The notes under the pieces: generated by a model
The model's input: the letters and a program-made list of their open reading frames with translations, nothing else
What the model was told of the DNA's origin: nothing
Database searches by the model: none
DNA from: Patescibacteria group bacterium
GTDB lineage: Bacteria > Patescibacteriota > Patescibacteriia > Patescibacteriales > BM507
NCBI GenBank assembly: GCA_027858235.1
Contig: JAQIDC010000046.1
Location: 1 to 34,579, forward strand
Direction of reading: 5' to 3'
DNA length: 34,579 bases
Shown here: in pieces, positions 1 through 34,579 of the stretch
Layout of the letters: every line of letters begins with the position of its first letter
Numbering within the stretch: position 1 is the stretch's first letter
Made by a program: the position numbers and the translations under genes

Positions 1-81
1 TAAAACATCAAAATATTGCCAATATTTCTTACGCCACCTGTATTTTTTTCTAAAATACTTAAAGAATCTTCGAATAACCAT
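1..81 (-). CDS. Possible 5' end of a divergent gene, cut by the window edge
   Basis: The minus strand is open from an ATG at 79-81 to the window edge (27 codons), and the same frame is open upstream to about position 160. The peptide starts MVIRRFFKYF and is strongly basic and aromatic. A GTG at 94-96 is another possible start. It would be divergent from the phosphorylase gene, with promoters sharing the AT-rich segment around 130-180. Too little is visible to name a family, and chance openness in AT-rich DNA is a real alternative. Confidence 0.25.
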   Translation of the reverse strand, partial: MVIRRFFKYFRKKYRWRKKYWQYFDVL

Positions 82-136
82 CTTGGCACCAATCACATTA
101 TGTATTGTATCCTCTATGACTTTACTGTTTTTTTGC

Positions 137-166
137 TTGTCATAAATATTAAAAATATGTTATAAT
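137..166 (+). promoter_or_regulatory. Promoter of the alpha-glucan phosphorylase gene
   Basis: A TTGTCA -35 box (137-142) lies 18 bases before TATAAT (161-166), which is preceded by the extended -10 dinucleotide TG (158-159). The expected start of transcription near 173 gives a leader of about 20 bases before the ATG at 194. The same TGTTATAAT motif recurs before several other genes in the window. Confidence 0.6.
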
Positions 167-193
167 AAATTATATAAAACATATTAAATATAG

Positions 194-1834
194 ATGAAAA
201 AAGAAACAAAAAAAGTCGCTTATTTCTCAATGGAATTTGCTTTTGACGATAGTTTAAAAAACTATGCAGGCGGGCTTGGAGTCCTTGCAGCAGACATGAT
301 GCTGTCAGCCGCTGATCTTGAGTACAATATGGTTGGCATTTCCCTTATATATCATCTTGACGATAATCCTCAAAAGGCATTCTCGCCAAACAAGATGATG
401 AAAAAGCTGAAAGAGACTGTAAGGATAGAGATTGAGGACAGAGAGGTGGAAATTGTTATTTGGCAAATGGACATAAAGGGGAGATCTGGTCACATTGTTC
501 CGGTTTATTTTTTGAGTACATACTCTGAAAACAATGAATCTTGGGATAGAGACATTACAAAAAATCTTTACCCGTCTGATGGCTATATAAGACTTTGCCA
601 AGAATTGATACTTGGAGTTGGTGGAACAAGAGTTTTAAAAAAACTTGGGATAGATGTTTCTTGTTTTCATTTAAATGAAGGTCATGCTGCGATGAGTGCT
701 TTAGAAAATCTAAAAGAACACAACCATGACTTGGAAACGGTAAAAAAGATGACTACTTTCACAACCCATACTCCAATTTCTGCTGGACATGATTATTTTG
801 ATTATGATCTTGTTTATAGAACCATTGGAAAACATTTACCAATAAATATTAAAGAACTTTCATTGGATGATAGACTTGGTATGACTGAATTGGCTTTAAA
901 TTGTAGCAAAAAAGTGAATTCGGTGTCATTGGTTCATGAAGAAGTGTGTGAAGAAATGTTTCCTGAATATGACTTTGAAAATGTTACAAATGGTATTTAT
1001 CATCCTCGTTGGATTGGTAAACACATGGCATATTTATTTGATAATAATATTAAGGGATGGAGACATGATCCTGAAAGATTAAAATCTGTTATTTCCAATA
1101 TTTCCGATTTGAAATTGCTCGCTGCCAGAAAGAAAGAAAAAATTGATTTGATAAAATGGCTTAATTCAAATAAAATGTTTTCCGTTCTTAAGGATGTTGA
1201 AGATGATGACTTGCTGTCTTCAAAAGTTTTAACTATTGGATTTGCCAGGAGAATGGTTCCGTATAAAAGAGCAGACCTTATTTTTAGAAATATTGAAAGA
1301 TTAAGAAACATTGGTTATAAAAAAATTCAACTCGTTTTTTCTGGAAATAAATACGATGGAGATCATTATAGTAATGACCTCGTAAATAGAATAACCGAAT
1401 ACGCCTATCAACTTAGGGGTCAAATAAAAATTGTATTTATCCCTACTTATAATTTGGAAATAGCCAAGAAGTTAGTGGCAGGTTGTGATATATGGCTGAA
1501 TACTCCAATTCCAAGATACGAAGCTAGTGGAACGAGTGGAATGAAAGCGGCTCTAAACGGGGTCTTAAATTTGTCAGTTACAGATGGTTGGTGGTCTGAA
1601 GCATATCGAACCGATGTTAAAAGTGGTTGGGGATTTGGCGAGTTTTTAGAAGCTCCAAACAGGGATGATTCAGACTTTGAACAGCTAATGAGAAATATAG
1701 AAGATGCTATTGATTGCTTCTACAATAGGAAAGAAGAGTGGGTCGTAAAGGTAAAACATTCAATTGCCCTTGTCTCATTTTTTAATACCCATAGAGCGAA
1801 TAGAGAGTATATGAGTAAGATTTGGAAGGGGTAA
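194..1834 (+). CDS. glgP: Alpha-glucan phosphorylase (short form, GT35)
   Basis: Releases glucose 1-phosphate from glycogen or maltodextrin with inorganic phosphate and pyridoxal phosphate, in the cytoplasm. The N terminus (VAYFSMEFAFDD.. YAGGLGVLAAD) is typical of the family. The cofactor-binding segment EASGTSGMKAALNG is present, with the presumed Schiff-base lysine at residue 451, followed by DGWWSEAY. At 546 residues it matches the short archaeal/Thermotoga-type phosphorylases, not the 800-residue E. coli or muscle enzymes. The ATG at 194 follows a good extended -10 promoter and has no clear ribosome binding site. A GH13 alpha-glucosidase at 10.2 kb could work in the same alpha-glucan pathway. 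Family assignment is confident; the preferred substrate (glycogen or shorter dextrins) is not determined. Confidence 0.93.
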   Translation: MKKETKKVAYFSMEFAFDDSLKNYAGGLGVLAADMMLSAADLEYNMVGISLIYHLDDNPQKAFSPNKMMKKLKETVRIEIEDREVEIVIWQMDIKGRSGHIVPVYFLSTYSENNESWDRDITKNLYPSDGYIRLCQELILGVGGTRVLKKLGIDVSCFHLNEGHAAMSALENLKEHNHDLETVKKMTTFTTHTPISAGHDYFDYDLVYRTIGKHLPINIKELSLDDRLGMTELALNCSKKVNSVSLVHEEVCEEMFPEYDFENVTNGIYHPRWIGKHMAYLFDNNIKGWRHDPERLKSVISNISDLKLLAARKKEKIDLIKWLNSNKMFSVLKDVEDDDLLSSKVLTIGFARRMVPYKRADLIFRNIERLRNIGYKKIQLVFSGNKYDGDHYSNDLVNRITEYAYQLRGQIKIVFIPTYNLEIAKKLVAGCDIWLNTPIPRYEASGTSGMKAALNGVLNLSVTDGWWSEAYRTDVKSGWGFGEFLEAPNRDDSDFEQLMRNIEDAIDCFYNRKEEWVVKVKHSIALVSFFNTHRANREYMSKIWKG

Positions 1835-2145
1835 GGGTAATTTCGAATGATGAATTTCGAATTTTGAATAAATATTTAACTTCCAAAAGATTTAAGTTAA
1901 AAGATCAGAGTATTAGATCAGCATTTTATGTTTCTACTTACTCAGTTTTAATTTCTTTAATATTAAAAAATTCTGCTCTTGCTCTACTAGGAATTATTTT
2001 TACAATTCAAATTATAAAGTATTTCTATAAAATTGACCTTAAAAAAGCTGCAAAGTTTTATGGAATTTATCTTCTTTTAATATTTGCGACAGTATTTGTT
2101 ATTGCTTTATTTTTGGGATTGTTTAGTGTTCTTTTTTTGAAATAA
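1822..2145 (+). CDS. Small membrane protein of unknown function
   Basis: A 107-residue reading frame that overlaps the end of the phosphorylase gene by 13 bases from a TTG codon. A start at a later in-frame TTG near 1864 is also possible; there is no in-frame ATG near the beginning. A basic N-terminal part (residues 1-30) is followed by three hydrophobic stretches (about residues 33-48, 50-66 and 80-105), so it is probably a membrane protein. The overlap suggests co-transcription with the phosphorylase gene. I do not recognise a family. The TTG start makes the exact N terminus uncertain. Confidence 0.5.
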   Translation: MEGVRVISNDEFRILNKYLTSKRFKLKDQSIRSAFYVSTYSVLISLILKNSALALLGIIFTIQIIKYFYKIDLKKAAKFYGIYLLLIFATVFVIALFLGLFSVLFLK

Positions 2146-2286
2146 TTTTTGAGGATACTATTTTACTTAGAGTATTTGATAATATTAGGAATTAAACTTG
2201 GAATTAGCTATTGCTCAAAAAAGGGCTTGAAATATTTTTCTTTTTGTGATAAATTAGTTTTAGAATAAATTTGTATAGTTTTACTT

Positions 2287-2313
2287 AAAACACTACTCGA
2301 GTGTGTTTTTTTT
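2287..2313 (+). terminator. Probable intrinsic terminator
   Basis: A short imperfect hairpin (ACACT / AGTGT around an ACTCG loop, flanked by A and T tracts) ends in eight T residues. It closes the phosphorylase/membrane-protein unit. Between 2146 and 2286 I see no gene. Confidence 0.55.
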
Positions 2314-2325
2314 AGCTCAATATAG

Positions 2326-2430
2326 TGGTTTATTAAATTGGGTTCCTTCTACGCCAAGGACCTGGAAGACAAACTTGTAACTATTAGGAAAGTTTTTAAA
2401 AAAATAATAAGAGATGTTAATGACAAATAG
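2326..2430 (+). pseudogene. Possible remnant of a GIY-YIG-type gene
   Basis: A 34-codon open stretch after a TAG reads WFIKLGSFYAKDLEDKLVTI and ends RDVNDK-stop. Its end resembles the last codons of the complete GIY-YIG gene (LSNVNNK-stop), and both stop codons fall at the same place in a 66-bp direct repeat. The segment GSFYAKDLEDKL loosely recalls the FYxGxTxDLxxRL core of the family. There is no start codon and most of the domain is absent. Chance is possible. Confidence 0.2.
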
Positions 2431-2479
2431 TTAATTTGAAAAGTTAACTATTAAATTGTTAATATTCGGGTCGATACTC
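2414..2479 (+). repeat. 66-bp direct repeat, copy 1
   Basis: Matches 2934-2999 at 65 of 66 positions (mismatch at 2422/2942), 520 bases apart. It runs from the last codons of a GIY-YIG frame, through a 9-bp inverted repeat (AATAGTTAA / TTAACTATT), into the first 12 bases of tRNA-Tyr. The copies show that the unit 'GIY-YIG end plus tRNA-Tyr start' was duplicated. Confidence 0.85.
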
Positions 2480-2552
2480 CCGCCTTCTTCGCCAGCTGGC
2501 GAATCCGGACGGGCAGGCAATCGGTCTTTGACCTTTCGGATGTTGATATTAT
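2468..2552 (+). pseudogene. tRNA-Tyr fragment A, interrupted by a GC-rich palindrome
   Basis: The first 12 bases of tRNA-Tyr (GGGTCGATACTC, 2468-2479) match the intact gene and then break into a GC-rich segment. That segment holds the perfect 16-bp palindrome TTCGCCAGCTGGCGAA (2488-2503) followed by TCCGGACGGGCAGGC. The GC content contrasts sharply with the surrounding AT-rich DNA, which suggests an inserted repeat. Nothing of the rest of the tRNA follows, so this copy cannot be functional. Confidence 0.7.
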
Positions 2553-2572
2553 ACAGTTAATTGTTAATATTC

Positions 2573-2693
2573 GGGTCGATACTCAAGCGGTCAACCATCG
2601 CCTTGGCGAGGTAAACGAGGGCAGACTGCCACCGCCGTGGCGGGGTGTCGCTTTTGAGTGAAATGAAAAAAGTTGCGACATAAATCTGCTGGC
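2573..2693 (+). pseudogene. tRNA-Tyr fragment B, two palindromic inserts and no 3' end
   Basis: Matches the intact tRNA-Tyr from G1 through the D arm (2573-2595), then carries a 20-base insert with a CGCC-TT-GGCG hairpin (2596-2615). It resumes as CGAGGGCAGACTG, and a 52-base insert (2629-2680) falls between anticodon bases 34 and 35. It continues TAAATCTGCTGGC (2681-2693), where the match ends two bases before the GIY-YIG start codon. The T arm and 3' acceptor strand are missing. The second insert can form two successive hairpins: CCGCC/GGCGG and TGTCGC/GCGACA. Confidence 0.8.
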
Positions 2694-2695
2694 AT

Positions 2696-2950
2696 ATGTA
2701 TATCGTTTATATCTTGAAAAGTGAAAATTTTAATAGATATTATATTGGACACACAGCTGATTTAAATGAAAGACTTAAAAAACATAATAACGGTCGTGTA
2801 AAATCAACAAAAGCCTATAAACCATGGTTAGTGATTTATACCGAAGAATACGATACGAAACAAGATGCATACAGAAGAGAGATGAAGATCAAGTCATATA
2901 ATAGCGGTGAAGGGTTTAAAGTATTATTAAGTAATGTTAATAACAAATAG
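2696..2950 (+). CDS. GIY-YIG nuclease domain protein
   Basis: An 84-residue stand-alone GIY-YIG domain. It begins MYIVYILKSENF, with YI and YYIG supplying the two signature strands, then DLNERLKKHNNG (conserved Arg region) and the AYRREMKIKSY helix with the expected glutamate. Small proteins of this class resemble the UvrC nuclease domain and the YhbQ group, and some are mobile homing-type nucleases. Here the start codon lies two bases after a truncated tRNA-Tyr copy, and the stop lies 37 bases before the intact tRNA-Tyr. That placement suggests mobility or repair linked to the tRNA array, but this is inference. No ribosome binding site is evident. The domain call is sure; the cellular role is not. 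Confidence 0.85.
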   Translation: MYIVYILKSENFNRYYIGHTADLNERLKKHNNGRVKSTKAYKPWLVIYTEEYDTKQDAYRREMKIKSYNSGEGFKVLLSNVNNK

Positions 2951-2999
2951 TTAATTTGAAAAGTTAACTATTAAATTGTTAATATTCGGGTCGATACTC
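2934..2999 (+). repeat. 66-bp direct repeat, copy 2
   Basis: Partner of 2414-2479. It covers the last GIY-YIG codons, the 27-base AATAGTTAA/TTAACTATT inverted repeat (2946-2972) and the first 12 bases of the intact tRNA-Tyr. Confidence 0.85.
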
Positions 3000-3069
3000 A
3001 AGCGGTCAACGAGGGCAGACTGTAAATCTGCTGGCTCAGCCTTCGAAAGTTCGAATCTTTCTCGGCCCA
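2988..3069 (+). tRNA. tRNA-Tyr (anticodon GTA)
   Basis: An 82-base class II tRNA. The acceptor stem GGGTCGA pairs with TCGGCCC (one G-U), the D arm contains AAGCGGTCAA, the anticodon stem is GCAGA/TCTGC with anticodon GTA at 3022-3024, the variable arm is long, and the T arm is GAAAG-TTCGAAT-CTTTC with discriminator A. No CCA is encoded. This is the only complete tRNA-Tyr in the window; four broken copies (A and B upstream, D and E downstream) derive from it or from a sister gene. Frames antisense to it read 'RERFELSKAEPADL', a well-known spurious translation. Confidence 0.96.
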
Positions 3070-3074
3070 CAAAG

Positions 3075-3099
3075 AAAACTCCACTGACGTGGAGTTTTT
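3075..3099 (+). terminator. Terminator after tRNA-Tyr
   Basis: A perfect 10-bp stem AAAACTCCAC / GTGGAGTTTT with a TGAC loop, followed by TTTTG, begins six bases after the tRNA discriminator base. Confidence 0.85.
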
Positions 3100-3136
3100 G
3101 TTTTGAGAAAAAGTAAAATATGCATATTGCATTTTC

Positions 3137-3237
3137 AACGAGGGCAGACTGCCACCGCCAGCGGGCGGGGTGCCGCCGCGGCGGCATAAATCTGCTGGCT
3201 CAGCCTTCGAAAGTTCGAATCTTTCTCGGCCCACATA
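3137..3237 (+). repeat. tRNA-Tyr fragment D; left copy of a 101-bp perfect direct repeat
   Basis: Contains tRNA-Tyr from the end of the D arm to the discriminator (3137-3233), with a 35-base GC-rich insert (3152-3186) exactly between anticodon bases 34 and 35. The 5' acceptor strand and most of the D arm are absent. I compared it base by base with 9051-9151 and the two are identical over 101 bases, including the insert. The insert folds as two hairpins, CCGCC-AGCG-GGCGG and TGCCGCC-GC-GGCGGCA. It is followed by its own terminator. Confidence 0.9.
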
Positions 3238-3238
3238 T

Positions 3239-3272
3239 AAAATAACTGCAAATTTTAGGCAGTTATTTTTTG
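3239..3272 (+). terminator. Terminator after tRNA-Tyr fragment D
   Basis: Stem AAAATAACTGC / GCAGTTATTTT with a 9-base loop, then a T run. Its sequence differs from the terminator that follows fragment E, so the repeat ends before it. Confidence 0.8.
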
Positions 3273-3300
3273 TTTTACGGAATATGATTTGGAATTAAAT

Positions 3301-3347
3301 AAAAGATATCGATGGTCATTGATATCTTTTTAGTTTAAGAGTATAAT
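3301..3347 (+). promoter_or_regulatory. Promoter and probable ArsR operator of the arsenic/metal operon
   Basis: A 10-bp inverted repeat (AAAAGATATC 3301-3310, GATATCTTTT 3321-3330) overlaps the -35 box TTGATA (3319-3324). TATAAT (3342-3347) lies 17 bases further. An inverted repeat over the -35 box just before an arsR gene is the usual position of an ArsR operator. The -10 box ends nine bases before the ATG, so the message would have almost no leader. The hairpin with a T run could also act as a terminator for upstream transcription. Confidence 0.65.
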
Positions 3348-3356
3348 AAAAAACAT

Positions 3357-3671
3357 ATGGTGGATAAGTGTTGCCTTGATGGCAGTAAAAAACAAAAAGA
3401 ATTGCTTAGTCTTAAAAAGGACTTTGATATACTAAACGATGTTAATCGACTTCGTATTTTGTGCTTGGTTAAAAAACATGACGAGATTTGCGTGTGTGAT
3501 ATTAATGAGTCTTTAGGTCTGTCTCAAAATTTGGTCTCATATCATTTGGGGAAGTTAAAGGACGCCGGTTTTGTCGAGTCAAATAAACAAGGTTCAAGGG
3601 TGCTGTATCGTCAAGGAGTTAAAAAGGCAAAAGAATTTGAGAAAATTATAATCAATTTATTAAATAATTAA
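3357..3671 (+). CDS. arsR: ArsR/SmtB-family metalloregulator
   Basis: A 104-residue winged-helix repressor of the ArsR/SmtB family, which leaves its operator when As(III), Sb(III) or another thiophilic metal binds. The motif ICVCDI (around residues 39-44) is the alpha-3 Cys-x-Cys metal site of the ELCVCDL type. The recognition helix region reads LGLSQNLVSYHLGKLKDAGF. An extra CC pair at residues 5-6 could add ligands. First gene of an operon: the thioredoxin-like gene starts one base after its stop. The inverted repeat over the -35 box upstream suggests autoregulation. With a -10 box only nine bases before the ATG, translation is probably leaderless. Which metal is sensed cannot be read from the sequence. 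Confidence 0.9.
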   Translation: MVDKCCLDGSKKQKELLSLKKDFDILNDVNRLRILCLVKKHDEICVCDINESLGLSQNLVSYHLGKLKDAGFVESNKQGSRVLYRQGVKKAKEFEKIIINLLNN

Positions 3672-3672
3672 T

Positions 3673-3966
3673 ATGAAAATACAAGTTTTAGGTTCTGGTT
3701 GTCCTGCTTGCAAACAGTTGTTTGAAATTACTAAAAAGATGGCAAAAGAATTAAACATTGATACGGAGGTCGAATATATAACTGACGTAAGTAGGATGAT
3801 TGAGATGGGAGTAATGACTAGTCCGGTCCTTGCTATTGACGGCAAACCAGTGTTGATCGGAGGCAATAAAAGAGAGGAGGAAATTAAAGAGGCTATCAGT
3901 GGGACAATAAATAATATTGGAAATAAAAACGGATGTGAGAATTGTTCCTGTGGAGGGGATTGTTAG
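3673..3966 (+). CDS. Small redox-active disulfide protein (MTH895/TM0996 type), Cys-rich tail
   Basis: 97 residues with a thioredoxin-like fold. The N terminus MKIQVLGSGCPACKQL holds the C-P-A-C active site, and TSPVLAIDGKPV supplies the cis-proline segment. The C-terminal tail GCENCSCGGDC adds five cysteines and may bind metal. Members of this family occur beside ArsR-controlled permeases. In ArsEFG-type operons a small thioredoxin-like partner accompanies ArsF, so this could be the ArsE counterpart, which is inference from context. It lies one base after arsR and 23 bases before the permease ATG. A GGAGG run inside its tail lies too close to the next possible TTG start to decide it. Confidence 0.8.
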   Translation: MKIQVLGSGCPACKQLFEITKKMAKELNIDTEVEYITDVSRMIEMGVMTSPVLAIDGKPVLIGGNKREEEIKEAISGTINNIGNKNGCENCSCGGDC

Positions 3967-3989
3967 TCTTAAAATTAAGTTATCTAACT

Positions 3990-4964
3990 ATGGACATTTT
4001 TTACCCTTTAGAATTATTTTCTAAATGGATTACTTATGACATTTTTTCACTGCAAACGGGCCATTTGGCTGGCGCATTGCAGTTTTTTGTTTATGATTCT
4101 TTGAAAATATTTGTTTTAATTATTTTCATTACTCATTTCATGAGTTTGCTAAGATTTTATTTGCCTATTGAGAAATTAAAAGATTTTTTAGCAACACACA
4201 AGTTATTTGGTTTAGACTATTTTTTGGCTACATTATTTGGAGCTCTTACTCCTTTTTGTTCTTGTTCATCTATCCCTTTGTTTATTGGATTTATGGAAGC
4301 ACGAATTCCACTGGGAGTTACTTTTGCATTTTTAATAACATCTCCACTAGTTAATGAAATAGCTATTGGATTGTTTATTGGTATGTTTGGTATGAAAATT
4401 ACCATTATATATGTTACAGCCGGCATTTTAATTGGTATGATTGGTGGATTTGTAATTGGTAAATTAAAAATGGAAAAATATGTAGCTGATTTTGTTTGGA
4501 ATATTAAATCCCAAAAATTAAGTAAAGAAGATGCTAAAAAAATTCCTTGGCTAAAAGTATATAAAATTATCTCCCGTGAAGCCTGGGGAATTAGCAGAAA
4601 AATAATGTTGTATGTTTTAGCGGGGGTGGCTGTCGGTGGGTTAATTCATGGTTATGTTCCGGAAGGATTTTTTGATGTGTATTTGCGGAAGGCTGGTTTT
4701 TGGGGAGTTCCGCTAGCAGTAATATTAGCAGTACCACTGTATTCTAACGCAAGCGGAGTTATCCCAATTATCCAATCATTGGTAGCTAAAGGCGTGCCAA
4801 TTGGAACAGGTTTAGCCTTTATGATGGCTACAGTCGGCCTTTCTTTGCCAGAGGCCATGATACTTAAAAAGGTTTTAAAATGGCAATTACTGGCAACTTT
4901 TTTTGGAATTGTATCAATCGGTATAATTATAATTGGTTATTTGTTTAATTCTTTTATTTTCTAA
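3990..4964 (+). CDS. ArsP/DUF318-type permease (organoarsenical or metal efflux)
   Basis: A 324-residue membrane protein of the PF03773 permease family, which includes the methylarsenite exporter ArsP and the SO_0444-type metal exporters. About eight hydrophobic segments are visible. The hallmark TPFCSCSSIPLFIGF (first third) contains the paired cysteines, and a related VPLYSNASGVIP repeat lies in the second half. I start at ATG 3990; the frame is open further upstream from a TTG at 3942, but that would overlap the preceding gene and add a poorly hydrophobic leader. Third gene of the ars-like operon. The substrate is likely a trivalent or organic arsenical given arsR, ArsF and ArsG neighbours, but a metal cannot be excluded. 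Confidence 0.85.
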   Translation: MDIFYPLELFSKWITYDIFSLQTGHLAGALQFFVYDSLKIFVLIIFITHFMSLLRFYLPIEKLKDFLATHKLFGLDYFLATLFGALTPFCSCSSIPLFIGFMEARIPLGVTFAFLITSPLVNEIAIGLFIGMFGMKITIIYVTAGILIGMIGGFVIGKLKMEKYVADFVWNIKSQKLSKEDAKKIPWLKVYKIISREAWGISRKIMLYVLAGVAVGGLIHGYVPEGFFDVYLRKAGFWGVPLAVILAVPLYSNASGVIPIIQSLVAKGVPIGTGLAFMMATVGLSLPEAMILKKVLKWQLLATFFGIVSIGIIIIGYLFNSFIF

Positions 4965-4995
4965 TTATTAAAAAACATAAAGTTGAAACGTCCTT

Positions 4996-5871
4996 ATGAA
5001 AAATAATATTTTAATCGCCATTATTGTAAATATTTGTATTACAGTTTTTGAGATAGTATTAGGCTTGCTTTCTGGAAGCATGGCCTTGGTGTCTGATGCT
5101 ATACATAACTTTTCTGATGTGGGAGCAATTGCACTTAGTTGGTGGGGTGAAAAAATTTCTCTTCATCCAAGCAATAAACAGAAGACCTATGGCTATAAAA
5201 GAGCTGAAATACTGATAGCATTTATCAATAGCTCTGTTCTCTTAACTGTAATTATTTTTATTCTAATTGAATCAGTCAAAAGATTGCTCAATCCAGTTGA
5301 AGTTGTTGGCTCTACCATATTGATTGTTGCTTTGATTGCCTTGGTCGGTAATAGCATTGCTACATATTTTCTAGAAAAAGATAAACACAAGAACCTTAAC
5401 TTAAAGAGTGCCTGGCTTCATTCCTTGCAAGATGCCTTATTCTCATTGGGGGTAGTGGTAGGAGCGTTGATAATTCATTATACAGGTTGGTTTGTAATTG
5501 ATCCTTTGATATCGATACTCTTAGCGCTTTATATTCTGAAAGAGGTTTTTAATATAATAAAAAAATCAGTTGATGTGTTGATGGAGTCGGTTCCTGCTGA
5601 TGTTGATTCTGATCAGGTGCGTAAAAGTTTAGAAGATATTAAAAATGTAAAAAACATAGCTGATTTACATATTTGGCAGACAGATTCAAATAATAAATTT
5701 TTGAGTGCTCATATTGAAATAGAAAATATTGAAAATGGGGAAAGGAATAAACTACTTCTGAGTATTCAGAATTTGTTAAATGAAAATTATAAAATAAATC
5801 ACACCACAATTCAGTTGGTGTCTATAAATAATTTAGAAAAAAAGATGCTTAATTGCAATCATTGCAACTAG
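4996..5871 (+). CDS. Cation diffusion facilitator (CzcD/ZitB-like metal exporter)
   Basis: 291 residues, six predicted membrane helices and a cytoplasmic C-terminal domain. CDF proteins export Zn, Cd, Co or similar divalent cations in exchange for protons. Helix II holds ALVSDAIHNFSDVGAIALSW with the metal-site HxxxD pattern, helix V holds WLHSLQDALFSLGVVVGA, and the C-terminal domain has the conserved ADLHIWQ. The final residues NCNHCN add a Cys/His tail. Fourth gene of the operon, 31 bases after the permease. Its presence suggests that the operon handles divalent cations as well as arsenic. The cation cannot be predicted with certainty. Confidence 0.92.
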   Translation: MKNNILIAIIVNICITVFEIVLGLLSGSMALVSDAIHNFSDVGAIALSWWGEKISLHPSNKQKTYGYKRAEILIAFINSSVLLTVIIFILIESVKRLLNPVEVVGSTILIVALIALVGNSIATYFLEKDKHKNLNLKSAWLHSLQDALFSLGVVVGALIIHYTGWFVIDPLISILLALYILKEVFNIIKKSVDVLMESVPADVDSDQVRKSLEDIKNVKNIADLHIWQTDSNNKFLSAHIEIENIENGERNKLLLSIQNLLNENYKINHTTIQLVSINNLEKKMLNCNHCN

Positions 5872-5892
5872 AGTATTATAAATAAAATCTTT

Positions 5893-6402
5893 ATGCCCAA
5901 CAAATTAATGTCAATCATTTTACTGCTTTTCTCGGTAGTGACTTTAACTGGCTGTAACAGGCAGATTTCAACTGTTGAGAATGGTGACAAAACTGAACAA
6001 AAACAAGCAGCAGCTACAAGGGATAATTCAGGCACTAGTGAATATCAAGTGTCTAGTGCTGAAATGGTTGCCGAGAAGCTGGAAGTATATTATTTTCATC
6101 GCACTGCTCGTTGTGTGTCTTGTAAAACGATAGGTAGATATACTAAAGAAACAATGGAACAAAAGTATCGCAAGCAAATTGAAGATGGCTTGATTGATTA
6201 TCGTGAGATAAATGTTGAGTTACCAGAGAATAAAGAAATAGCTATTAAATTTAAGGCCTCTGGTTCCTCATTGTTTATTAATAGGATTATTCAAGGCCAA
6301 GACAATATTAAACAGGATGCTAATGTTTGGCGTTTACTTGGTGATGAAGAAAAGTTTAAAAGTTATTTAGAAGCTGTTATTAACTCAAGTCTAGGAATAT
6401 AA
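5893..6402 (+). CDS. ArsF-like thioredoxin-fold lipoprotein
   Basis: 169 residues. It begins with a lipoprotein signal (SIILLLFSVVTLTGC, lipobox LTGC, Cys about residue 21), then a Ser/Thr/Gln-rich linker to residue 65. A thioredoxin-like domain follows, with VYYFHRTARCVSCKTIGRYT carrying a C-x-x-C pair. This matches the family called nitrophenyl compound nitroreductase subunit ArsF in public annotation; ArsEF pairs are reported to reduce nitro-aromatic arsenicals before export by ArsG. Four bases separate it from the ArsG-like permease gene, supporting a functional pair. Assignment rests on the CVSCK region plus context. A general extracytoplasmic disulfide protein is the alternative. Confidence 0.75.
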   Translation: MPNKLMSIILLLFSVVTLTGCNRQISTVENGDKTEQKQAAATRDNSGTSEYQVSSAEMVAEKLEVYYFHRTARCVSCKTIGRYTKETMEQKYRKQIEDGLIDYREINVELPENKEIAIKFKASGSSLFINRIIQGQDNIKQDANVWRLLGDEEKFKSYLEAVINSSLGI

Positions 6403-6406
6403 GAAG

Positions 6407-7120
6407 ATGGATTTTATAAACGCATTAATCGACAATTATAACATTCCGGTGCTTACAGCATTCTTGCTTGGTATTTTAACTTCAATTAGTCCCTGCCCTC
6501 TAGCTACCAACATTACTGCTATCGCCTATATATCGAAAGAACTAAAAACAATTAAGAATACATTGCTCAACGGCTTGTTCTATACATTGGGCAGGGGCAT
6601 TAGTTATACGCTCCTGGCCATTTTGATATATTATGGTATATCAAGTTTTCATATATCAAATATTTTTGAGGGTTGGGGCGATAAAGCGTTGGGGCCAATA
6701 TTGATTATCATTAGTTTAATAATGTTTGGGCTTATAAATATAGATATTGGAGTTAAAAGCGAGAAGATAGAGAGGGTAAAAGAATGGTTATCTCAAAAAG
6801 GATATATCGGCTCACTTTTATTGGGTGTTATTTTTGCTCTAGCATTTTGCCCCTATAGTGGAGTTTTATTTTTTGGGGTTTTAATGCCACTCGTATTGAA
6901 TTCGACAGAAGGCTTTTTGCTGGCTCCGTTTTTTACTCTAGGGACCGGCTTGCCTGTAATTATATTCTCATTTTTAATTGCATTCTCACTGCAGAAAGTT
7001 AGTAAGGCCTTTCAGATAGTACAAAAGGTTGAAAAAGTGATGAGATATCTTGTTGCGAGTGTGTTTATGACAACAGGATTATATTATTTATATATTTTGA
7101 TTAAATATTTACTTGCGTAA
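6407..7120 (+). CDS. ArsG-like / CcdA-DsbD-superfamily permease
   Basis: 237 residues with about six membrane helices in two inverted halves. Each half carries a cysteine-proline motif: TSISPCPLATNI near residue 28 and ALAFCPYSGVLFFG near residue 146. This is the CcdA/DsbD transmembrane fold. With ArsF immediately upstream it best fits the group annotated as aromatic aminobenzylarsenical efflux permease ArsG. The alternative is a pure electron conduit passing reducing equivalents to the ArsF-like lipoprotein. Last gene of the operon. I see no terminator until the hairpin at 7241. Confidence 0.78.
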   Translation: MDFINALIDNYNIPVLTAFLLGILTSISPCPLATNITAIAYISKELKTIKNTLLNGLFYTLGRGISYTLLAILIYYGISSFHISNIFEGWGDKALGPILIIISLIMFGLINIDIGVKSEKIERVKEWLSQKGYIGSLLLGVIFALAFCPYSGVLFFGVLMPLVLNSTEGFLLAPFFTLGTGLPVIIFSFLIAFSLQKVSKAFQIVQKVEKVMRYLVASVFMTTGLYYLYILIKYLLA

Positions 7121-7182
7121 GGCATTATTATTTTATAATACTATAGCGTTGGTTGATAAAATTTCTTGTTGTAGCTTATACT

Positions 7183-7235
7183 ATCCTACTAATTCTTGCA
7201 TATTTAAGTTCCAATCAGACCCAATACGGACCACA
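7183..7235 (+). repeat. Intergenic element, copy 1 of 3
   Basis: Shares the pattern CTAATT-loop-ATTTAAGTTCCAATCAG..CCAATACGG with 8201-8254 and 8929-8982. A 5-6 bp stem with a seven-base loop CTTGCAT (7195-7201) resembles a tRNA anticodon arm with triplet TGC. It ends a few bases before a terminator, as do the other copies. Confidence 0.7.
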
Positions 7236-7240
7236 AATTT

Positions 7241-7273
7241 AAAATCGCCAGAAATGGCGATTTTTGTTATACT
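7241..7273 (+). promoter_or_regulatory. Terminator plus extended -10 promoter module
   Basis: A terminator stem AAAATCGCCA-GAAA-TGGCGATTTTT (7241-7265) runs directly into TGTTATACT (7265-7273), an extended -10 box. The first 31 bases are identical to 10182-10212, where the same module precedes the alpha-glucosidase gene. It both ends upstream transcripts and starts the NIF3 transcript. Confidence 0.7.
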
Positions 7274-7304
7274 TAAATTAGGTTCTAATAATTCAATAAA
7301 AGAT

Positions 7305-8162
7305 ATGAAAGCAAAAGAAATTTATCGAAAACTGGAAAAGGATTTTCATTTGGATCAGTGTAGTGATGATTGGAGTCAAATGGATTTTAACGAATTTATT
7401 TGTGATAATTTCAAGGAGCGTTACATGGGACTGGTTTTGGACAATGCTGAAGAGATCGAAAAAATTTATACAGCAGTTTTTCCTAGCGACAAGGTGCTAA
7501 AAGAGATTCTAGATAAGGATGAAAATAATATATTGATTTTCACACACCATCCATCAACTTGGGACACTACAGTTACTGGGTTTCCATTCAAGGACATGAA
7601 CAAGGACTTGCTTGTAAAATTAAAAGAGAAAAACATTTCTTTATATTGTTTGCATGTTCCATTGGATGCAAATGGGTATTTTTCTACTACTGTTAATTAT
7701 GCAAAAGAGATTGGAGTTAGTTTTGATGAAGATTTTGCAGAATATTACGGAGTGCAAGTTGGGGTGATAGGTGGAACCAATCTTAATTCCCTGAAGGATT
7801 TAGTGAACAGAGTTGAAAAAGCCGTTGGTCATAACGTTAAGTTATTAAAATATGGAAGTGATAATATTGCGAATCAGAAAATAGCTGTTGTGGCTGGGGG
7901 AGGAAATGATCCTGAAATATTAAAAGAACTTTTAGAGAAAGGAATAAAAACATATGTTACAGGCATCGTAAGCGCAGTTGGGGGGTATCCTCCAGCAGTA
8001 GAATTTAATAGTCTTGCAAAAGAAAATAAGATAAATATTATAGGTTCGTCACATTATTCAAGTGAGAAATTTGCATGTATAAAAATGTTACACTATTTTG
8101 AAGCGCTTGGAATCAAGGCTTCGTTTGTGGAAGATAAACCAGATCTTGGTGATATAGTTTAA
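7305..8162 (+). CDS. NIF3/DUF34-family protein
   Basis: 285 residues. The NIF3 family (also annotated GTP cyclohydrolase 1 type 2) binds a dinuclear metal centre; its physiological role is unsettled. Visible motifs are ILIFTHHPSTWD (HHP metal ligands), LYCLHVPLDANGYF and the C-terminal GSSHYSSEKFA that supplies the last ligands. I start at ATG 7305, just after the promoter at 7265-7273. The frame is open to 7113, but that extension crosses the repeat and terminator above and is not coding. The gene lies inside the 101-bp repeat boundaries, after the arsenic operon but in its own transcript. Confidence 0.88.
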   Translation: MKAKEIYRKLEKDFHLDQCSDDWSQMDFNEFICDNFKERYMGLVLDNAEEIEKIYTAVFPSDKVLKEILDKDENNILIFTHHPSTWDTTVTGFPFKDMNKDLLVKLKEKNISLYCLHVPLDANGYFSTTVNYAKEIGVSFDEDFAEYYGVQVGVIGGTNLNSLKDLVNRVEKAVGHNVKLLKYGSDNIANQKIAVVAGGGNDPEILKELLEKGIKTYVTGIVSAVGGYPPAVEFNSLAKENKINIIGSSHYSSEKFACIKMLHYFEALGIKASFVEDKPDLGDIV

Positions 8163-8200
8163 TTGTTTAATATATCATAATTATTGGTTAGTATTTTGTT

Positions 8201-8254
8201 CCATTCCGCTAATTCTCGCATAATTAGGTTCCAATCAGCTCCAATACGGCGACA
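8201..8254 (+). repeat. Intergenic element, copy 2 of 3
   Basis: Aligned without gaps to 8929-8982 (offset 728) with few changes. The stem CTAATT/AATTAG pairs here where copy 3 has TTAATT/AATTAA, which is compensatory change at the closing pair. The seven-base loop is CTCGCAT, triplet CGC at 8217-8219. Confidence 0.75.
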
Positions 8255-8257
8255 CGG

Positions 8258-8298
8258 AAAACAGAACATTTTTATGTTCTGTTTTTATTTGTTATAAT
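8258..8298 (+). promoter_or_regulatory. Terminator plus extended -10 promoter for the methyltransferase-like gene
   Basis: Stem AAAACAGAACA / TGTTCTGTTTT (8258-8285) with T run, followed after TTTATT by TGTTATAAT (8290-8298), 26 bases before the ATG at 8325. Same arrangement as at 7241 but with a different hairpin sequence. Confidence 0.7.
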
Positions 8299-8324
8299 GT
8301 AGTATACTAAAATAATTTTAATAT

Positions 8325-8909
8325 ATGGCATTATCAAAATATCACAATAAATATTCTAGTCTTATTGATGAAGAAATTTTGAATAGAATTGAAGCAAAAG
8401 AAGATGAGTTAATTGAAATTTTCAAGAAAGTTTCTCTTGATAATAATAACAACCTTGCCAGAGTGGCTGTTTTGGGTTGTGCTGACAAGAGATTTGTTTC
8501 AGCGCACAAGATATTGTTTGAAAAAATATTAAATAGAAAAGTAGACCTTACCACATTTGATATTTCGACAGATCATTTAGAAGGAGAGACTAATGTCATT
8601 CAGCATGATTGCACACTTCCATTACCTGGGTCGCTCTATGATGTAACTTTTGGTCATGTAGTTTTAAAATTTATTGAAACAGGTAAACAGTATGATTTTT
8701 TAAAAAATTCTTATGACGCTCTAAATCTAGGTGGTATTGCAATACATGTTTTTGATAATGAGGAAATTAGTTCAGAAAATGAAAAGTTATCAGATGGCTA
8801 TTGGCGTGTCCCGTTAGATGTTTGGAAAACAAAGCTAACAGAGGAAGAAATTCAATTTATGGAAATAGATTTGAAATATGGTCCTGCTCTTGTTATTTTA
8901 AAGCGTTAA
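8325..8909 (+). CDS. Putative SAM-dependent methyltransferase
   Basis: 194 residues with a Rossmann-like plan. RVAVLGCADKRFV (around residue 46) can serve as motif I, LTTFDIS as the acidic post-I strand, GSLYDVTFGHVVLKFI as motif IV, and NLGGIAIHVFDNEE as motif VI. The glycine loop is degenerate (GCADKR in place of GxGxG), so binding of S-adenosylmethionine is not assured. It has its own promoter and no obvious partner. Position between two copies of the intergenic element and inside the 101-bp repeat boundaries suggests it belongs to the same acquired block. Substrate unknown. Confidence 0.5.
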   Translation: MALSKYHNKYSSLIDEEILNRIEAKEDELIEIFKKVSLDNNNNLARVAVLGCADKRFVSAHKILFEKILNRKVDLTTFDISTDHLEGETNVIQHDCTLPLPGSLYDVTFGHVVLKFIETGKQYDFLKNSYDALNLGGIAIHVFDNEEISSENEKLSDGYWRVPLDVWKTKLTEEEIQFMEIDLKYGPALVILKR

Positions 8910-8928
8910 TCTCTATAAATAATATGTG

Positions 8929-8982
8929 CCATTCCGTTAATTCTAGCATAATTAAGTTCCAATCAGCTCCAATACGGCCCAC
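8929..8982 (+). repeat. Intergenic element, copy 3 of 3
   Basis: Third copy, ending CGGCCCACAAAT, which resembles the CGGCCCACA end of the tRNA-Tyr copies. Stem TTAATT/AATTAA closes a seven-base loop CTAGCAT (triplet AGC at 8945-8947). Followed after five bases by a terminator. Confidence 0.75.
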
Positions 8983-8987
8983 AAATG

Positions 8988-9016
8988 AAGAACTCCAAAA
9001 AAAGGAGTTCTTTTTG
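8988..9016 (+). terminator. Intrinsic terminator
   Basis: Stem AAGAACTCC / GGAGTTCTT with an all-A loop, followed by TTTTG. Ends the methyltransferase-like transcript. Confidence 0.8.
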
Positions 9017-9050
9017 TTTTTGAAAATCAATCATTGTATCTTGTAGAATA

Positions 9051-9151
9051 AACGAGGGCAGACTGCCACCGCCAGCGGGCGGGGTGCCGCCGCGGCGGCA
9101 TAAATCTGCTGGCTCAGCCTTCGAAAGTTCGAATCTTTCTCGGCCCACATA
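9051..9151 (+). repeat. tRNA-Tyr fragment E; right copy of the 101-bp perfect direct repeat
   Basis: Identical to 3137-3237. The 35-base two-hairpin insert occupies 9066-9100 and the tRNA 3' part ends at 9147. The upstream flank (TTGTAGAAT) differs from that of copy D. No 5' acceptor strand is present, so no functional tRNA can form. Confidence 0.9.
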
Positions 9152-9153
9152 AT

Positions 9154-9183
9154 AAAAAACACTCACAATTGTGAGTGTTTTTT
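9154..9183 (+). terminator. Terminator after tRNA-Tyr fragment E
   Basis: A perfectly palindromic stem AAAAAACACTCAC / GTGAGTGTTTTTT with AATT at the centre. Because of its symmetry it can work in both directions. Confidence 0.8.
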
Positions 9184-9234
9184 ATGGACTAGAGAATATG
9201 GAGATTTTTGTGTGGCAGGAATAAGAAATATTTG

Positions 9235-9262
9235 TTGACATTCTATGGGGAAGTGGTAATAT
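9235..9262 (+). promoter_or_regulatory. Promoter of the 288-aa secreted protein gene
   Basis: TTGACA (9235-9240), 16-base spacer, TAATAT (9257-9262), 24 bases before the ATG at 9287. Confidence 0.6.
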
Positions 9263-9286
9263 CTTAGCTAACAATAAATCGATATT

Positions 9287-10153
9287 ATGAAAAAATACTT
9301 AATATATATTGCTATTTCTCTCCTGCCTTTATTGGTAGTTTTTATTGTGTTTAACAAAAAAATGTCAGGAGACATTAATTCTAAATGGAGTAGAAGTGAA
9401 TTGAAAGGGGACGTAAAAGAAAAAGAGTCCAAGGAATTTTTAGAAATTGTAGACATTCATAAGGATAGTAATTTAGTAGAGTTAACAACCGGAGAAGAAT
9501 CACACAAAGCGGTCAAGGAAATAGAAATTACCTATGAACAAGACGAGAAAAGAAAGATTGCTGATTTAGGTGGTTTAATTGTTTATTTGGCATTTAAAGA
9601 GCTTAACTGTAATAATATTAGAAATTGGTTTTACGATTTAGATTTAAGGGAGAATTATGAAATAGAAAAGATTAACTATTGTAAGGATGTGTTTAAAAAG
9701 GAAAGTATTAATGTTAATGATTTTGATGTAGTAGTAGAGAAAAAAAATATTTCTTTAGAAATACCTAGATGTGGTAATTATGAAATTGGTAATCCAGATT
9801 TATATGAAGGAGCAAAGGAAAAGTTTGATCATTCTGATTTATATGAAAAAATTTCTATATATTTAGGAAATAATACAAATGAACTTACAAAATATTGGTA
9901 TATAATAAAAAATACACAAAATATCACTAATGAAGATATAAAAATAATTTCTAACTGTGAAGGGTATTATTTCAATTGGCTTAAACCACCAATCTTAGTT
10001 GGTGATTATGTAATAATAGAATCAAGGGAGCCAGGAACAGGAATTAGTAGCTGCTGGGGGATAAATCCAGACAGTACTTACATACAAGAGGGTTTAGTGA
10101 AATGTGTGATAAAAGAAGATGAGTCTAAGAACATAAAATTGTTAATAGAATAA
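9287..10153 (+). CDS. Exported or membrane-anchored protein of unknown function
   Basis: 288 residues. The N terminus MKKYLIYIAISLLPLLVVFI is a signal anchor without a clear cleavage site; the rest is hydrophilic and probably outside the membrane. Five cysteines are spread over residues 107-267 (NCNN, YCKD, RCGN, NCEG, SCWG, with a sixth near the end), so disulfides are likely. Residues 40-100 are Lys/Glu-rich. I do not recognise a family. It has its own promoter and is followed by a terminator, so it forms a one-gene unit just outside the right copy of the 101-bp repeat. Confidence 0.75.
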   Translation: MKKYLIYIAISLLPLLVVFIVFNKKMSGDINSKWSRSELKGDVKEKESKEFLEIVDIHKDSNLVELTTGEESHKAVKEIEITYEQDEKRKIADLGGLIVYLAFKELNCNNIRNWFYDLDLRENYEIEKINYCKDVFKKESINVNDFDVVVEKKNISLEIPRCGNYEIGNPDLYEGAKEKFDHSDLYEKISIYLGNNTNELTKYWYIIKNTQNITNEDIKIISNCEGYYFNWLKPPILVGDYVIIESREPGTGISSCWGINPDSTYIQEGLVKCVIKEDESKNIKLLIE

Positions 10154-10181
10154 CGTTTGATGATATTTTCAATAAAATTAT

Positions 10182-10214
10182 AAAATCGCCAGAAATGGCG
10201 ATTTTTGTTATAAT
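10182..10214 (+). promoter_or_regulatory. Terminator plus extended -10 promoter of the alpha-glucosidase gene
   Basis: The first 31 bases are identical to the module at 7241: AAAATCGCC-loop-GGCGATTTTT followed by TGTTATAAT (10206-10214). The ATG lies 29 bases downstream. Confidence 0.75.
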
Positions 10215-10243
10215 TAGAAATATATTCAACTAAAAATATATTC

Positions 10244-11905
10244 ATGTTTGAAAATAAAAATAAAAAAGAATGGTGGAAGGAAGCGGTGGTTTATCAGGTT
10301 TATCCGCGTAGTTTTAATGATACGAATGGAGATGGAAATGGTGACTTGAGAGGTATTATCGATAAATTAGACTATATAAAAAGTCTTGGAATTGATGCTA
10401 TTTGGATATCGCCAATTTATACATCACCAATGACTGATAATGGTTATGATATATCTGATTATTATTCTATAAACCCTATGTTTGGAAATATGGATGACTT
10501 TGATGAACTTCTTGAGGGAATACACAAGCGGAAAATGAAACTAATGATGGATCTTGTTATTAATCATACTTCCGTAGAACATCCATGGTTTTTAGAATCT
10601 CGTTCTAGTGTTGATAATCCAAAACGGGATTGGTATATTTGGCGAGAGGGAAAAAATGGAGGTGAGCCAAATAACTGGGCTTCTCATTTTATGAACTCGG
10701 TTTGGGAGCTAGATGAAAAAACTAATCAATATTATTTTCACATGTTTGCCCGTGAGCAAGCAGACCTAAATTGGAATAATCACGAAGTGAAAAAAGAAAT
10801 ATTTAACATGGTTGATTTTTGGCTCAAAAAAGGAGTTGACGCTTTTAGGATGGATATGGCCAATTATCTCATGAAAGCAGATGGCTTTCCCGATGCTCCA
10901 AAAAGAGATGGTGATGATAGAAAATATATTCATGGTGAAGGTTTGTATGCAAATCAAGCAGGGATGCACGAACTGATTAATGAGTTAAAAGAAAAAGTTT
11001 TAGCACCACACGGAGCAGCTCTTTTTGGGGAAACGTATTTCTTGGACAAAGATAGTGCCTTGGATTATGTTGCTTACGCGCGAAAAGAATTTGATTTGAT
11101 ATATCAGTATGAAGTCGTTGGGGCTCGTGGAAATTGGGAGGAGGCGAAGAGGTCGGTAAGAGAATGGTATGAATCTTTTAATGGTAAGGGCTGGAATTCT
11201 ATTACTCTTAGTAACCATGATTCACCTAGGCCGATTTCCTTGTTTGGAGATGATGGTGAATACAGAAAAGAGTCTGCTAAATGTTTGGCAACATTTTTGC
11301 TAACCGCACCAGGAACACCATTTTTTTTGCAGGGCGAAGAGATTGGAATGACTAATGTTTTGTTTGAAAATATTGATTGTTATTCTGATATAGAAATGAA
11401 AGAAAAATATAAAGAGCGAGTTAGTAATGGAGAAGATTCCGAAGTTGTTTTTAGAGATGTCGCTAAGTGGAGCAGGGATAATGCGCGTACTCCTATGCAG
11501 TGGGGCAAGACTAAAAATGCTGGTTTTTCTAACGGTAATCCTTGGCTTGGAGTAAATCAAAATTATAAAGATATAAATGTTGAAGCTGAAGAGAGTGATA
11601 AAAAATCAATATTGAATTTTTATAAAAATATTATAAAAATAAGACGGAAACATCCCGCACTTGTTTACGGAGACTATATTCCTTTGGTTCCAGACGATTG
11701 GGAAACTTACGCTTATATGCGCGTTTTAGGAAAGTCTAGGTACATCGTTTTTCTAAACACATCAAAACGAACTTGGAAAATGGACGCCCTAAAAGAACTT
11801 AAGCCAAAATCAAAACTTTTAATTTCCAATTATGATACTCATGATGACCCAGGTGATGGTTTATTATTGCGTCCATGGGAGGTGAGGATATACAAGGCGA
11901 GTTAA
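10244..11905 (+). CDS. Alpha-glucosidase / oligo-1,6-glucosidase (GH13)
   Basis: 553 residues, cytoplasmic, no signal peptide. Hydrolyses alpha-1,4 or alpha-1,6 glucosidic bonds at the non-reducing end of short dextrins, or acts as a related transglucosidase. The start WWKEAVVYQVYPRSFNDTNG is diagnostic of the oligo-1,6-glucosidase-like GH13 subfamilies. Catalytic residues are visible: nucleophile D204 in GVDAFRMDMAN, acid E263 in LFGETYF, and H325/D326 in LSNHDSPRP. The C-terminal beta domain ends LLLRPWEVRIYK. Together with the phosphorylase at 194 it could trim dextrins to glucose and glucose 1-phosphate. It has its own terminator-promoter module upstream; the next gene begins 29 bases after the stop. 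Confidence 0.92.
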   Translation: MFENKNKKEWWKEAVVYQVYPRSFNDTNGDGNGDLRGIIDKLDYIKSLGIDAIWISPIYTSPMTDNGYDISDYYSINPMFGNMDDFDELLEGIHKRKMKLMMDLVINHTSVEHPWFLESRSSVDNPKRDWYIWREGKNGGEPNNWASHFMNSVWELDEKTNQYYFHMFAREQADLNWNNHEVKKEIFNMVDFWLKKGVDAFRMDMANYLMKADGFPDAPKRDGDDRKYIHGEGLYANQAGMHELINELKEKVLAPHGAALFGETYFLDKDSALDYVAYARKEFDLIYQYEVVGARGNWEEAKRSVREWYESFNGKGWNSITLSNHDSPRPISLFGDDGEYRKESAKCLATFLLTAPGTPFFLQGEEIGMTNVLFENIDCYSDIEMKEKYKERVSNGEDSEVVFRDVAKWSRDNARTPMQWGKTKNAGFSNGNPWLGVNQNYKDINVEAEESDKKSILNFYKNIIKIRRKHPALVYGDYIPLVPDDWETYAYMRVLGKSRYIVFLNTSKRTWKMDALKELKPKSKLLISNYDTHDDPGDGLLLRPWEVRIYKAS

Positions 11906-11934
11906 TAAAAGGTTTGGATTAATGTTCAAAAATA

Positions 11935-12537
11935 ATGAACAATATAGCAAAAAAACAAAATTTCACATTGAATGATGAGGAGGAATATCAGGATTTAGAA
12001 ATTATTGGACAGGATTTTAGTGGCAAAACTTTTAATTCTCTTGATTTTAAAAATTGCACTATTAGAAATTGTGATTTTAGTAAGGTTATAATAAATAAAC
12101 TTTCTTTAGTTGAAGTTAAATTTATTGAATGCGATTTTGCTAATCTAGAAACAGAAGAGTTGTATGTTAAAAAAACAGTTTTTGATAAATGTAGGATGAC
12201 TGGTTTTATCGGGTCAGAAGGAATACTAGCGGAAGTACAATTTATTAATTGCCAGTTAAAATTTTCTCAATTTCGTTTTGCACAGTTAAAAGATATAAGG
12301 TTTGAAAATTGTCCTTCGAGTGAATCTGATTTTTATTCTTCCTCTTTCTTCAAAGTGGATTTTTTAAATTGTGATTTAGAAAAAACAGAAATGTCAAAAA
12401 CCAAACACTATAGAACTGATCTTAGAACAAGCAAGATTCAGGGATTGAAAATAGGGATTGAAAGTTTAGAAGGAATTACTATTGATCATAGTCAAATAAT
12501 CGACCTCGCTTGGCTACTGGGAGTGAAAATTAAATAA
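11935..12537 (+). CDS. Pentapeptide-repeat protein
   Basis: 200 residues built of degenerate A(D/N)LXX-type repeats, e.g. DFSGKTFNSLDFKNCTIRNC, DFSKVIINKLSLVEVKF and CDFANLE, forming a right-handed quadrilateral beta helix from about residue 20 to 185. There is no signal peptide. Some family members mimic DNA (Qnr, McbG) but most have no known function, and nothing here points to gyrase protection. Cysteine is common at one repeat position (NCTIRNCDF, ECDF, KCRM, NCQL, NCPS, NCDLE), stacking down one face. ATG 11935 has no ribosome binding site. Probably co-transcribed with the glucosidase. Confidence 0.8.
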   Translation: MNNIAKKQNFTLNDEEEYQDLEIIGQDFSGKTFNSLDFKNCTIRNCDFSKVIINKLSLVEVKFIECDFANLETEELYVKKTVFDKCRMTGFIGSEGILAEVQFINCQLKFSQFRFAQLKDIRFENCPSSESDFYSSSFFKVDFLNCDLEKTEMSKTKHYRTDLRTSKIQGLKIGIESLEGITIDHSQIIDLAWLLGVKIK

Positions 12538-12555
12538 TTTATTATAACGTGGTAT

Positions 12556-13449
12556 ATGTTTGATAATAAAAATAAATTAGAGGAATTTAATTATGAAAAC
12601 AATGAAAGTCTAAGCAAGAGCCAGTTGCTGATGGGTGGAGGAGTTTTGCTTGTCCTGGTTTTAGTTTCTTTTTTTATTTTTTTCATGAATAAGAAGAATC
12701 AAAAAATTTCTAATATTAACGAAAGTGGTCCTGTAAGTAATGTTTTTGATTTAGACAGTGATGGAGATGGTTTAAATGATAGAGAAGAGAAAGAGTATGG
12801 AACAAACCCATTTGAAAGGGATACTGATGGAGATTCATATAGCGATAAAGAAGAAATTGATTTAGGATATAATCCTAGAGGAGATGGGCCGATTGAAAAT
12901 TTGACTTTTTCGACAAGTAGTAAGAGGGATGAATCAAGGGAAGATGATTCAGTAGCGGTTAAAAACTATTTAAAACAAAGCCATTCCCCGTTTTCAGGGA
13001 TAAGCAAATATCTATCAATTGGTGGAATACTTTCGTTATTTTTTAGAATTGTTTTTTTTATTTTAGCGCTACTTCTTTCAGCTGTTATTTTTAATTTCAT
13101 TGCTAGGAATATTTTTAAGCAATATCAAGTTACCTCCGAAAGAACAATGAAAACATTCGCAATTTTTTATATCTCTGTTTTTTTGAGCGAAATCATTAGG
13201 AATATTTTAGTATATTTATTGCCAAATATTTTTGTTCTAATTGCAGGGTACTTTATTGCTTTCTCTTTTGGGATTTTTCTTTTCTTCTATTTATTTATAA
13301 AAGAATATAAGTTTTCAATATTTACTTTAATCGGTATTTGGATAGTTGAAATGATAATAGCTTTTATAATTTTTTTAATTATTATGATGCCTTTTGTCCT
13401 GTTGTTTATTTCAGCTATGCGTGATAATTCATTCGGAATTGGAGCATAA
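12556..13449 (+). CDS. Membrane protein with a thrombospondin type 3 calcium repeat
   Basis: 297 residues. One helix at residues 25-43 is followed by an acidic block (about residues 64-107) with DSDGDGLNDREEKEYGTNPF and DTDGDSYSDKEEIDLGYNP. These are thrombospondin type 3/EF-hand-like calcium motifs. Four to five more helices follow (residues 150-290). The same kind of calcium block occurs in the 931-residue protein at 21549. The calcium block probably lies outside the membrane. A TATAAC box ends only seven bases before the ATG, so a near-leaderless transcript is possible. The stop and the next start (13454) are four bases apart. Role unknown; a cell-surface function is inference. Confidence 0.75.
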   Translation: MFDNKNKLEEFNYENNESLSKSQLLMGGGVLLVLVLVSFFIFFMNKKNQKISNINESGPVSNVFDLDSDGDGLNDREEKEYGTNPFERDTDGDSYSDKEEIDLGYNPRGDGPIENLTFSTSSKRDESREDDSVAVKNYLKQSHSPFSGISKYLSIGGILSLFFRIVFFILALLLSAVIFNFIARNIFKQYQVTSERTMKTFAIFYISVFLSEIIRNILVYLLPNIFVLIAGYFIAFSFGIFLFFYLFIKEYKFSIFTLIGIWIVEMIIAFIIFLIIMMPFVLLFISAMRDNSFGIGA

Positions 13450-13453
13450 AATT

Positions 13454-14296
13454 ATGGAAGAAAAAAATGAACCACAAACCGATAAAGAGATACTTAATGA
13501 TGTGCAAGATGGTATCTTTAATTCTCTTTATGGTAAAAAAGCGAAAAGAAGAAAATTTTTTAAAAAACATTCTTCACTTCTCACGCATGCTAAAAGGGTT
13601 TTGATAATTCCTATTGTGGTTTATTCTTTCGTATTAACATGCAAAGTCATTATTGCTGCCCCGAGCTATAGTGATGAGGAAACTATCAAAAATGAAGCAG
13701 CTCTTTTGAAAATGATTGATGAGAAAGGGGGAGTTACTAGAGATAGATTTTTGAGTTCGCTTAAATTATTGAAAGAAAGTCCAGCGTTTTATAGAAAGGT
13801 AGTTAACAACATTGATGAATTAGAAGTACGAGATGGAATTTGTGACTATGCGTGTGTTCGTTCGAGTAGTAGTGTTGTTTTGTATAATGCAGTTGATTTT
13901 ATGGCATATGTCGTATCACCTGATGCTAATTTTAATAAAAAAATATTAACAATTGACCCAACTGGTTTTAAACATTTCGATAACGATGTAGAATTTGCCT
14001 CCATGATTGTTCATGAGACCGATCATGTGGAATATCTTGAGAGCTCTAGACTGAGAAGAGGAGCTCTGGCTATTCACTGTAATCCAATAATCAACCCGCA
14101 TATTTCTGTTTATAGTGGTATCCCCGATATTTCACATAGAATACAAACGATAGAAATATGTGCCGAAAAAGCCCAAATAGATTTTCATGAAGCGTCTTTA
14201 ACACATTCTTCCTACGACACAGAGTCTAATATTTTTGGGGTATTATTTGGTGGTCTTTTTGGAGCAATGAAGGATTTCATAGGGATGTTTTTTTAA
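13454..14296 (+). CDS. Membrane-anchored putative zinc metallopeptidase
   Basis: 280 residues; I use ATG 13454 because the open frame upstream overlaps the previous gene. The cytoplasmic N terminus is basic (KKAKRRKFFKKH), with one membrane helix at about residues 46-65. In the extracellular part, FASMIVHETDHVEYLES supplies an HExxH motif (H187, E188, H191) and TIEICAEKAQIDF supplies a possible third ligand glutamate. Four or more cysteines (DGICDYACV, HCNP, ICAE) suggest disulfides. The arrangement fits a gluzincin-like peptidase, but I cannot name the family and activity is unproven. It follows the calcium-repeat membrane protein by four bases, so the pair is probably one operon. Confidence 0.65.
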   Translation: MEEKNEPQTDKEILNDVQDGIFNSLYGKKAKRRKFFKKHSSLLTHAKRVLIIPIVVYSFVLTCKVIIAAPSYSDEETIKNEAALLKMIDEKGGVTRDRFLSSLKLLKESPAFYRKVVNNIDELEVRDGICDYACVRSSSSVVLYNAVDFMAYVVSPDANFNKKILTIDPTGFKHFDNDVEFASMIVHETDHVEYLESSRLRRGALAIHCNPIINPHISVYSGIPDISHRIQTIEICAEKAQIDFHEASLTHSSYDTESNIFGVLFGGLFGAMKDFIGMFF

Positions 14297-14380
14297 AATT
14301 ACATTTGCTTTATATTGTTAGCTTGCTAGAATGTTTAGGCTTTTAATGTCAGAGTAATTTATTTGTAATACTATTAATAT

Positions 14381-16147
14381 ATGAAAAAAGAAGAAAAAAA
14401 CGAAGAAGCAAGTATTAAAAATTTAATTCCATATTTTATTAAGTATAAGTGGAGAATAGCCTTTAGTTTGTCGATGCTTATTATTTCAAAAGCATTAGCC
14501 GTTGCTGATCCTTATGTGATGAAAATGTTGATTGATATTTTGATTGAAAAGGCTTCAGGAGTAGATATAAAACTTATAGTTAGTCTTATCGTCTTATTTT
14601 TTGCTTTGCGTTGGGGGACAAATCTTCTGGATGGTGCGAAAGATTATTTGTTTGCGAAGGTTCAGGCAAATATCAAAAGATATGTTTCTTTGGATATTTT
14701 CAAACATCTAATTGCTCTTCCTGTGGATTTTCATACCAATCGAGCGACTGGTGGTATTTCTAGGATGATTACTCGTGGAGCAAAAGGATTAGAGCAAGTT
14801 TTCTTTATTATGACCTTTCATATTATTCCGACACTTATCGAGATATTGTTCATAGCAATAGTATTTATTAAATTATTTCCTGTTTCGTTTACCCTTGTCT
14901 TTCTAGGGTTTGTGATTGTGTATATTACATTTACTATTAAGTTTACTGACAGAAGACAGAAGGTGCTGATAGAAAAAAACAAAAAAGACGACAAAGCAAG
15001 TAGTCATTCGATTGATGCTTTACTGAATTACGAAACAGTAAAATATTTTACAAACGAAAAGTTTGAATATTCTCGTTACAATACTTCTCTTAAAGACTGG
15101 GTTGGGACAGCAATAAAATCAACCAAAATGGGAGCCAATCTCAATATGGGGCAGGGGCTTATCATCACGACAGGGCTTACAGCTATTTTAGCACTAGCTA
15201 TTAGGGAGTATTTGGCCGGTGCAGCCACTATTGGTGATTTTGTTCTTGTGACAACTTATCTAACAAGAATTGCTATCCCACTAAACTTTCTCGGATCTAT
15301 TTATAGAATGGTAAAAGAAGGATTGGCAGATGTTGATGAGATGTTTAGGCTCTTGAATGTTAAAAATACTATTAAGGATAAGGCGGATGCTAAAGATCTT
15401 GATAATATCGAAGGCCATTTAGTAATGAAAGATGTTGAATTTAAATATTCAGATAAAAGGACTGTGCTAAAAGGAATAAATATCGATGTCCCAGCAAAAT
15501 CTAGTGTGGCCCTGGTTGGTTACTCTGGCTCTGGGAAGTCTACTATTTCAAAGTTACTCTTGCGTTTATACGATGTAAGTTCAGGGGCTATCTTGCTAGA
15601 CGGAAATGACATAAGGGATGTAAAGCAAAAATCTCTAAGGAAAAGTATTGGGATGGTAGCTCAAGATACCACACTCTTTAATGACACAATATATCATAAT
15701 ATTGCATATGGGAAAACTGATGCAACAAAAGATGACGTTGAGAAGGCCGCTAAGATTGCTCATATACATGACTTTATTGTAAGTGAGCTCCCTGAAGGAT
15801 ACGATACAATAGTTGGAGAACGAGGCGTGAAACTTTCTGGTGGAGAAAAACAACGAGTAGCAATAGCTCGTATGATAATAAAAAATCCTTGTATTTTGAT
15901 ATTTGATGAAGCGACCGCATCTCTTGATACAAAATCAGAAAAAATTATTCAAGACGCAATTAAAGAGTTATCCAAGGGAGGTAGAACCACGGTAGTCATT
16001 GCTCATAGGCTTTCAACTATCGTTGATTTCGATAAGATAGTTGTTATGAGTAAAGGTGAAATAATTGAAGAAGGTAACCATCTCGAATTGTTGCAAAAAG
16101 GAGGAGCCTATGCTAGTTTATGGGAAACACAGAGTAGTAGCAAGTAA
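14381..16147 (+). CDS. ABC exporter, ATM1/HMT1 type (fused permease and ATPase)
   Basis: 588 residues: six-helix permease (about 1-320) and ATPase (about 340-588). Walker A is GYSGSGKST (near residue 379), the signature LSGGEKQRVAIARM (near 485), Walker B ILIFDEATASLD (near 506) and the H loop AHRLST (near 541). The segment LLNYETVKYFTNEKFEYSRY is characteristic of the ATM1/HMT1/ABCB7 branch, whose members export glutathione- or thiol-linked compounds, iron-sulfur precursors or heavy-metal conjugates. CPR cells often keep one such exporter; the substrate here is unknown. No strong ribosome binding site precedes the ATG. The next gene starts 35 bases after the stop. Confidence 0.9.
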   Translation: MKKEEKNEEASIKNLIPYFIKYKWRIAFSLSMLIISKALAVADPYVMKMLIDILIEKASGVDIKLIVSLIVLFFALRWGTNLLDGAKDYLFAKVQANIKRYVSLDIFKHLIALPVDFHTNRATGGISRMITRGAKGLEQVFFIMTFHIIPTLIEILFIAIVFIKLFPVSFTLVFLGFVIVYITFTIKFTDRRQKVLIEKNKKDDKASSHSIDALLNYETVKYFTNEKFEYSRYNTSLKDWVGTAIKSTKMGANLNMGQGLIITTGLTAILALAIREYLAGAATIGDFVLVTTYLTRIAIPLNFLGSIYRMVKEGLADVDEMFRLLNVKNTIKDKADAKDLDNIEGHLVMKDVEFKYSDKRTVLKGINIDVPAKSSVALVGYSGSGKSTISKLLLRLYDVSSGAILLDGNDIRDVKQKSLRKSIGMVAQDTTLFNDTIYHNIAYGKTDATKDDVEKAAKIAHIHDFIVSELPEGYDTIVGERGVKLSGGEKQRVAIARMIIKNPCILIFDEATASLDTKSEKIIQDAIKELSKGGRTTVVIAHRLSTIVDFDKIVVMSKGEIIEEGNHLELLQKGGAYASLWETQSSSK

Positions 16148-16182
16148 TGATGGTTCATTAAAATCTTACGAAGGAGAAAATT

Positions 16183-16641
16183 ATGAGTAAGGGAATAAAT
16201 TTTTGTTCAACGAAAATGAAAGTTTCAGATTTTTTTGAAATAAACTCTGATGCGGACAAGGATGGAAATCTATTGATAAAAATATCAGCGATTTCTGAAA
16301 GAAAGTTAGACTTTGAGGAAATATTGGAACTTACGGTAATCATATCGGAACAGCTTCTAATTGTGATTAGCGATAACGCCGAAGTTGATTTGTGGAATAT
16401 TCTTGATAAGAAATTAAGAGACATTGAAAGTTTTAGCTCAAAAATGAAGGCATCTTTCAAAAAGAATAAACTAATTTATCTTGGTGAACTTGTGCAGTGT
16501 GATTCTGATACTTTGAAGAGGAAGGGCTTTGGTGAAACGAATAGAAAGAAGATGAAAAATATTTTAAAAGGACGGGATTTAAGTTTTGACATGGACAATG
16601 AAAAAGAACTAGGTAATTGGATAATACCTACGGAGAGATAG
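16183..16641 (+). CDS. Small protein with an RNA polymerase alpha-CTD-like helix-hairpin-helix
   Basis: 152 residues. The C-terminal third, KLIYLGELVQCDSDTLKRKG then FGETNRKKMKNILKGRDLSF, follows the pattern of the RNA polymerase alpha C-terminal domain (IxYIGDLVQ..ExELLK..NLGKKSLxEIKxxLxxxGLSLGM), which binds UP-element DNA and regulators. The N-terminal part (residues 1-92) is acidic and unrecognised, and there is no alpha N-terminal domain. AAGGAG lies seven bases before the ATG, one of the few strong ribosome binding sites in this window. It could be a DNA-binding regulator or a generic HhH protein. It ends with a terminator. The resemblance is by eye and needs a profile search. Confidence 0.6.
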   Translation: MSKGINFCSTKMKVSDFFEINSDADKDGNLLIKISAISERKLDFEEILELTVIISEQLLIVISDNAEVDLWNILDKKLRDIESFSSKMKASFKKNKLIYLGELVQCDSDTLKRKGFGETNRKKMKNILKGRDLSFDMDNEKELGNWIIPTER

Positions 16642-16654
16642 AGTGTTAAGTATC

Positions 16655-16682
16655 AATGCACCTCTCTCGAGGTGCATTTTAT
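16655..16682 (+). terminator. Intrinsic terminator
   Basis: Stem AATGCACCTC / GAGGTGCATT with a short TCTC loop and trailing T residues, 13 bases after the alpha-CTD-like gene. Confidence 0.85.
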
Positions 16683-16755
16683 TTACTTTTAATTAATTTT
16701 ATGCTAAGTTAAGCTTATAATTTCGGTCATTAACAATAAAAAATAGGAGGAAAAA

Positions 16756-17235
16756 ATGAAAGAATTATTGAAGATTTTGTGTGTTACCAAGAATGATAGA
16801 ATAAAAAAAGAACTAGAAAAAAACCTCTCGGGTGAAAACAAAAATATTGGAATAGAACCCTGGGAAATTTCTTTGTCATTTTCATTAAAGGGACACACTT
16901 TCTTAGCCAACAAGTTTGATGTTATCATTTTGACTGTTTGCAAAGGAAATAAAGAAAATATCTCCCAACAAATTAATGAAATATTATTAACTCACCATCG
17001 AAATCCAAAGGCACAAATTATTGTTATTTGTGAAATTAATCCTTATTGCTATCCAGTTTTTACCCAAACAATAAAAGATACAGGATCATTTGCTTTCGGA
17101 ACTGCTTGGGAGTTAGCAAAAAGAATATCAGAAATGATTTATTTGGAAAAAGAATCTTTGAAATTAAAGCCAGGAGATGATTATGAAGAAAATAATTTCA
17201 AAAATAAATCCGTTGACAATCTTCTCGGAAATTAG
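16756..17235 (+). CDS. Protein of unknown function, possibly receiver-like fold
   Basis: 159 residues, soluble. The order LLKILCVTKNDRIKKELEKN, FDVIILTVCKGN and AQIIVICEINPYC alternates beta strands and helices as in CheY-like domains, but the phosphate-acceptor aspartate and lysine are not convincingly placed, so this is only a fold suggestion. The C terminus is acidic and disordered-looking. AGGAGG lies eight bases before the ATG, and a TATAAT (16716-16721) lies further upstream. Like its upstream neighbour it has a strong ribosome binding site, unlike most genes here. I do not recognise a family. Confidence 0.6.
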   Translation: MKELLKILCVTKNDRIKKELEKNLSGENKNIGIEPWEISLSFSLKGHTFLANKFDVIILTVCKGNKENISQQINEILLTHHRNPKAQIIVICEINPYCYPVFTQTIKDTGSFAFGTAWELAKRISEMIYLEKESLKLKPGDDYEENNFKNKSVDNLLGN

Positions 17236-17331
17236 AAATCTTCTTTTTATCAGGCTATTTTAAAACCATGCCCTGCTTATTTGAAACTAACACCAAATAA
17301 TAATTATTGGAGTGAGAAAAATAAGATTGCC

Positions 17332-17446
17332 TTGAAATATCGTTTAGTGTTTCTTTTTTTGCTTACTTTTAATTGTTATTTCTTGTTATTTAATTTCAAA
17401 TAAGATTAGTTTTAGTCAGGAAATTAGAAATAGCTGTCAACAAGTT
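17332..17446 (+). other. Likely frameshifted signal-peptide region of the next gene
   Basis: In one frame TTG 17332 starts LKYRLVFLFLL. In the frame of the following gene, the stretch from 17348 reads CFFFCLLLIVISCYLISN and continues without a stop into that gene. Joining the two at the T7 run (17354-17360) gives a textbook signal sequence followed by the mature protein. Neither frame alone offers a start codon with a complete signal. A one-base indel in the homopolymer, real or from sequencing, is the simplest explanation. Confidence 0.55.
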
Positions 17447-18133
17447 TTGGTTGGAGGCAAAGAACTTTCGAAAGATTTTCCTTTGCGTATTTATTCTTAT
17501 GTTCATTTTTGGTATAACCAAAAAAATGACCTGTCTAAGAAGAATTTTATAGATACTTTTTTAGACACCGGGTTTAATGCTAACGTTGCTCAGCTGATAA
17601 GAAATGACCCACAAAACGGCTCGGCGGAATTGGGGGGGGGTATAATATTTCATAGAAATAATAAATTGAATTTCATTACAATTGAAAGTGCTTTTTTACC
17701 AATTGCGAGAGAAATAAAAACCTCCTTAGAGAACGAAAGCTTATTGATACCAAATTTCAAGAAATATAAAGGAGAAATAGAAAAAAGATTTGGTGATGAT
17801 CTGGCCATAAAAAGTTTTAATCGTTGGTTTGTGAGAGAACCAGGAAATTTGCTTGCCATAAAGAAATATTTACAACATGCCGTATTTCTTTCTAATTATT
17901 CATATTTTTTGGATATTGATAGTGTAATGGAACAATTTTATGGATCATATCATGGTGAATATGTAGGTAATTTCCATATTCATAGGTATGGAGATCCAGT
18001 TTCAGACATTGACCTAGAAGGGAGCAAAATTGAAGATAAATTTGTTATTATTAGTCAAAGTAATAATAAATTTCAAATTGCTTGGCTCAGGGAAAGTAAA
18101 ACATTTTATATTTCTGAACAATTTTTGTATTAA
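17447..18133 (+). CDS. Probable exported protein of unknown function, N terminus frameshifted
   Basis: 228 residues from a TTG, but that codon is almost certainly internal because the open frame extends upstream through a hydrophobic stretch to 17348. The body contains LRIYSYVHFWYNQKNDLSKK, NRWFVREPGNLLAIKKYLQH and, near the C terminus, GNFHIHRYGDPVSDIDLEGS. The last segment resembles the JAMM metal site (HxH then S-x-x-D), as in RadC HNHPSGDP, but the spacing is one residue short. A JAB-like peptidase or a decayed one is therefore only a suggestion. An eight-G run (17633-17640) lies within the gene. A terminator follows the stop. Confidence 0.6.
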   Translation: MVGGKELSKDFPLRIYSYVHFWYNQKNDLSKKNFIDTFLDTGFNANVAQLIRNDPQNGSAELGGGIIFHRNNKLNFITIESAFLPIAREIKTSLENESLLIPNFKKYKGEIEKRFGDDLAIKSFNRWFVREPGNLLAIKKYLQHAVFLSNYSYFLDIDSVMEQFYGSYHGEYVGNFHIHRYGDPVSDIDLEGSKIEDKFVIISQSNNKFQIAWLRESKTFYISEQFLY

Positions 18134-18140
18134 AAATATA

Positions 18141-18172
18141 ATAGAATGCTTATTCGTAGGCATTCTATTTTT
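18141..18172 (+). terminator. Intrinsic terminator
   Basis: Stem ATAGAATGC / GCATTCTAT followed by TTTTTATT, eight bases after the preceding stop codon. Confidence 0.8.
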
Positions 18173-18173
18173 A

Positions 18174-18199
18174 TTGACTTTTAGGCTCAAATCTATAAT
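18174..18199 (+). promoter_or_regulatory. Possible promoter of the M23 peptidase gene
   Basis: TTGACT (18174-18179) and TATAAT (18194-18199) are separated by only 14 bases, short of the usual 17. The -10 box is good and lies 12 bases before the ATG at 18212, which would give a very short leader. Confidence 0.4.
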
Positions 18200-18211
18200 A
18201 ATATACTCTAT

Positions 18212-19480
18212 ATGAAGAAATTTTTTTACAAGCTAATTCTTATATTTTTAATTGTTCAGGTGGGGTATTTTGCCTACTCTTTTTTGTTTGATAGGGGAAA
18301 AGAGATAAATTCGAGCTCTATTGACAGCACTGATCAAGAGATGGTTATTATACCAGAAAAGCAAGACAGGATAGAAAAAATTGAAATAGTCGATGGTTCT
18401 ACATACGGAGCGTTAATGGAGGAGATGGATATTCCTGGCTCTGTCTACATGGAGATTTATGATTCATCAGAGGACGTTTATGATTTGGTTAAAATTCGAC
18501 TTGGTCGTTTTATTGAGCTTGTTTATGATAAAGACACAGATGAATTTAAAGAACTAAAATATAAAATAGACACAGAGGATGAATTACATATTAGAAACAC
18601 AAAATATTTAATCAAAGAAGACGCTGTGGCATCTAGCACAGAAGAAATAAACACCTGGATTGCAGAGGTAGCACCTATTCCGTATGAAATAAAAGTTGTC
18701 AGAAAAGAAGGGGTTGTTGAAACTTCTGTTTATATGGCCGCAATTAATAACGATATTGATGAGCGGGCAATTATTGATTTGGCGAATGCTTTTCAATGGA
18801 GCATCGATTTTGCAATGGACCCTCGTGTCGGAGATACTTTTAAAATGTTTTACGAAGAAAGATATCTGGACGGAGAGTATGTAATGCCAGGTCGTATATT
18901 GGCTGGTGTTTATGTGAATGACGGGAAAGAATTTGATGTATATTATTTTGAAGAGTCTGATGACAATATCGGATACTTTGATAAGGATGCCAACTCAGTT
19001 CAGAAAATGTTTTTGAAAGCCCCTGTAGAATTTAGATATATTTCATCTGGGTATACAACGGGCAGTAGAGTGGTAATGGAAATAGGTTTGTATGGACCAC
19101 ACAGAGCGATTGATTATGCTGCTCCAATGGGAACCCCAATTAGGTCAGTTGGGAATGGAACAATTACTTTTGCGGGTTGGAGTTCATCAGGATATGGATA
19201 TCTTACAAAGATTAGGCACAATGGCACATACTCTACTAATTACGCTCATCAATCAAGAATAGGAGTTAGAGTAGGGCAGAAAGTGTCACAGGGAGATATT
19301 ATAGGCTATGTTGGCTCAACAGGTTATTCAACTGGCCCTCATCTTCATTATGAAATGGTAAAGAATGGCTCAAAGATAGACCCACTCAAGGAAATCTTGC
19401 CACCAGGTAAGCCAATCAAAGAAGAAAACAAAGAAAGATTCTTTAGTCTTTTAGAAGAATACAATAAACAGCTCAACTAA
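18212..19480 (+). CDS. M23 (LytM-type) peptidoglycan endopeptidase
   Basis: 422 residues. An N-terminal signal anchor (FFYKLILIFLIVQVGYFAYS) and a long extracytoplasmic region (residues 30-270) with an OapA/CsgG-like VDGSTYGALMEEMDIP start precede the zinc peptidase domain. Ligands are visible: H297 and D301 in GPHRAIDYAAPMG, and H379 in GPHLHYE (H377 is the catalytic histidine). Enzymes of this class cut peptide cross-links in peptidoglycan during growth and division; the domain order resembles E. coli MepM. It is followed by five bases and then the flavoprotein gene. ATG 18212 is the only plausible start. Confidence 0.9.
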   Translation: MKKFFYKLILIFLIVQVGYFAYSFLFDRGKEINSSSIDSTDQEMVIIPEKQDRIEKIEIVDGSTYGALMEEMDIPGSVYMEIYDSSEDVYDLVKIRLGRFIELVYDKDTDEFKELKYKIDTEDELHIRNTKYLIKEDAVASSTEEINTWIAEVAPIPYEIKVVRKEGVVETSVYMAAINNDIDERAIIDLANAFQWSIDFAMDPRVGDTFKMFYEERYLDGEYVMPGRILAGVYVNDGKEFDVYYFEESDDNIGYFDKDANSVQKMFLKAPVEFRYISSGYTTGSRVVMEIGLYGPHRAIDYAAPMGTPIRSVGNGTITFAGWSSSGYGYLTKIRHNGTYSTNYAHQSRIGVRVGQKVSQGDIIGYVGSTGYSTGPHLHYEMVKNGSKIDPLKEILPPGKPIKEENKERFFSLLEEYNKQLN

Positions 19481-19484
19481 ATAA

Positions 19485-20051
19485 ATGAAGTCATTAATCA
19501 TTAAAGCACATCCTGCTTCCTATGGTTTTACTCACAAGATTGCTTTTGAATATAAAAAGGGAGCTCTAGAATCTGGGAAAGAAGTGGAAATTATAGATTT
19601 ATATAGCGAAGAGTATAAACAAGAATATTTTTCATTTGAAGATTTAAAAAATATTTCTCGTGACCCTAAAAGGGATTTGATACAAGAGAAAATAAAAGAA
19701 AGTGATGAATTGGTTTTTGTTTTTCCGATGTGGTGGTGGGGTGCACCAGCTATTATGAAAAATTTTATTGATACAAATTTTTTAGCAGGTTTTGCTTATC
19801 GATTTCAAAAAAGCGGAATCCCTCTAAGGCTATTAAAAGGGAAAACAGCTAGAATTTTTGTTACATCGGATGGTCCTTGGATTTTTTATTTCTTTTTCGG
19901 AATGCCTGTAAAAAAGGTTTGGAAATATGGAACTTTTATGACATGTGGGATAAAACTAAAATCATTTAAGCTTTTTTCTTCAATGAGAAAAGCCAATGAT
20001 AAAGAAAAGAAAAAATACTTAGAAAAAGTTTATCAAATTTCAAAAAAATAA
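19485..20051 (+). CDS. NAD(P)H:quinone oxidoreductase-like flavoprotein
   Basis: 188 residues with the flavodoxin-like fold of the NQO1/KefF/MdaB group. The flavin phosphate loop region is AHPASYGFTHKIA, and the hallmark is FPMWWWGAPAIMKNFID. Likely a two-electron reductase of quinones or similar compounds with FMN or FAD, protecting against redox cycling. Its stop overlaps the ATG of the next gene by one base (A of TAATG), and it starts five bases after the M23 gene, so 18212-21485 looks like one operon. The precise substrate is unknown. Confidence 0.85.
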   Translation: MKSLIIKAHPASYGFTHKIAFEYKKGALESGKEVEIIDLYSEEYKQEYFSFEDLKNISRDPKRDLIQEKIKESDELVFVFPMWWWGAPAIMKNFIDTNFLAGFAYRFQKSGIPLRLLKGKTARIFVTSDGPWIFYFFFGMPVKKVWKYGTFMTCGIKLKSFKLFSSMRKANDKEKKKYLEKVYQISKK

Positions 20052-20584
20052 TGGAGGAAAATACAATAAAATATAAGCTCAGAAGAGGTGTCAAAACAAA
20101 AAGATTGAGTATTAGTATTCATAGTGATTCAAGAGTTGTAGTTTCTGCTCCGCGCAAGTTATCTCAAGGAAGTATTGATCAATTTTTAAAAAAGAAAAAA
20201 GACTGGATAAAAAAATCTCTTGATTTTTATAAAAACAGAGTAGACAAACTTCCCAGCATTGAATTGGATAGTAAAAAAAGAAAAGAGATTGAGCTATACA
20301 TAACAGCCATATTAGAGGAGATAAACAAGCTATACAACTTTAAATACACTAGGGTTTTTGTTAAAAATCATAAAAGTAGATGGGGTTCTTGTTCCAGCGC
20401 ACGGAATCTAAATTTTAATTACAGGATTATATCTTTGCCAAATCATTTAGCAGAATATATTATCGCCCATGAGCTATGTCATTTGAAAGAAATGAATCAC
20501 TCCAAAAGATTCTGGGATTTAGTGGCGCTTAGTATTCCTAATCATAAAGAAAGAAGAAGAGAACTTAAAAAAATAATTTTCTAA
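20051..20584 (+). CDS. YgjP-like metallopeptidase-fold protein (DUF45)
   Basis: 177 residues. The sequence KRLSISIHSDSRVVVSAPRK at the start, SRWGSCSSARNLNFNYR in the middle and AHELCHLKEMNHSKRFWDLV near the C terminus define the YgjP/DUF45 family. HELCH plus the downstream H is the zinc site (HExxHxxxxxH). E. coli YgjP has been reported to hydrolyse UTP, while the fold is that of WLM metalloproteases, so the function of the family is unsettled. No signal peptide. Overlaps the upstream gene by one base and precedes Fpg by one base. Confidence 0.9.
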   Translation: MEENTIKYKLRRGVKTKRLSISIHSDSRVVVSAPRKLSQGSIDQFLKKKKDWIKKSLDFYKNRVDKLPSIELDSKKRKEIELYITAILEEINKLYNFKYTRVFVKNHKSRWGSCSSARNLNFNYRIISLPNHLAEYIIAHELCHLKEMNHSKRFWDLVALSIPNHKERRRELKKIIF

Positions 20585-20585
20585 T

Positions 20586-21485
20586 ATGCCAGAATTACCT
20601 GAAGTAGAAACAATCAGAAATGATTTATCAGAAAAGATAGTAAATAAAAAGATTGTTAAATTAGAAGTAAAAAAAGTAAAGCTTGTTAAAAACACTCAAG
20701 AAGTTTTTATGAGTGTTTTGTTGAATTCAAAATTTTCCTATATAGACAGGATTGGAAAACTTTTAATATTTACTATCAAAAAAGGAGATTTAGAAAAATA
20801 TCTTTTGGTTCATCTGAAAATGACAGGTCAGTTTATCTATGTAGGGAAAAATGAAGTGGTTGCTGGAGGGCATAGTAATTCCAGGGAAGAATCAAAAAAA
20901 TATAGACTAGGTGGATTAGAGAAAGATTTACCAAATAAATTTTCACATGTAATTTTTCATTTCCACGATGGTTCTACTTTGTATTTTAATGATATGAGAC
21001 AGTTTGGCTATTTGAAAATAGTTGATGCTCTAGAGCTCAAAATGATTAAAGGGAAATACGGGATTGAACCTTTGCAGAAAAACTTTACCTGGAAAAATTT
21101 TCAAAAAGTTTGCGAGGGTAAAAGAACAAACATAAAGGCTTTTTTATTAAATCAACATATGATTTCCGGTCTAGGTAATATCTATGTTGATGAGATATTA
21201 TTTGCATCTGGAATACTTCCCACTAGAAATGTGTCAGCTCTTAACGAAGATGAGTTGAGAGAGTTATTTGAGAATACAAAAAATATTATTAAGAAAGCGA
21301 TAAAACAAAGAGGAACAACTTTTAGTGATTATGTTGACTCAAAAGGTGAGCGAGGTGGTTTTGCTAATTTTTTGAAAGTTTATGGAAAAGAAAAGACTGT
21401 TTGTCCAAAATGTCTGCGAACAAAAATATTAAAAATAAAAGTAGCGGGGAGAGGAACTAGATTTTGTCCTAGATGTCAGAATTAA
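20586..21485 (+). CDS. mutM: Formamidopyrimidine-DNA glycosylase
   Basis: 299 residues. Removes oxidised purines such as 8-oxoguanine and nicks the abasic site. The start PELPEVETI gives the catalytic P2 and E3, and K58 in DRIGKLLIF is the conserved lysine. The helix-two-turn-helix segment contains NQHMISGLGNIYVDEILF. The C-terminal zinc finger is CPKC..TRFCPRCQ. A Ser/Lys-rich insertion around residues 94-115 (GHSNSREESKKYRLGGLEKD) is longer than in E. coli Fpg and may be lineage specific. Last gene of the 18212-21485 operon. Confidence 0.95.
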   Translation: MPELPEVETIRNDLSEKIVNKKIVKLEVKKVKLVKNTQEVFMSVLLNSKFSYIDRIGKLLIFTIKKGDLEKYLLVHLKMTGQFIYVGKNEVVAGGHSNSREESKKYRLGGLEKDLPNKFSHVIFHFHDGSTLYFNDMRQFGYLKIVDALELKMIKGKYGIEPLQKNFTWKNFQKVCEGKRTNIKAFLLNQHMISGLGNIYVDEILFASGILPTRNVSALNEDELRELFENTKNIIKKAIKQRGTTFSDYVDSKGERGGFANFLKVYGKEKTVCPKCLRTKILKIKVAGRGTRFCPRCQN

Positions 21486-21512
21486 GCAAAATTTTATAAA
21501 ATAAGCTAAATA

Positions 21513-21521
21513 TGTTATAAT
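21513..21521 (+). promoter_or_regulatory. Extended -10 promoter of the 931-aa surface protein gene
   Basis: TGTTATAAT, with the -10 hexamer at 21516-21521, 27 bases before the ATG at 21549. No convincing -35 box is seen, which is common with extended -10 promoters. Confidence 0.6.
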
Positions 21522-21548
21522 TGCTGTATTAATACATCAATTTTTTTT

Positions 21549-24344
21549 ATGCAAAGAGCCATTTTTTCAAAAGCATTTGTTATTTTTTTAGGTTTTATTT
21601 TTCTTTTTTCTTTAGCCTTTCTCTCTTCTGATTCCGTTGTGGCCCAAGAAGAGGTTTGCGATTCGACTCATGTGAGAGTAATTGCCAGAAACGATGTAGG
21701 CAAGTATCTATCAGATATTGGTTTTGAAATATATGAAACAGTTTATGATGCTGACCGGAACCCAAAACCTGGGAAAAAAGTAGCTGGGGGGACCATTAGT
21801 GAAATGCTTGGTTATTCTGATGTCTCTTTTGTTCCAGCGGAAAGTGAATATACAATAAAAATGTGGCACCTCAATAATAATGTTGGTGCTTTTTGGTTTT
21901 TTGGAGATATTAATTTATCCTGTGGTGAGGATTTTGAAATAACGGAATATTTAAGTGGTTTTAATTTCGTTTTGCGAAATGCTGATGGTGAACTCAGAAA
22001 AGATGCTAGTATTTCTCTTTATACACAAAGATATGACGTTGATGGGGATCCAATCAAAGAACGGCAAGATTTAGTAAAACTGCTTAATACTTCGACAGAA
22101 GGTGAGACCACTATTTACGTTGCCGATTCTTCTAGATATTTATCAACGGAAGACGGAGGCGCTTATGTTTTTGTTTCTCCCGGCAAAGATGGAGGAGAAT
22201 TTATTTATTATGACCTAGATTTGAGTGATGGTTCAACCGAACAATTTACATATATTTTTAGTGATATTGCTTTTTACATCGAAGATGATTATGGAGTTCC
22301 TTTTCCAGCCAATACGAAGATCGAAATATATGAACAGGATTATGACTATGACGGAGAGGAAATGCTGGGAACAAAGATTAAAGATATTTTAACAGATGAT
22401 AAGGGTTTTGCATTTTTTGAATATCCTGAAGGAACTTATGCTGTACGGATAAAGAATGGTAGTGGTGATTATCAAACATTTTGGGATTTAGAAATGATAG
22501 ATCAAGAGAGAAATAATGTTGGCTTAGTGGTTGAAGGGGAATGGGCAGACGGAGGAGGTGCTTGTGAAGCTACCTCTAATTTGGAAATTGTTACTAGAAA
22601 TTATGACGGGGACTATGTCCCAAATATTTCATTTGAACTATATGAACAAGTTAGTGATATTGATGGTAGTCCAAAGGTTGGAAACAAAGCTGTCGGTGGA
22701 AAAGTGAATGAGCTAGGCAGAGGTATAGTTCCTTTTCACCCAGACCCAAGAAAATATTATATCTTAAAAATGTATGATAAAAATGCAAACATCGGAGAAT
22801 TTTGGTTTTATGATTATATTAAATTTGCTTGCGGAGAAGATAGAAGTATAACCAAGGATTTGAGTTCTATAAAATTTGTACTGAGAGATGCCGATAATAA
22901 TTTAAAAAAGAATCAAGCCTTTTCGGTCTACACCCAAAAATTCGACATAGATGGTAAACCAATTCACGAGAAAAAGGATTTATTGAGCTCCGCTCTAAAT
23001 ACTGGAGAGGAAGGATTCGTGAGAATCTATGTTGCTGGGCCTCATCCTTATGACAACGAGAAGAAAGGAAAATATATTTTTTCAGCCCAAGGAACAAATA
23101 GAGTAGAATATATTGCTTACGACCTAGATGTGATAAATCAAGAAGACTTAAATTTTGATTATGTTTTTAGCGATATTTTTTTCAATCTAAAAGACGCCAA
23201 TGGCTCTCCATTAGAAAACATTGATATTGAAATGTATAAACAAGAAAGGAGTGTTAGTGGAAATAAAATTCTAGGTACTCTAGTTACCAAACAAAAAACG
23301 AATTCAGAAGGAATGGTAAAATATGAATATCCAGCAGGGAGTTATGCTGTTCGCTTCAAGGATGATGTTGGCCAATATTTTACTTATTGGGATATTAGAA
23401 TTAATGACAAGCAAAGGGCAGTTAAAGAATTGAAAAGAAATTTAGTTAGGATTACCCTGCGAGGCGCTAGTGGAAATATTTTACCAGAAGGGACTAGTGT
23501 TAATGTTTACTCCATGATAGCCGATGATGATGGACAACATTTTTATAGAAACAAGAGTATAAAAACTTTAAAAATTACGGCCAAGGGCTATGTTGATATT
23601 TCTTTGATTCCGGACGTTTATCTTTTTTCATTTAAGGAGGATAAAAAAGAATATGGTTTTGCCATGGAAACGCTCAATGGGACTCTTCACAAGATTGAGA
23701 TAAAAAAAGTTTCAGATAGAGAAATAAAAGATGACACTAGTTTTAGAGTAATTAGGAGTGCTGGCTCAGCTAGCACAGATAGCTCTTCATTAACCGAAAA
23801 ACTGAAAGGCTATATTTTACTCCAAGTAGAGAACAATGGAGAAGCTTGGTATGTTGATGCTGAGAGTAGTAAAAGATACTATATGCGCGATGGAGGAGTG
23901 GCTTATCAAATGATGAGAGATTTTGGCCTTGGGATTTCAAACGAAAACTTGAAAAAGATTCCAATAGGGACTAATGATAGGTTTGAAATATCGGATTATG
24001 ATGGTGATGGTCTTTCAGACAAGATTGAAGAAGCTCTGGGAACAGACATGTATGCACGCGATACTGATTTAGATGGGTACAATGACGGGGAAGAAGTGAG
24101 AGGTGGTTACAACCCTCTCGGAATTGGAAGAATGACTGAAGATTTGGCTTTAGCAAATAATTTAAAAGGAAAAATCCTCTTACAAGTTGAATCTCGTGGC
24201 GAAGCTTGGTATATAAACCCGGTAGACGGAAAAAGGTATTACATGAAAGACGGTGAAGCAGCATTTAATATTATGAGATTCTTAAGTCTCGGTATCACAA
24301 ATGCCAATCTTTCAACAATCGAGGAAGGAATAATAAATAACTGA
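21549..24344 (+). CDS. Large secreted repeat protein with calcium and GEAWYV domains
   Basis: 931 residues. A signal peptide (AFVIFLGFIFLFSLAFLSSD, cleavage near VVA-QEE, residue 33) is followed by two tandem copies of a roughly 300-residue beta-rich unit (about 37-330 and 345-640). Each unit begins (V/L)xI(V/A)(T/A)RN(D/Y), contains a FWF...ACGED segment, an ADxxLRKDxSxSLYTQ-type strand, and ends YPxGxYAVRxKxxxGxYxxxWDxxI. A third partial unit follows (640-720). Then comes LKGYILLQVENNGEAWYVD (about 752), a thrombospondin type 3 calcium block (YDGDGLSDKIEEALGTD, about 818) and a second copy LKGKILLQVESRGEAWY (about 871). The ILLQVE-GEAWYV domain is frequent on CPR surface proteins. Probably a cell-surface or matrix protein; its partner is unknown. 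Confidence 0.85.
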   Translation: MQRAIFSKAFVIFLGFIFLFSLAFLSSDSVVAQEEVCDSTHVRVIARNDVGKYLSDIGFEIYETVYDADRNPKPGKKVAGGTISEMLGYSDVSFVPAESEYTIKMWHLNNNVGAFWFFGDINLSCGEDFEITEYLSGFNFVLRNADGELRKDASISLYTQRYDVDGDPIKERQDLVKLLNTSTEGETTIYVADSSRYLSTEDGGAYVFVSPGKDGGEFIYYDLDLSDGSTEQFTYIFSDIAFYIEDDYGVPFPANTKIEIYEQDYDYDGEEMLGTKIKDILTDDKGFAFFEYPEGTYAVRIKNGSGDYQTFWDLEMIDQERNNVGLVVEGEWADGGGACEATSNLEIVTRNYDGDYVPNISFELYEQVSDIDGSPKVGNKAVGGKVNELGRGIVPFHPDPRKYYILKMYDKNANIGEFWFYDYIKFACGEDRSITKDLSSIKFVLRDADNNLKKNQAFSVYTQKFDIDGKPIHEKKDLLSSALNTGEEGFVRIYVAGPHPYDNEKKGKYIFSAQGTNRVEYIAYDLDVINQEDLNFDYVFSDIFFNLKDANGSPLENIDIEMYKQERSVSGNKILGTLVTKQKTNSEGMVKYEYPAGSYAVRFKDDVGQYFTYWDIRINDKQRAVKELKRNLVRITLRGASGNILPEGTSVNVYSMIADDDGQHFYRNKSIKTLKITAKGYVDISLIPDVYLFSFKEDKKEYGFAMETLNGTLHKIEIKKVSDREIKDDTSFRVIRSAGSASTDSSSLTEKLKGYILLQVENNGEAWYVDAESSKRYYMRDGGVAYQMMRDFGLGISNENLKKIPIGTNDRFEISDYDGDGLSDKIEEALGTDMYARDTDLDGYNDGEEVRGGYNPLGIGRMTEDLALANNLKGKILLQVESRGEAWYINPVDGKRYYMKDGEAAFNIMRFLSLGITNANLSTIEEGIINN

Positions 24345-24355
24345 ATAAACTCTTT

Positions 24356-24412
24356 TGTCATTCTGAGGAGCGAACGTTAGTGAGTGACGTGAGAATCTTT
24401 TTCCACGGGCAA
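24356..24412 (+). repeat. Interspersed palindrome-like repeat (TGTCATTCTGAG... type)
   Basis: The stretch TGTCATTCTGAGGAGCGAAC, then GTGAGTGACGTGAGAATCTT, resembles a short repeat found between genes in many bacterial genomes, with ATTCT/AGAAT as the closing pairs. Only one copy lies in this window, so the repeat status rests on recognition alone. Confidence 0.45.
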
Positions 24413-24444
24413 GATTAAGAATAATAATTAATAAAAAATAAAAA

Positions 24445-25386
24445 ATGTACGATATTGTTATAATAGGAGGAGGACCAGCTGCAATTTCATCTGGAATATA
24501 TGCGTCTAGAAAAAAATTAAATACATTATTAATTACAGAGTCTTTTGGAGGTCAGTCTATTGTTTCCGATAGTATAGAAAATTGGATAGGTGAAGAGAAT
24601 ATTGGCGGTTTTGATTTAGCTCAGAAATTAGAAAAACACCTAAGGGCCCAAGAAGGAATAGAAATAAATATAGGTGAAAAAGTTGAAAAAGTCTTGGAAG
24701 AAGGAGAGACATTCATTGTTAAAACAAACAAGGGAGAATACAAAACAAAAACAGTCATGGTTACATCTGGAGGAAGGAGAAGAAAAATGGGTGTGCCAGG
24801 TGAAGAAAAGTTTAATGGAAAGGGTGTTGTTTTTTGTTCGACTTGTGACGCTCCACTTTTTCGTGGAAAAGAAGCCGCTGTAGTTGGTGGGGGAAATTCT
24901 GGTATTGAAGCCGTGATTGATTTACTTCCTTATGCCACAAAAATAACCTTGATAAATAACACAGATATCTTAAAAGGTGATCCTCAGACAGTCTCAGAAA
25001 TTGAAGGAAATGAAAAAGTAGAAATAATTCACAATGCCCAAGTTAAAGAAATAAAAGGAGAGGTTTTGGTTGAGGCTCTAGTATATTTGAATAAAGACGG
25101 GGTTGAAGAGATATTAAATCTACAGGGCGTATTTGTGGAAATTGGCTCAGTTCCAAATTCAGAGATGGTCGCTGACTTGGTGGAGCTAAATGATTATAAG
25201 GAAATAGTATCTGACCACAGAACATACGAGACTAGTAAAAAAGGAATATACGCCGCTGGGGATGTAACAGATGAAATTTATAAACAAAACAATATTGCAG
25301 CAGGCGATGCTATCACGGCAACTCTCTCCGCTTATAACTATCTTTTGAACTTCGATAAAAAAAGCCCAGCTCATGATACGGAATAG
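24445..25386 (+). CDS. trxB: Thioredoxin reductase
   Basis: 313 residues. Transfers electrons from NADPH through FAD to thioredoxin. The FAD motif is IIGGGPAAISSGIYAS (residues 5-20), the active-site disulfide lies in VVFCSTCDAPLF, the NADPH motif is AAVVGGGNSGIEA, and the second FAD motif is GIYAAGDVTDEIYKQNNIA. The usual CATCDG reads CSTCDA here. The segment NEKVEIIHNAQVKEIKGE matches the family. No thioredoxin gene is adjacent; the small disulfide protein at 3673 and the ArsF-like lipoprotein are possible but unproven electron acceptors. The N terminus is uncomplicated, with ATG 24445. Confidence 0.93.
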   Translation: MYDIVIIGGGPAAISSGIYASRKKLNTLLITESFGGQSIVSDSIENWIGEENIGGFDLAQKLEKHLRAQEGIEINIGEKVEKVLEEGETFIVKTNKGEYKTKTVMVTSGGRRRKMGVPGEEKFNGKGVVFCSTCDAPLFRGKEAAVVGGGNSGIEAVIDLLPYATKITLINNTDILKGDPQTVSEIEGNEKVEIIHNAQVKEIKGEVLVEALVYLNKDGVEEILNLQGVFVEIGSVPNSEMVADLVELNDYKEIVSDHRTYETSKKGIYAAGDVTDEIYKQNNIAAGDAITATLSAYNYLLNFDKKSPAHDTE

Positions 25387-25434
25387 AAAGTCTATTATAT
25401 TCTCTTGAAGGAGCAATGGTATATTAAGTAATAT

Positions 25435-25482
25435 TTGTCAATATTGGCCATTATTGACAAAAGCTCGTAAATATAATATTAT
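25435..25482 (+). promoter_or_regulatory. Promoter and inverted repeat upstream of rpmG
   Basis: A 9-bp inverted repeat TTGTCAATA / TATTGACAA (25435-25460, eight-base loop) contains TTGACA (25454-25459). TATTAT (25477-25482) lies 17 bases further and would start transcription near 25489. The inverted repeat over the -35 box could be an operator; no regulator is identified. Confidence 0.5.
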
Positions 25483-25554
25483 ATTGAGAGTGAAATATTA
25501 ATAAATATGATATTACAGGCTTGATTGTCTGTTTATTTTTATTAGAAAAAGCAT

Positions 25555-25710
25555 ATGTCTCAAGACAACATGATAAAGTTTGAATGTACTGAATGCAAAA
25601 GAGTTAACTATTTTTCAAGAAAAAACAAGAAAACTCTAAAGGAAAGAATGCAATTAAAAAAGTTCTGTAAATTCTGTAACGCTCACACTGATCACAAAGA
25701 AACAAAATAA
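25555..25710 (+). CDS. rpmG: Ribosomal protein L33
   Basis: A 51-residue gene: MSQDNMIKFECTECKRVNYF, then a basic region with KKTLKERMQLKKFCKFCNAH and a KETK end. The two Cys pairs (CTEC and CKFC) form the zinc-binding version of L33. L33 sits in the 50S subunit near the E site. It stands alone here, with its own promoter at about 25454 and a terminator that overlaps its stop codon. Spacing between the Cys pairs and length both fit the family. Too short for many gene finders, but the assignment is clear. Confidence 0.92.
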   Translation: MSQDNMIKFECTECKRVNYFSRKNKKTLKERMQLKKFCKFCNAHTDHKETK

Positions 25711-25727
25711 TTTATTTTGTTTCTTTT
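25697..25727 (+). terminator. Terminator overlapping the rpmG stop codon
   Basis: A long AT-rich stem AAGAAACAAAATAA / TTATTTTGTTTCTT with almost no loop, ending in TTTT. The left arm contains the last codons and the stop of rpmG. Confidence 0.7.
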
Positions 25728-25734
25728 GATTTTA

Positions 25735-25743
25735 TGATATAAT
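25735..25743 (+). promoter_or_regulatory. Extended -10 promoter of the HTH/LAGLIDADG-like gene
   Basis: TGATATAAT with the hexamer at 25738-25743, 35 bases before the ATG at 25779 and directly after the rpmG terminator. Confidence 0.55.
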
Positions 25744-25778
25744 ATGAGAAGTTATATAATCATAAATCAAGGTTCGAA

Positions 25779-26432
25779 ATGAAAAAAGGATTAATAATAG
25801 ATAGGGTTATTAGTGATAGAGTGAAAGGATTTTCTTATAAGGAAATCAGCGATAAATATGGTATTTCAAAAAGTACCGCATCTTTGTGGCTGAAAGATGT
25901 TAAGCTTAGTAATGATGGTGAAGAAAGAATAAGTTTTTTGAGTGAGTCCGGAAGAAAAAAGGCCGCTAATACAAATAAAGAGAAAGCAAAAAATAGATTT
26001 CTTAAAGTAGTTGAAAATTGTAAGACTTTGACTATTAACCCCAGGAAAGAAAACGAAGATTTAAAAATTTATTTAGCACTTCTTTATTGGGGTGAGGGTG
26101 CAAAGACAGGAAGGAGAATGATGTTTATAAATTCAGACTCTGAAATGATTAAAACTTTCCTATATCTCTTGAGAAAGTCTTATCCTGTGGATGAAGATAA
26201 ATTTAGAGCAGTTTTACATCTCCATGATTATCATGATCAAAATAAGATGATAAAATATTGGTCAAGCTTAACTGCTATTTCAAAAGAAAAAATTAGTATT
26301 TACAGGAAGAGTAATACGGGAAAACAAAAGAAAGATAATTATCAGGGTTGTATTTCAATAAGATATGGAGATGTGAAAATAATGGATGAAATTTTTATTA
26401 TTATAGATAGATTTAAAAAAATATATAAATAA
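25779..26432 (+). CDS. HTH protein with LAGLIDADG-like C-terminal region
   Basis: 217 residues. Residues 1-50 form a helix-turn-helix (GFSYKEISDKYGISKSTASL, then WLKDV) like that of resolvases and phage regulators. A Lys-rich linker follows, then LKIYLALLYWGEGAKTGRRM and INSDSEMIKTFLYLLRKSYP with HLHDYHDQ. I associate the YxxLLYWxEGxK pattern with a widespread LAGLIDADG-like family of CPR and archaea; this is recognition by eye. It may be a regulator derived from a homing endonuclease, or an active nuclease. Its last 26 codons overlap, on the other strand, the readthrough end of the serine recombinase frame, and tRNA-Trp begins four bases after its stop. Confidence 0.7.
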   Translation: MKKGLIIDRVISDRVKGFSYKEISDKYGISKSTASLWLKDVKLSNDGEERISFLSESGRKKAANTNKEKAKNRFLKVVENCKTLTINPRKENEDLKIYLALLYWGEGAKTGRRMMFINSDSEMIKTFLYLLRKSYPVDEDKFRAVLHLHDYHDQNKMIKYWSSLTAISKEKISIYRKSNTGKQKKDNYQGCISIRYGDVKIMDEIFIIIDRFKKIYK

Positions 26433-28166
26433 CATGCGGGTGTCGTATAGTGGTAGTACAGGGCTCTCCAAAAGCTCTAGCGTGGGTTCGATTCCTACCA
26501 CCCGTGCAAGATAAGATTTGAGTTTATCAGGATTAGCTGAAAGCTCGAATATAAGCGTCAATTTAGGTGTTCCATTAAGTATTTCATCATAGGTTGGTGT
26601 CTTCTCAAAGACAAGCCCGAATAAGGCTTGTCTTTTTGTTAGATTATCAATGTTTAACAGTATTTCAGCGGGGTGTTCCATTATTTTTTTGGCTTCTTTC
26701 AGAAAGTTTGAAATATCATATTCAGTGATTTCAACTTTATTTCTTTGTGTCTGGGCATTTTTAATATCTACTTCCAATTGTTCAACTTTTTCTTCTAATT
26801 TGTTCATAACAATAGCGCTTGTTGCTTTTTCAATTTTTTCAATTATGTTTGCTTGTTCAAGTTTTAGGTCCGACACAATAAGATTAGCTTGTGATGAAAA
26901 ATGTGCAAGTTCTTTTTGTCTTTCGCGGTATTTATTGATAAATGATAATTCAAGTGCTCTTATTTGTTCAGGGCGGAATTTTATTGATTCAATATATTTT
27001 GTGATATTTTCTTCAAATTCTTTTTTGTTTATGCCTATATATTTATGTTTTCGGGCACAATGATATGTCGGAAAGCCATTTCCTGATTTTCCTTTGGGAG
27101 AGCTACCTAAAAAAGGTTTTTTGCAATTAGGACATAATATAAATTTGTAAGGAAAAAGAGGATTATTTTTTTGTCTCAGGGTTATTTGTTTATCAGGATA
27201 ATAATCGTATAAAACCTCATATTTTTCATCTCCCAGGTCTTTTACGAATATCTTGCCCCTATTTGCCTTATTGAACATTTCTATAGCGACTAGTCCTTCA
27301 TATTTTGCCTTAATTGGCCTGTATTTCGTCCATTTCCTTATTAGTACTCCGCAGTAAGTTGTATTCCGTATATCCCTTTGCATTTTCTTGATAGTTAAGG
27401 GATTGTTGCCCAGTATTTTCAAAACATTTTCGTGAGATTTATCCCATTTGTTGTAGCCTTTTGTTCTAAAGCCCATAGCATTAACTTTATTGACTATTTC
27501 CTGGTCTGTAAAATTGCCAGACGAACGCATTTCAAAAATTTTAATCCAATATTTAGCTCGTTCAGGATCAGGAATTTGAATACTTTTCTTTTTATTACCA
27601 GCATAAGTTCTTTTAATTTTAAATCCGTCCGTGGCTGAACCAATGTGATAGCCGTCAGCTGTTAATTCTATTTGTCGCCCAATGGTTCTAGTTAAAATAT
27701 TTCTTACTTCTTGATTACTATAATCAGCCATTAAGTTTTCAGCCATACCGCTTGGAGAATAGCGGGACCAGTTATATTCAAAACCGACGTGTTCTAGTGT
27801 GTTCTGAGTAGGTTGGATTAATCCTGCGCTGTCAATTAATTCGACACCGTGTTTTGCTAATTCACGTTTTATTTCTCCATATGGAAGTGTACCTCCTCGA
27901 GTAAAGCGATCAATGCTTCTGAATATTAGATAATTTACTGCTCCCGGGTGATCTTTAATGTATCGCATTACTTCACCGTCAAAAATAGGTCGGTATTCTT
28001 TTCGTCCAGAAAATGGTTCTTTGAACACCTTGTTGTCTGGTAAAATATTTAGATTTTTTTTAATTGCTATATCCCGACATATCTTTTCTTGCGTATCAAG
28101 GCTTTCACCCTCTTGGGCTTGTGTAGCAGTGCTAACACGGCAATAGATGATACAGTTTTTTTGCAT
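26355..28166 (-). CDS. Large serine recombinase (integrase-type), C terminus fused through tRNA-Trp
   Basis: 603 residues. Site-specific recombinase of the large serine family, joining attP and attB through a Ser-DNA link. The catalytic domain begins IIYCRVSTATQAQEGESLDT with the nucleophile at S12; FRSIDRFTRGG is the second resolvase signature. The recombinase domain (about 170-310) is followed by a zinc ribbon (ILCPNCKKPFLGSSPKG.. YHCARKH) and a coiled coil (about 420-500). Sequence typical of the family ends near LTLIFELSANPDKLKSYLA. From about residue 553 the frame reads the antisense strand of tRNA-Trp (ARVVGIEPTLELLESPVLPL) and then of the neighbouring gene. The last ~51 residues are therefore chromosomal readthrough; the native stop codon appears to be lost at the junction. 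Confidence 0.88.
   Translation of the reverse strand: MQKNCIIYCRVSTATQAQEGESLDTQEKICRDIAIKKNLNILPDNKVFKEPFSGRKEYRPIFDGEVMRYIKDHPGAVNYLIFRSIDRFTRGGTLPYGEIKRELAKHGVELIDSAGLIQPTQNTLEHVGFEYNWSRYSPSGMAENLMADYSNQEVRNILTRTIGRQIELTADGYHIGSATDGFKIKRTYAGNKKKSIQIPDPERAKYWIKIFEMRSSGNFTDQEIVNKVNAMGFRTKGYNKWDKSHENVLKILGNNPLTIKKMQRDIRNTTYCGVLIRKWTKYRPIKAKYEGLVAIEMFNKANRGKIFVKDLGDEKYEVLYDYYPDKQITLRQKNNPLFPYKFILCPNCKKPFLGSSPKGKSGNGFPTYHCARKHKYIGINKKEFEENITKYIESIKFRPEQIRALELSFINKYRERQKELAHFSSQANLIVSDLKLEQANIIEKIEKATSAIVMNKLEEKVEQLEVDIKNAQTQRNKVEITEYDISNFLKEAKKIMEHPAEILLNIDNLTKRQALFGLVFEKTPTYDEILNGTPKLTLIFELSANPDKLKSYLARVVGIEPTLELLESPVLPLYDTRMLFIYFFKSIYNNKNFIHYFHISISY
26436..26506 (+). tRNA. tRNA-Trp (anticodon CCA)
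   Basis: 71 bases. Acceptor GCGGGTG pairs with CACCCGT (G-U at the first pair), anticodon loop CTCCAAA gives CCA, the T arm is GTGGG-TTCGATT-CCTAC, and the discriminator is G. No CCA is encoded. The D arm is short (TCGTATAGTGGTAGTACA). The serine recombinase frame on the minus strand runs through it, so the tRNA probably marks an integration site. Confidence 0.95.
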
Positions 28167-28188
28167 ATTGTTAATTTATTTATTAATC

Positions 28189-28314
28189 AAAAAGGGCGTA
28201 GTTATCCTGCTTTGAACCCAACTACCAAAAGATAATTGAAGCAGGGACTACGCCCTTTTCGGATTGCAATAAATAAAAAATTGCAATAAAAAATCTTTTG
28301 GTTAAATTGGGTTC
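28189..28314. other. Interleaved inverted repeats, pseudoknot-type element 1
   Basis: Helix 1 pairs 28190-28201 (AAAAGGGCGTAG) with 28248-28259 (12 bp) and extends inward through CCTGCTT 28206-28212 / AAGCAGG 28239-28245. Its 24-24-base apical loop (28214-28237, starting GAACCCAACT) pairs with a segment downstream of the hairpin: GAACCCAA with 28307-28314 and ACCAAAAGAT with 28293-28302. The two helices are interleaved, which is pseudoknot topology. Between them are two copies of ATTGCAAT (28263-28270, 28280-28287). It lies just upstream of the recombinase start on the minus strand. RNA or single-stranded DNA function is open. Confidence 0.75.
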
Positions 28315-28357
28315 ATAGTTATATTAACAGTAGTTTTTAAAAATTTCAAGTTTGTGT

Positions 28358-28510
28358 TTAATTTAGGTTGGAATTTTTCTTTTCTATCCAAATTTCAAAA
28401 AGCACATCAGCCAACTGATCGTGTAGTATGCGAAGTTCGTCAATTTGTTTGTCCGACATATATTGACCCGCTTCTCCTAATTCATTTTTAAAATCTGTAA
28501 ATGATAACAT
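28358..28510 (-). CDS. 50-aa protein upstream of the serine recombinase
   Basis: A 50-codon gene reading MLSFTDFKNELGEAGQYMSD, then KQIDELRILHDQLADVLFEI and WIEKKNSNLN. It is helical and acidic and looks like small proteins that accompany recombinases or phage genes (pattern FxxFKxxLGxxGxxxSDxQIxxLRxxxxxLADxLxxxW). Its stop lies 44 bases before the outer arm of pseudoknot element 1 on the same strand, and the recombinase follows, so the three may share a transcript. Function unknown. Coding is supported by the amphipathic pattern more than by length. Confidence 0.6.
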   Translation of the reverse strand: MLSFTDFKNELGEAGQYMSDKQIDELRILHDQLADVLFEIWIEKKNSNLN

Positions 28511-28548
28511 AATAAAAATTTAAGTGGGGGGGGTGGGGTGGTTCGAAT

Positions 28549-28935
28549 TTAATTTTGAGAATCCGACTTTGAAGTTTTAAGAGCTGTATCCGCGGTTTCT
28601 TTTGTAGCTAGCCTATGGTTTTTGAAAGGGTTAGGTCTTTTCTCTCTGTTTGCCCAAGACAATATATGTGCTGGACTTTTGCCATCCTTGTAGGCGAATA
28701 AATGACAATCTGGAAATTCGCACTTAGTAACAGATTGAGACGTGCCCTCGCTACATTCAAAACATCTTTTACGGATAATTTTTATTAATGAGCCCTTTCC
28801 CATCTTTTTCCCCATTCGGTATGTATAAAAATGACAATCAATTTTAGCACAATTTTTTACTTCCCCTACTTGCTTATCACAACACCAAAGACAGTAGGCA
28901 CGAATTGATTTTAAAGGAGTTGGTATGTTCTTCAT
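28549..28935 (-). CDS. Cys-rich protein with two tandem CxxC...EVxxC...YRxGK-type units
   Basis: 128 residues. Unit 1 is IRAYCLWCCDKQVGEVKNCA then CHFYTYRMGKK; unit 2 is IRKRCFECSEGTSQSVTKCE then CHLFAYKDGKS. Each has CxxC, a later C and DCH(F/L)(Y/F)xY, consistent with two zinc knuckles. Similar double motifs occur in small phage and mobile-element proteins; I cannot assign a biochemical role. The C-terminal 40 residues are polar and disordered-looking. It starts four bases after the stop of the 49-residue RHH-like gene, so they form an operon. A G-rich tract (28526-28542) separates it from the next small gene. Confidence 0.65.
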   Translation of the reverse strand: MKNIPTPLKSIRAYCLWCCDKQVGEVKNCAKIDCHFYTYRMGKKMGKGSLIKIIRKRCFECSEGTSQSVTKCEFPDCHLFAYKDGKSPAHILSWANREKRPNPFKNHRLATKETADTALKTSKSDSQN

Positions 28936-28939
28936 ATTT

Positions 28940-34579: not shown

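Follow-up and report, generated by a model that had tools for sequence, protein, structure and literature searches.

Displaced tRNA-Tyr halves beside an arsenic operon in a Patescibacteria genome point to a probable small GIY-YIG nuclease element

Insertions with small GIY-YIG nuclease genes have been reported in the rRNA genes of CPR bacteria, stem-loop tops or bases being the usual sites. The locus described here is like them in that structural RNA genes in this group of bacteria house small GIY-YIG genes, outside group I/II introns, but unlike them in that the targets are tRNA genes, one copy of which stays intact while the pieces of the broken one lie on both sides. The main text of the paper on the rRNA insertions never contains the word tRNA, and in the literature we found no description of such tRNA elements, the insertions in CPR rRNA genes being all that is reported; most searches led only to introns of fungal mitochondria. 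GIY-YIG homing endonucleases, whether free-standing or intron-borne, likewise combine a small nuclease gene at the target site with target-specific clades and a spread over lineages; here, however, the protein is more like the Slx1 branch than the homing/UvrC branch, there is no intron match, and the target is duplicated and not only interrupted. The Slx1/UPF0213 proteins of known structure (PDB 1zg2 and 1ywl) are sequence relatives that share the minimal GIY-YIG domain, but known members are considered cellular repair-type nucleases whereas those described here look mobile. Elements of tyrosine integrases also use tRNA genes, leave tRNA fragments and carry cargo genes; in contrast to them, this locus has no tyrosine integrase, has a hairpin insert in the anticodon loop, and has fragments on both sides of the intact tRNA. 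Rickettsia palindromic elements are, as here, short GC-rich palindromes inserted in genes, but here a nuclease gene accompanies the inserts, which keep to a single tRNA position.

We analyzed a stretch of 34,579 nucleotides (the window) from a Patescibacteria group bacterium (contig JAQIDC010000046.1). Its relevant features, all on the forward strand, are as follows.

2390..2429, +, 3'-terminal remnant of an older GIY-YIG gene, within a 90-nt repeat shared with 2910-2999 (repeat family D3, 90%)
2468..2479, +, U1, a 5' fragment of tRNA-Tyr followed by a GC-rich palindrome (repeat families D3/D4, sequence)
2573..2628, +, U2, tRNA-Tyr 5' half up to G34, its D arm interrupted by a small insertion (repeats, sequence)
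2629..2680, +, anticodon-loop insert of U2, with two hairpins (sequence/fold)
2681..2693, +, TAAATCTGCTGGC, the 3' side of U2's anticodon arm (sequence)
2696..2950, +, Slx1/UPF0213-like GIY-YIG nuclease of 84 aa with conserved Y5, Y16, R26, H30 and E62 (PF01541, E 8e-17; PDB 1zg2/1ywl; conservation)
2988..3070, +, intact tRNA-Tyr(GTA) (ARAGORN; Rfam RF00005)
3137..3237, +, F1, first 101-bp copy: tRNA-Tyr 3' half plus 15 nt of D/anticodon arm plus insert (repeat search, sequence)
3238..3295, +, terminator-like hairpin module following F1, with homologues after the tRNA-Tyr 3' fragment in genomes G066 and G001 (comparison)
3357..7120, +, cargo: ArsR, ArsE-like Trx (thioredoxin), ArsP/SaoE-like permease, CDF transporter, ArsF-like protein and ArsG (family searches)
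7172..7230, +, D2 repeat copy a, between ArsG and NIF3 (repeat search)
7293..8162, +, DUF34/NIF3 gene, cargo (family search)
8192..8250, +, D2 repeat copy b (repeat search)
8325..8909, +, ORF of 194 aa without a significant family, cargo (family searches)
8920..8978, +, D2 repeat copy c, with an 87% identical copy at the G066 tRNA-Tyr locus (repeat search, comparison)
9051..9151, +, F2, second copy of the 101-bp repeat (repeat search, sequence)
9152..9187, +, terminator-like hairpin after F2, weakly like the G001 tRNA-Tyr terminator (p 0.02, uncorrected; comparison)

The initial annotation recognized F1 and F2 as a perfect 101-bp repeat, 5914 bp apart and derived from tRNA-Tyr, and both points agree with our comparison: the identity stops sharply at both edges, and the repeats are tRNA-Tyr 3' halves. 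They do lack the 5' part, as it described, but it overlooked that each also carries a GC-rich, 35-bp, two-hairpin insert (3152-3186 and 9066-9100) that separates anticodon bases G34 and U35. The terminator-like hairpins 3' of the two repeats differ from each other. The full repeat occurs only at these two sites in the 1.43-Mb genome, with two partial matches that both lie within the tRNA-Tyr locus, and recombination between the two copies could possibly delete the block between them. A repeat present exactly twice in a draft assembly of 72 contigs might also have joined unrelated pieces, or led a separate 5.9-kb circle to be written into the contig; we regard such an artefact as very improbable, as independent assemblies again show the tRNA-Tyr/nuclease part together with an F1-like 3' half.

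Upstream of the intact gene lie U1 and U2, 5' fragments of tRNA-Tyr that had also been overlooked, so that the order along the strand is 5' halves, small GIY-YIG nuclease gene, intact tRNA-Tyr and then F1, which starts only 67 bp beyond the intact tRNA. The insert of U2 is similar in kind to those of the repeats, yet differs from that of F1. The older nuclease remnant ends in KVFKKIIRDVNDK and a stop, versus GEGFKVLLSNVNNK and a stop. The best PDB matches of the intact nuclease are 1zg2 (8e-7) and 1ywl (8e-5), the nearest solved structures, to which the name Slx1 family has been given (PMC1564403). Its catalytic residues Y, Y, R, H and E are present in 60-61 of 61 relatives, and Asn is absent from the columns conserved in more than 80% of these relatives when aligned among themselves rather than with UvrC.

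We think it probable that the repeats are displaced tRNA-Tyr 3' halves, left by repeated insertion of a small nuclease element into the anticodon loop. The mobile element would consist of a two-hairpin DNA insert and the Slx1-like GIY-YIG nuclease gene, and a viable insertion would leave an intact tRNA-Tyr, an upstream 5' half with insert and, when complete, a downstream 3' half with insert. Because an intact target survives, insertions could recur and thereby produce nested fragments—here two 5' fragments, the intact gene and two 3' halves. The nuclease may cause insertion, probably through nicks in hairpins or cruciforms, and the ars block may have been brought in by an earlier insertion, as its cargo, or have recombined into the locus at a 3' half. 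Several points speak against this account. A single insertion event should give matching inserts, but those of U2 and F1 differ, which requires either gene conversion or different events.

This arrangement, in which a 5' half and its insert are followed by the nuclease ORF and an intact tRNA-Tyr, is present in other Patescibacteria families and lineages, and both ends of the element are seen in G109 and L062, in the latter with identical insert loops. Across about 42 tRNA-Tyr loci the fragments are polarized: 3' fragments lie downstream in 16 cases and upstream in none, 5' fragments lie upstream in 11 cases and downstream in two, those two being the leading parts of 3' halves, and there is one weak reverse match. 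At these loci every other 3' fragment is found no more than about 400 bp from the tRNA; the 6-kb spacing here is exceptional and also counts against the account above. All second hairpins measured form 6-8 bp of pairing despite differing sequences. A group I/II intron was rejected, as an Rfam search of positions 2200-10300 returned only tRNA at E up to 1, and so was a virus origin, the insert pattern being absent from viral contigs. Other palindromes occur in D loops, in variable regions and even within inserts.

The nuclease family as a whole is associated with split tRNAs. Among 55 related nuclease ORFs in 111 genomes of the order, picked by likeness to the window protein, 38 adjoin an intact tRNA (16 isotypes), 34 are flanked by direct repeats, often tRNA 5' halves, and 30 have both. 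The corresponding numbers for 645 control ORFs, from loci mostly chosen around tRNA genes, are 44 (7%), 12 (2%) and two (Fisher p <1e-26). Against the account, 17 of the 55 lack an adjoining tRNA and eight have inverted repeats only. In a tree of the nucleases the target label changes 23 times, against a mean of 40.8 in shuffled trees (0/200 shuffles as low), i.e., the nucleases cluster by target tRNA and not by host; as the tree predicts, 20 of the 23 nucleases found beside a tRNA in a second sample from the class (n = 27) adjoin Tyr or Ser. Similar scars adjoin many tRNA genes in these ultra-small bacteria. It is distinctly unlikely that small palindromic repeats of an ordinary kind, entering any pseudogene, make up the GC-rich inserts, with the nuclease as a bystander. 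Palindromes in D loops, in variable regions and inside inserts would fit such an origin, but the CCACCGCC-type insert is fixed to one position of tRNA-Tyr, with none of the type seen outside these contexts in the 111 genomes; inserts match pairwise within an element, and the clustering by target tRNA also stands against it.

We tentatively propose a candidate class of minimal mobile elements that would be widespread in Patescibacteria. In these, a structure-selective GIY-YIG nuclease resembling Slx1 would insert hairpin DNA into the loops of tRNA genes, and into those of rRNA and further hairpins, while the tRNA is kept intact or duplicated; the elements would occasionally anchor or carry accessory genes such as the arsenic operon. 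The tRNA genes are among the most constrained in these tiny genomes, yet they appear to be a regular target of nuclease elements, which seem to keep the host alive by leaving an intact copy. If true, this would account for the abundance of tRNA fragments in Patescibacteria and link a family of structure-selective nucleases to mobility; it would also give accessory genes an integrase-free way to accumulate beside tRNA genes.

The gene content annotated between the repeats, an arsR-to-ArsG-like operon and NIF3, is confirmed by family searches; the methyltransferase-like gene is present as the ORF at 8325-8909, but without a significant family match. That tRNA-Tyr is a site of recurrent insertion is supported, and comparison with G001, a genome of the same genus, supports a variable region downstream: the flanking phosphorylase and ABC-transporter genes are kept at 79-80% identity, and between tRNA-Tyr and the transporter lie 4.2 kb of different genes, with one 3' fragment and other genes where the window has its cargo. 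The variable region extends past the second repeat to about 14.4 kb, and an amylase gene outside the repeats is also missing from G001. The ars/NIF3 block is cargo within a variable region anchored at tRNA-Tyr, and merely sits between two 3' halves.

The initial annotation had suggested that the repeats could be att sites of a 5.9-kb tyrosine-integrase island, in which case F1 and F2 would be attL and attR and the integrase would since have been lost. Cargo bracketed by identical direct repeats of a tRNA 3' half, a tRNA-Tyr hotspot of variable content and D2 sites that end like tRNA-Tyr are in keeping with such an island, but we consider it unlikely. Pfam scans of the window's main ORFs agree with its remark that no integrase gene lies inside, and no tyrosine recombinase was found among the window ORFs scanned; in the relatives examined it is either absent from the tRNA-Tyr contig or hundreds of kb away. 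The repeats instead share their architecture with a GIY-YIG element, carrying the anticodon-loop insert common to nuclease elements, and the intact tRNA is outside the repeat pair. Downstream of the intact tRNA there are 3' remnants, two of them and with inserts, and upstream there are 5' remnants. Composition was rejected as island evidence, with a GC content of 32.5% inside and 32.7% outside and no difference in codon use (p 0.45). Operon and repeats also occur separately, the two observations that the initial annotation had named as refuting its reading, 14 other genomes carrying the ars operon without a tRNA-Tyr piece in the stretch examined and others having this type of repeat without the operon.

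It is possible, though doubtful, that the ars block entered separately, as circular or incoming DNA with its own insert-bearing 3' half, by a single crossover at one existing 3' half that was thereby duplicated. This would explain why F1 and F2 are identical, including the insert, while their flanks diverge at once, and it fits G001 and G066, where a single 3' fragment is followed by a terminator homologous to that of F1 and then by different genes; however, it needs a donor with an identical 101-bp site, and none was found in the relatives searched.

The D2 copies were considered as integron attC sites and rejected, since D2 is not stably folded and no integrase was found among the window ORFs scanned. 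D2 may be a diverged tRNA-Tyr 3' half: its likeness to that half is significant against the tRNA of G066 itself, but not consistently so for the window copies. A class-wide search, in a sample that left out G066, returned the D2 pattern from the window only, and the only viral match to the D2 core falls in a radical-SAM gene, where it reflects coding sequence or chance.

Two 101-bp copies of a tRNA-Tyr fragment, here called F1 and F2, were reported by the initial annotation, and sequence comparison bears this out: the copies match at all 101 positions and the match stops sharply at both ends, and a genome-wide search of the 72-contig draft, of which the window is one entire contig, finds the repeat at these two sites only. 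Relative to the intact tRNA-Tyr, each copy has retained 15 nt from the D and anticodon arms at its 5' side, carries an insert between G34 and U35 (CCACCGCC-n-GGCGGGG-TGCCGCC-GGCGGCA) and continues with the complete tRNA-Tyr 3' half, after which each has a separate terminator-like hairpin. The features of the window are as follows.

2390-2479 and 2910-2999, 90-nt repeat
2468-2479, tRNA-Tyr 5' piece U1, upstream of the intact tRNA-Tyr
2573-2628, tRNA-Tyr 5' piece U2, upstream of the intact tRNA-Tyr, reaching G34
2696-2950, GIY-YIG ORF, 84 aa
2988-3070, intact tRNA-Tyr
3137-3237, F1
7172-7230, D2 repeat (59 nt), after ArsG
8192-8250, D2 repeat, after NIF3
8920-8978, D2 repeat, after the next ORF
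9051-9151, F2
26355-28166, minus strand, large serine recombinase gene

U2 is followed by a two-hairpin insert that agrees in type with those of F1 and F2 and differs from them in sequence, then by TAAATCTGCTGGC and the GIY-YIG ORF. The 90-nt repeat spans the end of this ORF, the spacer and the start of the tRNA, and therefore an older nuclease copy once occupied the same place; insertion has occurred here in two rounds or more. F1 and F2 are part of a tRNA-splitting kind of nuclease element that is recurrent and apparently undescribed.

CAGACTG plus the insert pattern matched 12 contigs of a GTDB-based collection (one Omnitrophica record, the other 11 being Patescibacteria or unnamed-bacterium records) and had no match in viral contigs; the insert occurs in 4 of the 111 genomes of the order, as against 0/111 for a backwards-pattern control. 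Two builds recur, 5' half–insert–nuclease–intact tRNA-Tyr and intact tRNA-Tyr–short spacer–insert–3' half, and genome G109 and locus L062 have both together, L062 with identical loops in its two inserts. Across approximately 42 tRNA-Tyr loci, 3' fragments always lie downstream and 5' fragments upstream, with orientation unchanged. A 5' fragment upstream of the tRNA-Tyr in genome G012 (L033) matches the window tRNA-Tyr at 95% over 41 nt and its own at 77%, a likeness that suggests transfer between families.

We inspected the contexts of 55 relatives of the ORF from the 111 genomes. At 38, the same strand carries an intact tRNA no more than 150 nt away (34 downstream, 4 upstream; 16 isotypes), direct repeats flank 34, and a further 8 have inverted repeats only, several in rRNA or protein genes; among 645 control ORFs the corresponding counts are 44, 12 and 15. 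In a second set of loci, drawn from the class, 23/27 have a tRNA and 21/27 have direct repeats (one locus, L174, shares its genome with L057 and is non-independent). Tyr and Ser account for 20 of these 23 tRNAs, matching the expectation from the protein tree. That tree, of 59 proteins, sorts by target tRNA (23 label changes vs 40.8 in shuffles); its Tyr/Ser(GGA) group (support 98/93) spans several candidate phyla and is partly ascertained, because 6 of its 10 Tyr rows came from the insert-pattern search.

At L121, L123, L125 and L096, related nuclease ORFs lie between inverted repeats, in protein genes and at a 16S rRNA 3' end, and these elements look like long hairpins placed in loops. At three other loci (L058, L059, L052), an intact tRNA-Thr adjoins incomplete tRNA-Thr copies whose anticodon loops carry hairpin inserts, and no nuclease gene is obvious there. 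In the left insert of L128, a two-hairpin insert is nested in the first hairpin of another, the outer second hairpin being intact.

Slx1 enzymes cut branched DNA, and from the likeness to Slx1 the nuclease may direct insertion to hairpins. The closest PDB entries, 1zg2 and 1ywl, belong to the Slx1 family (PMC1564403). GIY-YIG insertions, not in introns, are described in CPR rRNA genes, mostly at the top or base of stem-loops (PMC11270868). We found no paper on tRNA-splitting GIY-YIG elements in the open-access literature, which is weak evidence of absence because only open-access papers were covered.

The arsenic operon (ArsR-ArsE-ArsP-CDF-ArsF-ArsG) is cargo by position. It is patchy: the ArsG family scores above cut-off in 15 of the order's 111 genomes, and G001, the one same-genus genome compared, lacks it. 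The 14 other operon genomes have neither tRNA-Tyr nor a fragment in the surroundings examined. An island placed by a tyrosine integrase with F1 and F2 as att sites is judged unlikely. In G001, a phosphorylase and an ABC transporter flank tRNA-Tyr and 4.2 kb of other genes, an interval of 11.3 kb in the window; the amylase gene, outside F1/F2, is likewise absent from G001. In G066, of another family, tRNA-Tyr is followed in turn by a 3' fragment, a terminator that shares ~56 nt of homology with that of F1, and a different gene with a copy of D2 after it. These comparisons put the beginning of a common variable region at the first 3' half with its terminator, and F2 is particular to the window. 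The cargo may sit inside an older element by nested insertion, which predicts the observed order U1, U2, tRNA, F1, F2; the mismatch between the U2 and F1 inserts then needs conversion. Alternatively, it may have entered by a single crossover at a 3' half, a simpler account of the F1/F2 identity.

Each D2 copy is followed by its own, different terminator; D2 recurs at 87% beside tRNA-Tyr in another family (L130 1502-1567), and is possibly a degenerate tRNA-Tyr 3' end. A terminator-like hairpin with a promoter-like tail occurs twice in the window (7235-7275 and 10176-10216, 93% identical). The 3' end of the serine recombinase gene overlaps tRNA-Trp (26436-26507); the Tyr and Trp tRNAs are near each other in several relatives and 23 kb apart in the window.

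Follow-up and report, generated by a model that had tools for sequence, protein, structure and literature searches.

How does a bacterium come to carry tRNA genes that are interrupted inside the anticodon? The question is raised by a stretch of 34,579 nucleotides (hereafter the window) from a contig of a Patescibacteria group bacterium, in which three copies of tRNA-Tyr, designated B, D and E, hold a short insert that separates anticodon bases 34 and 35 (canonical numbering). A sequence-only reading had located these inserts at positions which, like their sequences, are correct; the intact copy C confirms them, placing the break between raw nt 35 and 36 of the tRNA, equivalent to canonical 34 and 35. 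The hairpins that form the inserts are one part of a larger element, in which the sequence shows the host tRNA to be split at a fixed loop position and to be accompanied by the hairpins, often a short remnant from the 3' side of the tRNA, a nuclease gene (a GIY-YIG ORF of ~80-90 aa) and a complete second copy on the same strand.

Interrupted tRNA-Tyr copies in the window

The features of the locus are collected in Table 1. The inserts measure 35-52 nt, and their junctions, marked here by slashes, read ACTG/CCACCGCCGTGGCGGGGTGTCGC...GCGACA/TAAATC in copy B and ACTG/CCACCGCCAGCGGGCGGGGTGCCGCCGCGGCGGCA/TAAATC in copies D and E. A group I intron, which had been set aside earlier on grounds of size, was likewise rejected here, as no covariance-model (Rfam) intron hit was obtained in the window, the inserts are of the above length and an intact copy stands alongside. 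Copies D and E are identical over 99 of 99 nt and therefore are not independent, representing one event or a recent copy; both are 3' fragments that begin near tRNA nt 21 and therefore cannot be functional tRNAs. Copy C is the sole complete tRNA-Tyr found in the window's genome, where double-hairpin units were seen only in B, D and E, at one locus. The palindrome within the 5' part of copy B (2596-2613) has AAC on its flanks.

Table 1. Features of the tRNA-Tyr locus in the window
Feature	Position	Strand	Remark
Remnant of a putative older round	2388-2480	+	Repeats 2908-3000 (GIY-YIG ORF end, tRNA leader, tRNA-Tyr nt 1-12)
tRNA-Tyr fragment A	2468-2479	+	tRNA-Tyr nt 1-12, inside remnant 2388-2480
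Copy B, 5' part	2573-2628	+	tRNA-Tyr nt 1-35; 18-nt palindrome after nt 23
Copy B, two-hairpin insert	2629-2680	+	Between canonical anticodon bases 34 and 35
tRNA-Tyr nt 36-48 remnant	2681-2693	+	Anticodon arm, 3' side; 3' of copy B hairpins
GIY-YIG endonuclease ORF	2696-2950	+	84 aa; PF01541, 8e-17
Copy C, intact tRNA-Tyr (GTA)	2988-3070	+	ARAGORN; Rfam 52.7 bits
Copy D, 5' piece	3137-3151	+	tRNA nt 21-35
Copy D, two-hairpin insert	3152-3186	+	35 nt
Copy D, 3' half of tRNA-Tyr	3187-3235	+	Own terminator
Stretch separating identical copies D and E	3240-9046		5.8 kb; ArsR, thioredoxin, ArsP permease, cation efflux, DsbD-like, NIF3, other genes
Copy E, 5' piece	9051-9065	+	tRNA nt 21-35
Copy E, two-hairpin insert	9066-9100	+	Same as copy D insert
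Copy E, 3' half	9101-9149	+	

The GIY-YIG ORF is placed between copies B and C and starts two bases past the tRNA remnant. Its catalytic residues Y5, Y16, G18, R26, H30, N31 and E62 were invariant in the 12 compared, the closest solved structures are those of UPF0213 single-domain proteins (PDB 1zg2 and 1ywl), and no family was obtained for it from NCBIfam or PHROGs.

The tRNA-Tyr locus seems to have been struck more than once, because the stretch at 2388-2480 repeats the ORF end, the leader and tRNA nt 1-12. The two stretches form a 90-nt direct repeat of 90% identity, of which the half nearest the break shows no differences. Fragment A is interrupted after nt 12 by a REP-like palindrome (CGCCAGCTGGCG and adjoining sequence, 2480-2521).

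The genes between copies D and E are possibly cargo captured at the same site. Three repeats of 50-66 nt (7190-7238, 8197-8250 and 8925-8990), 90-93% alike and each followed by its own terminator, are absent elsewhere in the window's genome; two of them run into a tRNA-end-like CCACA, and the three are possibly joints of earlier insertions. At the end of the window, positions 34242-34559 encode a Y1 (IS200-type) transposase domain.

A relative from the same genus (G001) offers a view of the locus in another state. There, the phosphorylase encoded upstream of the window's tRNA region has a counterpart (79% identical), and 104 nt beyond that gene comes a single unbroken tRNA-Tyr; no ORF, hairpins or 5' fragments were found at the matching locus, nor were the genes that separate D and E in the window. 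Farther along, 3' of the single tRNA-Tyr, is a short fragment of a tRNA 3' end. Over ~45 AT-rich bases, a comparison with an inadequate shuffle null, the sequence 3' of copy E is similar to the terminator of this single tRNA-Tyr, and the flank of copy D resembles the terminator after the tRNA fragment of the relative. On account of these short, suggestive resemblances copy E may hold the original 3' half, which suggests that 6.5 kb, including metal and redox genes, could lie inside one ancestral tRNA gene.

Hairpins, nuclease and tRNA in related genomes

The consensus of the double hairpin is CCACCGCC-loop-GGCGGGG, then TGCCGCC-loop-GGCGGCA, with loops that vary freely and many variants among related loci. 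It is comparative covariation, rather than the folding energy of single inserts, which is unexceptional against shuffled GC-rich DNA (z of -1.4 and -1.1), that shows the structure to be real. Among 19 distinct inserts, mostly from other genomes, 96% of cells are paired and five pairs are altered on both sides; none of 500 shuffles reached as high and slid controls gave 0-2. The earlier suggestion of two successive GC-rich hairpins in which structure was kept over sequence is thereby borne out, and the covariation, extending across related genomes, clearly goes beyond recent duplicates such as D and E.

Dispersed hairpin units were sought by pattern. With a CTG prefix the unit pattern was matched 15 times, in 13 of 380 genomes, and its reverse was matched nowhere, so that the unit is not a chance occurrence; no exact match to the double-hairpin pattern was found in viral contigs. 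A scan for any insert in GCAGACTG...TAAATCTGC was too loose, the screening of 118 listed stretches leaving one real case, L108, which became the starting point of the wider search.

Across order and class, in dozens of related genomes and for many tRNAs, the same single-strand order recurs: a 5' tRNA fragment, GC hairpin(s), a GIY-YIG ORF and an intact copy of the same tRNA. The sample consisted of 141 unique homologous ORFs, obtained mostly by protein searches blind to tRNAs, with a few loci fetched via the hairpin pattern. An intact same-strand tRNA lies at most 150 nt downstream of 87 of them and upstream of 17, and an opposite-strand tRNA beside none of the 141. A tRNA lies no more than 60 nt from 79 of the ORFs, and upstream of 64 of these is a cognate 5' fragment, i.e. 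one that fits this tRNA better than it fits any tRNA for a different amino acid. The 130 nt preceding the ORF contain a GC hairpin in 87.5% of these 64 cases, a proportion that falls to 34% for the ORFs without a tRNA and to 15.8% for the 1364 control windows.

On examination of individual loci, the layout was seen in several forms. In tRNA-Glu elements the ORF reads into the tRNA, ends in ...SSIG and takes the D-loop TAG as its stop, and in L183 it likewise reads into the tRNA and stops at the anticodon-loop TAA. Hairpin-bearing 3' fragments occur in the window and in L108, L183 and L230-L232, lying 3' of the intact copy in L183, L232, L108 and the window, and a mirror layout of intact tRNA, ORF and hairpin plus 3' fragment is found in L228, L187 and L191. 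The restored tRNA is often identical to the sacrificed fragment and has diverged from it in L182, L200 and L223.

Some loci hold parts of this arrangement. Four tRNA-Thr loci (L370, L404, L415 and L372) have a hairpin-bearing 5' fragment, then ~30 nt and an intact tRNA-Thr, with no ORF, and are possible nuclease-less versions. In L186, L188, L218, L215 and L225, GIY-YIG ORFs occur away from tRNAs, and those of L186, L218, L215 and L225 are flanked by inverted repeats, e.g. CCCCGCACCTT...AAGGTGCGGGG or CCCCCACACC...GTGTGGGGG. ORFs away from tRNAs can also lie inside hairpins, as do those of L216 and L222 within 16S rRNA genes, bounded by inverted repeats, at sites that we read as the 3' h44 region and the 5' V1 region.

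The breaks fall at few places: of 65 fragment break points, 28 lie in the anticodon loop, almost always at canonical position 34 or 35, and another 28 in the D loop. When TGCCGC-type units were sought with no flank requirement, about 20 of 22, by a hand tally of rows, sat in tRNA anticodon loops; their hosts are tRNA-Tyr, Thr(TGT), Thr(CGT) and Leu, and nearly all sites read G/TAA. Sister units of the TCCCGC type are dispersed outside tRNAs in some genomes, with seven matches each in G193 and G180, and occur at several sites of one genome in G193, G180 and G212. A preference for anticodon loops, as the sequence-only reading had supposed, thus emerges from both the pattern searches and the break points, with D loops and many other tRNAs used too; scatter without tRNA preference does not describe the TGCCGC type and describes the TCCCGC type in part.

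A homing endonuclease gene moves between hosts and keeps its site. The spread of the nuclease fits such a gene, since its lineages track tRNA type and not host family. In a tree of 89 sequences, the support of which is limited by the short protein, tRNA type requires 33 changes, against a mean of 58.8 when shuffled and with none of 200 shuffles as low, and host family 74, against 76.9 when shuffled and with 17 of 200 shuffles as low. The tRNA-Tyr clade brings together genomes of different families and orders, and a branch close to it is formed by L108, a tRNA-Thr element from a Candidatus Magasanikbacteria genome.

A proposed mechanism and its alternatives

We consider it probable that the locus carries a free-standing GIY-YIG homing element, which would target tRNA genes at the anticodon or D loop and restore the gene that it breaks; its cleavage and mobility are what we infer from the arrangement of the sequences. 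The nuclease would cut within the loop of a tRNA gene that is still uninterrupted, for tRNA-Tyr at canonical 34/35, and the tRNA halves would serve as homology arms in repair from a donor. The left end (nt 1-35) would pair with the 5' fragment of the donor, after which hairpins, ORF and tRNA would be copied, and the layout B-ORF-C would result if the right end (nt 36-84) paired with the intact copy of the donor. Alternatively, the right end may copy the hairpins and a few bases via the 36-48 remnant and then be joined, giving hairpin-bearing 3' fragments such as D and E; failed or one-sided repair would leave fragments of this kind, sometimes with neighbouring genes trapped. The double hairpin at the break most likely blocks cutting or the use and processing of the sacrificed copy as a tRNA. 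The restored copy would act as a spare part that keeps the cell alive, and therefore no splicing would be needed.

Several observations count against the homing-element reading. Forty-four of the 141 ORFs have no nearby tRNA, the nt 36-48 remnant or its like is missing in some cases, and the tRNA-Ala elements L302, L304, L292 and L330 have a short TCCCGA stub and no hairpin. The GIY-YIG protein scarcely exceeds its catalytic domain. In addition, the restored tRNA retains an uninterrupted site, often the same as that of the sacrificed copy, which raises the matter of self-cutting.

A wider generalisation is more tentative, and we regard it as possible though doubtful. Loop-recognising mobile elements may be widespread in bacteria, recognising the loops of stem-loops (anticodon and D loops of tRNAs, rRNA helices, terminators and their own hairpins) and not a long sequence. 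Their nuclease would be a minimal GIY-YIG enzyme, invaded loops would be marked by a double hairpin that can move independently of the gene, and a spare half, not a self-splicing intron, would save the essential RNA genes.

It is unlikely, in our judgement, that the double hairpin is itself the mobile entity, i.e. a bacterial counterpart of the mitochondrial double-hairpin elements (DHE) that enters the loops of tRNAs, terminator-like palindromes and its own hairpins, with the GIY-YIG enzyme cutting in trans or hitchhiking. The dispersal of TCCCGC-type units at many non-tRNA sites in G193 and G180 agrees with this, as do a second unit nested within the hairpin 1 loop of L183 and L269 and the ORF-less units beside intact tRNA-Thr in L370, L404 and L415. 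Furthermore, 7 of 35 non-tRNA sites of the sister type lie within host stems of >=5 bp (15 bp in L387) against 3% for cross-paired flanks; some of the seven, however, are near-copies from related sites. TGCCGC-type units nevertheless keep largely to tRNA loops, and unrelated hairpin sequences fill the same slot by the ORF, where a function at the break site fits better.

The hairpins stand directly upstream of the ORF start codon, and upstream RNA hairpins control homing endonuclease genes of T4, including segB (PMC2988022). Hence a role at the RNA level was considered, in which the hairpin-bearing 5' fragment would serve the nuclease mRNA as a leader, controlling or stabilising it, and would block processing of the broken tRNA, the tRNA context providing a promoter. 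We hold this to be quite improbable, given that D and E, which are 3' fragments, and the ORF-less units have these hairpins too; the covariation of the hairpin pairs, which accords with such a role, does not separate a DNA cruciform from RNA.

A REP-like nature had been suggested by the sequence-only reading, and it is retained insofar as TCCCGC-type units are dispersed outside tRNAs. As a full account, REP/REPIN palindromes moved by Y1 (RAYT) transposases and landing by chance in tRNA pseudogenes appear very improbable. The unit does come close to one hairpin repeated in inverted orientation, and several host genomes are rich in Y1 genes, with 11 matches in that of the window (G000); three draft genomes (G025, G115 and G435) nonetheless have units and no Y1 match, and no GTAG-like tag was seen. 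Placement is fixed to loops and not scattered across fragments, the association with GIY-YIG ORFs is unexpected for such palindromes, and the extragenic placement without gene preference that they would show is at odds with the concentration of the TGCCGC type in tRNA loops.

Plain tandem duplication of tRNAs at a recombination hot spot, followed by decay and involving no mobile element, would suit the frequent duplication and integration at tRNA loci and the layered appearance of fragments A-E. It is contradicted by the 87 to 0 strand bias, the cognate fragments, the fixed loop break points and the nuclease tree that tracks tRNA type, and we give it hardly any weight. A short tRNA intron removed by splicing is barely credible, for all that the 34/35 position is that of some bacterial tRNA introns, because copies D and E are without the 5' third of the tRNA, an intact copy lies beside the interrupted one in the cases inspected and no known intron family matches.

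Comparison with known systems

Mobile elements in bacterial tRNA genes are usually self-splicing introns or integrases that rebuild the end of the gene. The element analysed here seems to represent a mobile-element family of essential tRNA genes that is as yet undescribed and for which splicing-out would be unnecessary. If true, it would represent a third way, whereby a nuclease gene breaks the tRNA at a loop, retains the hairpin-marked half and supplies a new copy. Occurring at many tRNA species in a large group of small-genome bacteria, it would also account for the clusters of tRNA fragments found there. No account of the layout was found in the papers covered on GIY-YIG, tRNA and CPR, which came mainly from open-access journals.

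In CPR bacteria, GIY-YIG ORFs are reported in non-intron rRNA insertions, mostly at stem-loops, and were judged not to spread by homing, tRNA being unmentioned (PMC11270868). These insertions share host group and enzyme family with the present element, L216 and L222 being such cases, and our reading bears on the published view that the genes in them do not home. The UPF0213 proteins of known structure are annotated as hypothetical, and no tRNA-splitting context was recorded for them here.

The DHE of fungal mitochondria, which lie in rRNA genes and spacers and are thought to be mobile, likewise consist of two adjacent GC-rich hairpins with a structure that is kept (PMC10085805, PMC4618339). 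Unlike them, the unit here is bacterial, sits mostly in tRNA loops and is linked to a nuclease, so that the likeness is one of anatomy. The double hairpin works like a DHE and is not a member, because it belongs to bacterial genomes and not to fungal or other mitochondrial DNA.

In enzyme and neighbour, the nearest analogue would be SegB of T-even phages, which is linked to tRNA-Tyr amplification (PMC2988022, PMC13096335). Both are small GIY-YIG enzymes that adjoin tRNA genes and spread without an intron. SegB, however, lies between intact phage tRNAs, and neither a sacrificed tRNA fragment nor a double hairpin was found described in those reports.

In logic, the nearest analogue appears to be the fungal mitochondrial mobile ORF that brings a replacement gene part, as in Allomyces atp6 and Glomus atp6, atp9, cox2 and nad3, the one in atp9 encoding a GIY-YIG enzyme (PMC3630166). 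Common to both are an endonuclease ORF in an essential gene, a duplicated part that restores the gene and a displaced part that remains. The fungal cases concern protein genes with replaced C-terminal parts in mitochondria, whereas the element here involves bacterial tRNA genes, usually duplicates the 5' part, uses RNA-loop sites and has a double hairpin at the break. The element is filed with free-standing homing elements, and not with DHE, REP or introns, and it would provide a bacterial counterpart to two mitochondrial puzzles, namely double-hairpin elements and gene-restoring mobile ORFs.

What the first reader, a model, noticed from the sequence alone, without database searches (positions are those of the whole stretch)
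28189..28314. Pseudoknot-type element beside the recombinase gene
A 12-bp plus 7-bp hairpin carries in its loop a 20-base segment complementary (8 + 10 bp) to DNA 30 bases beyond the hairpin. Chance alone is very unlikely to give two interleaved helices of this length. Two ATTGCAAT octamers lie in the linker. On the minus strand it is the leader of the recombinase gene. It could be a regulatory RNA controlling recombinase expression, a binding platform for the recombinase or the RHH-like protein, or a single-strand DNA structure used in transfer or replication.
Basis: seen in the sequence. Interest (0 to 1): 0.7.

Follow-up and report, generated by a model that had tools for sequence, protein, structure and literature searches.

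The report
Switch-like leader RNA of recombinase genes
The DNA in front of this recombinase gene encodes a folded RNA leader, shared by many recombinase genes of Patescibacteria and found in no RNA catalogue searched, that can fold either into a long hairpin starting at its first base or into a transcription stop signal, and so probably meters how much of a DNA-rearranging enzyme is made.

Summary
On the minus strand the 127-nt leader of the large serine recombinase (LSR) gene holds two interleaved helices: S1 (11+10 bp, starting within 1 nt of the predicted transcription start) and S2 (15 bp plus 7 bp, ending in a U-tract). A covariance model that pairs only S2 found 74 matches in Patescibacteria; 71 have an LSR gene downstream on the same strand. 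S1, not modelled as pairs, covaries in 11 of 12 column pairs, and nearly every member's 5' end pairs best with its own loop. Wobble pairs show that the leader strand folds, so it acts as RNA, not DNA. A sigma-70-type promoter places +1 at S1; antisense promoters are at chance level. No Rfam family matches. Folding the growing window transcript gives S1 first, then a flip to the terminator S2 exactly at the U-tract; across the family both folds are near-equal in energy. Best reading: a new family of bistable attenuator leaders controlling recombinase expression. Existence of the RNA family is near certain; the attenuation mechanism, and any trigger, are inferred. The closest relatives of this recombinase lack the leader, so it is a separable module.

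The parts
28321..28349 (-). sigma-70-like promoter: -35 TTGAAA (28349-28344), 17-nt spacer, TG-extended -10 TAATAT (28326-28321)
   Evidence: same register in the family: 42 of 53 members score 9 or more of 12, shuffles 14%
28314..28315 (-). predicted transcription start, within 1 nt of the first base of helix C1
   Evidence: 7 nt after the -10; in 27 of 57 members C1 starts exactly at position 7 after the -10
28305..28315 (-). C1, 5' strand of S1 (pairs with 28213-28223)
   Evidence: covariation
28293..28302 (-). C2, second part of S1 (pairs with 28224-28233)
28263..28287 (-). linker hairpin, arms are the two ATTGCAAT octamers (28280-28287 / 28263-28270)
   Evidence: other members have a different hairpin or a D helix here
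28247..28261 (-). A, 5' arm of terminator-like helix S2 (CGAAAAGGGCGTAGT)
   Evidence: 92.5% of cells paired in 55 sequences
28239..28245 (-). B, 5' arm (CCTGCTT), pairs with 28206-28212
28224..28233 (-). C2' in the loop of S2
28213..28223 (-). C1' in the loop of S2
28206..28212 (-). B', 3' arm (AAGCAGG)
28188..28202 (-). A', 3' arm of S2, ending in the U-tract (CCCTTTTTG, T run at 28189-28193)
   Evidence: T run of 4-6 in 43 of 53 members
28187..28315 (-). whole RNA element as matched by the family model (76.2 bits)
26355..28166 (-). large serine recombinase (Resolvase PF00239 + Recombinase PF07508), the gene led by the RNA; its frame runs antisense through tRNA-Trp
28358..28510 (-). 50-aa ORF upstream of the leader; similar small ORFs directly precede the relatives' recombinase genes

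Best explanation
The element is the 5' leader RNA of the recombinase mRNA and a member of a previously uncatalogued structured-RNA family found upstream of serine recombinase genes in Patescibacteria. Transcription starts at the first base of S1. As RNA emerges, the 5' segment (C1-C2) pairs with C2'-C1' and makes a long hairpin S1 that holds arm A in its apical loop. When A' and the U-tract emerge, A:A' (S2) can form an intrinsic terminator just before the recombinase start codon. S1 and full S2 compete, so the leader works as a bistable attenuator that keeps recombinase synthesis low and possibly conditional: S1 lets polymerase through, S2 stops it. Shown here by comparative sequence analysis: both helices, leader-strand folding, promoter register, gene association. 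Computed: order of folding and the near-equal energies. Inferred: that S2 terminates, that S1 antiterminates, and that some factor (recombinase, a small element protein, polymerase speed) biases the choice.
For: Covariation of both interleaved helices: 20 of 25 pairs with changes on both sides, 90.6% of cells paired against 40-50% in slid controls (14 sequences); 33 of 38 pairs and 333 double-change cells against 85-141 slid (55 sequences; only S2 was in the model, so C1 support is not circular). Own 5' end against own loop: -21.1 against -10.1 kcal/mol for other members' loops, top 3 of 67 in 59 of 67; of the 12 members found only in the phylum-wide scan, 10 rank first (one of these, L224, is the same genome as seed L078). 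Strand: G-U 56 and A-C 5 in A; leader strand better in 51 of 55. Promoter and +1 register. T run of 4 or more after S2 in 43 of 53. S1 forms before A' is made in 52 of 53 predictions; full-length minimum is S1 in 38, S2 in 14; constrained means -44.7 and -42.2 kcal/mol. Window transcript: S1 (-37 kcal/mol) until 28195, then S2 (-44 to -47) at 28189, the U-tract. 71 of 74 matches lie upstream of a serine recombinase, most within about 45 nt.
Against: No transcript data: start site, termination and read-through are predictions. No ligand, protein or antisense partner is known, so a switch input is missing. In the window itself S2 is about 9 kcal/mol better than S1 at full length, so it may be a plain terminator with low read-through. 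Nested folding cannot score the combined pseudoknot. The recombinase's closest relatives (45-53% identical) do without the leader.
Confidence: 0.55

Rival explanations
1. A constitutive pseudoknotted 5' leader: S1 (C1 part) and S2 coexist, stacked end to end, with the RNA 5' end buried at the junction. It stabilises the mRNA, insulates the recombinase start from read-through, or partly terminates, without any switching.
For: C1' abuts A' with 0 nt in 25 of 53 members, ideal for coaxial stacking; the 5' end sits exactly at that junction; leaders of IS10 and IS200 transposase mRNAs do similar jobs (own knowledge).
Against: With C2 and D formed (20-38 cross pairs) and only a few nt linking the helices, the full forms cannot coexist; C2 and D also covary, so they matter.
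Confidence: 0.25
2. A free-standing ~125-nt non-coding RNA (own promoter, own terminator) that binds the recombinase or acts in recombination, in the way the IS110 bridge RNA lies in the recombinase's 5' region.
For: Own promoter and terminator-like end; strict association with very divergent serine recombinases; both ends sequestered.
Against: Serine recombinases are known to act on DNA without RNA (own knowledge); the element has no informative match near tRNA-Trp or elsewhere in its genome; many related recombinases lack it; in 13 cases a small ORF, and in one a foreign gene, lies between RNA and recombinase.
Confidence: 0.1
3. Leader controlled by an antisense RNA, as in pT181/pIP501-type plasmid attenuators.
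For: Same logic: long 5' helix against terminator.
Against: Antisense sigma-70-like promoters are at or below chance: 4 of 53 against 14% in shuffles. A trans-encoded RNA is not excluded.
Confidence: 0.04
4. DNA element: binding site, att site, or rolling-circle or transfer origin folding as single-stranded DNA.
For: Palindromes beside a recombinase; a second copy in the genome lies next to a Rep-like gene.
Against: Strand asymmetry of wobble pairs, +1 register, pairing kept while sequence changes.
Confidence: 0.03

Closest known systems
Intrinsic-terminator attenuators and riboswitch expression platforms
   Same: Two alternative folds in a 5' leader, one of them a hairpin plus U-tract just before the gene
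   Different: Here the antiterminator does not share the terminator's stem bases; it encloses one terminator arm in its apical loop. No conserved aptamer-like core was seen.
Riboswitch candidate with a terminator loop pairing to a preceding hairpin (described in PMC11109978, doi 10.1093/nar/gkae248)
   Same: A terminator stem-loop that could pair with upstream RNA, proposed to prevent termination
   Different: Associated with folate one-carbon metabolism, not recombinases; no homology tested
pT181 / pIP501-type replication attenuators (own knowledge)
   Same: Long 5' helix competing with a terminator ahead of a mobile-element gene
   Different: No antisense promoter here; the gene is a recombinase
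IS10 / IS200 transposase leaders (own knowledge)
   Same: Structured 5' UTR that lowers synthesis of a DNA-moving enzyme
   Different: Different structure; those genes are not serine recombinases
IS110 bridge RNA (PMC11208158)
   Same: Structured RNA in the 5' region of a site-specific recombinase gene
   Different: No evidence of DNA guides; different recombinase class; the loop pairs with the RNA's own 5' end

Membership tests
Any Rfam 15 family | Score at or above the gathering threshold | tested here: not met
   Window: only two tRNAs, nothing credible at E up to 10. 18 loci with members: only rRNA, tRNA and one LOOT RNA, which lies outside the element.
Intrinsic-terminator attenuator (mechanism class) | G+C-rich hairpin followed by a U-tract upstream of the start codon | tested here: met
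   A:A' 92.5% paired in 55 sequences; T run of 4 or more in 43 of 53. The hairpin loop (about 44 nt in the window) is far larger than in a standard terminator.
Intrinsic-terminator attenuator (mechanism class) | An alternative fold that excludes the terminator | tested here: inconclusive
   S1 predicted first and near-equal in energy; exclusion rests on geometry, not on experiment.
Intrinsic-terminator attenuator (mechanism class) | Regulated read-through in response to a signal | not testable with these tools
   Needs transcription assays.
H-type RNA pseudoknot | Two interleaved helices kept by compensatory changes | tested here: met
   Simultaneous formation was not testable.
Antisense-controlled attenuator (pT181/pIP501 type) | Convergent antisense promoter over the leader | tested here: not met
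   4 of 53 against 14% of shuffles
IS110 bridge RNA | IS110-type DEDD/Tnp20 recombinase gene | tested here: not met
   Downstream protein is Resolvase + Recombinase
IS110 bridge RNA | Loops matching target and donor DNA | tested here: inconclusive
   No informative second match of the element in its genome; att sites were not mapped
Large serine recombinase (downstream gene) | Resolvase N-terminal plus Recombinase domain above cut-off | tested here: met
   PF00239 47.5 bits and PF07508 26.4 bits; zinc ribbon PF13408 below cut-off

The most novel reading that the evidence does not exclude
The RNA is more than a leader: a ~125-nt RNA partner of serine recombinases that the recombinase binds to control or direct its own activity, which would be the first RNA component for this recombinase class.
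Probability: 0.08. Interest if true: 0.95.

Novelty: new variant of a known kind. Interest (0 to 1): 0.7.

Why it matters
It adds a widespread structured-RNA family (29 of 111 genomes of the order, 34 of 380 sampled from the class) with strict linkage to serine recombinases, in a phylum whose RNA biology is little known and whose members are mostly uncultured. It gives a testable answer to how integrated elements keep a genome-rearranging enzyme low. Its topology, an antiterminator that traps one terminator arm in its loop and begins at the first transcribed base, is an unusual attenuator design, and could be built into expression systems for serine integrases, which are widely used genome-engineering tools.

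Tried and rejected
Close relatives by single-protein scans of viral and genome contigs: none. Looking only at the closest recombinases (L040, L041, L085-L092) would have suggested no conservation, since they lack the leader. Idea that 5' ATG/GTG codons make a leader peptide or leaderless ORF: rejected, many members have no start codon there, and +1 falls at or past the ATG. Shine-Dalgarno sequestration: rejected, 1 of 50 members has an SD-like site and only 5 of 25 other genes of the window do. Antisense RNA promoter: chance level. Guide to target DNA: no matches. Phage and viral presence: none in the phage collection; two viral-contig pattern hits were not members. A different H-type pseudoknot upstream of a small ORF in L061/L108 was set aside as unrelated. 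Literature: no paper found in the held library.

Full report
Observation. Read on the minus strand, 5' to 3': C1 28315-28305, C2 28302-28293, a linker hairpin made of the two ATTGCAAT octamers, A 28261-28247, B 28245-28239, C2' 28233-28224, C1' 28223-28213, B' 28212-28206, A' 28202-28188, then AU-rich sequence to the recombinase ATG at 28166. The fold is far better than shuffled sequence on either strand (z about -6), and the interleaved pair is the best in the window and better than the best of 40 whole-window shuffles.

Gene context. The led gene is a 603-aa serine recombinase with Resolvase and Recombinase domains; its frame runs antisense through tRNA-Trp, as expected for an element integrated at that tRNA. 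A promoter with -35 TTGAAA, 17 nt and a TG-extended -10 TAATAT lies so that +1 falls at the start of C1.

First comparison. Relatives of the recombinase were found across the class and phylum and, as an alignment query, in named genomes. The nearest ones (45-53% identical) have no such leader. More distant ones do, with wholly different letters: for example L057 pairs GCTGACAAGTAAA with TTTACTTGTCAGC inside the loop of GATATAAAAGGGCAACTTGGG/CCCAAGTTGTCCTTTTATGTT, and L042 pairs TGGACACAATC with GATTGTGTCCA. A geometric search separates a clear group of about 15 from the rest.

Covariation. Fourteen aligned leaders give 20 of 25 pairs with changes on both sides and 90.6% paired cells, against 6-10 pairs and 40-50% when one side is slid by 1-3 columns. 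A covariance model with only helix A paired then found the element in 29 of 111 genomes of the order, 34 of 380 of the class sample and 18 of 379 of the phylum sample; these samples overlap and use different E limits. On 55 matches, 33 of 38 pairs show double changes. Because C1 was not modelled as pairs, its 11 of 12 covarying pairs are an independent result. Pairing each 5' end with every loop shows that own beats foreign: -21.1 against -10.1 kcal/mol, and 59 of 67 members rank their own loop in the top three. Of the 12 loci added by the phylum scan, 10 rank it first; one of those, L224, is the same genome as the seed L078, so 9 of 11 are fully new. L235 fails and L236 ranks fourth.

RNA, and which strand. 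Wobble pairs on the leader strand appear as A-C on the other strand. In helix A there are 56 G-U cells and 5 A-C; the summed helix energy is -47.3 on the leader strand and -35.3 on the other, better on the leader strand in 51 of 55 members. The model was built on the leader strand, which biases this a little, but the size of the effect is hard to explain otherwise. C1 starts exactly 7 nt after the -10 in 27 of 57 members, and sense promoters are enriched (42 of 53, shuffles 14%) while antisense ones are not. So the structure begins at the first transcribed base.

Association. Of 62 matches examined, 59 have a serine recombinase downstream on the same strand: most within about 45 nt, the rest after a small ORF or a short insertion. 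L172 was not resolved, and L194 and L207 are weak matches. All 12 matches added by the phylum scan also do. The recombinases concerned are as little as 22-30% identical. The window's genome has a second copy, also with a recombinase beyond. Among 81 loci of the recombinases most like the window's, only L096 (the same sequence as L057) has the leader. Leader and protein therefore do not follow each other strictly: the leader is a module.

Mechanism. Before A' is made, S1 is the predicted fold in 52 of 53 members (median 31 cross pairs, -43.7 kcal/mol). At full length the minimum is S1 in 38 and S2 in 14, and forced S1 and S2 folds average -44.7 and -42.2 kcal/mol. For the window transcript the minimum is S1 from 28213 to 28195 and S2 at 28189, the U-tract. 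With S1 complete, arm A sits in its apical loop, and the linkers to C' and A' are often 0-3 nt, so complete S1 and S2 should exclude each other; a partial form with only C1 and S2 is sterically possible and would stack end to end. I therefore favour a bistable attenuator (0.55), with a static stabilising or insulating pseudoknot second (0.25). What tips the balance is unknown; auto-control by the recombinase or by a small element protein is speculation.

Known or new. No Rfam family reaches threshold in the window or in 18 loci with members, and no paper in the held library describes such a leader; subscription journals and preprints could not be searched. The idea that a terminator loop pairs upstream to block termination has been proposed for an unrelated riboswitch candidate (PMC11109978). 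I call it a new variant of a known kind: a new RNA family with an unusual attenuator layout.

Limits. Genomes are mostly metagenome-assembled; E-values of the model are rough; all function is inferred from sequence.

Noticed in passing
window 26355-26507: The recombinase reading frame runs antisense through the whole tRNA-Trp gene; relatives also end in antisense tRNA genes (tRNA-Glu in L059 and L074). Probable integration at tRNA genes, with the C-terminus altered by integration.
   Followed up: partly
G000:C64 (locus L196, 2830-2953, minus): Second copy of the RNA in the same genome, between a gene resembling a rolling-circle Rep protein and a recombinase, with an opposite-strand gene (236 aa, methyltransferase-like) in between that looks like an insertion.
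   Followed up: partly
window 30472-30505 and 30569-30602: 34-nt inverted repeat, 82% complementary, just upstream of the 334-aa ORF; possible element end or terminator.
   Followed up: no
window 28526-28541: G-rich run GGGGGGGGTGGGGTGG between the 50-aa ORF and the Cys-rich 128-aa ORF, unusual in 33% GC DNA.
   Followed up: no
window 28549-30402: Element genes P0002 (Cys-rich, 128 aa) and P0003 (334 aa, zinc-binding C-terminus) match no family above cut-off, and P0003 has no relative in the other 110 genomes of the order.
   Followed up: partly
L061 / L108, leader of the small ORF, -249 to -181 from the recombinase start: A different H-type pseudoknot (GCGGGAGA/TCTCCCGC with AATGCCTTTCT/AGGGAGGCATT, then TTTTT) stands out against shuffles; perhaps a second leader type.
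   Followed up: no
L180 2234-2355 (+): LOOT RNA (RF03000) about 600 nt from a recombinase leader.
   Followed up: no
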